Assembly (NCBI GenBank): GCA_029204225.1
Contig: CM055096.1
Location: 42,218,901-42,282,900, forward strand
DNA from: Diphasiastrum complanatum
Lineage: Eukaryota; Streptophyta; Lycopodiopsida; Lycopodiales; Lycopodiaceae
Direction of reading: 5' to 3'
DNA: 64,000 nucleotides
The notes beneath the pieces are model-generated. The model searched no databases and was not told the DNA's origin. It worked only from the letters and a program-made list of their open reading frames with translations. This document shows, in pieces, positions 1 to 64,000 of the stretch. Within the stretch, counting starts at the first letter, position 1. Each line of letters starts with the position of its first letter. Both the position numbers and the translations under genes were made by a program.

Positions 1-150
1 TCACTTCAACTTTATACTCCACTCCTATGATATACAGCCAAGACAAGCGTCTGAAACCGCATGAAAAAAATACATCTACACATACATACTTTGTTTTGAA
101 AAAAAATGGTGACGATATTTTGACTAACAACGCACAATAAGTAATGTACA

Positions 151-618
151 TTATCTTATCTTCATGTTAAGTGAGTAGAATGGTGCGTAAATACACCTTA
201 TAACCTGATATCTCAATTGGATCAAGTTATGTTTTTCTGAAAGATAAGTGATGGCATCCTTCTTCATATAGTTGTATATAATTATTAGATTTTTCTCGTC
301 TGCAAGCACCCTATTTGCCAAGGCATATACAGATCCAGTTTGCTTGAGCAATTCAAATGATTTCATGTAGAATCTTGTAAAACTATCAATGGAAGCAATT
401 TTGAAGTTACTCCAAAGTTTTCTGATTGGATGTGCTTGAGTATCCCACAATGCTTGAACTTGTCCTTGAAAGCACAATGAAGCGAAATAGATTTTATCTT
501 CTTCGGAATAATGGCAATGTTGAAAATAAGCTTCTAATTCAGTCAACCAATCATCAATGCTGATTGAACTTGGCTGTCCATCAAAAGCAAGGTCATAAAG
601 TGCGATTTCAGATTGCAT
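151..618 (-). pseudogene. Ty3/gypsy gag fragment
   Basis: A 155-residue open frame resembles the core of a plant Ty3/gypsy gag. It begins with a start like F-D-G-Q-P, followed by D-D-W-L-T-E-L-E-A-Y-F, a charged helix, then F-A-S-L-C-F-Q-G and A-L-W-D-T. This is the usual 'W..E.E.YF ... A...L.G.A..W' layout of retrotransposon gag. Gag would form the nucleocapsid-like particle. No zinc knuckle, protease or RT follows on this strand before the window edge, so only a scrap is visible. The C-terminal third does not resemble gag and may be read-through beyond the homologous part. Family assignment is from pattern only. Confidence 0.6.
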
Positions 619-1784
619 TTCATCAATAGATGGAAGATGAATGTCTTTACTATACGGTAATCCATCATTAATGACTAGTTCTTCTGAAACAGTTTGGATG
701 AGCCCTATTCTGTGCCTGTACTTCTGGGATTGTTAGCTGCGTTGTTGTGGTTCAAAGATTTGTGGTGCCTGTGTTAAAGAGACTTGTGTTGGTGTGGTTC
801 GAGAATTTCTATCGGATCCACTTTTTCACGTTGTTTCTCGATCAACGTCTGTCTCTTTCAAGTGTACATATTTTGGTACTGGTGGACTATGAATTCACCG
901 TCTGAAAATTTATTCAGAATGGTAGTGTTAGGTGCAGGTAGGTTAGGTCTGGACCAGGATTCAAATTTTAGGGCGCAAGGGCTTGGGGCTAGAATTGTAG
1001 GTAGGTAGGGTTAGATCATTTTTTTTATAAAAGCTTCAAAATGAAGAATCGAAAAAAATTTACAAGGGAAGAAAAACTTCAGAGTTGAAGTGTTTTAGTG
1101 CTTCTCTCTCACTTGTAAAAGAAATTTCCAAAATTTTGGTAATTCTGACCCATCTCCACTAATTTGATCATAACTTTCTCAATATTGATTCAAATCACAC
1201 AAACTCAGTACCTCTGAAAAGCTAACAACAAGATCTATCAATCTATAGGATTAGATCAATGATTGGAGGTGATTTGGTAGTTCAAATTAATCACAGAACA
1301 AGTCTAGAAATTTTGAAGAAAGAAAAATAGCAAAACTAGAGCTAAGAATCAAGAATTGTCATAACTCCTTAGATACTAACCCAAATAACCTGCCATATGG
1401 ATTAGATCAAAGCTAAGATAATGCTCTAAAATCTTGTGTATAGAACCTTGAGATTAAAACTCAAATCAAATCTGAAAAATTCAAATCAAGTGAAAGCAAA
1501 ATCCTAGTCACCTATTTTGACAGCTTTTGGGAAAAGTGCAATAACTTTTGCATCTCTCATCCAAATGCCTTGAAAATTTGTGCAAATGAAAGCTAAGACA
1601 AAGCTTGCAAACCTAGAAAATTAGAAATGAAAAATAAAATTGAATGTCAAAAATTGGTCTGAGCAGACCTGAAAATTTCAAACTAGAAGACCAACAATCT
1701 TCTGAAAGCTCACATCCAACGATCAAGTAGACATGTCACAAGGAGTCTCTTGAGAGATGTGTACCACTATTCGAGAAGTTCCTA
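619..1784. other. No gene recognised
   Basis: AT-rich sequence. A 74-codon plus-strand frame near 784-1008 shows no family features. From about 1020 to 1780 the text is typical non-coding plant repeat, with no open frame of note. I see no terminal repeat or promoter that I could defend. Confidence 0.5.
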
Positions 1785-4467
1785 AAATATCCTTAGCTCA
1801 TACACCAATTCCATAACCTCCCAAATCACCATCCAGACAGTTGAAAGGCACAAGGTGCACAAGACTATAAAAGACATAGAGTTTGTTGTTTACTATAGAT
1901 GGACGAACAGGATGGGAAAGATGTTGGGTGTAGTGAATCCTGTGTTGGGGAATGAATGGTTTGAATTGGTGACCAATACTAAATATCAAGCATGGGGATC
2001 ACACTTGGCTTGGAAAAGCTACATTCCTTGCGTTGTTCTTCAGTTTCAAATGATACTAAATGCAAGTGGTTGAAGTGGTGTATTGGTCCAATGAGCGGCT
2101 AATTTGGTGTCTCCAAAAGTGACAAAGAATTCAGATTATGGGTTGCCAGAGAAACTTGGCTGGAGTGTTTAATGGAAACAGCTAACAAAGTGCTAGCGGA
2201 GTGTATGGCTTTACGTAAGTATTTGAAATGTTTTTGCAATTTGGATCAATATTTTGTTCCATATCTCACTCTGATAGTAGATAACATTCCAAGTAATATA
2301 GCATTGACCATAATAATCGGTTCTACTTGTGCTTATATGTCGTGTTCATTGTTGAAAAATAAGAGCCTTATGCAAAATTTTACATTGTTAGGGCCATTGC
2401 ATATTGATGATGATGAGTCACTAGAAGATTATTTCACAGATTTCAAATTGCAATATAGACGAAAAATGTTTGTTGCTATTGAGTGCGACATGGATTTATC
2501 AAAAGGTGCCAAAGAGCAACTAGACATAAGGGGAAGTGCAAAAAGTGTTGTATGGAGGTAAATAAAATATACATTTTTAATTTGTTCAACTGGAGGCAAA
2601 ATTTGTGCACTAAATTTTTGGAGTATAACAATGTTTTATTGTGCATTGCAGGTACATTGCATATCTTGTAAGAAAGAAAAAGGTTGAAAAGATGCCTTAC
2701 TTCAAACTTTGGACACAGAGACAGGATAAAGAGACTTGTATGTATTGTGATAATTATCATTTCTGTGCCAAAAGAAGTCTGAGTGGGAGAGAACAAACAA
2801 TCCCTGGTGGATTGATTTTCCAGAAGGTTCTTGCCCAGAAAATGAAATGGAAAGCTATCACATGCATAGCAGCAGAGCTTTGTCTACCCCTAGTGTGGAT
2901 GTTGATGTACCACACACGAAAGTTGAGATGGGTGCTACATTGGAGAGAAGATTGAAAGAAACAGAATTGTATGGTCCTGATGTAGTGCCTAGACAATGTT
3001 TCGCTAGAGTGGGTCATAAGGGGAAGGAACTTGCAGGGGCTCCATCTATGGACCCATCTTTGGTTGTGACTCCGAGTGCCAAGCGACAACGTGAGGAATT
3101 TGTATTTGCTCGACCTGCACACTACCCACTCACCAGTCATAGCAAGGTTTGTTGAGAATTTTATTTGATAAGTTTGGAACATGTTGTTTTTTTCGCCTAT
3201 GTTGTGTGATTGTGACATATGTTTTTTTTTTTTGTGAGGTAGATATTCACTTTGTGTGGATATTGCGAAATGTGTTGCTGCTAAGACCACTACAGGTGAG
3301 ATGCATACCATTTTGTCTCATATGAAAACAATTTGTGTGGGAAATAGAGCACGACGAGGTAAAAGCGTGCAATACAGCAGCACAGACAAGGTTTTGCTAG
3401 ACTTTCCTACAGGTTTTGTCCCAAATGGTTTTGCTGGAAGGGTGCCTATATGGAATATACCTGATGATAGATTGATGGAGGCATCAATGCAATTCGCATC
3501 AGTAATTGTCGATGATGATGGTCTCGTAGTCAGTATTTTAGGAGTGCCAGAGATACCGACGTTTGTTAGAGTTGCTAAAAAGTCTGGATTGAATGTGGTG
3601 CATCATGCTATTGTGCGAGGGGTGAATAAAGTGCGATGGGATTTCAGGTGAATTTCACCTCAGCATATTTTCTGGCAATGTCATTGTTTTTTTTTTTTTT
3701 TTTTTTCTGGTTTTCGAATCATGATTTTGAATCTACATACCATTTTTCCATAGGTACATATGCTTGTTGTTTATGTCACATGCCGCATCGATTCATCTCC
3801 TTCGATTCCTATGGGTGATTGCGACTCGATTGATCCTTCTCTTTTCCATAGTGCGACTGACCATTGGATACATTACTATCCTCTAGCAGATAGATTGAAA
3901 GATAGTAGTGGTATTCAACCACTGCGTGGAGGAGTCGAAAAGAGCCCCCATTTTATGTATTTCTTAGTGGAAATGTTTTGTAAGCCTTCAGGAGTTGTGG
4001 TTGATCCTTTTCTGGGTTGTGGAGGATCATTGAATGCATGCGGAAGTACCAGTCGACATTGCATAGCAATGGATTTTGATCAAGCCATCGTCGATATGGC
4101 CACCCTACAATTAGTATTAGTACAAAAATGATATTTCAAATTTATTTTGTTAATGTTAAACACACCATATCTTGTTATGCAAAATCGTCCACTTTTGTCG
4201 CACATGCACAACAAATTGATTTGGATGAAGAGGAAGACGTGCAAAATGAAACATGGAATTTTGATGAGTTTCAAAATTGATATGTCAAATTTATAATGCA
4301 TTCTTCGCTTGTTTCGATTCAATGTTGTGCTTGAGTATGCTATCATAACGTTAGTTGTTTGCCATCCTATGCAGAGGCAGCGGCTAGAGCCATGGTACTT
4401 CATGAGGCTACACCAACATTAAGAAAACGTAAACAACCTTCACGAAGTATATATGTTGATGATGAGT
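1785..4467 (+). CDS. Beta-class DNA amino-methyltransferase-like gene, multi-exon, possibly decayed
   Basis: Several coding-like blocks on the plus strand are separated by plausible GT-AG introns: about 1785-2030, 2052-2212 (donor GTAAGT at 2213), blocks within 2280-3148, about 3243-3648, 3756-4131 and 4375-4467. The last large block has the C-terminal signature of beta-class N4/N6 DNA methyltransferases: K-S-P-H-F near 3941-3955, then V-V-V-D-P-F-L-G-C-G-G-S at 3994-4029 (motif I, SAM binding), then A-M-D-F-D at 4066-4080 (acidic motif II). The catalytic motif IV should lie upstream in this class. The best candidate is L-D-F-P-T-G-F near 3400, which is not the canonical D/S-P-P-Y/W. A stop (TAA) sits in the 2052-2212 block at about 2091, and frames change near 2757. 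The gene is therefore either spliced in a way I have not resolved or partly broken. The last block is basic (R-K-R-K-Q). The N-terminal blocks match nothing I know. The class assignment is firm for the C-terminal part; activity is not shown. Confidence 0.55.
3243..3648 (+). CDS. Exon of the methylase-like gene: presumed catalytic half
   Basis: The block opens after a T-rich tract ending in GTAG, a good acceptor. It runs in one frame to about 3648, where AAA|GTGCGA (about 3630) or CAG|GTGAAT (about 3648) could serve as donor. The protein includes V-D-I-A-K-C-V-A-A-K-T, a basic R-A-R-R-G, L-L-D-F-P-T-G-F, W-N-I-P, and V-V-S-I-L-G-V-P-E followed by an alpha-like stretch. The order 'xDxPT ... long hydrophobic strand ... 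helix' is what motifs IV-V of beta-class enzymes look like. The consensus Pro-Pro pair is missing. Only the AAA|GTGCGA donor keeps phase with the next block. Confidence 0.5.
3756..4131 (+). CDS. Exon of the methylase-like gene: SAM-binding motif I
   Basis: This block follows the acceptor CCATAG at about 3750. It carries the clearest domain signal of the gene: a helix-forming stretch S-P-H-F-M-Y-F-L-V-E-M-F, then the motif I loop D-P-F-L-G-C-G-G-S at 4003-4029, then A-M-D-F-D ending at 4080. Family enzymes have D-P-F-x-G-S-G-T; here the second glycine pair reads C-G-G-S. Open reading ends with TGA at 4129. A real transcript would have to splice before that stop to reach the basic block at 4375. 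Confidence 0.6.
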
Positions 4468-5910
4468 GTGAGTAGTAGTGTTAGGTCACTTCTTTCTCAT
4501 GTGAATTTCATCTCGTATCCCGTAAATGCTAAAGTACTACTTGAACTCACATATCGTACATTGGCATCTGGATTGAAGACCAATTTTATGGTTTTGGAAT
4601 GGCCCAAAGTTTGTTTTGGTCTTGATTTACAAGAACATCTCAATGTCATAGGTTCGTGAGTTGTGATTTTTTGTTTTGGTAAATGGTATTCTAATATGGG
4701 GTATGCATTGGTATTCTAATATGCACAATAATTGCCAATGAAGTTGGATTAAAAATGTTGAGATCTTTTATATTGAGACATGCAGTTACGGTTTTTATTT
4801 TTGTACTCCAAAATGCAATTTAATTGCGAGTAAAGTTGGATTAAAATTTCTAAGAACTTTCATAATGAGATAACACTAAAAGATAATGTCATAGAGGCTT
4901 GTGCTTTCACTATCATGAAGTGGATCGATCTTGTCGTCCTCTACATTGGGAAATGATTTGAGAGATATTTTCATATATAGTAATTGCCCCACTGTGAAAT
5001 AACACAGTCACGCTTTCCTTAAAAACATGTGGACTATATGTATAATACCACGTGAGTCCTAGCATAAGCGACGCGAGTTCCAACATACATGCTCACTTAA
5101 TAGTCTCATTTTTTGTTGATCTTGCCAATCAAATATATCGATATCCTAAAACTCGCAAAACTCGCATTCTATTTACTCGCAAAATGGTTGAACTCAACAT
5201 GGAATAGGCATGATGATGTTGCAAATGCTTTAAATTTTGAGCATTTCTGTACATTTTCTGTGCCAGTACATGTAGTAGATTTAGGGATCAACTAGCAAGG
5301 GCCTTGCTTGGCCCACACACAGATTCTAATTTTCTTTGAGGCCTGCCTAGATTGTCCAATCTTCCAAACTTTTAACCAGATCGCAATTCGACCTTTGAGA
5401 AGCAAGCGTATATGCCGACCTCGACCTCAATGTGACCAATAATTGATCTTACCTTTGTAAGGCAAGTCTAGAAATCAAGCATATGAATGGCTTCTGAAGA
5501 CAGTTTGTTTTCTTACCAAACACATCAAGATCGGTTAACAAAGTACTTTTCAGGAAATCAATTAAAAAAGGGCCAGCTGATGCTCTTCTGTTTAACTTGA
5601 GAAGCGTCCTTTCAAGATCCAAATACCTTTGGGACGTGACAACAGGGACCTAATGAAAAAAGTAAAGCACTCAAAGCCAACAGAAGACAAACTGATGAAT
5701 CTTAATACAAAGGTGCCTTCAAGTCTTTAAAGTCACTGCACGGTGCTAACATTGTCAAACGAACAGAGTAAAGTCTCATCGCCAACTTATTGCAAATTAT
5801 ACAAAAGAAGAATATAACAAGTGGGAAAGCTATATGCATTGTTCAGAAGAGATTCTACTTGCATACCTGGGCAACCTTCTGATTATGAAGTACTACCAGG
5901 CAAGTGTTTA

Positions 5911-5928
5911 GAGAGAGAGAGAGAGAGA
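5911..5928. repeat. (GA)n microsatellite
   Basis: A pure GA tract of about 18 bases in the presumed 3' flank of the minus-strand PP2C gene. Confidence 0.85.
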
Positions 5929-6174
5929 ATATGTATGCTGTTTTGGAGAAAAGGCGTTTCGGAGCTTCTCATTGGTCCACGTTTGCCCTAAAATGTATTT
6001 GAAGGGCATTTGAAAAGCAGTTGAAGTGAGAGAACCTGTGCTTTTAGAAGCTTCTAGAAAGAGAAGTTTCTAGAGAGAGACGGTATAAAATCGCGATGGC
6101 AAGAGAAAAAGAGGAGCACGAGAGTGTGCAGATTTTTCATTTTTTAGGGTTTTCTAGTTTTGGGAGAGAAGCGA

Positions 6175-6178
<4 letters not shown>

Positions 6179-6214
<36 letters not shown>
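6179..6214. repeat. (GA)n microsatellite
   Basis: About 36 bases of GA followed by a short GACA run. It ends 19 bases past the PP2C stop codon (minus strand), so it would lie in the 3' UTR. Confidence 0.9.
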
Positions 6215-6226
<12 letters not shown>

Positions 6227-6232
6227 GATGTG

Positions 6233-6556
6233 TCAAGGTGATCTTTCAAGCTTCTTAGCGGAGTTCTCTGTTCCCACAATGACGAAAGAAACAATTACAG
6301 TGATATCATCCAACTTTCCTCCATAGAATGGAACACCAGCAAATTGAGCAGCAGTTGAAAATGGAGTTTCACAATGAGGATCTTGTGCTTGCACTCTTGC
6401 AAAGTCAGCTAATTCTTTAGCTGTTGCACCAGGTCCCAAACCAGCTTGGGTTGACTTCAGCACAATTGTCTTCAGTTCATGATCAAAGACGTTATCAAAC
6501 AAGCCATCCGTCCCTAAGACAATGATGTCTCCAGCTTTCACTTGTAAAGAAAATAC
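6233..6556 (-). CDS. PP2C exon 4 (C-terminal)
   Basis: Codes residues 386-492. It starts after CTTTAG| in phase 0 with V-F-S-L-Q-V-K-A-G-D. It carries the third metal-site Asp in G-T-D-G-L-F-D-N and the last Asp pair in G-G-K-L-D-D, then a short Lys/Arg-rich tail and TGA at 6235-6233. Confidence 0.9.
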   Translation of the reverse strand, partial: VFSLQVKAGDIIVLGTDGLFDNVFDHELKTIVLKSTQAGLGPGATAKELADFARVQAQDPHCETPFSTAAQFAGVPFYGGKLDDITVIVSFVIVGTENSAKKLERSP

Positions 6557-9500
6557 CTAAAGTCAGTGACCACCAGGACTGTGTTAGTACATTAGCCACA
6601 CAGAATGAAACTCTGATCAGAACATGTTCAAACTTGACTTACCTCAGCTGCACTAGGAGGATCACTGCTCTCACTTCCTAATTGATATGGAAAATTGAAG
6701 GAATGCTGCTGAGGAGTTGATTTGAAAATTACACGCCCATTTCTCACAATAACAAATCCACTATCACCAAGATTGGCTGCTTGCAGGCCCTGAGACAATT
6801 ATTGAAACAGTTTCAAAAAGGAACAATCCTAGGAAAACACGCTTTTTAGATTACAAAACCTGCCTCACAATGAGAGACCTGTATTAAAATTCTACCATTC
6901 AACTAGAAAAAAAGGTATATGAATTGATCACAATAAATCTAAACTAACGTAATACTAAACGCTTTCTGAGTTTCACAAGGTAGCTTTGCTAATTAGTGTT
7001 AAATGAAGTTGGAAATCATCAATGAACGTATCAAAAGAACATATTGATAAACTGGAAAGAGGCAAAGATAAAATTGCATGAAGGCTAGAGCTATATTGAT
7101 TTAGTCAATTGCAAACCAAAAAGACATTGGAGTGAAAAAAGTTAATTCTACAAGATGGAGGACCACTAGAGATGCAGCCACACTCATTATTCGTTTCACC
7201 TCCCTTGAGAGTCGCCGAGATGCTTTGCGGTGCAGAGCTAAGCTATGTGGTACCGCTATCTATATGGATGATGACCTCACATATATCCAAGTAGAGGAGA
7301 GGCATAAGGCCTTTTAGGTAGCCCGTGAGTCTGGCTACGAGTAATTTACTGAGATGGACGAGTGCGCTTTCTTGACAACGCCCCTAGCAGCTCCCAGTGC
7401 TATGACCTCCGCATATGGACTGACTACGCTACCACCCTATATACCATACCCACTGACGTACCCATCTCTATCTCCCCACGCCCCTCTAAGTTCACCTTCT
7501 TCACCTCTGACATGGTTTTTGCGGCCATCAAGAGAATGAAGTCCCATAAGGCAAGAGATATCGAAAAGACCTTGAATCTGAACTCCTAACCCATGCTTCC
7601 GACCTCCTTGCTCCCACACTAGCCACTCTCCTCAATTCCGCTGTTGTCTCTGGTTTCCCCTCACCATGGTGCACCAAATCCACCCTATTCATAAAAATGG
7701 TGATCCCATGATTCCTGGTAATTACCGCACCATCATGATCAGACATGTTCTCACGAAGCTCTATGGTACCATACTCTAGTCTGCAATGAGTTCAGAGGCG
7801 GAAGCTAGGAGATTACATGCATTGGGGTAGGCAGGTTTCCGATCTCATTATTCTACCACTGACCATATTTTTACACTTTGAGCTTTGATTGAGGAAGCTA
7901 AGTACAGGCTAGAGGGTCTACTACTGTTTTGTGGACTTCACGAAAGCCTTCGATTCTGTACCACGCTCCCTGCTCATTTAGAGACTTCGTGACTTTGGTT
8001 TCTCCACAGATATTGTTCTAGCAGTGATGGCTCTTTATGAAAAGGTCTTGGGATGTTTCTGACATGGCAGTGGCCTATCTGATCACATTTGGAGCACCAT
8101 TGGGGTGAAACAAGGATGTTCTCTTTCACCGATTCTCTTTGGATTGTACATTGATGAGTTAGAGCGAGTCATCTCATAGTGTGGCGGGGGTGGCTGTAGA
8201 CTTGGCACCATTCTGATTGTTATTCTCCTTTATGCGGATGATGTAGTACTAGTATCCCCGACCAGAGAGGGTTTGCAGAGACAGCTGGATTGTTTACAGG
8301 GATTTTGTACCAGATGGGGATTGGGGGTGAACATTGCAAAGACCAAGGTTATGGTCTTCAACACTTCTCGAGCCTTCATGCAACGCCAGGAGCTCATCCT
8401 AGACGGACAGGCCTTAGAGGTAGTTTCCTCTTATACTTATTTGGGGATTCTCTTTTTTGGTCCTACCTTCAGCATGCGACAGGCTGCCACCACCCGACTT
8501 GGCAAGGGGCATTCCTCTCTTGTTCAGCTTCAGCGGTTCTGCTTCAGGATGCTCATCCGAGATTCTCGCAGTAAGTGTAGACTTTTCGATACTATTGTCA
8601 CCCCCACAGCCTTGTATGTAGCAGAGACATGGTGTACCGGCCTCCCTTCATCACACTGGGACAAGATTCTCCCATTGCAGACCACCATGTTAGTTCATAT
8701 GATTCGGGCGAAGCCCTCGGTTCCACACGAGATTCTTCTTGCAAATTTTGCCGTTCCACCCATTCAGATAGATGCCACGTTCCAGCTTATCGCATACACT
8801 CAGAGAGTCCAGGCTCTGCCCGATGAGGATATGAGATATACACAGACAGCACTTGTTTCCTTGCAATTCATGACCAGGGCTATCGACTATCGTGGTTCTC
8901 CCAGGCATCCCACTTCCTCCTTGTGTCATTTGGTATCTCCATTATAGAGCTCCTCTCAGGTACTCATCAGTTTATCAGGCGCATCTTATATCGGGCATAT
9001 CTCGATCGTACTTGGAGGCGACAGCTTGGGGTTAAACCCGACTATTACTGGACTCATTTTATTGAGCTTGACATAGCAAGGTTCCTGGTCATACCACGAT
9101 TGCCTCAGATTTACATTGGGACAGATCTGCGTATCATCACATCAATTGGCTATTGAGACTGGTAGATTCCAGGGTACCCCGAGAGAGGAGTGGATTTGCC
9201 AGTTATGCTCCTTAGATGAGGTGGAGTCAGAGGAGCACTTTATCTTCAGGTGCCAGGTGTATTACGAGATCAGAGGGAGATACCACTGTTTGTTCCGTGA
9301 CACATCTGTCACCTTACGATCGCTCATAGCTTATGAGGACTCCCGATGTGCTGCACTCATGATACGAGAGATGTTTATCCTACGACAGGATTTGTATCAG
9401 ACAGCCCAGCAGAGTCATGTTTCTCAGCCTCAGATCACTTCTTGCTTCTCTAGGAGGAGAGGATGAGTATTTGATGACGACGACGATGATGATGATGATG

Positions 9501-9882
9501 ATGACTTACTTGCCCACCGAGATCGGAGACAGTGTCCCACACATACTCATGTTGCAGCACGAGCTACTCGACCTATCACAAGGAGACCTCTTCATCCTCC
9601 CAGACAACATCGGCACCATCATGAAGAACCCTTCAAGATGACAGAACCTAAAGCGCCACAAACGGAAATGATCGCCTCACTCATGACTTTTAGCAGTATA
9701 CATGCTCCCACATGTTTCTTATATCATCACATCTATTTTAGTTCATAGCTTTAGCTTTAGATTTGCTATTTCTGTTACTGTTTTGGAGACGTTTCGTACA
9801 CTCCCATGGTTACCACATACTTGACATGTACATTTACTAGTCTTATATGCCTTTTGGCATGGAAAAGACATTAATAAAGCTT

Positions 9883-9943
<61 letters not shown>

Positions 9944-12900
9944 GGCATCCACTATTACCTCAAATGAGTTTGAACTGTGAACTTTTCCATTCTTAAAAAG
10001 AGGTCAAAGGGCCCCCATATGACCTTTACAGCCCAACCAGGCCCTAACCAAGGCAGCAAGCAGCTCTAACTCACTTCTATGATCGTGTCAGCATTTGATC
10101 TGGAAGTATCTAACAGTTTTGAATCCATAAATTGATAGTAGATGCAATGCTTCTGCTCGTCTTAGATGCTTACTCAACCACTTTAATATTATACTTAACC
10201 TCCCAACCCCAACATCAACATATGGGTTGGTCAAAATCCAAAATAAGCATCTAGGAAAGGTCAGCAACATTGAAATGTTCATGGCAACAATGATGGCATC
10301 TGTGTGGCTTAGGGTATTCATGAATGTTTTTGGCCAATCACACTACAGTTTTATTCTGGCATTGCTCAGCACAATGGTCCCATGAAATGTTCATTTCATA
10401 TTATTGATCTTAATATGTGTAGCTTGGAACCTTCATTCAAACTTTACCAACAGTTTATGGACTAAAATTTGACAAACAGCCAACTGCAGAAATTTTGAAT
10501 CGAAACCTCAAAGTGGCGAACCTACAAAGATTTTAACAAAGTGAAGCAATCAAATTTCAGAAGAGTATAAGAGGAAGGATAGGGTATATTGTTATTCTGT
10601 GGATTTTTGATGAGTTGATTCAGTACCATGACATGCATTGGTTCAACGAATACACAACTTGCATATTACACCAAATTTTATCATAGAAATGATGGTAAAA
10701 AATGAGGAAGTAATTAATCATTTGAAATTTAAAATTGATATCTCTAAGATCGTCAATAGCACCATAACTAGATTGGGGGCCCTATTGATCTCCATACTTC
10801 CGTATGCAGATGACAGGTGTTGACATATTCATCACGAGAAGGCCTATAGGGACACAATAAAACATTGCTCACCTTTGGAAGTGACTAACGCAAAGACCAA
10901 TGTGACTCTTTGATTTATCATGCCTTAAATGTATCATCACGGTCTGCACTCAAAAATCTAGCTTTAACTTCCCCAATATATTCATGCCTTTTGCTTTCCA
11001 TGATGCAACTGTAAGAGCTGGAATTACAGCGTCTAATACCATTCTCATGATGATACCTTTTTGGGATCAGATGAGAAATACAGGATTGCATATCTTTGCT
11101 GAGCTTTGCAGATTATTCAGTTCTTACAGTCTTTTGAGTCTGCTTGGAATCCAATATTTGTTAAACTTGGACAAGGATGAGCATAATGAGTAAAAACTGC
11201 CAGTTCTAGTTTGAAGATTGGGAAGAGTAGATATAGATCTATTCTCAATGAGTGCTCCAGGGGTGGGAAAGCTTCTTGGGGGAGCTAACAAAAATTCATA
11301 GTTGAAATTTGACATATCATACGTTCTGGCACAAGGTCTCTATCATCAGTCAAAGCTTTGCAAAAACAAGACTTTCTAGAACAGCAACTTAACAAAATAG
11401 ACAATGGATCACTGTAGACATTTAGTTCGTAGTCCTGAAAATGATGCTACTTATACTTCATGCAGGATAAAACAACTGTTTCAGCAAACTTTCAAGTTGA
11501 AAATATAGCTGAATTTCAAATGTTCTTCCAAAACGTGATGTATCATGAGATTCTAAATCTTCCCTTACAACTGTACAGAATTTATGAACGCAAGAATACA
11601 TGTCAGGAACACCCTAGTCTCACGCATTCCACTGCATCCCTCTTCTCAGCTCCCAGATAAAAGCAAAGAACATGAGTTCATCAAAAACTCTCTTATTTTA
11701 GCTTTCTCATCTTCACAGCGTTCGTGTACAGACAACCAATTCTGTTGTGTCGCAATCTGCGATGTGCAAACTTACATATTCAGACAACGTGAGGATACAT
11801 GCAGTTGAAGATCCTCTAAAATGCGTCCTTGAATGAGCCTTCACCAAAACCCGCGCTGGGTCAATGCACTTTTCTGGTTCCTGTCGCACAGCAACCATTG
11901 ACTGCAACATAAGTTCTCTTGCATACTGACCAGCATCAACTCCCACGGAAGCCCATCCGCCAACCCCATCAGCAATTCCCAGTGCTTGCTCCTCAGAAGA
12001 CACAAAATATGCATCTTCACCACCTTTTGCCTCTTTATCAGGGTGTGGTAAAGAGTATACACCTGAGAATAGCCTAAGAGGTCTCTCTTGTAATACCTCC
12101 CTGCCAACAGATTGATCAGAAATTTAGTTGCTGCTGACAGCAAGATTTGTAGTTGTTGATAGACAACTTGCTATGAATAGGCAATTAGCTAAAATAAAGA
12201 CCCCATTAATAGAAAATTGGTATTGATCAATACATAGAAGCTACAAGAATCAATGATAGCAGCATGTATAATGTACTAAGTCAGTGTTGCAGCGGATCGC
12301 GATCCGCTCCAACAGCAGTCCGAAACGAGCGTTCTAGATCACTTTTTCTTTTTTCTTTTTTAAATATAGAACAAAACTTAATACACAAACAAAAAAACGT
12401 AAACAACAGCAGAAAAATATTTACAAACTACCAAAATGAATTTACAAAAAAATAAATCAAAAGAACAATATAAATTTCTTACTTTTTCAAATCAAAAAAA
12501 TTTAGTGCACAATCCGGGAAACCCTAATGGGATTTTTCAGAACGGAACATGCAAGTATGGATCCATGCATCTATCACATAATCACCATTCCACATTACAT
12601 AATAATACCACATGGAAGGTCAAAGCTAGGAAACTAGATTATCAAGATTAAAATCATTTTGACCTAGTTTGCAATCTACTTTAGCCAATTATAATTGTTT
12701 GTGTTACAATTAGTGCCCAAGAGCTGGTTGATAATACAAGCTCAAGGGGCCGTAAATCATCTATATAAGATGATGGGCATAAAAGAATTTGATCCTCGTA
12801 GAAGATCAAACATTGAAGAGTGAGTGGCTGGTTTGGGAATAAATGGTGATATCTTGACCTAATCTTATAGAATATAGGACAATCAAAAATGACAAAATAC

Positions 12901-15900
12901 ACTTGTCTTAATCTCCCCCAATGCCTAAGGTGAGTGTATGTTGTCCTCTCTAATACTATCATGAAATTACCAAGCTCTTTTGCTAGCTCTCAAAAGATCC
13001 TTGATTTATTGTGTATCATGCCATTTTCTTTTGCCCAATCCCTTGTGGTACTAATCAGCCTTCTTTGTAGTTACCATGCCTCTTGAACCTAGCTTTTATA
13101 GCCAGAGACTACTCTCTTTGGCAATCTTCCTTCATCGTATGCTCTTATCTAAGGGATTGGAATCTAATAGTTGGCCATACTCATAACTATCTAAATTTAC
13201 ATATGGCTACTAAAGAAGAAGGAGAACTGTATTCCCATAGACAAGCATCCTTTGTTGGACAAGACTTCTTGGAACTAGTCCAGGTGGCAGGAACGTATTC
13301 AAGATTTATTGGCTTGCAATGAAGCTCGTTGCAAAGGGGAGAAAGCACCCAAAAGAGCTCAAATGTCGGGCCTTTAGTAGTTGTGAAATGTCACATAGGC
13401 CAAACTATCAGTGGAGGATGAGAGAGAGTAAAGCCAATCATGTTGGTGGAGGGAGCCTCTTGTGCAGTGTCACCTTGGCCAAAATATCCTAAGTAAAGCC
13501 CCAAGCATCCATGTTGTTGTAGGGGTTGTCTTGACGACAACAAAAGTATCAACGGGAGAAGCTTGGCAGCTTATAGTACTTCAAGTCTCACTTCTCCTTG
13601 TATGGAAAATGCATGGAAAGATATATCTAACTTGGTCATCACATTCTAAGAGAAGATGTATGATTTTGAGAGAGTGTGCTTGACTAAGAGGCACATGTAA
13701 TAGAAACAATAGACAAGATGAGAAGCATAGGATTTTCCGTGAAGCAAGTCGAGATGGTTTACCGTGATGGTCATTTACATTTCACTGTCTTCTAAAGATA
13801 CAAAAGCAAAATAGGGCTTCAGGGTACATGTATTGATAGGTGGCCTTTTTGAAGTATAATGGTGTATGTACATCTAGTATAGCACGTGACATAGAGAGAG
13901 GAGGCTTTTTGAGAGAGGAAACTTTTCCTTTGTAAAGACTCATAAGAGTACTTCAAGCTTTATATGGGAGTCAAATTGCTACAAGGGGACCAAATTAGCA
14001 AGAGGTCGAGGATGATGAAGGCAACTTTTTTATGTAGGGATTGATGGAGTATCTAACAAACATCCTATATATTGGTGCAAGCATTGACATCTCATTGTAA
14101 TTATTTCCCATTAAAACGAGATTGTTCATTGGTACAATTGCCGATGACTTTATTAGGCAAGTAAAGCTTGTTAGAAGTCACTATTTGCCCTATTTGTCCT
14201 TCAATGGAGATTCCTCTGTTGATGCTCTAACTACAAAGTCGAGGTACCTGAAGGTAGTCAAGGGTCATCAGAGTTTATTTTCTCCCTGGGTGGAATCTTC
14301 TCCAAAAATAGTATGGCAAGTACAGAGCTTTCTCCAACCTTGGATTGCGTGACTCCATGGGGTTAATGCCATATTTAATGAAGTTGGGGCAATATATATG
14401 GTTTTGAGGACCCAACGAGCATTTTTTAAATTTTGGTCCATGTACTCAAGTTTGGAGGGGCCCAACTCATAATGAGGGGTCCATGGGGCAAGTGACCTTC
14501 TCCAATTAGCACTTGGCTGTCCAATGCCAAGGCTTTTCATTTGCTTTTGTAACTCCTATGTAACACATGGCTCTTGGCTATTGGCTTTTGGATATTCCAC
14601 ATTGGGAACCATTGGCCTTTGGATTTCTCTATCTCTACTAGTATCAATAGGGAGGGGATGAAGAGCCTGAAAAGGCTGGAGAGACTAGAGAGAGTGGCAA
14701 TGCTTATAAGTACATACATTCTTTGTATAGAGATTTGTCTTCATTGATAGCCTACTTTGCTTCCACTTGTATGCATATTCCGACAAAGCTTTGTCTACAT
14801 GACTTACAATATTTATCAACAAGTAAAGATGATCCGTTATGTATAACTATAAAGCTAGTATAAACTTACCAAATTTGGCGGTTCACTAACTCATGATCTC
14901 GAGGGACTCATCAGAAAACATTATCTATTATTTTGAATCGTTCATCGTTGCTTATATAAGGGAACCATCCATAAGAACAATTCCTTTTATTGGTTCCAAC
15001 TTGCTAAAAAGACCTTATGAGCCTCTTATCAACAAAAACTTTGAACAAATAGTAAAAGTTTGGAACATGAAGAGGTGCATGCCAAGCCCCTGGAACAATG
15101 CCACCCACCATGCAAAGTCAACACGAACCTGCAAGAGTTTTTTGTACATTCCTCAAGCCCAAAGGCAGGACTAGCATCTTCAAACTCCTTGGGCTCAAGA
15201 ACGCATCATTAGTAGCAGCTACGTTGCTAGCCTCAAACAACATCAGCAGCTCATCGAGGCTGAGGATGAGCAGGAGGTTCCAGGAGAGCCAAGAGTAGGT
15301 GCAAAAGTGGAGGTAGGGGCTCACATCAATAATCAGCAAGGTCCATATCAAAGACAAAGGTATCTTTGATTGGAGAGCCATAGGGTTTGCATTAAGCCAT
15401 TGGAGGATGAGCTTAAGGAGTTTCATGTTGCCTCGGCAGAGATATGTGCATATGCTAAGGTTGTAATATGTGTATGGCATATGCAAGTTACATATGCTCC
15501 CCCTCAGATACTGCCAAGTTCTTGCACCAATATTTGTATGATATTCTTGTGTTGTATGTCCTCACTTGTGTAGCCAATTGGAGTCAAACTCTTGACCTCA
15601 AGCAGAGAAAAGAAGGTACTCACAAAATCACCACTTCTTGGAGAACCAAATCTTTGTACATCGTATATCCAGCCACGACCTATTTCCACTACGTTTTGCA
15701 TTGCTTGTCATGATTTACGATCTTGACACTTTGTACACTACTGCATAGTCTCCCACCCTTTCAGAATCGGAGAAATCAAATATTTAGACAATTCCGAATC
15801 GGGCTTGCCCAGAAAAAATTCAAAAATTGGATATAGGGTTTGAAAATATGAAATTTTTATCTTGTTATTGCAAGACATGGCATGGGAAAATTTTAATCCT

Positions 15901-17121
15901 ACACACTAGACAGTATGTGTGAAGTCCCCTACTAGGACATATAGTAGCTTTTTCTCAGTTTGCTATATTTCCATTTCATTCGCACCAACCTGGAACATCC
16001 AAGAATCTATCAAGTTAGCAGATCAGTCCAGTGTTGAATGCCTAGGTATGGGAAATGGAGTTCATGTCAAGATCATTGGTGCCTGATTTGACATCAATTT
16101 TGTTGTTCTGAATTCAACAGAATCCCAGAGTCACGCAAAGTCTTACTAGGAAGACAAGCGCTATAAGCTCCACAAGCATTACATTACTGGGTTTAGAATT
16201 TAATTATCCTGTAGACATGGGATACGACCCAAAGACACGGGTGACAGGCTAGCGGATCAATGAAAGATGGTAGCAAGCTCGTCCACTACCATTCCTGGAG
16301 GATAAAAAACTGAGCTTAAAAGCCAATGCCTCAACATACAATGCGAAAGAATATTATTCGATACATGAAAGATGAAAGCTTCAGGTTTAATCACTTCTGG
16401 CAGATTATCATAGACAACAAAGTTCAGAACCAAGAAACCTTTCTGTGATAGCTGATCCCTCGACCTCATCCGAGCCGACTGATGAAGCACCAGATAGAGT
16501 CACATTCCCCCCGTCACTGCCGGCACCTTGTATGAAATTCAGCAAGAGATGACCCCCAGCTCCTGGCAGCCCTAACCCCAACCCTAATCTAAACAAATGA
16601 AAGACAAAGGAGTGTCTTAAAGCATTGTTCATGCTGGAGAATCCTCCATTCTTCACTGCCTTGCACGACGCCACATTGTGTTGTATTGAGGTTTCCCACC
16701 ATGATGATATCTTCCTGTGGTCCGCGCTTTTATCCCTCCCAGTTGCCCAGCTCTGCGAAGCCAAAAGCCCTGATCTGAGGCTTAAGGAGCCACCGGCTCG
16801 AAGGTCCTTGCAGCAGTCCGCCATTGGGCATGAGTGCCGAGAGGTCGACCATGCCTGTGCGAGAGGCGAGGGAAGAGATTCCATGGGGGAGTGCGAGCTT
16901 TGTATCCGCAATAGATGGTCGTTGGGTTTGGGGAGAGAGGGGGAAGACAAGAAGGATGCGGGGGTCATGGTGGCAGCATGATGCATGCGAGGAAAAAGCG
17001 AGAGAACGGAATGGAGGGTGGCGATGGAGGAAGAGCGCACGCTTTGTGCTGCAGCTTTGCACGAAGAGCAGAATAGCAGCAGCAGCATCGAAGCTCTCTT
17101 CAGATAAGAGAAAGCAAGCAC
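6233..17121 (-). CDS. PP2C-family protein phosphatase (plant PP2C 55/80-like), four exons
   Basis: Mn/Mg-dependent Ser/Thr phosphatase, most like the plant organelle-associated PP2C 55/80 group. Exons on the minus strand are 17121-16439, 12100-11776, 6789-6643 and 6556-6233. All junctions are GT-AG and all phases agree: 683+325+147+324 nt give 493 codons including stop. The metal-site motifs are all present: G-G-E-D-A-Y-F (residue ~254), D-G-V-G-G-W (272), G-S-S-T-A-C (324), L-G-D-S-G-F (343), G-T-D-G-L-F-D-N (400) and G-G-K-L-D-D (464). The 227-residue N-terminal exon is Ser-rich and low in acidic residues near the start, as expected for a transit sequence. Introns are about 4338, 4986 and 86 bp. 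The 5 kb intron holds an antisense LINE. The catalytic domain shows no break, so I read it as a functional gene. Joining exon 1 rests on strand, phase and splice sites, since this region is poorly conserved. Confidence 0.85.
6643..6789 (-). CDS. PP2C exon 3
   Basis: Exactly 49 codons between CTCAG| and GAG|GTAAGT, phase 0 on both sides. It carries A-A-N-L-G-D-S-G-F and the Q-Q-H-S-F-N-F-P-Y-Q-L stretch typical of the PP2C 55/80 group. It is too short to stand out as an open frame and was found by splice logic. Confidence 0.9.
7120..9939 (+). mobile_element. LINE (non-LTR retrotransposon), 5'-truncated and decayed
   Basis: Target-primed retrotransposon lying antisense in PP2C intron 2. RT motifs appear in order: a fingers-type I-P-G-N-Y-R near 7710, motif A F-V-D-F-T-K-A-F-D-S-V at 7928-7960, motif B G-V-K-Q-G-C-S-L-S-P at about 8103-8132, and motif C Y-A-D-D at 8231-8242. 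A long open frame (8273-8947) covers thumb and connector. A C-terminal zinc motif C-Q-L-C ... H-F-I-F-R-C lies near 9198-9255. Stops and frameshifts are many before 8270 and several later, so it is dead. No endonuclease domain is seen, which suggests 5' truncation. It ends with AATAAA (9873-9878) and a CT tract. Confidence 0.85.
9886..9939. repeat. (CT)n microsatellite at the LINE 3' end
   Basis: About 54 bases of CT directly after the LINE's AATAAA-like signal, where a poly(A) tail would be expected. Confidence 0.9.
9940..11775. other. Remainder of PP2C intron 2
   Basis: AT-rich intron sequence with no open frame I would defend. No repeat ends are seen. Confidence 0.6.
11776..12100 (-). CDS. 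PP2C exon 2
   Basis: Opens after TTGGCAG| and ends at TAT|GTAAGT. It holds P-H-P-D-K-E, G-G-E-D-A-Y-F, D-G-V-G-G-W, the Y-A-R-E-L-M helix, D-P-A-R-V-L and G-S-S-T-A-C. The first base completes a codon split with exon 1 (AG|G). Confidence 0.9.
12291..12308. repeat. Perfect 18-bp palindrome
   Basis: AGCGGATCGCGATCCGCT reads the same on both strands. It is GC-rich and CpG-bearing in AT-rich intron DNA. Confidence 0.85.
12681..12962 (-). pseudogene. LINE 3'-end fragment
   Basis: A 93-residue frame aligns by eye with the C-terminal region of the LINE at 7.1-9.9 kb. Shared features are a Y/H-F-x-I-F-x-C-P/Q start, Y-x-I-R-x-R-Y-H-x-L-F, T-L-x-x-L-I-x-Y-E-D, and a trailing L-R-x-L/Q. It is the same family, orientation opposite to the larger copy, and sits in PP2C intron 1. 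The first Cys pair of the zinc motif is not visible. Confidence 0.65.
12963..16438. other. Remainder of PP2C intron 1
   Basis: About 3.5 kb without a recognisable gene. Several short frames near 13.1, 14.1-14.5 and 14.9-15.5 kb have no family features and are contradicted by frames on the other strand. It is probably old repeat DNA. Confidence 0.5.
16439..17121 (-). CDS. PP2C exon 1: N-terminal targeting region
   Basis: An open frame of 227 codons plus two bases ends at GAAAG|GTTTCT. It is richer in G+C than its surroundings. The first ~60 residues are hydrophobic, Ser/Arg-rich and almost free of acidic residues, as in plastid or mitochondrial presequences. Its two-base overhang fits exon 2 exactly. 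It was first seen as a free-standing frame ending in L-C-C-L, but the last ten codons are intron read-through. The start could also be a later ATG. Confidence 0.65.
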
Positions 17122-18717
17122 TACAAATTTGCTTCGCAGCTTCTTATAGCCCAGCGAGGAGGCTTCAAAACACTACGCTCATTGAGGACGTGGCCTGCAA
17201 GATGAGCCTCTAATCTAGTTCCAAGGCTGCATGGATGAACTATACCTAACATAGCATGATATAGATATATGAGCATGAGATATACAGATGGTCAAGTTCT
17301 AAATATGTTTGTCACTTGGGCATAATTAGTTCTAGGCCAAAGTCAACCAAAGAGTCTTAAGACTGATTTTAATTCTAATCAGCTTGCAACTTGGACTTAC
17401 ATAATACACATGCCCAGATGCCGATCGGGTTTTTCTTTTAGAAATATTTAAGCAAAAGCGTGCAATAAGGTTTTTGCTTGGTGCTTGAGGATTTGTGTGA
17501 GGTTCAGGAGTTTGTTGCTCGTTGTGATCTGTCGGAATAGGTTTTGCCCGCAGCAAGGCCGAAGAGGTGTCATTGATTTAGCCACAAACTGCGCGCTACA
17601 AGCAGGGTCTTCATCTACGATCAAAGCGCTCAAAAGACCTCTGGATACATAGATTTGGAGCTCCACATCCACGTGAAACATCTGCATGCACATAGATTCT
17701 TCATAAGTACATTCTAACATCACTTCTAGGCTAAATAATCAATTGTTCTTAGTAATTTGAGCTTCAGATTTCTAGGTGACTCTCCAACGACTTGCCTCCA
17801 GTGATATCCTTCTTGGTAACTTCATGGTTCTTTCTGAAAATTTTCAGAAATAAATAAATCAAATATTCATGTCACTGGTTCTGTTGTTTCTGTGGCTTGG
17901 CTAGCTGAGTGGCTAGCCCCTACTGTTGGAGCATACTGCATGGTTTGCAAGTTTGCTGCAAATTCAGTTGGTGTTGGTCGTTGAGAAAGATAGTTAGATG
18001 CAAGACACATGAAGCATGTCACTGGAACTTCAATATTCAAATCAGAGTGTTGGACAGGACAAGATAAGTTGTGAGAATCGTATCTTTCTCTATTTCTTCT
18101 GTTGTTGCATAGAAGGTCATTGAAGATCGTCGTAAGTGAAGATTTCAGATTGCATGACGTGTGAAGGGAAAAGATTTCTAAAGGACTACTCAGGCTTTAT
18201 TTTTGCAATATCTTGAGGAAGTGATCTATTTGTGAAGCAAATATTTATTTTTGAAGTAGCAACAACCACTTATGAATTAGCGAGACGGTGACATAGAGAG
18301 TGATCCACTTCAAAGGCAGCAATTTGTGAGACATTTGGACTTTTTCAAGAGAATTAAGCACACATCACATAGGACTAGTGGCTTCTAGGGCTCATAGTTG
18401 CATGAGTCAGACAAGATGTCATTCTAAGAGCAACAATTTTTAGACTATTATTGGAGTTGTTACTTTCTGGAGCAGCGATTGTGAAGAGGTATTTGTGGGG
18501 CCAACGACAATCTATCAACTTATCAGAAGCTGTTTTTGAAGGAATTCTTCTTTGGAATAGGTTGCTACTAAGACACCCTTTTCAGGAGTTTTCCAGCGAT
18601 TTTGAAGAGGCTTTTTCCTTCAATTATCAAAAGGTTTTATCTACAGTTTCTCAACTGCCTTTTTACATTAATTTTCAATTATTTTCAAAGAATGATGACA
18701 TTGCGAACATTTGAAAT
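17122..18717. other. Upstream flank of the PP2C gene
   Basis: The first few hundred bases should contain the PP2C promoter, but I cannot point to a convincing TATA box. A 91-codon minus-strand frame at 17723-17448 has no features I recognise. The rest is AT-rich and non-coding. Confidence 0.4.
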
Positions 18718-19335
18718 ATGGATCAAAGTGCAAATCAGCACAAAAAGAGACCTGCTTCACCATTCCTACCTCTCTCTAATCGTCCTCGCCATGAATCACC
18801 ACTTAATATTACATCTCTTCCTGCATCGTATCGTCCCCCACATATTCGTTCATTTGTTTCTTCTTCTCCTTTGCCATCCTTGTAGGTTCCTATACCTCCT
18901 CCTTCTCATATACATTGTCCAAGTTGTGGACATTTATATGTGCAGGGTGCGGGCCTTTCCTGGCATCAAAATGCATGTACCGCCTTCCAACAACGAGCTT
19001 CCCTTTTAGCATCAACCCAAACCCCTCATCCTGCTCCACTTTCTCCTCCAGACTCGAACTCGCAATCTTGATATTTTGGGCTCCTTTTATGTTGGTTTCC
19101 CTCCTCGTCCTCGCCGTTATGCTCGCAAGGATCTTTCTAGTAGTATAGTTAGCTAATTCATGTCCAATCTCAATTGTAGAATGATTGGAGGAAGATCCTA
19201 TGGTCTTGGCTGTCTCTTTGCGACCTGGAGCCCTTCATCCGCAAATTTCTTAGAGACGCAACGTGTGCCCCTCCTCGTTGGCTGCGCACGAGCTCCCTAG
19301 CTCCTCCTCTCGCCTTCTTCTCTCAGCTAGCTTTC
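18718..19335 (+). pseudogene. Zinc-finger-bearing transposon ORF fragment (LINE-like 5' part?)
   Basis: From the ATG at 18718 a Pro/Ser/His-rich frame runs with few stops. It carries C-P-S-C-x12-H-x4-C at about 18924-18986. The piece near 19200-19335 has A-P-P-R-W-L-R-T and other compact coding-like text. Short zinc fingers followed by Pro-rich linkers occur in N-terminal parts of plant LINE proteins. The link to a LINE is an inference, since no endonuclease or RT follows. Confidence 0.35.
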
Positions 19336-19865
19336 ATAGCTATGGAGTTTTGAAAGCCACCTGATTTCCCACAAAATTTTGTTTGATCTGCACCATTCCC
19401 ACGGCCCTTTATTAGTTGATCAACCTCACCAGGATGCTCAGCCTCGTGACTTTACAGCACCAAAAGACACCTCCAACAAAGATCAAGGGTTTTTTACAAA
19501 GAAATCCTAGTTGAGCAAGAAAAAAGTTCTTGCTTGTTTTACAACTTTCTCAAAGTTTCTTAGAAAAAAACAACACTCTTTGTAGGTTGCCCCACTGCTA
19601 AGACTTTGTTCGAATTTAAGGCTTCACGATTGATGCATAATTGAATGCAAGCAACTTGTTTGTCTCATCAACCTCTATTGGCTTCAATCAACTTGAAAAT
19701 TCGACAATTTTCAGTTTTGCTCCCAGATCAAGCCAATAGCTTATACTGAAGTCTCGATTCTTCTACACATGCAAACCGATTTGTCTGCTTAACTAACCGT
19801 AGATGGTTTTTCGAATCTTCCCAAAATTTGGCTCCCAGCTAACATCAAACTGCTCCACTCCTAGG

Positions 19866-19877
19866 CTCTGATACCAT
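19866..19877 (-). promoter_or_regulatory. Copia primer-binding site
   Basis: On the minus strand the sequence is TGGTATCAGAGC, complementary to the initiator tRNA-Met 3' end as in most plant copia elements. It directly abuts the LTR to its right. Confidence 0.75.
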
Positions 19878-20155
19878 GAGAATGATAATTCTCCAAAATA
19901 GAGAGCAAGATAGCTTAATCTCAAAAGTGCTATTTACAAGGGAAATGCCTCTCTTCTTATAGCAAGAAGGGCCTTCCATAAGCATCCACTAGCTTATGGG
20001 ATTAGTATCTAAACTAGCCATTACAAGACTGCTAAACTTCTAACTTAGAACTTTAGAACTTTTAGGATTTCAAATTCTAGACTTAAGATAGCTCAAGATA
20101 ACTTAGAATCTTTCTAGGCCTAAGTTTTCTTAAGTCTAAGTTTAAGTTATTTTAT
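19878..20155 (-). repeat. Copia LTR (5' LTR, partial limits)
   Basis: Starts TGAGAATGATAATTCTCC right after the PBS. The stretch 19900-20000 is repeated in opposite orientation at about 55622-55740, including the block around CTTATAGCAAGAAGGGCC. The outer limit is uncertain. It adjoins gypsy sequence on the right. Confidence 0.6.
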
Positions 20156-20304
20156 TTGTTTAAGCTTCTACCCATGGACTTACAAAACACATGCCATAGT
20201 AGAAGTTTATTGGCAAATACTCATATGTGGGCTTACAATACACATGCCACAAAGTTTTATTTCTTTTATTATATTTTTCACTGTGTTTGCACAGTTGCTG
20301 ACAT

Positions 20305-20468
20305 AGGTCACGGCCATTCTCGTACCTTATAGACTTTGTCATAATCGATTTCAAGACCTTGATCGGATATGACATGGCCTAGGTATATGAGTTTAGTTTG
20401 GAAGGGCTCACATTTCGACTCTTTAGCATAGAGCTTTTCTTGTCTTAGAAGATCCAAGACAATACGTG
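20305..20468 (-). pseudogene. Gypsy RT fragment
   Basis: A short minus-strand frame has L-Y-A-K-x-S-K-C, then I-Y-L-G-H-V-I-S and G-L-E-I-D at the end. This is the region just after the catalytic YxDD box of plant Ty3/gypsy reverse transcriptase ('K C ... L G H .. S ..G'). Nothing else of the element is recognisable on either side. Confidence 0.7.
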
Positions 20469-22222
20469 GCTTCTAGGAAGCAACTCTATCTGATGGTCAG
20501 CACTCCTTTGGGGAGGTAGGCCACCAGGAAGTTTATCAAGAAAGACATTGCTATACTCTTGCCTAAGTTTGTTAAATAGTCTTCCTTCAGGTGAATTAAC
20601 ACTTAAGGGATTATTTATAGACACAATGGACAGATTCTTGGAGAGTTATCAACGAGTAATGAATACTTAGTGATCAGATGGTACAGGGTACAGGTTTCTA
20701 TTGGAGCTATCCTACCTGATATGCTACAAGATCATGGGTGAGTTGATCATCACGATGTTTGGATCTAGTTTGCATTTGCTTTGGTTGGATTGACATGATG
20801 GATACAATGGTGAGATAGGCTCCTTGGTGGGAGGCCTATAGACTGGTCAAATCAGAGTTGGCAACGTCAAGCATAGGAAGTTGAGCCTATATGGGATGTA
20901 GGATAGACACATCATCATCACTATCTTTGGGAGATGGGCGAGCTACTCAGGTATAGCCTATGGTGATATTTGCATACATTTATTCAGTCCTTGGTAGACT
21001 TCTGTGTTTGGAGCATGGAGAATGAATGAGAATCAGCTTTCAAGGCTTATTGGATAGTTGGATATGCTTGGATGTGAGGGCATCTTGGTGCATGCCATGA
21101 TCGAGAGGATATGATTTGGAGACCAGTGGTTTAGCAGTGGATCTACAGGTGACAAGTGCTAGTACGATAGGATACCATAGTTTGCACAAGCCTGGTCATG
21201 TATTTGATGTATTTGTGTTGGTTTGCATGAATGTGTGCTTGCATGTTACCTTGTCAAGGGAGTCTAGATCTGAGAGTCAAAATTTTATGTGTTTATGCAT
21301 TTGCTACAATGAAACAAAGTAGTCATTTGGATGTTGATTGACTTGTCATTATGTGTACTAGCTGTCTATCTGGTGAGGGTATAATCTTATGGTGGCAGTA
21401 AGATTTCCTTAGGTTGAGCCTCAGTCGCTCATTTATGTCAGCTTTACAGGCTTGTGCTTGTAAGTGCCTGATAGGATGTCAGCCTAGTTAGATGGAGGAT
21501 GTAAGTATCATGGTGTCAGTGAGATTTTCTCAATTTGAGCCACGTCACTCATGTGGTCCACTTGTGTTCAAGTCGGATTGGGTACGAGTCAGTTGGTTGA
21601 GAGTGTGGTAGACTCTCTGTGCATGATACTTTGTGTGCCAAACCTGGTGGTTTGATGGTGTGCTTGAGTGTGAGTCAAGTACAAGGTAGCATGGATATGC
21701 ACAACATCTTTTGGACACTTCAAATGCTGTTGTAGTATATTTCTTTACTCCTATCATATTTGAGCTTAAGGGATAGTGTTAGAAATCATTTTGATCGGAT
21801 TCATTAGTATAAGCTTCCAATGTGATATTGTAATTAGTGTACAGTTCATTAGATTTATTGTATTTGCTTTTGTTCTGGGACGTGACCTGCTATGGACATA
21901 TCGATCTGCGATCCCGTAGAGAGCCGGATACTGGGGTTAACCGAGTAGCCACACAGAAAAAAAATTAGCATGTATAGAATTATATACAGTATATGCTATA
22001 CTCAAGGCATGTCTCAAGTTTGTCGGTCGAATTTGGCCATATCAGGCCCGACCTTAGTTTGGCAGGTGGTAGGCCAGTTTTTGGACACTTGTCTTTTCAT
22101 GCAGTTTATGAATACTCTATATGTACAGTTTCTTTGATAATACAGTTGATGTGCCATCTCTGAGAGCTTGTGAGAAGTATCTATGGTGATTGATTCATGT
22201 GATCTGCATACTGCACTAGATC
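20469..22222. other. Repeat-derived DNA without a gene
   Basis: No coding region. At 21766-21790 a purine-rich run is followed by TGTTAGAAATC, the usual junction between a copia polypurine tract and a 3' LTR on the plus strand. A solo or truncated LTR may start at about 21777, but I cannot define its end. Confidence 0.4.
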
Positions 22223-22834
22223 CTAACATAATTTTGATAGTATATTGAGCTTGTTATTGTCAATTGCTCCATAACATATGCATTGGTCCATAGTAGCTCG
22301 AATGTATCTCATAACTCTTATAAGAGCTTTCCAATGTATAATACCAGGACAAGCCATATAGTGACTTAAGGAATTAACTACAAAAGCTATGTCTCGTCTG
22401 GTACAGATCATCGTGTATATAAGAGAACCCATTATTGAATGATATGGGTACTCACACATCTGTTTCTTCTCTTCTTTTGTTTGGTCCTTTAACAATTTGA
22501 GTCATGGGTCCATTGGTGAGTGAAATAACTTGCAATTTATCATATTATATTTGATTAACATATTTCAAATGTACTTTTGTTGAGTGATGTTTATCAACCT
22601 TTGCTCTCTGTCTCTTTGAATTTGAATATTTAGATAGTAGTGAGCTTCACCCAGACCTAAAGTCATCAATGCACATCACAAACATCTTTGCTCTTCCATT
22701 ACTCAAAGAACTAGTATAATGCACATTCAAATGTACTAAATGAAAAGACATATTAGATCTTGGGCTAGACATAGAATAAGACAACCTTTGTGACTTTGAC
22801 ATTGAACAAAGATCACCAACTTGCTTCTTTGCCT

Positions 22835-23245
22835 TTAAACCACCATGGTTAGAAACAACATATCCATAAGTTTGTAGAGCTCACTTTGTCTCTTGCATTG
22901 GGCAATCAAGGTTTCCTTCTTTTCGATCAAGCAAGTATTACCAATAAATTCCACTTTAAGCCCTTTGTCAACCATTTGACACACACTAAGAATATTCTTA
23001 GCAATGGAAGGTATGAACAAAACATTCTTTAAATGAACATTCCTATTTGTAGATGAGAGAAAAATAGGAATAGTACCAATACCCTTGATAACAACTCTAC
23101 CATCATTGGCCATGTTGATGACCTTCTTCTCTCCTGCATAAGGCACCAGATAAGTGAAGTAGTCTTTGTGACATGTCATATGAAAACTTGCTCCACTATC
23201 AATCTGCCATGGATCAATATCTCCATCATTGGTTAGTTGAAACAA
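22835..23245 (-). pseudogene. Copia protease / gag-pre-integrase segment
   Basis: A 136-residue frame. The catalytic D-S-G-A-S is followed by H-M-T and then L-K-N-V-L-F-I-P-S-I-A-K-N-I-L-S, the standard copia protease end. Downstream, the H-H-C-C zinc domain of integrase is lost to the deletion. Confidence 0.8.
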
Positions 23246-23626
23246 GAAGACATCAAAAAAGCATCATCATTTGAGTTTTGATCACCAATACCATCCTCAT
23301 CAAAAGTGAAATTGCCTTGCTTCTCATCTTGATCTCTCTTTCTCTTGAAGCAATCACTTGCAAAATGCCCTTTGACTCCACAATAAAAGCATTTTAGCTT
23401 GGATCTATCTTTCTACTTGCCAACAAAAGTAGAAGGCTCACCTTGATCTTGACCACTTGCCTTTGCCTTTGCCCTTGAACTTGCCAAAGCTTTGCACCAA
23501 ATTAGCATGATCATCCAACAAACCATTAAGAACAAATTGAACAAGCTCTATCTCCTTAATGCTTTCATCAATACATGCTAACTCATCATTGAATGCTTTA
23601 ACTCTCAAAACAAAAACATGAGCACT

Positions 23627-23881
23627 TTAATACCTCTTTTGAAGACTTTGAAAATTTTGCCTCCTTAGGGTTAGGACCCTAGATGTAGACTTGGACTCAT
23701 AAATCTTCCTCAAAGATTCCCAAGCCTCACTTGATGTTGTGCACTTACCAACTTCTTTGAGAAGTTCATTAGTCACATTCATTTTGATCACACGTAAAGC
23801 TTTCTTTGCCCTCTTGTCATACCTCAATTGTTCTTGAGGTGCCAAAGGTCTCTCCTCCACACCTACAACAATATCCATCAA
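23627..23881 (-). pseudogene. Copia gag segment (UBN2 type)
   Basis: An 84-residue frame with K-A-L-R-V-I, S-S-E-A-W-E-S-L-R-K-I-Y-E and S-R-V-L-T-L-R, matching copia gag of the UBN2 family. The frame breaks at both ends. Confidence 0.75.
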
Positions 23882-24565
23882 ATCATTTCATCCTCACCTT
23901 CCAAGTAGAATAATTTGTTGAGGTAAGCCTATCATTGTCTTCCAACATGAAGCCACTTGAGATTGCCATGTTGCAATGATCTAATCTTCTCTTTGGAACT
24001 ATTCCAATGCACTAAGCATTCCCTTAAAAATCAACAAATGAAACTCAAGAAGAAATCACAAAGATATAAAAACAATCTAGCCTCTTCTTTTTCTCTTTCT
24101 AGCAAATCCTAGCACATAGAATCTTGATTTCTTGATCACAATATGATGAACTTTGCCAACACCTAAGATTGAAACACACCCTTGAAAAAGTCCATTCTCG
24201 GACCCCAAGATTGTGATCTAATTGTTGTTATTACAACAACTAATATATAGGTTTTCTATTTTCTTTACATGTGTTTGCACTGATGAATGCTTTCTGATAA
24301 TTTCCTTCTCTACCTTTGATACTCGTTTCCAAAACTCATTTGGATTATCTTATTTGAAGGAAGCATAGCTCTCATAGACGCCTAACTATATCATTGTCTC
24401 AGACACCTACAAAGATATTCCTATGATCATTCTAAGAAATAGTTTGAATCAACAATTTGCAAAGATTCTATTATAATTTAACGTTGTGTGTTATCTTTTA
24501 TGGAGTTTATATTCAACAAGAGTGGTATCATAGTTGATAAATAATATCTCAAATGCATGTACCAC

Positions 24566-24657
24566 CCCCAACAAGTGGTATAAGAGTATCAATCACACCT
24601 TCAGAACCCAACAAGTGGTATCAAAGCCTTCAGAACCCAACAAGTGGTATCAGAGTA
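24566..24657 (+). repeat. Triplicated primer-binding-site segment
   Basis: The text CCCAACAAGTGGTAT followed by A/C-A-A/G-A-G occurs three times at about 24567, 24607 and 24636. The last two copies share a longer repeat (CTTCAGAACCCAACAAG). Only the third has the exact PBS core TGGTATCAGAG. Confidence 0.75.
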
Positions 24658-26105
24658 TGGCTCAAACTGTTATAATATTCACGACTAAGTAACCATTTCT
24701 TATATTGTTCATCATGGAAGGTACATCTTCAGAGATCTGATTGATCAATAAGTTTAGCGAAAATGATTTCCACATGTGGATATTCAAAATGAAGATGATA
24801 CTCATTGAGAAAGAGCTTTGGGGATACATCAATGGTTCAATAGCCAAAATGGCTGAACCTAACATAATGACCTCTTGGAAAGCTAAGGATGACAAAGCAT
24901 TAGCCATTGTATCTCTGAATCTTAAAAATTCACAAATAGCTCATGTAGCAAATTGTTCCAATTCCAAAGAAGCATGGGACATTCTTTCTAGTTTGTATGA
25001 AACAACAGATGTGTCGACTCATCTCTTCTTAAGAAAGAAGTTTCTATTGCTCAAGATGAGCAAAGGGACCTCAATCACTGATCATCTGAACAAATTCAAT
25101 AGCTACTTAATCAGTTAACTATAGTAGGTTCGCTAGTGTTGGACGAAGATACTAACATGTCTCTTTTGTCTAGTCTTCCTCCCTCTTACGACAACGTAGT
25201 ATTACTTTTGAGCAATGCCCCTAACCTGTCTTTACAAAAGTTCACAACAAGTTTATTGCAGGTTAAAGTAAGAAGAAAAAGCTTGTCTACGTCGATATGA
25301 AGACAGTCGTCCTCTATTCAACCAAGCAACAGTCCCAGAAGAAGAAAACTTCAAAGGACAAAAAGACAAAAGCTGAGCAAACTGATTCAAACAAGCAACT
25401 ACAACTACACGATCGACAATATCAAAAGCCGAAAACCAAGCTCTTCTGCAAGTACTACACGTAAACTAATCACGACATTAAGGATTGTCGAGTTCTCAAG
25501 CACAAGAAAGCAAAGAAAAAAATGCAGTAGCAGGATGGAGGATCATGCTGCCAGAACCTCTCATGAAGACCTGACACTGCTAATGGTACAAGATGAAAAA
25601 AGTAGATATGCCCTTCTATGGTATTTCAATTCTTGTGCTTCTCAGCACATGACTCCATGAAAGTTCCTATTCGAAGAACTCACATTAGCATATTCGAAGT
25701 ATGTTTACTTCGATGACTCAAGTACACTTCAGATTGGAGGCCAAGGATCTATATGTCTTCATCTTCCAAATGGTGACTCGACATTGCTCAAAGATGTATT
25801 TTATGTACCTAAGCTGACAAAGAATTTACTATCTATCAGCAAGCTCACAAATCAGAGTTGTAAAGCTTTGTTCAATTCAAAGCAATGTACCATTTTGGAT
25901 AAAGATAATAATCAGATCCTCTCTACAAACAAAGAAGGTAATTTGTACATTTTGAGTCATGAGTAGGCACTTTCTAGCAATGTGAGTACTTCAAATACTC
26001 AGATATGGCATCAAAGATTAGGACATTTAAACATGAGATCAATCTTGGACAACCTAGATCAAGATTTCCAAAGAGACAAGCCGTAAGGGCTAAGTCTATT
26101 CTAGA

Positions 26106-26399
26106 ATGATACATAGTGATCTGTGCGGCCCTATGACTACTACATCTCTGGGTTCAAGACCATATTTTATCACTTTTATCGATGATTATTCGAGATTCGC
26201 CAATATTATGTTCATCAAGATCAAGTCTGAGACATTCAACTACTTCAAAAAATTCAAGCGGTCTGCTGAGACACAGATTGGTCAAAAGATCAAGGCCCTT
26301 TGCACAGATAGTGGAGAAGAATATCTATCAACTGAAATGTCTGACTATTTATCATCATGCGACATTCATCATCAATTCACTACCAGCTACACGCCATAG
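26106..26399 (+). pseudogene. Copia integrase core segment
   Basis: A 97-residue frame holds the first two acidic catalytic positions of the D,D35E integrase core: D-L-C-G-P and L-C-T-D-S-G-E-E-Y. The Glu lies just past the TAG stop at 26398, in G-V-V-E-R. Confidence 0.8.
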
Positions 26400-27103
26400 C
26401 AAAATGGAGTAGTCGAGAGGAAGAACCGAACATTACTCAATGCGGCACGATCAATTATGTCAAATTCTAAGTTACCCAAGAATTTTTGGGCTGAAGCAAT
26501 TTCAACAGCTTGCTATCTACAAAATTATTCAAGCACTAAAGCAGTCAACTCAAAGATTCCATTTGAAGCCTATCTTGTATGCAAATCGAGTCTGAAACAC
26601 GAGGGGATCCTGGCATCATGAATTAGAAAATCCAATGAGGAGATGGGCGAGTTCCACCAAGATATATACATAGAGGATATTCTCTCTAGGATCCCTCCAT
26701 CCCTATCATAAGCAATTGACTTTCTATTCTTGTATTATAGTAGTCAAACACCATGCAAGAGTCCAATTATAGGTATGGGCCCTCATAAGATTATTAATTA
26801 CATTATCTACCAAGTCTGGAATGACGAGGCATAACTAATAACCTTATACACTCAAGTACCAGCTATCCATGTCAAAAATTATTCTGAATCCCACATACTG
26901 GACATGGAAACAACAGTAGGTCTTGTTCTTCATCAATGAATTATACTCAGCGTTCATGGCAGTATGCCACTTGTCTGCATTTGAACTTGACAGTGTTTCT
27001 GCTACTGAGGCATGTTCATCATAACTGATGAATGCTTGAGGGACATAATGATCAGGCTCATGTCGATGTCGAGCAAACCTTCAAATAATAGTCGGTTGTT
27101 GAG

Positions 27104-27502
27104 ATGATGACTCTCCTAAATATGCAACATGCATTTCTGAATGGATATATACAAGAAGACATATGTATCCATCAACCTGAAGGTTACGTCCTTCAAGGCC
27201 AAGAACACAAAGTATGTAAGTTGCATAAAGCTCTCTACAGGCTAAAGCAAGCTCCAAGGGTCTGGTTTGATGGAATCAATCAGTTCTTGTTGCAACACAA
27301 CTTTTCTTCAAATTTTGCTGACTCTTATGTTTATCTCAAGCGTAGAGGCCCAAGCTATGTTATATTAGCTCTATACATTGATGATTCTCTGATCATCAAC
27401 AATTTGAATATGTTACTACAAGAGACAAAGTCTCTATTGTCGAAGAAATTTGAAATGACCGATTCAGGCCCAATGCATTACATCCTTGGGATTGAGATAT
27501 AA
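27104..27502 (+). pseudogene. Copia reverse transcriptase segment
   Basis: A 132-residue frame includes M-Q-H-A-F-L-N-G (motif A with the usual D-V changed), Q-P-E-G-Y, L-Y-R-L-K-Q-A-P-R and L-Y-I-D-D. It ends in G-I-E-I followed by a stop. Confidence 0.8.
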
Positions 27503-27980
27503 TTTCTGGAGTGACTCAATCGAACAATCGATCTTTAATCTTCATCCACATTATTATCCAATTCTGAGATTTTATTCGTGTTTCTACATAGTCTGCAAAA
27601 GTACTCGGGAATTGCTCAACAGGTGGCTCCGACATATCGGACATCATCCGACTTATCGATGACGTCGACAAAAGTTGAAGACGTTAGCCATGTTGATGAA
27701 AGACAATTATTGTTTCACTTGATATGAAACTAAAGACTTGCCCTAACTGCTTTGCAAGTAAATTTCTGAGAAGTCCTAACTGGATGGATGTCAGTGCATT
27801 ATGGCCAACATGTTATTGCAATATGCAACCTAATTAGTTGTCCTACTAGGATACACATTAATTGCTTTAGTATAGATAGCTAATCATCAAATATTATCTT
27901 AGCTAGCATTTTAGAAGCTTAGTTTCTATCTTAGCTCAATATTGCTATATTCATGTTGACTGCTTATTAGCGAAAGTGCA
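27503..27980. other. Junction between copia and gypsy relics
   Basis: About 480 bases, AT-rich, no gene. It may contain LTR sequence of the plus-strand copia, but I see no clear terminal dinucleotides. Confidence 0.4.
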
Positions 27981-28445
27981 TCAGACAGAGTTTTCATGCG
28001 TTGTGTCAATCCTTAATGAAGGGACTAAAAACTCTACAAGCATTACAGCATCTTGACCATATACCAATTGGAAGGGTGTTTGATCAATGCTTCCCTTATA
28101 TGTTGTCCTGAATGCCCACAGAGCAGCATGAAACTTGTGTTCCCAATCCGATCTGCTAGCTTCAACTGTTTTCGTGAGCACACTATACAAGATCTTATTG
28201 GATGATTCTGCTTTCCCATTACCGTGAGGATAATAAGGCGTACTGGTTCTATGGGTCACAAACAATTCCTCCAACAGGACCTTGATGGTCTCATTGATGA
28301 AATGACCCCCTCGATCGCTGACTATCTCCACCGGGCACCCAAAGTGCACAATGATATTTTCATATAGGAACTTGGCAGTGGTCCTAGCATCAGCTACTCT
28401 TACTGCCTTGGCTTCAACCCACTTGGTGAGATAGTCGGTGGCCAC
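27981..28445 (-). pseudogene. Gypsy integrase core
   Basis: An intact 154-residue frame with the three acidic catalytic positions visible (A-T-D-Y; S-D-R-G; A-E-S-S-N-K). It is followed by W-E-H-K-F-H-A-A-L-W-A-F-R-T-T, a hallmark of plant gypsy integrase. The chromodomain or tail region is not present. Confidence 0.85.
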
Positions 28446-29098
28446 GTTTATGTATCGAGCCTAGGTACTTCTTGCTATAGGGTGAATTGGACCGACATAA
28501 TCCAATCCCCACTTTTCAAATGGTGTTTGGGCTAAGACCGGGTGCAGAAGGTCATAGTTCAATCTCTTGGTCTCCTTGCCCTTTGGCACACATCGCACTT
28601 CCTCAGGTCTTGTGAATGTCGGATGCAAAATGGCCTCCACCCATGCCTTCATGTGAAAGCGAAATGATCTGGGTGGCCGCATGAGAAAGAATACACTGCC
28701 GAAGAATCCCATCTAGTCTTCTTCGGTACAATTGGTCGACAATCAACTGATAAGGTCTAGCCTTCAAGATCAATTTTTGCTAATCCGTCTTGGGTAGTGA
28801 TTTGTTTGGTTGGCCCCACATTAGATATTCAATTATGTCAGCAGCCCACTTTGGTACTGTGTCTACGTAAAATAAGACAACATCTGGTAGCTCGTCGTCA
28901 AGTTGGGTTGCAACCTCCTTTCTCTTGATCCGTGATACATGATCTGCCATGTAGTGTTGTTTTCCCTTACAAACTACTATCCAAAATCAAACTCTAATAA
29001 CAGAAGTAGCCATCGAGTGATTCTCCCTGTGTTGCAGGTTTTGTTAATGAGATAGAGCAAGGGTTGATGGTGCATATAAAAAGCAAAGTGTGTGGCCA

Positions 29099-29545
29099 TC
29101 AAGTAGTGCTCAAACTTTTTAACCGCATCATTGCCAGTGCTTCCCGCTCTATGGTTGAATAATTCATTTTTGTATCACTGAGCTGTCGGCTTGCAAATCG
29201 GATTGGAAAATCCTTTTTATGTTCTCCTGGCTGGGTTAAGACTGCTCCAACTGCATACTTCGATGCGTCCATATACACATGAAGCTCGATGGACCAATTG
29301 GGCGGACGTAGGATTGGTGCCGAAACCAATGCATCTTTAAGCTTTTGGAAGGCCTTTAGGACTTCCTCGTTCCAATGTGGATCCGTTGTGAGTTTGTAAA
29401 TTGGTCGTCCTAACTCCACAAAATCTAGAAATAAAGATCCTATAATAGTTAGCATGACCCATAAAGATGTAGACCTCGCGAATCGTTCCCGGTGATGGTA
29501 GATTAACAATGATCCTGATTTTCGATAGGTCTGTGGTGATCCCAT
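29099..29545 (-). pseudogene. Gypsy RNase H segment
   Basis: A 148-residue frame. It carries the RT-connection F-x-K-L-K-D-A-L, then D-A-S-K-Y-A-V-G-A-V and F-A-S-R-Q-L-S, then Y-S-T-I-E-R-E-A-L-A, the conserved RNase H order. Its start overlaps the end of the RT piece in a different frame, which marks a frameshift near 29400. Confidence 0.8.
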
Positions 29546-30190
29546 GTATGGATACTATATGGCCGAGAATCAAGCCATGTGTAGCCCAAATTGACATTTT
29601 TTTTGGATTCAAGGAGATCTGAAATTCTGGCATTTTTGTAGCATCTTCTCTAGTTGGATAAGTGTTCTGAGTTTGGTCCATGCACGCACAAATCGTCCAA
29701 GAAATTTCCAGAAATTTTTGCAAATACTCTTTGAATGCCGCCTGCATGACTCGCTGGAAAGTGCTTGGGGCATTGTAGAGTCCAAATGGCATCACCTTAT
29801 AGGCATAGATTTCTCATTCCATGGCGAATGTTGTCTTATGCTGGTCTTGGGGTGCTATCTTCACCTGGTTGTAACTGTTGAAGCTGTCTAAAAAACTATA
29901 GGCTTCAATCCCAGCTACTATGTCAAGGACACTTTCCGTAAAGGATAAAAGAAAATAATCCTTTTTGGTGACTGCATTTAGCGCCTTCAGATTCACACAA
30001 ATTCGCATTTTGCCATTCTTCTTGGGTATCATAACTATCAACTATACCCATTCAGTGTGTTCAATTTCGTAAATGAAATCTGGGTCTAACAGCTTCTGCA
30101 ATTCATGCTTGATCAGCTCTGTGTAGTTCGGGTTGTAGCAATAGTATTGACTCACCTTGGGGACTGCTCCATCCACCAAGGGTATGGTGT

Positions 30191-30963
30191 CTGTCAACTT
30201 TCAGAGAAAAAGGACAAATATTGATTGTACTATCAATCATTAAGAGTTATTGATTGCTTAATCCAAAGATCTATCAAGTTCTAGATGTTAGATCTTGATC
30301 TAGATGCTTTACACTATGAAAAGCAAGAGCAATGGATCAAATGATCAAACACATGGATGGGCGGCCTCTCGTGTGGAGAACAGTACTTGTACGACCTGTT
30401 TACAGGGAGTAAAGTACATTAACTTACAAATGCATTTCATTCATCAAAACTCAAGACAAATGTGGAAATCTCAACAAAACTAGAATTTGCCAATGTCACA
30501 TCAACTTGTTATTGATTTGGTTGACCTCTTTATAGATCAAGTACATCCATGAGCGGTGTACTGTCCAGCAGGCCTTCACACGTGTGAAGAGTGCCTAGTT
30601 ATCTAGATCCACCAATGGGAGCCATATGTGCTCATTTCCCAAAGTTGACTATTCTCTTTGGCTAGAAAACAAAAAGCTAGTCTTCCACATTTATAGCTGG
30701 ACATGTGTGAGTAATAACTCATTCACATGGAAGTCCAATCTATTTACAAAAAGTTTGACCAATTTGACCATTTTCAAGATTCTACTCAAAGGTCAATTTC
30801 ACACTAGTGTAGATCAAGCTAAAACCAATCTAACTTAATAAAAATGACTGATGTACATTCTTTCACACGTGGGAACAGACTCCACGCGTGTGAGATCCTA
30901 TCAAGCTCAAATAACTTGAGATCTACAAGATACAACAAGTTGGAAGTGATATTTTAACACTCC
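30191..30963 (-). repeat. Copia 3' LTR (minus orientation)
   Basis: On the minus strand a purine run AGTGAGGAGGAG is followed by TGTTAAAATATC, the polypurine tract/LTR junction of copia elements. The other end reads ...AAGTTGACA just where gypsy pol homology stops. It does not resemble the LTR at 33.25-33.92 kb. Confidence 0.6.
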
Positions 30964-31888
30964 TCCTCACTTCTAACTTGGCAAGTCAATATGTGCATAT
31001 GCTACACAACCAAAGACTCTGACGTGAGACAGGTTGGGCTTTCTACCCCACCATAGCTCATGTGGTGTCGTGTGAGGAACACCAGACTTGCCTGTCCTGT
31101 TCTGGATGTATGCGGCTGTAGCTACTGCTTCAGCCCACAGTGCCCTTGGAGCCTTCGAGTATGCCATCATGCATCTGGCTGTTTCCATTAGGGTCTTGTT
31201 CTTTTGTTCAACAACACCATTGTGCTGCGGTGTGTAGGCTGCAGTTTTTCTGTGAATGATACCACAATCATTGTAGAAGTCAGTGAAGCGATTCGAGATA
31301 TATTTGCCACCTTGATCCGTTCTGATCTACTTCACCTTGTTGCTTGTACATCTCTCTGTCCAATTCACGTATTCTATGAATTTATCGAGTGCTTCAGATT
31401 TATTTAGAATAAAATACACTTTGGCAAACTTTCTATAATCATCAATGAAGGTTATATAATATCTTGAACCTCCTACTGAGATCATGTTGAATGGTCCACA
31501 AATGTCAAAATGCACTAGCTCCAGAATCTTGGTCATTCTTGACGAATGGAGTGCGCGACATTTTGCCTTTCAAACATGCATCACAGATGGTCGAACTGGT
31601 TGCATTCGAGATGCTGACCCCTGTTGTCCCTCCATGATGACTTGCTTGGTAAAGTGCCATTGAGTTCATGTGGTAGAGTCTTCTATGCCACATAGTGTTT
31701 GGCGAGTCATCATGGGTTTGATGCATCTGATCTTCAGGTAGGCGCACCTTCAGATGATATAGGTTGCCTTTCCTTCTGCCTTGAGCTATGAGAGTGCTGG
31801 TGCTGGCGTCAATCACGTTGCATGCTTCGTTAAAAAATGTCATGCGCATCCCTCCATCTGCTATTCTTGCTACAGAGAGCAAGTCTTG

Positions 31889-32176
31889 CTACAGGGTTGG
31901 CACGAACAGAACATCTTCGAGTCGTCTGTCTCTACCGTTGGTGTTGATCCACAGTGAACCAATGTCATTCACTTGATGTCTAGATCCATCTCCAAGAACT
32001 ATGAATCTTGAGGGATCCGCACTTCTGAAATCAGACATTATTCGTCTTGATGTCACGAAGTGTGAGGTGGCTCCTGAATCTAGGATCACCTCATGTGTGT
32101 CAGACATTGATGTTGCACATACATCTTCACAGATGTAGGTGGTCGAACAATTTCTGTTCATTCTTTCTTCGCCCAT
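31889..32176 (-). pseudogene. Copia protease segment
   Basis: A 95-residue frame. The aspartic protease motif L-D-S-G-A-T-S-H is intact, followed by V-L-G-D-G-S-R and V-L-F-V-P-T-L. Confidence 0.8.
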
Positions 32177-32222
32177 CTTCGAGCTCTCGGGCTCCTCGAC
32201 ATAGGAAGAACTATTGTTGTTC

Positions 32223-32977
32223 TCATGTCTGTTCTGTGCTAATTTGTTCCTTGGGTTCTGGCGGCAATCTATGGCTGCGTGACCCTATCTTATGGCAATG
32301 GATACACTCAATCTTGGGATTGAGCCAGCAAGTATCTACTGTATGCCCGTCTCTTCTACATCTCACATAGGTCTTCTTGTCTGCACCTTGTTGTTTCGAC
32401 CTCCCTTTGGTTTTCCAGTTGCCCTTGCTTGTTCCCTCTGCTTGCTGGTCACAATCCTGCCTCTGATTGGACTCCCTCTTAGGCTTAAATTGCCTCTTTG
32501 ATTTTTCTTTATTGCCGTAGAGGGCCTGGTCAGAACCATCTTTGTGATCCAGATGTTCTCTGGCCTCGACTTCCTCTCGAATTTCGATAATCGCTTTTTT
32601 GAGGTTCATGGCGGGATCTTTCATGAGCAGGGTTCGTGTCGTCTGGAAAGATCTGGGTAAGGCTCTCAACAAGTATGTGAGCTGCTTCTTAGTTGACACT
32701 ACATTCTCTGCTTCAGAGTTATGTAGTGATAGAAATAGATCCTTCATCTTTCTTACGAAAGAGGTGAGGTCTTTTCCATCCCACTGCAATTCATCAACTG
32801 ATCTTCCAGCATCATGATTTGACTTCTTGATTTCGTCTGAAATCTAGTGAGCAATGCATTCCACATATCCTTAGCTTTGGAGAGTGTAGCCAGGTCAAGT
32901 GTGAGACTATCTTTGATGGAAGATGAAAGCAAGGCTACTGTCTTGTCGTTTTTCTCCCTCCATTCGCGTAGCTCCAT
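32223..32977 (-). pseudogene. Copia gag segment
   Basis: Two overlapping frames (32977-32753 and 32789-32223) form one gag split by a frameshift near 32770. It shows W-R-E-K-N-D, D-M-W-N-A-L, L-L-R-A-L-P and a Lys/Arg/Gln-rich tail before the Cys-His knuckles. The second knuckle is C-x2-C-x4-S-x2-H, so it lacks its expected last Cys. Confidence 0.8.
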
Positions 32978-33237
32978 TCATGTTGTTGTAGACATTTCTT
33001 CTGTGCCATCCACCCAGGGAAAGAGTCCTTCGCCCTTGAGTATCAAAGATGTCTTACTTTTCAGGCTAGAAAGTTAGATCCAAAAAAATCAAGTATCGTG
33101 CAGATCTTGCTTTGCATGCTGCTGATTGAAGCCATTGTTTCTTGAAGTTTGTTTCCTTGTTGATGGGTGATTGTCTAAATGCTTTGACTCTTGAATCTGA
33201 TAGCTTCTTTTGGGTATGTCAGAATTTGATAGGGTGA

Positions 33238-33249
33238 GCTCTGATACCA
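33238..33249 (-). promoter_or_regulatory. Copia primer-binding site
   Basis: TGGTATCAGAGC on the minus strand, an exact initiator tRNA-Met complement. It lies 4 bases from the LTR end (TG on the plus strand at 33254). Confidence 0.8.
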
Positions 33250-33253
33250 CTTA

Positions 33254-33920
33254 TGAGGAGAAAAAGGTGATTGACTGATGAGAAATTCGTCAGATTTGCA
33301 CAACTTTTGCAAAGGCGAATCAATCACGACTCTCTTCAGCTCAGATGGAGTTCAGATGCGACCATCAAACACTGCCAGCTGAATCGCTCCTACAGTCCTC
33401 TAGAGTGTAGTCAGTCACTGCTGATCTACATTCATAAAATTAATGCAGCATTCGACTTAGTTTCAACCAAATTGTGGAATTCAAAATGAACAAGAAAACT
33501 CAGACATATGAAATATCAGCATAAGCATTCAACATTCAAGATATGACACAACAAGAAAATAATCTATATTAATTTTCTCTGATTTCTTCAAGCACTGCAT
33601 GTGAATCCACGCAGTGCATTGGCAAAGTAGCAGTTTCGTTTCACTAGCGGACAGTTGGATCTTCTGATCCTAGACAGAATTGTCTTCGCATGCAGACGGA
33701 CATGTATTCTGTATATCGTCTTGATTGCTTACTAGCATCAGACTTCTTCACTCTGTTACACTATGTGTATTCTATTTTATCTATATGTCAAGTATCATCC
33801 AGTAAGCATGGCCGCTCTATGTAAACCTAAGATTAGAGTGATTAAGTATCTACGTCTAACCAGGGAATTACAAGAGTGGCAGATTAGCCATGACCTAGGA
33901 AGTATCTGCTGACGCCATGC
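33254..33920 (-). repeat. Copia 5' LTR (minus orientation)
   Basis: It lies immediately right of the PBS, begins TGAGGAG on the plus strand, and extends to about 33920, where gypsy-like sequence resumes. The right limit is approximate. Read side by side, it shares only a short GAGAAAAAGG word with the LTR at 30.19-30.96 kb. Confidence 0.6.
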
Positions 33921-33949
33921 CATCAGATCAAATTACTATACTTCTGGGT

Positions 33950-35370
33950 ACTTGCATGATCTTTGGTGGTATCCCTTGGAATGTGAGCGAACGGGTTTCG
34001 TTTACCTCGTCTGCCTTCTTTCATACTGGACCGCGAAGGAATCTCGTTCGTGGATCTTTCATTCCGTTGACTTTCACGTTCGCGAAACTCTTCGTGTTTC
34101 GTGTCTCCAGATGTTCGAGTTCGCGAACATCTTCGTCAGGCATTTGGCTGAAAGCTAGCAAGGCTTTGTAATCAAAAACATTTTGTTTCTTCAGGTTCCT
34201 CGGGCTCCACCATGTGGAAAGGTGGTGCATGACGATGCAATCGATCATTCTGATCAGTGTGCAATGGTGAGCCCTTTCGTGGTTCCCGTTCGCCATCAAC
34301 AGGAGGTTCCATAGGGTTGTCCTTTTCTTGCTCTTTTTCTTCCACTTGTGCTCTTTGTACCCAGTGTCGTATCTTCTAGTACTGTCTCCTTTCTTCCCTC
34401 ATATTCGGATATGGCGCTAAAGTTGAGGGTTGGTCATCAGTGGCCAATGGTGGTGGTGAGGGAGCCACTTCCTTGCTCTTTTGTGTTCGCATAACAACTA
34501 ACACAAGGGCATGGAAATGTTGTCTTTCTGGTGGCATCCCCGCTGGAACTGTTGCCCGTTGTATTGCAATGAAGTTCAATGGTGTGTTGGTCTAGGGTCT
34601 CAATGAAAAATTCTCGTAGCAGTGTCCGTAGGCGCATTCTCGGTAGAAGGATGTATATTGTCCCTTGTAAGGACATTTTGCAAGTCTGTGTTCTTCACCC
34701 ATAGCAGCCATGATTTCTTCTGTCTTGACGTTGAGTTTGAGCTGCATAGGCCACAATATATTCCTTTATGGCAGGATCCATAAATGATTCATCCGGTCCA
34801 TACCATTGTTGCTGCTCAGGTTGAGGTGGTTTTGGCATCTCTGGTTCTGCTACTGTCAAGTTTATGTGGGCCACTTGTTGATTGGTTGGCCCCGGTGATG
34901 CAGGTAAGGCCATATGCTGTTGATTATTCGGTGCACCGTATCTCGGTGCCATATTTGGTGCCCCTTGATGGTATGGATAAGAATTCTGATAAGGACTCCT
35001 ATTCTGTTGGACAATCCGGGGGTTAAATGGGCAAAATGCCGTATCGTGCGATGTTGCGTTGCACAAATGGCAAAATCTATGGGTCAGTTTCAGATTTTGC
35101 TTTAGGACTGGGCACTCGTTTGCTGTATGGTTTTGTGTGCATATTGAACACCATACATTTTCGCGTCGGGGATACTGTAGCTGGTTTGGTTTCAGATGAT
35201 TGGGCGTTGTTGCTGCAGCTCCTTGTAAGGCTTTCAGTTTTTGATCAAACTATGTCATAAGTTGTTCCATCTGCTGTTTGTGTAATTTTGCCATCTGTTT
35301 CAACAGCAGTTCTGTGGATAGAGCGGAAGCATTTGATGATGATGATGCTAGAGGAGCTCATGGAGGAGCA
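33950..35370 (-). pseudogene. Ty3/gypsy gag (5' part of the split element)
   Basis: Read right to left: K-Q-M-A-K-L-H-K-Q-Q-M-E-Q-L coiled helix (about 35320-35260), paired Cys-His knuckles (C-S-I-C ... H ... C and C-H-L-C ... H-D ... C) between about 35155 and 35015, and a Gln/Pro/Asn-rich linker (35066-34695). Next are a shorter frame (34579-34376) and a piece with F-S-Q-M-P-D-E-D (34299-34021). Its strand and position fit the gypsy pol at 27.98-30.20 kb. The protease is not seen. The right end is cut exactly where CACTA-type sequence starts. Confidence 0.7.
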
Positions 35371-35389
35371 AGCACCACAACAACACCCG

Positions 35390-35935
35390 CCACGATTTGC
35401 GACATGTTTTGCGACGTGAATCGAGAGCCTAATTTTTTTTAATTCGTCGCAGACATCGGAAAAGCACATCGCTATAAGGACGTCGGAATCCGATGACTTT
35501 AAAAAAACGTCGCATTACGACGGGCACAACGTGCCGGATTCTGAAACGTATTTTCCCGATCACGCAAACCCGATCTGATATGGACGTCACAATGCGACGT
35601 ATAATGTGGACGTCGCATTGCGACGTTCGACGTGTACGTCACATTGCGACGTCCAAAGACGTCGCAAAAGCTCTGACGTGAATGTCGCATTGCGACGTTT
35701 CTGAATCCAGTCGGATTTCGACGTCTGTAAATACAGAATGATGCCAAAATTTCACCGACGGATGTCCGACGCCAATCCAACGTCCATCTGACGTATGCTT
35801 GGACGTCGGATTTCGACGTCCCATAAAGTTGTCGGATTCCGACGTCTATTAACAGAATGATCAAAAAATATGTCTGACGTGTGTCCGACGTCTATTCGAC
35901 GTGTTAGGACGTCGGATTTCGACATCCCAAATTAG
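35390..35935. repeat. Subterminal palindromic repeat array of the CACTA element
   Basis: About a dozen copies of two related short palindromes, GTCGCATTGCGAC and GTCGGATTCCGAC (with variants), each usually extended by ACGT to give GACGTC ends. They occur about every 20-45 bp. In known CACTA elements such subterminal motifs bind the TNPA-type protein. The CpG-rich array stands out in an AT-rich window. A 121-codon minus frame across it is an accident of the repeats. Confidence 0.8.
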
Positions 35936-36579
35936 GTTAAAAAAAATAAAAAATGCATAAAAAACAGCGCGCACATTTTTATCGGGCTATTCTTGGAGTT
36001 GAATTCTTGGAGAAGCGATGTTCGTGAATTGTTTTTAAAACAATATTTTTGAGTTGCATTCAACATTTGGATCAAACAACAAATTAAGCATGAGGTACTT
36101 TTCATTCTTAAACTACTTTTCATTATGAATGACAATACTTTATTGCATTGCTTTGTGCACATCATAAATTTCATTTAGATTTTTAGATATAATATTGATT
36201 GTTGTTTTGAAATTCGACATTTCTTAGTTGATTATTATGTCAATCCACATCCCTAAATTTGACATTGCAATTTTTGAAAAAAAAAACATTGCACATATAA
36301 AAGCAATGCAATATAGCACGATCATTTGCAATAATAATATTTTTCATAATATAAATTAATGTATTACAAAATTGGTGCTTCAATGTCGCACGAGCCTTTC
36401 TAGATCTAACATCAACTAAAACTTATAAACCTAATCTACTCATCGTCGTCGTGACGTCCAGTCTGCATGAACACAAGCAAACAAACTACATTGACATTAT
36501 ATGTTTGATCATATTAAATTAAATAAAATTGATGTCGAAATACAAACCACATTAGTATAAATACAAAAACTAGTACTTA

Positions 36580-37597
36580 CATTTGGAGGATGACCCTCGC
36601 TCTTTAGTTTGTCGACTAATGCGTCGTACGATTCCTTGAAGGCAAATTCGTACTCCTCCTTAGTTGGCAGACGTCCATAGTCTGCCAACTATCCATGCAT
36701 TCAATTGAGGTTGAAATTAATTTAGGGCTACGTTGAAGCAGCTAGTCATAATGCATATTAAAAAATAAAAGCATATAAAATCAAAGATAAACTATAAGAG
36801 TAGTGTAAGTTCACTTACTATGCTTGCTTGCAATCCCGCCTTTCCGCTCGAGCCCAACCTAGGATTGCCTATCCCATGCATCCTAGTGGTCGCAGCATCT
36901 TTCTGAATCTTGTATTTATCTGGTGTTCGTTCATCCGCTTTTTTCTTGAACACCAGGAAGGCTTGGATTGCCCGTCCCTATAAGCTCGTCGTGCCATATC
37001 ACGACGACACCTAATATAAGCTCATATGCTTATGAATTTCCTTCTCCTCGAATTCCTCTTCTTGTTGGAATTCATCACAAAGGGTACCAATAACCTGTCG
37101 TTTATCGTCGGCAGGTTGTTCGGACCATTTACTAAAAAATTTGTCACCAGAATGACGTTGGCATAAAGAATAGAGTCGGTCCAAAACCACCCTTCCTTTT
37201 CTATTGGCAATTATATTGCCTTGAGGATCCACGTCATAATAACGATTTGTGGATGACTCTTCGGTGGGGGCGGGAGCCGCGGCCTCTTATGAGGGACCAC
37301 CCTCATTTGGCTAAGCATATTTTGCAGTTGTGTTCTTTGCTCGGGAGTTAATGATTCATGTAAATTTTTTACAAAGTCTCCCAAGCTTTCACCATTGCAT
37401 GACCCCGACATGATTACTACATTCATATACATACAATACATTACAATAAACCCTAATATATTGAAATGAATTAGAAAAGAAAATCGATTACAGAACTTTA
37501 ATGCATATTGGAGTGGGACTTTCATACCTGCGTTAATAAAAGAAGAGAGATATGCGTGTAGAGCTCGAATCTGCACCAAGATTGGCATAAGAATCAT
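36580..37597 (-). CDS. CACTA transposase-24 (TNPA-like) gene, frameshifted or multi-exon
   Basis: Coding blocks on the minus strand: an N-terminal block from the ATG at about 37410 with M-S-G-S-C-N-G, L-T-P-E-Q-R-T-Q-L-Q; a block 37260-37011 with Y-Y-D-V-D-P-Q-G-N-I-I and Q-R-H-S-G-D-K-F; a block about 36985-36823 with L-V-F-K-K-K-A-D-E-R and H-G-I-G-N-P-R-L-G-S-S-G-K; and a block about 36697-36583 with G-R-L-P-T-K-E-E-Y-E-F-A-F ending at |GTAAGT. This order resembles plant transposase-24 proteins of En/Spm elements, whose C-terminal part has 'H..GS...... GR.P...E.F'. One frame change near 37270 is unexplained. The role would be binding of the subterminal repeats. Confidence 0.6.
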
Positions 37598-37704
37598 GTA
37601 AGCGACAATGTATAAGAATAGGTATATCTAAAAATTAAAACATTAGAATCATACAATAATTTTATGTTATTTGTGTTTTGTACTTGTGCATATATGCAGT
37701 TTAT

Positions 37705-38640
37705 CACAACGAGATGAATTACATTCAGATCAGTCTAGCGACGAAGACAGTACTCAAGTTAACAGGGTAAGTGATAAACATGCATGTGTTCTTGTTCATA
37801 AAAACTTTGTTATTATAAGTTAAAATATTGTGCTAAAGTGACATGTACTTGATTTTTTTTTCTCGTAGAGAAATTATTTTCAAAATAAAACATGGTGCAC
37901 ATGCCTCAAGTGTGACGGACAAAAGATGCGTGAAAGACGCATTGTTGATAAACATTTGTTGGAGTTTGGACGTTGAGGTTTGTTAATTTTATATGATTGT
38001 TTTTTGTTATAATCTTCGTCAATCTATATATGTCACTTATGAAATTTATTTCATGTGTGTAGCCAATACATCGAATGCCATTCCATGAAGTTGATCCATC
38101 CGTGTTTAGTTACAATCAACGTCAAGTTTTGATAGACATGAGAAAACAAAGAATGAAACAAATTGAAGAGGCAAACACAATTGGAAAAGAGAATAATCAA
38201 CTTGATTCTAATGATTATGATGATGAGGTGCAACACGATGAAGCAATGCACAACATGTTTGAATCCTACTTTGAAACAAATGAGAATGATGATATGCATG
38301 CATCTTCTAATGAAAACGGAGATCACAAACAATTTGAGATGGATGAAGACGAGATTCTATTGCGCAAGGAGGCAGACACTCCTCTATATCCTGGAGCATC
38401 CATTTCGAGACAAGCTACGTCAATTCTTATTCTAAACCTTCAAGCAACATACAAATGGAGTGATCGTAGCGTGACATCTTTATTCGAGTACTTAATGCAT
38501 AACACAACTATTATACTTTAGAGCATATTTACATTAAGTTAATTTTTTTTTCTAACAACTCACATTGCTCTTTTTTTAGGTTGTTGCATCGAATACTTCC
38601 GAAAGAATATCTAAAACACAAAAAGAAGCACACATTGGTA
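37705..38640 (+). CDS. CACTA TNP2 transposase, N-terminal part only
   Basis: Exon-like blocks: 37705-37766 (acidic, S-D-Q-S-S-D-E-D), 37867-37978 with the Cys motif W-C-T-C-L-K-C-D-G ... H-L-L-E-F-G, 38063-38521 with the acidic D-E-V-Q-H-D-E-A stretch and T-P-L-Y-P-G-A-S-I-S-R then L-N-L-Q-A-T-Y-K-W-S-D, and a last short block near 38580-38640. The Cys-x-Cys-x2-Cys ... His motif and the L-Y-P-G-A ... L-N-L region are typical of the transposase-associated N-terminal part of TNP2. The DDE catalytic domain is absent because the element ends. Confidence 0.75.
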
Positions 38641-40498
38641 GCCTGCCGCTCACCTCAGTCGCTGTGTTCTATTCATTGGCAGACTTTCATGCACAGTTCT
38701 ACACTCTATCTTCCTCTCTCATCCTCTATGTTTGTGTTAATAAAAAATATGTATTTATCTCCACTGTGTGGAGTTTACAAGGTAGTTTATCAGAGAATTA
38801 CAAGACAAGTTAATGCTAATCAACTAGTTAGCTATTCTTTGTTATCACTGCCTATTTCAGCTAAGTGTGAAGTAGAATACACCACGCTTGTCAAGCTGTC
38901 AGAGCAAATTTTTCTCTTTCGTTTTGTGTCTTTGTCGAGTGTGTTTCATCATCTGGTCGTCAGGCTGAATCTCAAATACTTTTCTTTCGGTCTTCGGGGT
39001 ATGTTTGCCCTTCGCTTCGCTTCGCTTCGGGGTATGTTTACCCTTCGCTTCTTTTCACTTTGTGAGAAAGTTGCAGGAGAACACAATTTCTTACAACTAG
39101 ATGCTTGTTTGTTGATCACAATGTTGCCAGGTTTCTAGATGAAGCTCCAATAGTAATCGACTCCACAAGGACTGGAGAATCCAACATGACGAGTAGTTGG
39201 AAATTTTGTACTGTGCATCAAGTGGAAGTGTGATGCCACAAAAATGTTAAATATTGAATATCAACATAAATATGGCATGATATACTCGAAAATGAAGATA
39301 TGAGCCAGATTAGTATATATCACGATGAGGCCTAAGTCATTTTTTGAGAATATGTCTCCTAAGTACTTGCCTTATAATAAAGGACAAGACCTTTAATAGG
39401 AAAGACATTGCCTTGGATAACCTTTACTAGGTCATCCACACGAAATGACTAGATATGAAAAGACATGTTAAACTAGAGTAATTTTAACTCTTAGTTAAAT
39501 ATACCTTTCATGGTATAATTGAACGTATACTTAATCTAATCATTTAACTACACTCTTTTGCGGGAGCAATGCACCTGTTGTTTTAGAGGTGTGTTTGTTC
39601 ACCCCGAAGAACATATATTGATCTCACACTTCAGTCTCGAGCATCGAGAGAGAAGAGTTTATGCATATGTAAGAGATTGAAGAAGTGAATAGAGTTCTGA
39701 GAGTTATTCTCCCTTATCTCTATTCTCCGCACTGTTGAGTGTGAGTGATCTTGAGTCTACTAGCAATCTCTGACGCATTACATGAATTACTCTCTGATCA
39801 GACAGACTCTCTAGTGCATTACAGTTGTTTGTTGTGTATCTGTAAAGCATGCTCTAAAGAACTGTCTGAAAATCATCTTATTTGTCTGTCGTGAATACTT
39901 TCTTTTCAACACTTGAATAACGACTATCTTTGGTACAGTCTAGCATGATCATTGAATAAAGCTGTATGTATACATATGAGATGACAGTCCCTGTTTGAAG
40001 AATTGAGTCTTTGATCTGTGTTCCTGATTGTTATTGACATAAACTTTCTAACGTGCTCTAAAACCATTCGTGTTCTTTAACCATTAATTTGGACTTAAGT
40101 TGTTGAGGACTTTTGTCTAGAAGCGAACAATTTGTAAACGTGATTATTTAATTGTCTGCACAATCATGAATTCATCGAACAATTCTCGACTCTTTGTTGA
40201 CACCTTAATCAGCCAGAGTGTAGTATTGCTGTACTACTCTGATAATATCTCATCTGTAGAACGCATTTCATTCGATTTGATAGAGGCTAGATTGTTGTTT
40301 TGAGATTATTAACATTACATTCCCCAAACCACAAGTAATACTAGTTACTTTTTAATGTCTGTTGACAACCAAAATAACACTCAAAACCACTTGTCATAAT
40401 TGTACTAAATACATAACTTTCTAACGCTGTCCTCTGTGGGAACAACAATATTTACTATAAAATTTATATTAACCTTGTTGGTATAGTACAACATTTAC
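38641..40498 (+). repeat. Probable gypsy 5' LTR and flank
   Basis: No gene. A CTTCGCTTCGCTTCG block with flanking GGGGTATGTTT repeats occurs at 38991-39052. The stretch up to about 40490 directly precedes a gypsy-type PBS and so should contain the 5' LTR, but I cannot fix the LTR start (possibly near 39120-39190). Confidence 0.45.
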
Positions 40499-40501
40499 CA
40501 A

Positions 40502-40523
40502 TTTTTGGCACCGTTGCCAGGGA
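40502..40523 (+). promoter_or_regulatory. Gypsy primer-binding site (Athila/Tat style)
   Basis: TTTTGGCACCGTTGCCAGGG is close to the TTGGCGCCGTTGCCGGGG text found at the PBS of plant Athila/Tat gypsy elements. Confidence 0.75.
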
Positions 40524-41279
40524 TAGTTTAGGAAAGTTATAAGAAATCTGACACATCCATCTCCATGTCTAGTGTATGTCAGATAGAGAATCCAGATTAG
40601 AACGATACCGCAAGCTTAGAGAGGAATTTTTACGAAGACAAAGTGAGAGTACTAGTCGAAGAAATCTAGACGAAATCATTGCCTAGTTACTTGAACTCCT
40701 AATTAGCTTCGGTATGGAGGTCCTGCTGCATGTTTCACTTCTATCTCAAGAGTTAAGTACGATTATTTTAAAGGGACTTCTTCCGATGATGCAGATAGCT
40801 ATGTCTCACAATTTGAGTCAATAACTAATGCAAATAATGAAGGTACTGACGTAGACAAACTACAAATCTTCCCTGGTCTGCTAAGAAAGCAGGCCAGCAT
40901 ATGGTACAGTCAAGTTGAACCAGCGGTGTTGGAACCTGGTACCTGCTGAAAGATGCATTTCTGAACCAATTCAGAGAGATCGATTACAAATCTGGAATTC
41001 TCGGACGTCTGAACAATGTTTAGAAGAAGAGTAAAGAATCCCTTCGCAAATATACATGAAAGGTTAAAAATCTCATCGGAAAACTAACCGGTGTATATCC
41101 CGTTGATATGCAGATCGAATGGGTTTTGACTGGTTTACCACCAAAGAGTGATCGGTATTGCAGACAAGGGGACATGACCTCCTTAGCAGCAGCCAAAAAT
41201 TTTGAGACCTCAAAACTAGCACAAAAGCGACGATCAACTAAGAGATCTTGAAAGTCTAAGACTGATTCGAGTCACAGCG

Positions 41280-42842
41280 ATGGTGATACTATGTTCAAGG
41301 TACTACAGCATCAGCCTAACAGGGCAGATCAAGTTCGCACCAAGAAGACATAATCCTCCTGAATTTGTTGGACCAGCGAAGTCTCAAACCGCGACTAAAC
41401 CAGTGTCGGGTAACTGTTACAATTGTGGAGAGCCGGGACATTTTTCACCCGACTATCCTCAGTCGCGAAAGCCGACTGGTTATGTTTCGTTATGCTCAAA
41501 TTGCAGAGAGTCTGGCCACAAGTATCCTGACTGCCCTCAGCCGCAGAATTTGTGACCCAAATATCAGTATGTAGCAACACTAGCTGCTGCAGACTCACAA
41601 GCAAACTCGAAAGCAAAAGCTTCGACTAATGCTGTTGTGCAGAGAATTGATGTTATTGAAGAAAAATTGGCAAAGACAGATGACCAATCCTAGCCAAGTG
41701 ACGTGGAGAAGATATTCAAAGTCACAACGAGAAGCAAAAGCTCCTTGAAACCTGACCAGAAATCTTCGACAAAACGCAGAAAATCCTCGAAGAAGAAATC
41801 TTCTAGCAAAACGATGAACAAATCTATGACTAAAGAAGATCTTAAAGATGACCCCGACTATGATCGCGATGCTGCAAAGTTATTTGCAAAAGATATCTCA
41901 GCAGAAGCGAAAGAAATTACCAACGCTGAACTTCAGACATCTACTGCAGAGAAGGTGGTCACGTTCGAGGAAGGGGACAATGAAATCACGAAGACTAAAT
42001 TGTCTAGTGCTGTTGTTGACAAGCCAATCTCAAAATCGAAGATGAAGGACTATGACATCGTGACTGATATTGGATCTCTTTGTCCGAACATCACGTTTGA
42101 GTAGCTGTTGGCAGATAACACTTATTACAGAAAGCAACTGAAAGGTCTTTCTGCTCCCAAAAACAAGAAAAAAATTTCTCTGCCAGATGCTGGTGTTTTG
42201 TCTATTGATTTAGGTGATCTTGGTGCACCTGAAATTGATATTACCATTGCGAGATGTCTGATCGAAAAAGTGCCAATTGACTCTGGTTCTAGTGTGAACA
42301 TAATAACATAAGACACAACTCATGCTTTGGGGCTGACTGACATTCAACCGAGACAACGAAACATCAGGTTAGTTGATTTGACGCGACAAAAACTTGTTGG
42401 AGAACTGAAGGATGTCACTGTTTACATTCAAGCCTAGCCATTCACAATGAATTTCATAGTTATCAAACCACTCGGTTTGTCATCTTATTCTATTCTGATT
42501 GGATGACCCTAGCTTTATCAATTAAACGCAAGTGTTCATTGGAAATCCAGAGAGCTGAGATTTCAGACTGGTGAGACCAATAATCAAGGTAAGCCAACAG
42601 AACAAATAATCACCTGGAGTCGAGTCAAATATGAAGGTGAAACTCCTTTGTCTGACACCAGTTTTACCTCAGAAGAATCTTCTTATGCCTTAAATATTTT
42701 TTCTAATGAATCTGACATTGAAGTGCAATATTTCGAATGTTATGAGAATGATGACGAAGAAGAATTCTTTGATGCCTGCAACGCTGAAGCGGATGTTTCG
42801 TATGAAGAAATAAGTTGCAGACATGAACTCAAAAGCGTCTGA
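41280..42842 (+). pseudogene. Gypsy gag-protease frame with isolated stops
   Basis: One frame runs across 1.5 kb, broken only by stop codons (near 41352, 41553, 41694, 42102, 42309, 42438, 42505 and 42511), with no frameshift. It carries two zinc knuckles, a Lys/Ser-rich linker, protease D-S-G-S-S, and an acidic linker ending at 42842. Two of the stops sit in the short conserved block after the protease (I-L-I-G stop P stop L-Y). Confidence 0.8.
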
Positions 42843-43464
42843 TGATTCGAGTGATGAATCTGAACATGAATTTGATAACAAGAACCAGGTTGACGACAAG
42901 AAAACATCTATGGAGTCAACCGTGTGCAAAATTCATGGCCATACCAAGGCCAGTATGATAGAAGGTATCATTTTACCAGATTCTACGGAACTAATTGAAC
43001 TTGCACCTGGCAGATTTGTACACGTTTTGAAGTCACTTGGAGAATCAGAATTGGCGGAATTCACAGAATTAATGAAGAAGTATCAAGATGTTTTTGCCTG
43101 CACTAATTCCATTTTAGATCAAGTTGCTGGTCAAGAGCGTTACAGTTTCTGTGACGGATTCTCTGGATATAATCAGGTTGGATTGCGAAAGGAAGATCGT
43201 TCAAAGACCACATTCACTATGGATTGGGGCACTTATGCCTACAACAAAATGCCCTTCGGCCTTTGCAACGCTCTAGCGACTTTTCAACGAATCATGATGT
43301 TAATTTTTGCTGCCTTCCTAAGAACTTTTCTCGAAATATTTATTGATGATTTCTGTGTACATAGTGATATTAAGACACACCTGCAGAAGCTGAAATCAAC
43401 ATTGCAACGGTGTCGAGATACTTGTTTATCTCTTCATTCAAAGAAATGTTTTTTTGGTATGTAA
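42823..43464 (+). pseudogene. Gypsy reverse transcriptase segment
   Basis: A 213-residue frame with an acidic/linker start and E-L-A-P-G-R-F-V-H, joined to RT palm with D-G-F-S-G-Y-N-Q, T-F-T-M-D-W-G, M-P-F-G-L-C-N-A and F-I-D-D-F. The catalytic Asp pair is intact, but RT fingers are deleted. The frame ends in C-F-F-G-M then a stop; the next piece continues in another frame. Confidence 0.85.
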
Positions 43465-43941
43465 GAAGGAATATTACTTGGACACAGAATATCTAACAGA
43501 GGAATAGAAGTCGATAAAGATAAAGTCGAGCTTATAAAGAATCTCCAAATACCAACCAATTTACGTGAACTAAGAGCTTTCTTAGGACATGTCGGCTATT
43601 ACCGGAGATTTATTCAAAATCATGCTTCTATTGCTGCCACTCTTACACATCTACTGAAGAAAAAAGTGGAATACTTGTGGAAAAATGAACAGCAGAAAGC
43701 ATTCGAAGAACTTAAGCAAAGGTTGATCAATGCACTATTCTGAGACCACCCAACTGGGCTATTTTATTTCATAGTTATGTGGATGTTTCTGCATTTGCTA
43801 TTGGCGTCTGTCTGAGCCAGAAGGACGATCAGAAGAAAGATCATCCCATCTACTATGCGAGTCGACAACTCAGTGCATCAGAGAAGAATTATTCGGCTAC
43901 AGAAAGGGAAGCACTTGGAATGTTAGAAATTTTGGCATTAT

Positions 43942-44634
43942 TTGCTAAGATATGCATTTATTTTTCATGTTGATCACTATGTTCTAAAGTATATTGTAAA
44001 TAAACCAGATCTATTAGGACGAATTGCTCGATGGGTTCTACTTCTGCATGAATTCACTTATCAAGTAGAACTTTGCCAAGGAAAGTATCATACAAATGCT
44101 GATTATCTATCGCGACTCAGCACCGGAAAAATTGAAGAATCAATTAATAATGATTTTCCAGACAAACATCTATTTGAAATGTTATCCACAAATTCGTTAT
44201 ATTCTGATATCATTACTTATCTTAAGGATCAGATATATCCGAATGGTTACGATCTGGAGCAAAAGACAGTTTTTCAATACAAGGTAGCACCTTATATGAT
44301 TATTAACAATATATTGTACAAACTTGGTGCAGATCATCAGCTTCAAAGATGTCTCAAAACTGAAGACATAAAAAAGGTCGTTAAAGCCTTACATTCAGAA
44401 GATGTTGGTGGACACTTTGCTTTGAAGCATACTGTTAATAAGATATTGACTGCCAAGTATTGGTGGCCAACAATGTTCAAGGATGTATCAAACTTTATTC
44501 GTTCATGTGATCCATGCCAAAGATCTGGCAAGCCTACAAAAGCAATGAATTGGCCGTTGACACCTATCCTGCCTCTTGCACCATTCGAGAAGTGGGGGAT
44601 TGACTTTGTCGGTCCAATCAAACCTGTGACCTGA
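43942..44634 (+). pseudogene. Gypsy RNase H end and integrase zinc domain
   Basis: A 230-residue frame: H-Y-V-L-K-Y-I-V and R-I-A-R-W-V-L-L-L-H-E-F (RNase H end), N-A-D-Y-L-S-R-L, then the HHCC zinc domain (H-S-E-D-V-G-G-H-F; C-D-P-C-Q-R) and W-G-I-D-F-V-G-P, the first catalytic Asp of integrase. Confidence 0.85.
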
Positions 44635-44715
44635 CATACGAAATGTCGCTATATTCTAGTTGCAACAGATTATGCTACAAAGAACGTTGAAGCAGAGTCG
44701 ACGAAACGACATTGT

Positions 44716-47094
44716 AGAAGTACTCCTTAGATCTAACCTATGGATAAGGTGATGCAAAATAGATTTCCATTATAATAGAGCACAATTGGATTGTACCCCA
44801 ATGTAGAGCAATATTAGATTGAACATTAAATTATCCTCCCATCCATACGGTGAAATTCATACTTATTCTTGTTCATTGGAAAACTATATTAACGCTCAAT
44901 TAATTCAAAGAATAGTAGCTATGGCATTACATAGCACCATACTCCAATACAGGAGACATCTTGTCCTAGTACATGAACAATACTGAGCACTCTCAATAGC
45001 TCAAGCATACCGATGAGTAATCAATAGCCTTGAATGCCCATGCTTTATAGTATAAATAGCCACAACCCATGCTTATCCATGCTAGTGCATATATAGTGAG
45101 ATTTTTATGATCATTTGGATCCATGCAAAAATGATCGACTTCCTTTCAAATGTAACTCTAATCACATTGACATGTGCGTATAATAGAGTTACAAAAAGGG
45201 AAAACATGTGATGCTCTCTCCACTTGGATTTTTCTCTTTAAATCAAACAATGACTATGTAAAGCCAAACTTATAAGGTTTGCCTATAGGATTCTCACTTA
45301 GCCTCTCCTCCTTAGAACCAAATCTCCACATCGCCCCTCTCATAAGGATGTCTTTTGCACTAGTGGTTCAAGAGAAAAGAGGAAACCTTCTCTCACTTGT
45401 TTGCTTCCTACTCTCAACACCTTTGAGCCCCTCTTGGCCCTCGTTGCCTTATTTATCTTCTCTTACTTGTCGTTCTCTTGGGTGATTCTCGCATTGCTCT
45501 TGTTGGCAATGTGCTTGTGTTGGCCACTTAAATCTATTGCAAATCATTCGAACAAGATGAGATTGCCAACCTTTTAAGAAGAACCATTCCAATTTTTTAG
45601 TACATGGATCAATTGTCCATGCCATGCAACTTTATCACTATCATAAAGATAGTTTTTATGGATAACTTTTTTATACTTGAGTTTATAATGTATAGGTGCA
45701 TATTGACAAGTGCACCTCAATCTTGCATTGTGGTTTACACAATCGTGGACATAAGATCAAGTTTAAAGACAACTTTTTAGAGATTAAGTGGGGTCCTTCT
45801 TTATATCCTCTTTGGTGAATTTGTACATTTTATTATGATCAAATCTTTATTTTCTTGGTCGAAAGAAGCCTAAGCATGCCAAATGAATCTAGGACAATAG
45901 GGCAAGTTGGACAAGAGGGGAATTTATGCAATGTTGATATAGGCTCTAACCACACTTGTTTCTCCACTGACATTCTTAGAGAGGCATTTATGCCACGTTG
46001 ATGCATGCTCAAACCATGCTTGTTGCTATGTTGACAATTTGAGGGCTTGTGTCTTGGATTAAGTTTGGCCTAACATTGAACATTTGTGCGTAAAATATCA
46101 CGCATTTGTAAATGTTGTACTATGTGTCAATTCAACAAACAAAATGTAACTTAAAACTAAATGAATCTTTTTACATTTTCCAAAGGTCAATGTTTTAGAC
46201 ATGGGTACTATAGTTAGTACTAATCCAAAGCTTTGATTTTGCGAGTCTCAATGCCCTTGGCTTGTGCTTTTCAAGGTAAAATTTGGTAAATTTAGTTCAA
46301 ACTTCATTTTCGCAAATGTCAATTTTACATACATGGGTATTTAATTTAGAAATCTAAAGCTTTGATTTTGCAAGTGTCAACGCCCTTGACTTCTGCCTTC
46401 CAAAATGCAAGTCAAAATTTTGATTCAAACTTCATTCGATTAATAGAAACCAACCTTTCACACCAAATCTCTCATATGTTTAATGTGAGAATGGAACTAG
46501 TATTTGTTCGAAAGAGATTCCATAGATTTTTTAAAAGATGATTGCTTAAAAAGACCTAAAATTATTTCATTATTTATTATAAAAGTCTATGCTATGTACA
46601 ATATTCACATATCAAAATCTTATAAATAATATCTAATAAATTCATTATAATTTTTAAGAAAGTATAGAAAACTTGGAATTTGTGTCGTATCTAGTGCGTG
46701 CATGGATTCTGCACAATACTTCATAAAAATCTGAAACCGAATACACGACTATGCTATCCATGAAAATAATTGATGCTAAGAGTTTTTAGAAAATCCGAGT
46801 TTTTTTTATTATGATAAGGGTGTTTTCACAATGGAAAACATGTCAAGTTCTTATTCCAAAATGGAGTTCCCCCATTGGTCCATTCTCATTAATAACAAAC
46901 TTAAGTTGTGACCATGTAACACATGAGGTGGCATGAGCCCTTGTCATGTAAGGAGGGGCAAGTGACAATGATCATTGACTTCGAGACGTTGCCTGACATG
47001 TTGTTGCTAGCAGTGACTTAAGAAAAATGGACCAATGGCATGAGAGGGACTCAAATTGGTTAATGAACATGCAACATAAGGCTCATCTTATTTT
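44716..47094. other. No gene recognised
   Basis: About 2.4 kb of AT-rich DNA. Frames are short and on both strands. I see no domain, PBS or terminal repeat. It may be old LTR or MITE debris. Confidence 0.5.
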
Positions 47095-47516
47095 TAGCAC
47101 CCTGCACATGTGTCAGGGTGGGCTAGGCAGGGAGGTTTTTTTTTTTTTGGTTTAAACTACTTGCCCTGGTGCCACGTGTCGGACACCAGGGTTTATCCCA
47201 TAAGCAAATCTCTGAGATAAACCAGTACCTATATATAACTGAACCCACCTACTTACTCACATGTGTGCAGGTGGGTGTGAAGCCGGCGCCACCTGGACCT
47301 GCCCGGCGCCACCCACTTGGCACTGGTGCCCCTACCCAGTGCCACCTAGGCGCTGCCTGCCCGGCGCCACCCACCTGCTTGCCCGGTGCCACCCACCTGG
47401 CGCCGGTGCCCCTGCCTGACGCCAGTTGGGCGCTACCTGCCACCTGGCGCCACGACGCCCGCCTGCGCCTTTTTGGCCAGCCCCTGGCTGGCGCACCCTG
47501 ACGCGCCAGGGTGCTA
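47095..47516. mobile_element. GC-rich 422-bp element with hairpin terminal inverted repeats
   Basis: Left end TAGCACCCTG-N9-CAGGGTGGGCTAGG (47095-47127). The reverse complement of the right end (47516-47483) is TAGCACCCTG-N6-CAGGGTGCGCCAGC. Each terminal repeat can itself fold into an 8-bp-stem hairpin. The TA at both edges could be a target duplication. The interior (47280-47470) is unusually GC-rich, with about three degenerate ~60-bp units built on GGCGCCACCCACCTGG. No open frame codes for anything recognisable. It is probably a non-autonomous DNA element. Confidence 0.6.
47164..47191. repeat. Internal hairpin
   Basis: CCCTGGTG (47164-47171) and CACCAGGG (47184-47191) form a perfect 8-bp stem around a 12-base loop that contains CACGTG. 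Confidence 0.8.
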
Positions 47517-47810
47517 CAATTATGTGGAGCCGCAACATAAGTGTTAGCACTAAAGTGGGAAAAAGGGGGTAGAGTGTATTCCTCACAATCTTTGAGGGTG
47601 CATGTTGGACTCCACTTCGACCAACCCTCTAGGAGACAACATCAAGTAGTATCATGAGATCTATTCTCTTATGTTATCTCCTACATCATGAATGAGGATG
47701 GGGACCTACATTCACCCCTCATTCATGGTGAAAAATAAGCTCATCCAAAAGAAAGGTCTTGTGTCGGCCATCATTTCATTTGCCAATGCCAATCCAATGG
47801 GTTGGCTGAA

Positions 47811-47897
47811 TTGGTTGGCTTGGCATCCAAAGTTTCTTTGGTCCCAAGTTAGAATTGGTTGGCTTGGCATCCAAAGTTTCTTTGGTCCCAAGTTAGA
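47811..47897 (+). repeat. 44-bp direct duplication
   Basis: The 44-bp unit starting TTGGTTGGCTTGGCATCC is present twice in tandem with no visible mismatch over 43 bases. It lies 0.6 kb before the ZIP gene start. Confidence 0.9.
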
Positions 47898-48269
47898 GCC
47901 TCCCCTTGGAAACCAAGAACCATTTGCCAATGCCTAAAAAAAGGATGTGGCTAATGAAGTTGCCACAATTGTAAATCACAGCTACTAAATTATTTAGTTA
48001 ATTTAAATTTATAATTGGAGATTGCTTTTCTCAAAATCTACAAGCACAAAAAAAATTCTAGATATATTTGATATTGCAATTCCCAAAATTTTACAAGCAT
48101 TAAGAAAATGGAGGTAAAGTCAAGGTAGTTGGAAAGATTCAGTCCCTTCAAAGGTATGAATTTAACCATAATAAAAAAGAGAGTGAAAAGCACTTCAAAA
48201 ATGAAAGAGTAATGAAATTTGGTGCTTGGTTACTAGCCCTAGTACAATTGTGTAGTACATTGGTACTTC

Positions 48270-48276
48270 TATATAT
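48270..48276 (+). promoter_or_regulatory. Candidate TATA box of the ZIP gene
   Basis: TATATAT, 252 bp before the chosen ATG. This would give a 5' UTR of about 220 bases if initiation is ~30 bp downstream. No other core element is clear. Confidence 0.35.
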
Positions 48277-48527
48277 CTACAGTACACTCAAAGTTTCAAG
48301 GAAACTGGGTCAATCAAGCAATCATCTTCGTGATTAGTACTAGCAGGCTGCAGCCCATGAAGCGAATTGAAACTGGGTGTATTTTGAGGGCAGATAAAGC
48401 ATAAGCTTCCATAGCTTTTTCTCCATTGTCAGGAAGTCGTTTTCTTTGCTCATTATTGTCTGACTGCTGTGGGTGGCATTTAGCAGCGAAAGGACAACTC
48501 TTTTGATGCAGTTCGCCCAACTGCAGC

Positions 48528-49068
48528 ATGCAGCTGATGTGTCAATCCATGATGTATTCAGCAAAGCTTCAAATTGCGTCTGCCAGCATCCTTTTTCTGG
48601 GGATCGCAACCCAATTAGCTCTGCTTCCACCTGTAGTTGCATATAGCGGAGGCAGTGGTAGCAACGGAGGCTCCAACGCTGCTCCTCTTGATGCAACGTC
48701 GGCACCAGATCATCCAAATCTTAGAGCTAAAAGCCTCATCCTGGTAAAAGTATGGTGCCTTATCATCGCCTTTGTGGCCACTTTCTTGGCCGGAGTGTCT
48801 CCCTACTATTACAGATGGAATGCTGCATTTCTGGTGCTGGGAACTCAATTTGCAGGGGGGATTTTTCTGGCCACAGCGTTCATACATTTCCTGAGTGACT
48901 CCAATAGTTCATTCCAGCTACATACTAACAAGACATATCCATTTGCATTCATGCTAGCTACTGCCGGCTACCTATTGACTATGCTGGGTGACTGCATTAT
49001 TTCGTGGGTATATTTGCGATCTACTGGAAGCAGCAAACTACCAGCAACTAAGGAGGATCAAGAATTAG
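48528..49068 (+). CDS. ZIP exon 1
   Basis: Signal peptide, Gly/Ser-rich luminal segment and TM1-TM3. It ends GAATTAG|GTAATG after the first base of a codon. Read-through past the donor gives a false end at 49139. Confidence 0.9.
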
Positions 49069-51425
49069 GTAATGCAATCAAGTATAATGACACCCTTCAG
49101 GATAGAGATTGGGTGCTTGAGACTCGAGAGAGGACATAATCAAGGGCAATTAAATTGAATAATTTTTCTTCGCAATTTCTCCTACATTAGTTGCATCTTG
49201 AATTGTCCTTTTATTTCTGCTCTACTATTATAGAAAAGCTTATCAAAGCCGCTGAACGTTTCGTGAAAATGGTTGATCACAATTAGGGAAGTCATCATCC
49301 AGAATAAAACAAATTAAAATGGATGACTTTTTGGGCTTCTGATATGTCAGAAGTAATCAGGACACTTTTCTTTCTCTTTGCATTATTCCTTCTGGGGATC
49401 AACTGCCTGCAGAAGTGCTGTTATTTTTATTATTGATATTTTCTTTGTGTGCAAGGAATTTTGCAGTTGATTCTTACGCAGAATTATGTAGCACGTAGTG
49501 CTGATTAGGCTGGTTCATTGATGATCGATCTCATGGATGCAATTTTGTAAGTTCAATAGTCAACATATTCAAGTATACAACTTTTGCAATGTAGGGACGA
49601 AACGCGTAGCCGATACAGAATCACAGATCGCTGCAAATCCGGTGGTATGCGGAGAACACGGAGCTGCAGCTTGCAATGTATGATTTTTATTCCTCCCTGA
49701 TTTCTAGAACAGACAATAAAACTATCTGTGATTCTGTTTAATCTTTTGTGTTATCTTGAAGTCGACTATATACCAACTCTAGATGATCAAAGCGCTACTC
49801 CTGTGTAGTCTTGAAGACATACATATAACATCATATCCGATTCCTTGCATCAAACTTGCGTCTTGGATATAGCTTGAGGGCACGAGCCAAAATGACACTT
49901 TAGCGAGGCTCATGTTTATTTTGTCGCTTTGGTATTTTTTGGGCAAACTTCAACAACATGAAACGACCACCGAATCCATAGCACATGGACCAAGTCTGTA
50001 GTTATAAACTTTCTGACTGTTTATGGACATTTTTTAAGGGAATGGTTAGCCTCTTAGACTTTGCAAAGAGTTCATCTCTGGGGAGTTTGCTTGCATCTAA
50101 TTAGTAATAAAGCTACAATGTAGACTGGCTGCTTCAGCCAGTTAGAACACACAAGTGGCTGTGTTGAATCCAAGGATATCTTACCTTAACTTCAATCTTT
50201 CTGATCAACTGAGGCGGTGCTCATCACAAATGTACATGTCCGTTCTTCCCCAGATCCTCCAGGGTGTATACAAACTTGCTCTTCAGTTCTCTTTGTTTTA
50301 TTTGCACTCAATTCTACATCATGTTCAGAAGTTTCCGTCGCTTGTTAGCTCTAGAACCGATTCCATGAAAGTGCATGGGAGCCCAACAGCAGTACAAAGC
50401 AGCCCAAGAAGAAGCATTAAAAACTGTAAATACTTCACAAAAGAACTAAAAATTTTCAATCTCAAGTTTCGTCGTCGCTGGGAATTTTTTTTGTGCAGGC
50501 CATCCGTAAAGAGCCTGCATAGATTCCTAAGCATGACTTCCTCAACCCTCCATTCTTCCAACATCTGCTGAATTGCATCGCATCTCGTTTCCAAAGGATT
50601 GCAAACTGTACTGGAAGTTTACTTCTTGTGAAGCTTTTGAATTGAAGGTGCTAATGTATGGCCCGTCCTGAAGCATCACTGTGCTCTTGATTTGAATCAC
50701 AGTGCCAGGACGTTACTGAGGATTCACAGGGAAAAAATATGGTCACAGCAATAATCGTGACACAATCTTCTTGGGGCGATGCTTTGCTGTTGATCTTGGC
50801 ACTTTGCTTCCACTCAGTTTTTGAAGGCATTGCTATTGGAGTTGCAGGTAAGACAATCCAGTCTTTAGCATGTTGTAATAACAATCTTAAAGCATTTTAA
50901 AGCATAAAGGATAAACTTAAATATAAACAATTTTCTTTAGTATAATCCAGAGACGGGGAGCTTGTCAGATTTGCCTTGGTTAACCACCACCGACACCAGA
51001 ATTGACCAACAATTATTGCAAACACTGATGCAGAAACCCAGCATGATGCGTGGAGGAATTTGTGGACTGTGTCTTTGCACAAGATCTTTGCAGCAATTGC
51101 CATGGGAATAGCATTGCTGCGGATACTTCCAAATCGACCCCTTCTTTCCTGTTCCCTGTACTCCTTTGCATTTGCCATTTCCACTCCAATTGGAGTTGCA
51201 ATCGGTATCCTCATTGATTCCACTAGTCAGGGAGCGATTGCAGACTGGATATATGCCGTCTCCATGGGAATTGCAGCTGGTGTTTTCATATATGTGGCAA
51301 TCAACCATCTGCTTGCCAAAGGATACATCCCACAAACTAAGGTAGTAGTCGATACTCCATTCATCAAGCTGATAGCAGTCACATTGGGAGCTGGATTGAT
51401 GGCAGTGGTGCTGATATGGGATTGA
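48528..51425 (+). CDS. ZIP-family zinc/divalent-metal transporter (ZIP2/ZIP11-like), four exons
   Basis: Moves Zn or similar divalent metals into the cytosol across a membrane. Exons are 48528-49068, 49595-49677, 50721-50847 and 51034-51425. All introns are GT-AG and phases agree (541+83+127+392 nt, 381 codons with stop). A signal-peptide-like stretch (residues ~13-38) is followed by TM1 ~69-90, TM2 ~100-120, TM3 ~138-161, a variable loop (162-225), TM4 with H-S-V-F-E-G at 239-244, TM5 with S-L-H-K at 264-267, and TM6-TM8 ending at V-V-L-I-W-D. These TM4/TM5 His and Glu residues are the transport site of the family. The C-terminal half closely resembles plant ZIP2/ZIP11 proteins. No stop or frameshift, so it is probably functional. 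The ATG at 48528 is the first in frame; 48549 or 48552 could serve as well. AATAAA lies 186 bp past the stop. Confidence 0.9.
49595..49677 (+). CDS. ZIP exon 2 (loop)
   Basis: 27 codons plus two bases between ATGTAG| and AAT|GTATGA. It codes part of the TM3-TM4 loop. It contains C-G-E-H-G-A-A-A-C in place of the usual His-rich tract. It was found by splice phase; the short length makes it less certain than the others. Confidence 0.7.
50721..50847 (+). CDS. ZIP exon 3 (TM4)
   Basis: Starts after TTACTGAG| and ends GTTGCAG|GTAAGA. Contains the metal-site segment [14 protein letters not shown]. Confidence 0.9.
51034..51425 (+). CDS. ZIP exon 4 (TM5-TM8)
   Basis: Starts after GATGCAG| and completes the codon begun in exon 3. 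Carries [15 protein letters not shown]6 with I-S-T-P-I-G-V, TM7 with [10 protein letters not shown], and the terminal V-L-I-W-D then TGA. Confidence 0.95.
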
Positions 51426-51610
51426 TCATCAACACTAGAAAGTATAGACTGCTGTTTTCAGCATCTGCTGCTATTTGATGATTGTGTAGTGTTTGTAATC
51501 TAAATGTTGTTTTTTTATGATTGGTGGACGGACTCCACAATGACTTGCTTATGTAATATGATCGTTTTATGTGTCTCCAACACTCGTATAAGCATGCTGG
51601 TGAGTGTATT

Positions 51611-51616
51611 AATAAA
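51611..51616 (+). terminator. Candidate poly(A) signal of the ZIP gene
   Basis: AATAAA 186 bp after the stop codon, the first such hexamer in the 3' flank. Confidence 0.55.
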
Positions 51617-51919
51617 GTGCATGCATCACCATCAAAAGGTGGCTCACTCTACTTTTTTTAAGAGGGGTCTACTTGCATTTATTACATTTTCTTAGAAATA
51701 CTAGTCCCTACATGGTCATTCCATCTTCCGGGATTCACCATGAGGCTTACACGGTTCTTACTTGTTAAATAACTAAGTAGCATTTCTCGGCTCTCATACT
51801 CGGCTCCCAGTCTTCATTAGTCTCGTCTTCTCAAAGACCTCCTTGGTGTACGATGAGAGGTGCTGTTGAGTTGCTTTGTCCGAGTATCTTGGGGATTTGA
51901 CAAAATCAGCCAACATCTA

Positions 51920-52226
51920 GATGTAACGTTGCAAATCAAATCTTGGAATGATTTGAGTATATACTTTTCTCAAAGACAGTATCAAGATTTCGAATCCAAG
52001 CAAGCAAACTCTCTTCATTGCTACTATCTCCATCAAACTTAGAAAACTTATAAAGTTTATTATCAATTTTAGCAAACCTCCTTTTCCTAGATCGAGTAGA
52101 GGAAGTTGACTTGGAGGAAACATGAGGTGATGACGACATAGATGAAGAGGAGCTTGAAGAGCCTCGTGAGGAGCTATCCATCTTTGATTGGAGTTTTTGG
52201 GATTCACTTGAAATACACAAATTCAA
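51920..52226 (-). pseudogene. Retrotransposon gag N-terminal fragment
   Basis: A minus-strand frame has a Ser-rich stretch, a basic patch (S-R-K-R-R-F), then F-D-G-D-S-S-N-E-E-S-L-L-A-W-I-R-N-L-D-T-V-F. This looks like the start of a gypsy gag, where 'F.G ... L.W......F' is conserved. It follows a PBS on the same strand 310 bp upstream. Confidence 0.5.
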
Positions 52227-52537
52227 GGCAAAAAATACGAATAGACTTGTGATTCAGAGAAATGCCATTCTCCGAAAAGGAAGATAGAAGCTCACATTAA
52301 CAAAGTATTGTCTCTAAAATAGAAAGCAAGTTGGAGATCCAATTCTCGAGGGTCCCCCAAATGGAGTCTATTAGTTCTAATATTAAAGAGATCTTGTAAG
52401 AAGAACAAAATTCGAACGGAAGGGAAATCTATTCGAAAGTAAACATACAAAGTTCTGTGTATTGGCATTTGTTTCAAGAATGAATACACAAGGCCTTCAC
52501 AATTAACTTCACAAAGAAAGAAAAATAATAGACCTTG

Positions 52538-52549
52538 GCTCTGATACCA
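52538..52549 (-). promoter_or_regulatory. Retrotransposon primer-binding site
   Basis: TGGTATCAGAGC on the minus strand. The LTR should start at about 52554 and extend right. Confidence 0.75.
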
Positions 52550-53184
52550 AAATTGTGAACTTGAAGTGAAGGTCTACTAATTCTAAAGTCCTGACTTTAA
52601 AAGTTGTGACTTAAAAAAAAAAAAACAAATCAACAAAAAACTATTGAATAGAACTTGAAAAAAACTCGAAACTTAGTGAAGAAATTTAACATTCAATCAC
52701 AAAATCATTCATTCATGAGACTTGCTGAGGGGTCAAGATGGGGAACTCCCCCTCCTGAAGGATTTTTCTTTCAAATGATGCAAGATCAAATGGCCCAAGG
52801 ACAAATACATATATAGTGGTTTTGGGAAGATGGATTTCTAGACCTTTACATCAACCAGAAGTTAACAAATTTTGGATCTTAAAGAATCTTATACCAAGAA
52901 AAGTGGTTTCTAATGACATGCAAAAGCTTACTGATCAAGAAAAGAGCATGCATAGGCATTTGACATTAGGAGGCATGACATGCATGAATCAAATCTAACA
53001 TGCAAGCTTCAATTCCATCATGCAAAGTCATTAGTCTAGGGATGGTATGACATGCAAGCTCTAGTTCCAACATGCAAGCTTCAAATCATACATGGAAGTC
53101 CCCAAATCAAACATACAAGCTCCCAAATCAGACATGCCAGTTCCAATCAGACATGCAATTTCCAAATCAGACATGCATGACCAT

Positions 53185-53312
53185 TAAGCTATGGATGATG
53201 TGACATGCAAAGCCATCAAGTCATGGATGGTGTGACATGCAAAACCACCAAGTCATGGATGGTGTGACATGCATGGTCATCAAGTCATGGATGGTGTGAC
53301 ATGCATGGCCTT
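53185..53312 (+). repeat. ~32-bp tandem repeats, four units
   Basis: Units centred on AAGTCATGGATGGTGTGACATGC at about 53187 (degenerate), 53217, 53249 and 53281. Related ATGCAAGCTTC/ATGCAA words extend left to about 53000. Confidence 0.8.
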
Positions 53313-53338
53313 CAGTCTTATGGATGGTGATGAAAGTT

Positions 53339-53356
53339 TTAGAGAGAGAGAGAGAG
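53339..53356. repeat. (GA)n microsatellite
   Basis: A short GA run just right of the 32-bp array. Confidence 0.8.
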
Positions 53357-54027
53357 ATGAAAGAGGTAAGAGGAAGTGAGTGTGTGTATAAGTGTGTGTA
53401 TAAGTGGTTCCAAAAATGGTTCCAATCCAAGCTTGATAGATCTTCCTCAAGCCATAGCTCCAAGCTTTCTTCCAAGCACCTACACACATAGAAGCAAGAG
53501 CAAGAGACAAAGCAAAAATGAATGGGAGATAAATAATGAGGGAGAGGAGTGAGTTAGTCCTTTTATAGGGAATGTGTAGCCTTGAGGGAGTGGCTGAGGT
53601 GTCCAAAATAAGTGTGAGAGGTCTAAGGGAGACTCTATGAGAAGTAAAGTGAGAGGGTGAGGTGTATAGGTATGAGAGGGTTTTTATCCATTAGTTAGAG
53701 CAAAAGGGGAGGAGTAGGAGGGCGCATTTTCTTAGGTGTCTTATGGCTTACAAGTCATGTGGAAAAAGTAGGTAAGTTACATATTGATAAGGATGGAAGG
53801 TAGTAGCTTAACATTTAATGTTAGCCACTTTCAAGTTGAATATTTCTTGTTTTACAACATTGGGATTCACCCAAGTGTTTTTCATGACATGGGAAAGGCT
53901 TTGTATATGTCCATCTTACCTTGCATAATTTCATCAATTCCTCGGCCCTTTTTTCTAGGGGTTTAGGGTCCCCAATCATAGTGGAGTGCGACACAAAGGG
54001 TGATCAGTCCTTTGGTTTCTTCTCCCA

Positions 54028-54078
54028 ATCTTTATAGACTCGATTGAGCCTTCTTTATAGACTCGATTGAGCCTTCTT
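54028..54078 (+). repeat. 25-bp direct duplication
   Basis: TATAGACTCGATTGAGCC with flanking TTCTT occurs twice in tandem. Confidence 0.85.
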
Positions 54079-54454
54079 CGGGTACCATCTTTAAGCTTTA
54101 AGAAGCTTCTTTAGATTCATTCTTCAGGTACTCTTCTTAGTACCTGCACATACCCTTAAGAAAAGGTTAGGAGTCATACCATAAAATGGTTCATCATTAG
54201 ATTCTATTTCTAGAACCTGCATATCAAATTGTTAGCATTGATCTACAGTTTCATTTCTTGTCTTCAGGTAATGATACCTGCATTCATATTTCATCAGTTA
54301 GAGTAATAAGCTCTAATATTCAAAATACGTTTCATACAAAAAGAATGGAAGACTGGATAGCCTTTATTTCTTGGTCAATTTGGTCTATACAATTTTATTC
54401 GTCTTTTTCACCCCTTCACGAAAAATGCGACAAAGTGTCCAGACTGCCTTAGGA

Positions 54455-54735
54455 AATATTTTAAAGGCACCTTTGGCTTTTTTCTCGTTGCCTTTAGTCT
54501 AAGGCACCTTCGGCATTTTCGCTACCTTTAGTCTAAGGCACATTTTGCTTTTATGCTGCCTTTAGTCTTCGCCTTCTTCGTTGCCTTTAGTCCAAGGCAC
54601 TTTTTCGTCTTTTTCGCCTTCTTCGTTGTCTTAAATCTAAGGGCGTCTTAAGCATTTACACACCTTAAGTCTAAGGGCACCTTCAGGATTTGCATACCCT
54701 CACTCTAAGGGCACCTTCGGGTTTTTCGGATTTTT
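54455..54735 (+). repeat. ~40-bp minisatellite, about six degenerate units
   Basis: Repeats of GCCTTTAGTCTAAGGCACC followed by a variable TTC/TTTTCG spacer. Later units drift to CTTAAGTCTAAGGGCACC. It lies upstream (minus sense, inside the leader) of the PBS at 54844. Confidence 0.75.
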
Positions 54736-54843
54736 AACATTTTTACTACATTGGCAGACTGACGCTGCCAACTTATGTAGAAATCAATCTAGCATGCTCT
54801 AGAATTGGTAACTCCTGATCCTTTCATAACCTGAAATACAAGA

Positions 54844-54855
54844 GCTCTGATACCA
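54844..54855 (-). promoter_or_regulatory. Copia primer-binding site
   Basis: TGGTATCAGAGC on the minus strand, followed on the right by TGTGAAGG, a possible LTR end at 54856. Confidence 0.7.
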
Positions 54856-54984
54856 TGTGAAGGATTCTTGTTCCCTTTACTTACATTGGGCCCTTACTCT
54901 AATTGACGTACATGCTCCTATTCCGACTTTTCATGGTTCTCTCCTTATGCTTCATGTTCACCCATATTGTGTGTGAAGGATTTT

Positions 54985-56143
54985 AGATCATTCAAGATCC
55001 AAATCCATGTCCCTGATCTTTGGTTACAAAAAGAGCAAACCAACAATCTTGCCAATGTAGAAAAATCAGCATCTACATACAAAATGAGATGCAAACTCTA
55101 AGAGATATTGATCAAACATGAATCAAAACATAAAATATGTTTGATGTCTGTACAATTACAGTACCCTACTATATTTCACACTGTGGAACCGAAAATAGCA
55201 ATAAATGATCATTCTACACACAAGACTGCAAGATCACACCAAGATAGTGCACCAATGAGTAGCAGAACCCAAAGAGAACCATGTATAATGATGAAATGAG
55301 AGAGAGAAGTGAGAAGATGTGTCTCTCCATGAGTTACATCCTTTTATAGAGTGTCCAAATCCTATTTGGCCACTTGTCTTCCCTCCAAAATGTAAACCCT
55401 ACTATTTTTGGGTCTAGATTCAATGTACCCAAAGTTCCATTTGAATCTCTCTCAAACTCGACTACCAACTTTCCCACACTTTCAAAAAGTGTATATTGAA
55501 TGTATTTTAAACTAATATAACTTCAAAAAGTTTATCTCTAAGTCTAAGATGAGTTTTGGCCTCTTATTGACAATTTACTAAAATATGACTAAACTAGACT
55601 AAACTAAGTTGAAATTTCTCACATAAGTTAGTGGATACTTATGGAAGGCCCTTCTTGCTATAAGAAGAGATTCATTTGCCTTGTAAATAACACTTTTGAG
55701 ATTAAGCTTATTATGCTTCTCTATTTTTGAGATTATCATTATATTTCATTTGTGTTCCCTTTGGGAAGGTGCTTGGGCCTCCTCTTGCCTCCTTCTCATT
55801 GGTTTGTATTGTGGCATGCATTTTATTGGTTCTATGTTTAGTATTAGCCGCAATCTCATTTTATTACCCTTTGGGTGTTAAGTAGAATTCAGATTAATCT
55901 TCTTGCTAGTTGGGGAAGCCTTAGCTTGTAGAAACTTAAGAAGTGGACGAACCTCTACATCCCTATACTACATCCGTAAGTAGATCTAGCCACCGCATAA
56001 CTAGATTAACTTCCAACAGTTTGCATCTCATTTATTGTGTAGATGCTGATTCTTCCACATTGGCAAGATTGGTGGAGTTGATTGTTTTCTAACCAAAAAT
56101 CAAAGGGATAATTTGGATTTGAGTGATCTGAAATCTCTCATAG
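54985..56143. repeat. Inverted pair of copia terminal segments
   Basis: 54985-55095 in reverse complement matches 56030-56143 at about 80% by eye, including TTTGCATCTCATTT, GTAGATGCTGATT and CATTGGCAAGATTG. The segment between (about 0.9 kb) contains LTR-like DNA at 55600-55748 that matches 19880-20000 in reverse orientation. The layout fits two related copia ends facing each other. Confidence 0.7.
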
Positions 56144-56149
56144 TTATTT

Positions 56150-57810
56150 GGTAGGAGGCTGAATGTCAAGTTTTTCAAAAATTTTGGATACATTTTCTAT
56201 ATCAACATTACTCTTCATGATAGGACAAAGGAGGATCTATCTACAAAGAAAGGTTGTTGGTTATAGTGAGGTCGGTCAAAGATAGCGCCACTAATTTCTG
56301 ATTTCTCAAATTCCATGAAAATGGCTTCCCTACCAGAAAGAAATAAGACTTGGAGGTAGATCTTCTAGTAGAAACATTTCCTCTCCAATCTGAGTCGGAA
56401 TAGCCTCAAAGAACCATTGGGTCGATGGCATTTTCATCATAACACAATACCTAGTCTATACTGTCTTGAATATATTTCATCACTCTCTTTGATGTTTTCT
56501 GACGTAAGATCTTGGGATTAGACATGAATTGACTTAGTGTGCTGATAGTTTATGTGATATCTGATTTGGTGCATAGCATGACATACATTAGAGATCCTAC
56601 TAGTGAGTGATAAGGATACTTTAATAAGTCAAGTATCTCACTTTCAGGGTCAGCACAGGAAGGTTTGGTCAATATCATATCTAGATCCAATGGTGTATCA
56701 ACTGATTTGCAATCAAACATGTTAAACTTTTCTAGAACATTCTCTAGATATTTCTGCTAGCTAAGATAGATCTTCTTTTGTAATTTACCTCTAGTAATGT
56801 ACATTCGTAACAGTGAATACACAGTGCCTAAGTCAGTCATGTCGAATTCCTTCGATAGATCACTCTTAGTAGTGTGCAACAAGAATGTGTCGTTAGACAG
56901 ATAAGTGCATCATCTATGTATAGAGATATATAAACTGAATTGACACCTATGTGTTTAAAATAAACATTACAGTCAGTTGAATTGTTTGCAAAGCCTAATT
57001 GAATAAGATAAGCATTAATTCGTTATAACCAAGCCCTTGCAGCTTGCTTTTGACCTTAGATTGCTTTGTGCATAAGGGACATCATGACTGGAAGATTCGA
57101 TGTTGTGTAAGACATGATGAAAGGACACAATATCATTTGTCGATGGTTGTTTAAAGTCGTAGAATGCATCCTCTTTGAAGATTTCATCTCTTGAAACAAA
57201 TGCTACATTGGTGGATGGATCATAAACTTTATAAGCTTTATGTTCATCAGGATAGCCAATGAAAATGCATTTATTTGACCTTTGGTCCAATTTCTTCCTA
57301 GGTTGCTCAAGAATATGAACAAAAAATGTGCAACCAAAGATTTTTAGATGGCTGACACTAGGTTTGTGTCCATGCCATACTGGATGAGGAGTTCTGCTAT
57401 TGATTTCTTTTGTATTGGATCTGTTACTATTGATAACATGCTATGGCAGTGGCTTCTGCCCAGAACTTCGAAGGTCGATTGGATTGATGTAGCATAGATT
57501 TGGCTGAAATAAGTAGCGTTCGATTCTTTTTTCTTAGAATGCCATGTTCGGCCAGATAATCAGACATCTCATTCGGAATGTATTCACCACCACCATCACT
57601 TCAGAGTGCTTTCACCTTTCTAGATGTTTGGGTTTCAACCGTGGCTTTGAATCTCTTGAAGCATTCAAAGGCTTCAGATTTATGCTTTATGAACATGACT
57701 ATCGTCCATTTCGAATGGTCATTTATAAAGGTGATAAAGTAAAGTGCATCTCCTAAGGATGGAGTTGGCATTGGAACATTGTAGGAGTGAGGCTCAATGC
57801 ACAGGAGCAT
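56150..57810 (-). mobile_element. Ty1/copia element, 3' half, decayed
   Basis: Read right to left: integrase core (57810-57601, F-I-T-F-I-N-D-H-S), a G-V/W-A-E type region, integrase end/RT linker (57290-57015, C-I-F-I-G-Y and Y-K-V-Y-D-P), RT with Y-I-D-D near 56928-56917, and RNase H with the Y-S-D-S-D-W block near 56400. The first catalytic region of integrase and all of gag and protease are missing. RT and RNase H have many stops. The left end meets a possible LTR start TGTTGGAAG (minus) at about 56023. Confidence 0.8.
57015..57290 (-). pseudogene. Copia integrase end / RT linker
   Basis: A 91-residue frame. C-I-F-I-G-Y-P-D-E-H-K-A-Y-K-V-Y-D-P followed by V-S-R-D-E-I-F is the standard linker between integrase and RT in copia polyproteins. 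Confidence 0.8.
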
Positions 57811-58760
57811 GCATAGCCGTTGGATGAATCCGAATCACACCAATGGTCAAGATTGTGCGGATGAGTAGCAATGTGGACCATGGATCACGTTGGACCAATG
57901 GATTTAGGTTGAAAGGCCCATGAAAAGATTGAAGGGCCAAAATGAAGAAATTTTCAATAAAAAATTTCAATGGAAATGCATTGATGGGACTTGAAATTCT
58001 TAAAAGCTAATTCTTCATTAAAAATCTTCTGTTTAAAGAAACGGTTCAAAAATGTAAGGCAAATTGGCATTGGGCTAATTGGAGCTAGAGGGCATCTTTT
58101 TTGGCCATCCTTGGGCCAAATTGAGCATTGAAACTAGTTGCTCAAAGCTAGAGGACATAGCGACATCACCGAGTAGGGAGAAATATGTTTCAGGGACTTG
58201 TCATCACCATTCCAGTGAGCGGAGTGTGGGTGACCTAGTGATGGGCTACATTCGCCATTTGGGTACCGTAGGGACAAATTTGGAGCTATTTCTGGGTGAA
58301 AACTGCTATAAGACGTTACAATGAGGCATTATCACTTCAAAAATACTATTGGTTAATTATGATAGGGTAACAGGGTGTTTGGAAGCGGTAAATGCGGTAT
58401 GGGGGCGAATGATAGCAGAGAGAGCTAGTGTTTTTCTGAGGTGTACATATTTCGGCGAGAGTTGATTTTGAGCATCTTGGCGAGAACAATACCGTATATT
58501 GTCCCCCCTCCAGGGCCATCTAAGCCAGATGATGTATAGATTCAAAATGAGGATGAGAAATTCATAAATACCCAAGCTGAATAGATAGTTTGGTTATGAT
58601 AAATATATATAGTTTCATATTGATAGAGATACATATATAGAGAAAAGTAGACATAGAGAATACAGAAAAGAATTATTTGCACAATTGTACTAAATCCACA
58701 AATTCAAGTGATCTTTTATTGAAAAAAGATATCAGTTTGTAAATTTGATTGTATGAGTTG
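57811..58760. other. No gene recognised
   Basis: AT-rich, with a few short frames on both strands and no domain. It separates the copia relic from the broken gene at 58.76-60.11 kb. Confidence 0.5.
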
Positions 58761-60112
58761 TCATTGTTCTTCTACAATGTTGATATTTATAGGAAGATCT
58801 TTGCAGAATATTGTGTTCTCATGTCTTCTTCGTACCTATATGAAAAGAAATTTGTTAGTCTAAATATTCTCTGAATAGAGTTATATGTAGAATGACTAAC
58901 AATGAGTTGCAAATGGCAAGAAAATATCACCAACTTTCCATTTACAATGAATCTGAAGTAGTCATGTAGAATTTCATTGTGCCTTAGGACCAGCTCTTGT
59001 CTGATGTGACTTAAGCTCCAATAATCCTCCACTTCAATCGTAGTTAGCAAATCTTCATTGTTGAAAATGTGGAGTTCTTTTTTATTTTTTGTGACCATCC
59101 ATTTGAAGGTCTTGATCTAGGGGCATCCAGATCCCACTTATTCGTTTCCATCTTTGGTAAATGTAAGACTAACCATTTGTCTCTCAATATGATAACAGAA
59201 TGTCGTACAATATTTTCTAATTCTACATTCATTGTCTATGATTGTCTTACAATCCCAACCTACCTCCATCAAATCTAAAAGATTATCATTTGGTACTTTC
59301 TTACAAACAAATAAAGTAGGTGTTCTACGAACATTTGCACATGAAAAGAAATCAACGAATACACATAAGGATAGAAACCAACTTAATCTAATGACTTTTG
59401 ATCCAATGCTTGCTTTCATTGAGTTTTTCAAATCTTATACTAATTTGCATCTGAAAATTTTTGACACAAGACTGTCAGGAGCAAGCCTACATTCATCACT
59501 TCCAAGAGGTGGCAATGGAATTCCTTCAAGCTTTCCGAAACCTCCATGCACATCCGGAATGTACTTGGACTCATAGAAGAATATACCACTATCTACAAGC
59601 TCTTTAGTTCTTCTTATGTATTTGTAATTTTCCAATATCTGAATGAATCACATCCAATATACTTGCAAGGGGTTGTACTGGCTCCCATTCACTTATGTTG
59701 GATGGATATAAAAATGCAAGAATGCAATACTTGTATGATAACTGATATGATCTCTATTAGTTTTCAAGTCATAAATGAAAGCATATAGATGCAAGCAATT
59801 TTTCAACTTACAATTACACTTTTGACGATCATGAATATTGAAATCTTGTAGATGTAGTTCTGAATGCATAAAAGCATGCTGAACCAGGACTTTTGAGATT
59901 GATCGCCCTCTTGGAGAAGTCCTAAACTCAAGGATCTTTGCTTTCCAATAAGATTTGAATGTCATCTTTCCCTCCTCCTTTGGTCACAACATGCCTTTTG
60001 AGGATGGATGCAGCAAAACCCATGAGTTTTTCATGTATGTTGTTGGTTTACTTCATCCTTCTCATTGTGAAGAATCATCGATTCAATTTTGGATCTTGGT
60101 CTCCTAGCCATA
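58761..60112 (-). pseudogene. Broken gene of unknown function
   Basis: From the ATG at about 60112 (M-A-R-R-P-R-S-K-I-E-S), coding-like text runs left in shifting frames: G-F-A-A-S-I-L-K-R, Y-W-K-A-K-I-L-E-F-R-T-S-P-R-G-R-S (59955-59910), then from 59635 one frame to 58931 interrupted by three stops (59435-59437, 59138-59140, about 59117-59119). Its last part reads E-L-H-I-F-N-N-E-D-L-L, W-S-L-S-H-I-R-Q-E-L-V and Y-F-R-F-I-V-N-G-K-L. A 95-bp GT-AG intron (58930-58836) joins this in phase to a final 25-codon exon (58835-58761) ending V-E-E-Q-stop. The terminal part has a compact alternating pattern like a ubiquitin- or PB1-type fold, a guess only. The middle two stops could be removed by a 57-bp GT-AG intron, which is short for a plant. 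I do not recognise the family. Confidence 0.5.
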
Positions 60113-61600
60113 GTGACTGTTGCCACAAGTGAAGTGCCAAATTCTCAAATCTATGACATTGAATCTAGATTCAAAGTTCCATCAGACTTATCACATCCAG
60201 GGGATTGGATCACAGTAACAACATATGCTTATTGTCGAACTGTGACCTGTACCAGTGCAGTTCTAAGTCTACTAATATATTAACTAGTATGGTTAAATAT
60301 TTAACTTGAGACACTATCGTCGGCATATTGACACGTTTAGGGTAGACACTGTCTACCAATAGAATGCTTCCATGTTGCCCGGCGCCAATTTCAAAAATTT
60401 TAAAAGTTTATTTCTATTACTTAATTAAAATCAGTTACGTTATAGTATATTTCAAATATATGCATTGTGATTGGGCCACATGTTGGACCAATTAAGAAAA
60501 TAAATAAATAACATCTTTACAAAGGGTCGTTCTATTATTCCACCTGTAATTTGTGAAATGTGGAAATTCCACTAGGATGCCACCTAAGGAGCTCTCTTGC
60601 TTATTTAAGAGACTCCCTCTTTGTGAAGAGGAGCTTTTTGCATTGTATCTACTCCATGCTTAATAAGAAGATTTTCCATGAGTTTGATGCTACACTAAGC
60701 TCCCTGATCATGATGGTTTTCTTGAGTGATGCCCCTATGATCATGCCCTTCCATTCATATTGTGTGTGGTTGTGGATCTAGAGTGGATTAGTTTTCTTGC
60801 TTTCCTAGTTGTGGATTAGATTTCTTGTTTTCTTGTGGATTAATGTAGGAGCTAGCATTCAAGTAAACTAAATAGGCTGGATCTGTGGTGTGATTCTTGC
60901 ATATCTCTGTACAATCCAGTTCTTGATGTTCTTGGGATGTCCAAGAATCAAAAGGCTGGTTGGTTTCTTGATTTTTGGACTTCTAACATACTGTAGATTA
61001 GTTTCTTGTTTCTTGTTTTGTCAATTTATGCAAGGTAGTTCAGTGTTAATGTAGTGTAGGCTCTGATTTCAGTCCATTTTAAGTGTAGGTAGCTGTAGAA
61101 TCTGTAGAACGTTCATTGGTTTGTATGCTGATCTGTGAATGAGCGTTCTTCGCTTGCATCCATGTAGAATGTAAGTGCGTTCAAGAGTGACGTCTCTGAT
61201 TTGTCCTCTGACAGGCAGGACATAAAGAAAATACTAAAACAAAACTTTATTTCCTTCTGCCTAGGTTGGCATCGTAAAATCAATCAAGAAACCATCTAAC
61301 AATTGCCATGAAGCCTGATAACATGCAGAAACGGTTCCGTAAGCAAGAAGTAGAAAAATAAACAACAAGTCCTCTGGACCATGGGATCTGTCAACATTTG
61401 ACCCGTTGCCGCTTGCATCACTCACATTTTGAAACGACATATGCTGCAAGACTATCTTTGATCGGACCCATGCATGCAATCTGAAATGTCTCCAGATCTG
61501 TTCATAGCTCAGAACGACCTGCACACACCATCCCCATGCCCTGCATACATCCTCAGCTCCTTCTACATCATACTCTACCCATAGCTTACCCATCGTCTCC
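60113..61600. other. No gene recognised
   Basis: AT-rich. A 113-codon minus frame at 61602-61261 has no family features. Part of this stretch may be the 5' LTR of the gypsy element to the right, but I cannot define its ends. Confidence 0.4.
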
Positions 61601-62310
61601 ACCTCCCTCCGTCACCATCTCAGCCGAGCACCCTCTCTCACGTCTCAACCGAACACCTTCTCTTCCATCTCAGCCGAGCACCCTCTCTCACGTCTCAACT
61701 GAACACCTTTTCTTCCATCTCAGCCGAGCCTCTCTCTCTTACCATCTTGACCGACGCAACGCAGGTGCATCAACAAAAACAAAAAAAATTTAAAATCTCA
61801 ACCGGAGCTCACGCTCACATCTCAACCGAAGCTCTCAGTAAAATCTCAATCGGAGCTCATGCTGGAATCTCAGCCGAAGTGTTCGCTGAGATCTCGACCG
61901 AAGCGCTCGCTGGAATCTCAGCCGAAGTATTCACTGAAATCTCAGCCGAAGCGCTCACTGGAATCTCAGCCGAAGTGTTCGCTGAGATCTCGACCGAAGC
62001 GCTCGTTGGAATCTCAACCGAAGTGTTCGCTGAGATCTCGACTGAAGTGCTCGCTGGAATCTCAGCCGAAGTGTTTGCTAAAATCTCAACCGAAGCGCTC
62101 GTTGGAATCTCGACCAAAGTGGTCGCTCAGATCTCGATGAACTGCTCGCTGAAATCTCGACCGAAGTGGCTGTTCAGATCTCGATCGGAGCCGAACTACT
62201 CGCTGAAATATCAACCGAAGCGCTCGCTGGAATATTGACCGAAGCGTCCACTAAAGTCTCAACCAAAGTGTCCACTGAAGTCTCAACCAAAGTGCCCGTT
62301 CAGTCTGGAC
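61600..62310 (+). repeat. 24/48-bp minisatellite in a gypsy leader
   Basis: Core array 61861-62130: strict 24-base half-units, alternating two versions (GGAATCTCAGCCGAAGTGTTC and GAGATCTCGACCGAAGCGCTC types), so a 48-bp higher-order period. Flanks 61617-61860 and 62130-62310 hold more diverged units. Because the unit is a multiple of three, frames stay open on both strands and give repeats such as G-I-S-A-E-V-F-A-E-I-S-T-E-A-L-A. I do not believe any of these is a protein. Confidence 0.85.
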
Positions 62311-62612
62311 CAGAGCAAGTAACACCCATCTCAACCGGACCATAACTTTTGATCAACTTTTTGATTGCCATTTCGACCGAACCACCATCTTCGCAACACC
62401 CTTGAGCCTGAAACTCATACCAACAGAAAGCCCTTTTTATACTGAGTCTCCACCTTCACTTCCTTCAACACCCTAAAAAATCCAAAAAAAACCAAAAAAC
62501 CTAAAAAATCCAAAAACACAAAAAATCCAAAAAAAAATCCAAAAACTCTAAAAAAAAATCCCAAAAACACCAGAAACACATACCCAACACAAAAAAGACA
62601 CAACAATACCCA

Positions 62613-64000
62613 ATGGCTGACAATACAGATCCTGACATCCCAGAAGATTATCCATACGAGATCAGGTCCCCTGTAGTTGAACAAATCAGACGTCATAGAT
62701 TCTACCGAATGCGGTCCCAACCCTACAAGCCATCCACAAACCCATGCGAAGGACAAGAACATGATAGAGTCGAGTCCTCGCGAGCTTGAACCCATGTTCA
62801 TGGTGTTGAAACATCCGATGCCAGAACCAACCTTAATGGAGTCTCTACTACCCACAATGCTCATCATGAGAGACGTACACCCAAACTAGATCTAACAAAG
62901 TTTGACGGTAGTTTGCACCCTCAAAGATTTTTGCAAATCTTTTAGAATGCATGTGATGTATATGGCGAGACATCATCCGACACCATGATTCAACTCTTCT
63001 CGATGACCATAATCGATCGAGCACGAGAATGGTTTTTTGACCTTGATCGTGAAGATAAACGTGACTGATCGCTCTTGAAGGAGGTCTTCATCAAACGCTT
63101 CGAGCCATTTTGCTTGATAGAAAGCCCTTTTGTCAAGCTAAGTAATATCAAAATGACAAAAGACGAATGAGTACGAGACTATATTGAGCGTTTCGAACGT
63201 CTCAAAAGTCAAGTACAAGGACATCCCTCTGAACAAATGCTCATCATCTGGCTCTTAGTCGGCCTTTTAAGATGGATTAGATGCGAGCTTAAATCCAATG
63301 ATGAATATACGAGCCTAAAGTTAGCTATGTCTGATGCCATCAACGAAGAAGACGAAGGATCAGATATTGACGAATCTAGAGAAAGGCAAGCACCACGTGC
63401 TCCTGTCCATGAGTCGAAGCCGATCAAGGACACCCGAGATCAGCTTTGGAAATCACAGCTGGCGTTGCTTAATAAGCAACACCAACTTCAGATGGAGAAA
63501 CTCACCAATGAGTTTCAAGCTACCCTGAAGTCTATCCACAGCAGTATGCTTGGTCAATCAAACCTTGCACATGTACCTTATAGACAAAAAACAATATGGT
63601 GCCCACAGTGTCGGGCTACGCATACTGTTGATGCTTGTCTTTCATATCGACCTCTCCAAGCACATATAGTTCAACAATATGAAGAACACCCATCACAATC
63701 TGGAAATGCCTTGCTTTATCAAGAATATCCATCAGAAAGTCCAGAACCACTAGCCATACAAGATGGCTATGCCATTATACAAGGGCCACTGCACACCAGA
63801 TGTTTCATCTGTGGTGAAATCGGCCACTTCATGGTTGATTGTACCATCCCGAGTGTCCCGACTGTATCCGAAAACACAGTTTCAAAGAATGTCCAAAACA
63901 ACCAACTAAGATCCTACCTGCCCGTCACATCAGTTATGAATCACAATAGGATCCTCACGACAACAACACGAGCACCATAGCAACCAACAGTTAAACCTAC
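62613..64000 (+). mobile_element. Ty3/gypsy gag, runs off the window
   Basis: From the ATG at 62613 one frame runs to 63980, broken by four stops (about 62787, 62943, 63066, 63168) and no frameshift. Features in order are an acidic start, F-D-G-S-L near 62903, A-R-E-W-F-F-D-L, F-I-K-R-F-E-P-F, D-Y-I-E-R-F-E-R-L-K-S-Q-V, a coiled-coil-like K-S-Q-L-A-L-L-N-K-Q-H-Q-L-Q stretch, a C-P-Q-C ... H ... C motif near 63600, and a zinc knuckle C-F-I-C-G-E-I-G-H-F-M-V-D-C at 63808-63843. It ends with TAG at 63978. Protease and RT would lie beyond 64000. Confidence 0.85.
63237..63980 (+). pseudogene. Gypsy gag C-terminal open segment with zinc knuckle
   Basis: The longest intact stretch of the gag (247 codons). 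Holds the matrix-capsid helix end, a Gln-rich coiled-coil-like segment and the nucleic-acid-binding C-x2-C-x4-H-x4-C knuckle. Confidence 0.85.

Follow-up and report, generated by a model that had tools for sequence, protein, structure and literature searches.

Amino-methyltransferases of the beta class have (D/N/S)PP(Y/F/W) as their canonical catalytic motif. In these enzymes (PF01555; for example DpnA and CcrM, and the phage ParB–MTase fusion NatCom_19828, XTK83165.1), motif IV is followed, rather than preceded, by motif I. Eukaryotic proteins of this bacterial type are described in bdelloid rotifers (N4CMT; PMC8885841) and in Marchantia (MpDN4MT1a/b; PMC8566409). N4CMT is presented as the product of a host gene, with an SPPY motif and a chromodomain, and replacement of the Ser and Tyr of that motif (SPPY to APPA) abolished 4mC (PMC8885841). 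C5-methyltransferases are reported on retrotransposons of charophytes and dinoflagellates (PMC5890265). MULEs, which have target-site duplications of 8–11 bp (PMC6446971), are known to carry accessory genes that counter silencing (PMC5735166; PMC13317346); the VANC proteins of VANDAL elements bind to short motifs that occur in clusters and remove methylation from members of their own family (PMC5735166), and MULEs with Ulp1 are tabulated elsewhere (PMC13317346).

The family described here can be compared with each of these systems. It shares with the beta-class and phage enzymes the order of the two motifs, a motif I of the form D-P-F-x-G-C-G and a K-S-P/K-P lead-in to it; it differs from them in having D-F-P-T in place of D-P-P-Y, a plant-specific N-terminal part of ∼750 residues, introns, and a location on a eukaryotic DNA transposon. 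As in the rotifer and Marchantia cases (PMC8885841; PMC8566409), a eukaryotic protein contains a domain of the bacterial amino-methyltransferase type; N4CMT, with SPPY, a chromodomain and a host gene, differs from our family, which has D-F-P-T and belongs to a transposon. As in the charophyte and dinoflagellate retrotransposons, a DNA-methyltransferase domain rides on a transposon of the plant lineage, although here the fold is that of an amino-methyltransferase and the carrier is a DNA transposon (PMC5890265). Arabidopsis VANDAL MULEs with VANC, and KIU/Ulp1 MULEs, resemble our family in the SWIM finger of the transposase partner, in duplications of 9 bp and in the presence of an additional gene with introns (PMC5735166; PMC6446971; PMC13317346), and VANDAL elements also have clustered short motifs in their non-coding parts. 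The domains given for VANC are, however, DUF1985/DUF287 and Ulp1, whereas our family has a methyltransferase fold, and a role in anti-silencing could be proposed for it by analogy only.

The window, by which we mean the whole stretch of 64,000 nucleotides of Diphasiastrum complanatum DNA that was analysed, contains one copy of this family (Table 1). The initial annotation had placed a gene at 1785–4467. DNA comparison with other copies gives a different extent, the match beginning exactly at 1850, in the interior of an exon, in many copies and ending exactly at 5195, the end of the transposon, in several. Positions 1–1849 are other sequence, including a repeat at 956–1684. Exons are numbered after an intact relative, L022, which is considered below.

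Table 1. Features of the transposon remnant in the window.
Feature	Window positions	Strand	Evidence
Transposon remnant, right part (truncated accessory gene with its 3' flank, and the right terminus)	1850–5195	+	DNA comparison with other copies
Remnant of the equivalent of L022 exon 4	1850–2214	+	Translations compared with L022; exon end by eye from the GT donor
Equivalent of L022 exon 5, 166 bases in both	2392–2557	+	Splice sites assigned by eye
Remnant of the equivalent of L022 exon 6, first part	2652–3146	+	Translation comparison
Methyltransferase-like domain, catalytic half, with the D-F-P-T of the motif IV region at 3400–3411	3244–3647	+	Profile/MAFFT alignment
SAM-binding half; lead-in EKSPHFMYFLVEMFCKPS, motif I DPFLGCG at 4003–4023	3754–4105	+	PF01555; PDB DpnA
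Remains of acidic and basic stretches of coding sequence further downstream (IDLDEEEDVQNETWNFDEFQN; VCYHNVSCLPSYAEAAARAMVLHEATPTLRKRKQPSRSIYVDDECE)	4201–4475	+	Matched in other copies
Right terminal inverted repeat: ACTCGC three times, ending GGTTGAACTC	5146–5195	+	Last base common to fetched copies of its own and other subfamilies

In the remnant of exon 4 the frame shifts near 1985, and 2100–2102 is a stop codon. That of exon 6 has a frame change near 2770, its start being read in frame 2653 and the rest in frame 2754; in another copy (L004) both parts lie in one frame. Because of the stop and the two frame changes the window copy is dead, in line with the proposal that it might be a relic, and it is left-truncated, starting inside an exon at 1850 with nothing of the element before that point. 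A duplicate of window 325–6200 (97–98%) is present at C5:7.279–7.285 Mb, its motif I exon being 78 bases short.

The peptide singled out by the initial annotation, DPFLGCG with its lead-in and a following AMDFD, is present as EKSPHFMYFLVEMFCKPSGVVVDPFLGCGGS...HCIAMDFD in the plus-strand translation of 3754–4131. This region matches PF01555 above the Pfam cut-off (E 7.5e-7, 29.7 bits against 26.7), as the proposed beta-class signature implied, and the corresponding exon of the intact relative matches it at 36.4 bits. The SAM-binding exon of the window also matches DpnA in the PDB (5hek, E 5.6e-4), and the upstream block taken alone gives a weak match to NCBIfam PRK13699 (E 0.046). When a profile of ten copies of the family was compared by hhalign with a profile of phage beta-class methyltransferases, constructed from 37 ParB–MTase fusion proteins (38 were chosen and one was dropped for a stop), the two aligned at 96.5% (E 7e-10) over 173 columns, starting at motif IV and finishing at motif I; in a control, reversing the column order of the phage profile brought the value down to 0.1%. 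MAFFT alone placed the DFPT of the window under the phage DPPY and its DPFLGCG under DPFLGSG. Because the hhalign alignment spans both motifs in that order and the reversed-column control fails, the permuted beta order, motif IV before motif I, is real as judged by profile comparison. The presumed catalytic block upstream of motif I is thus where it had been supposed to be, but its tetrapeptide is not of the (D/N/S)PP(Y/F/W) type.

A pattern scan of viral contigs for close relatives gave 26 candidates, none of which was confirmed, bacterial and archaeal genomes yielded one weak match (41 residues, 37%), and tblastn matches in phages were confined to the motif I region. AlphaFold2 gave no usable model of the window domain (mean pLDDT 32), for which the intron was translated through and 16 phage sequences were aligned.

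We then compared motif IV among copies. The canonical form occurs in none of the 35 distinct copies in which the motif could be aligned, and the second proline and the aromatic residue are absent from all 35; the window place (L001) was counted once, five further matches miss the site, and some loci have no match to the exon. DFPT is found in 20 copies, DFST in six, NFST and DLPS in two each, and DFPK, DFPI, NFPT, DFLT and DYPS in one each. Motif I is mostly D-P-F-x-G-C-G. D-F-P-T is also kept in the constrained pair L022/L023 (see below), which indicates that selection maintains it there. The alignments show that the accessory protein ends in a predicted amino-methyltransferase fold of beta order, in which SAM motif I is conserved and so is the catalytic motif, the latter in a non-canonical form, D-F-P-T. 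Since no copy has (D/N/S)PP(Y/F/W), and since the SPPY to APPA change costs N4CMT its 4mC, a role as a standard 4mC/6mA writer appears doubtful, and the suggestion that the gene encodes a base-modifying enzyme is not supported; altered chemistry or another substrate is conceivable.

The gene is not single. Across the 1.745-Gb genome the motif I exon has at least 151 matches among 1,021 first-look candidates, and the N-terminal exon of the intact relative at least 151 among 1,139; both counts are lower bounds, the best 150 candidates having been scored. Introns are retained in the copies, and the family has therefore spread as DNA. On the right, homology stops at the same base in L027, L028, L030, L031 and L032, with unrelated flanks (L029 is a 99.8% duplicate of L030), and other subfamilies have a related right end, ...ACTCGCAAATTGTCTAGACTC. 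The 18-base terminal pattern occurs in 48 exact copies, 24 on each strand, and not at all when read backwards. Left ends start with GGGGCCTGACAAATTGCGAGTAAATA in L060, L062, L063, L064 and L069, and with a diverged form in L065. Left ends and reverse-complemented right ends agree at 37–39 of 47–49 bases in three elements (scores 39–50, against 13–20 for the best of 200 shuffles), as imperfect repeats of ∼50 bp, and at 33 of 44 bases in a fourth (score 17 against 11 in shuffles); between the right repeat of the window and the left terminus of L062, 36 of the 49 bases aligned are identical (score 38; 200 shuffles reached no more than 11). Three of the four elements are flanked by 9-bp target duplications with eight of nine positions identical (CATATCCAC/T; CTC/TCTCTGC-type; A[T/A]AATAGAG), whereas the fourth, with five of nine, has no duplication. 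At C3:36.161–36.175 Mb and C1:51.939–51.946 Mb the outer inverted repeats enclose both genes, with the target duplications outside them; the element on C11, about 3.7 kb long, was read at its ends only. A helitron-like element, or one without terminal inverted repeats, had been considered while exact head-to-head termini were not found, and was dropped once the left terminus was recognized.

The second gene within these elements lies upstream, in divergent orientation, and encodes a SWIM zinc finger (PF04434, E 7e-5, 22.7 bits against a cut-off of 19.6). Such a finger is common in the transposases of MULEs. Among the matches listed (139 SWIM places), a divergent SWIM gene lies upstream, no more than 12 kb away and on the opposite strand, at nine of 150 places with the N-terminal exon; at one place it is downstream on the same strand. 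The 16 large contigs have six divergent pairs, whereas 500 random placements gave 0.05 on average and never more than 1. The methyltransferase list (146 places, again among the matches listed) gives five divergent pairs and three downstream on the same strand. The same divergent layout recurs in a distant subfamily (L194 on C21), in which the transposase pieces are 35–63% identical. A DDE transposase domain was not found in the other pieces of the left gene in Pfam, even at E values up to 10, and the superfamily label therefore rests on the ends, the length of the duplication and the SWIM finger, for which reason we write ‘MULE-type’. On these sequence characters we assign the family to the Mutator-type (MULE-type) DNA transposons, intact members having two divergent genes, a transposase-like gene with a SWIM finger on the left and a gene for an accessory protein of ∼1,000 residues on the right. 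The terminal repeats, target duplications and transposase-like partner support the earlier suggestion of a transposon-borne gene.

Two copies of the accessory gene are intact. L022 (C8:33.10 Mb, 995 aa) and L023 (C12:11.49 Mb, 998 aa) are 79% identical to each other and open through eight modelled GT–AG exons, of which the first and last are uncertain, both genes having a good donor at the modelled end; the expectation of a eukaryotic, intron-bearing member is borne out by the exons of L022. The pair has a dN/dS of 0.168 (NG86, 993 codons, dS 0.66). By region, the ratio is 0.12 (N-terminal domain), 0.09 (middle), 0.11–0.12 (methyltransferase domain), 0.41 (N-terminal tail) and 0.53 (linker). 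L022 and L023 thus evolve under purifying selection. Among 14 pairs of close copies within subfamilies dN/dS is 0.34–0.76; three pairs taken between subfamilies give 0.12–0.22, with dS saturated. Because two intact relatives have been kept by natural selection, the accessory protein is probably functional, and what it does may be something other than ordinary DNA methylation.

In the roughly 8 kb upstream of L022, and likewise of L023, no gene resembling a transposase was found. The right terminus was matched in four of 13 scanned loci (L013, L014, L025 and L019) and not in the L022 and L023 loci as read, nor in L015–L018, L020, L021 and L024, an absence that is weak evidence, in that the match is missing from these seven other family loci too and in that L023 was read to 0.7 kb past the motif I exon, whereas the window copy ends at ∼1.06 kb. 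In a midpoint-rooted tree of 41 copies, L022 and L023 pair up (100/99) within the family, and their sister group (95/82) is a clade containing L019, which has the right terminus.

The explanation that we consider fairly probable is that the window holds a dead MULE-type copy whose accessory protein, with its SAM-binding fold, would serve the element or the host in the manner of VANC or of another accessory protein of MULEs, and not by writing 4mC or 6mA in the standard way. If instead the transposon carried a DNA (or RNA) amino-methyltransferase that is active despite D-F-P-T, it would be a new epigenetic writer marking its own element. We think this rather unlikely: SAM motif I and the position of motif IV are conserved, with D first and P third in most copies, the methyltransferase domain is under strong constraint between the intact pair, and writers on MULEs have a precedent in the SET-domain elements tabulated in PMC6446971, but the second proline and the aromatic residue are missing from every distinct copy aligned, and the loss of activity on replacing the Ser and Tyr of SPPY in the rotifer enzyme (PMC8885841) also speaks against it.

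It is distinctly unlikely that a host gene family of the L022/L023 type was captured and multiplied by a MULE, in the manner of Pack-MULEs, with no role in transposition. Such a history would fit the isolation of L022 and L023 from a transposase-like gene and a recognizable terminus, and the relaxed dN/dS of the 14 close pairs of mobile copies. However, the gene adjoins the transposase-like gene in divergent subfamilies, for which one old association is simpler, the intact pair is nested in the copy tree beside a clade with a terminus-bearing member, and the between-subfamily ratios are low, albeit with saturated dS. A different superfamily with 9-bp duplications, or a composite of two transposons side by side, might be invoked since no DDE domain was recognized; this seems quite improbable given that, on C3 and C1, a single set of outer repeats and target duplications encloses both genes.

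In the favoured reading, that of a MULE-type accessory factor, the protein would bind DNA near the element and, by analogy with VANC of VANDAL elements, would counter silencing or assist transposition, to the benefit of the element or of a host that retained it. The SAM-binding fold may be used, or merely kept, for binding or for an altered chemistry. If this is true, a MULE accessory protein based on a bacterial DNA-methyltransferase fold would be a new class of transposon weapon, and the MULE-type family a route for the spread of amino-methyltransferase folds in plants. A bolder version, which we consider rather unlikely, is that a transposon lineage carries across deep subfamilies a writer or reader derived from an amino-methyltransferase and re-engineered around D-F-P-T, which marks or unmarks its own DNA against silencing, the host having kept L022 and L023 as constrained genes, possibly for a non-canonical DNA- or RNA-modifying enzyme. 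The main interest lies in the conserved odd catalytic motif together with the two constrained copies: an altered conserved motif under strong purifying selection raises the question of whether there is new chemistry, or a fold retained solely for binding DNA and SAM. The open-access literature searched yielded no paper on a MULE with an amino-methyltransferase gene, and the word ‘methyltransferase’ is absent from the main text of a 2026 review on genes captured by plant transposons (PMC13317346); a plant MULE carrying a gene with this fold is apparently undescribed.

The N-terminal part of the protein contains a D-G-N-H-R-L motif, seen by eye, that recalls ParB. ParB–MTase fusions occur in phages (PMC12704722), and one phage protein (L110) joins PF02195 to PF01555. 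A ParB identity was not borne out by the following searches. The N-terminal part had no ParB match in Pfam and nothing below E 1 in a profile search of the PDB, PF02195 had no match over the whole genome, PHROGs matches were limited to methyltransferase families and one weak unknown, tblastn of the N-terminal part against plasmids gave one match (E 8), and hhalign against a phage ParB profile, representing one narrow phage family, gave 0.09%.

The sequence GCCAGGCAAA is absent from the 64-kb window, from L194 and from the C3601 stretch that was read. In four elements it is present between the two genes in three to eight copies, mostly as palindromes, an array that is suggestive of possible binding sites.

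The genome that holds the window transposon family also carries a second multicopy family with a PF01555 domain (loci L095-L106, genome G000). The Pfam cut-off was passed by all 150 of the places scored in this second family, these being the best 150 of 1,605 candidates. Motif I reads D-L-F-S-G-S-G-T-T and motif IV reads D-I-P-Y (CIADIPYGF), the latter being present in at least six of the 12 fetched loci. The catalytic DIPY is closer to canonical than its counterpart in the window family. Fusions of ParB_N with N6_N4_Mtase are plentiful in viral contigs, as exemplified by L110 (phage NatCom_19828) and 598 viral-contig relatives.

The window copy, truncated at 1850, is adjoined there by a separate dispersed repeat. 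A 97-98% duplicate of window 325-6200 lies on the same chromosome, 35 Mb apart (G000:C5:7278853-7284690), and does not contain window 3911-3988. Window 8393-8991, inside the reverse-transcriptase-like stretch, is matched in reverse by positions 495-1073 of L022, the locus of an intact accessory gene. A frame 5' of that gene (L192:7296-7901) resembles, by eye, a plant single-Myb/TRB telomere-binding protein.

Features in the window and in the second PF01555 family
Feature	Position	Strand	Remarks
Separate dispersed repeat	window 956-1684		copies elsewhere 81-88% identical
Exon-like frames, plant PP2C phosphatase resemblance (GDIIVLGTDGLFDN...)	window 6233-6556 and 6628-6798	-	by eye from translation
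Non-LTR retrotransposon, reverse-transcriptase-like frames (YADDVVLV...)	window 7100-9150	+	by eye
Second PF01555 family, example locus	L098:684-875 and 977-1600		

Between the two divergent genes of the elements, clusters of the palindrome GCCAGGCAAA-N-TTTGCCTGGC were observed (L056/L059, L054, L034/L057 and L055). These palindromes often have TTGCGAGC/GCTCGCAA at their sides, flanks whose sequence is reminiscent of the ACTCGC repeats in the transposon termini.
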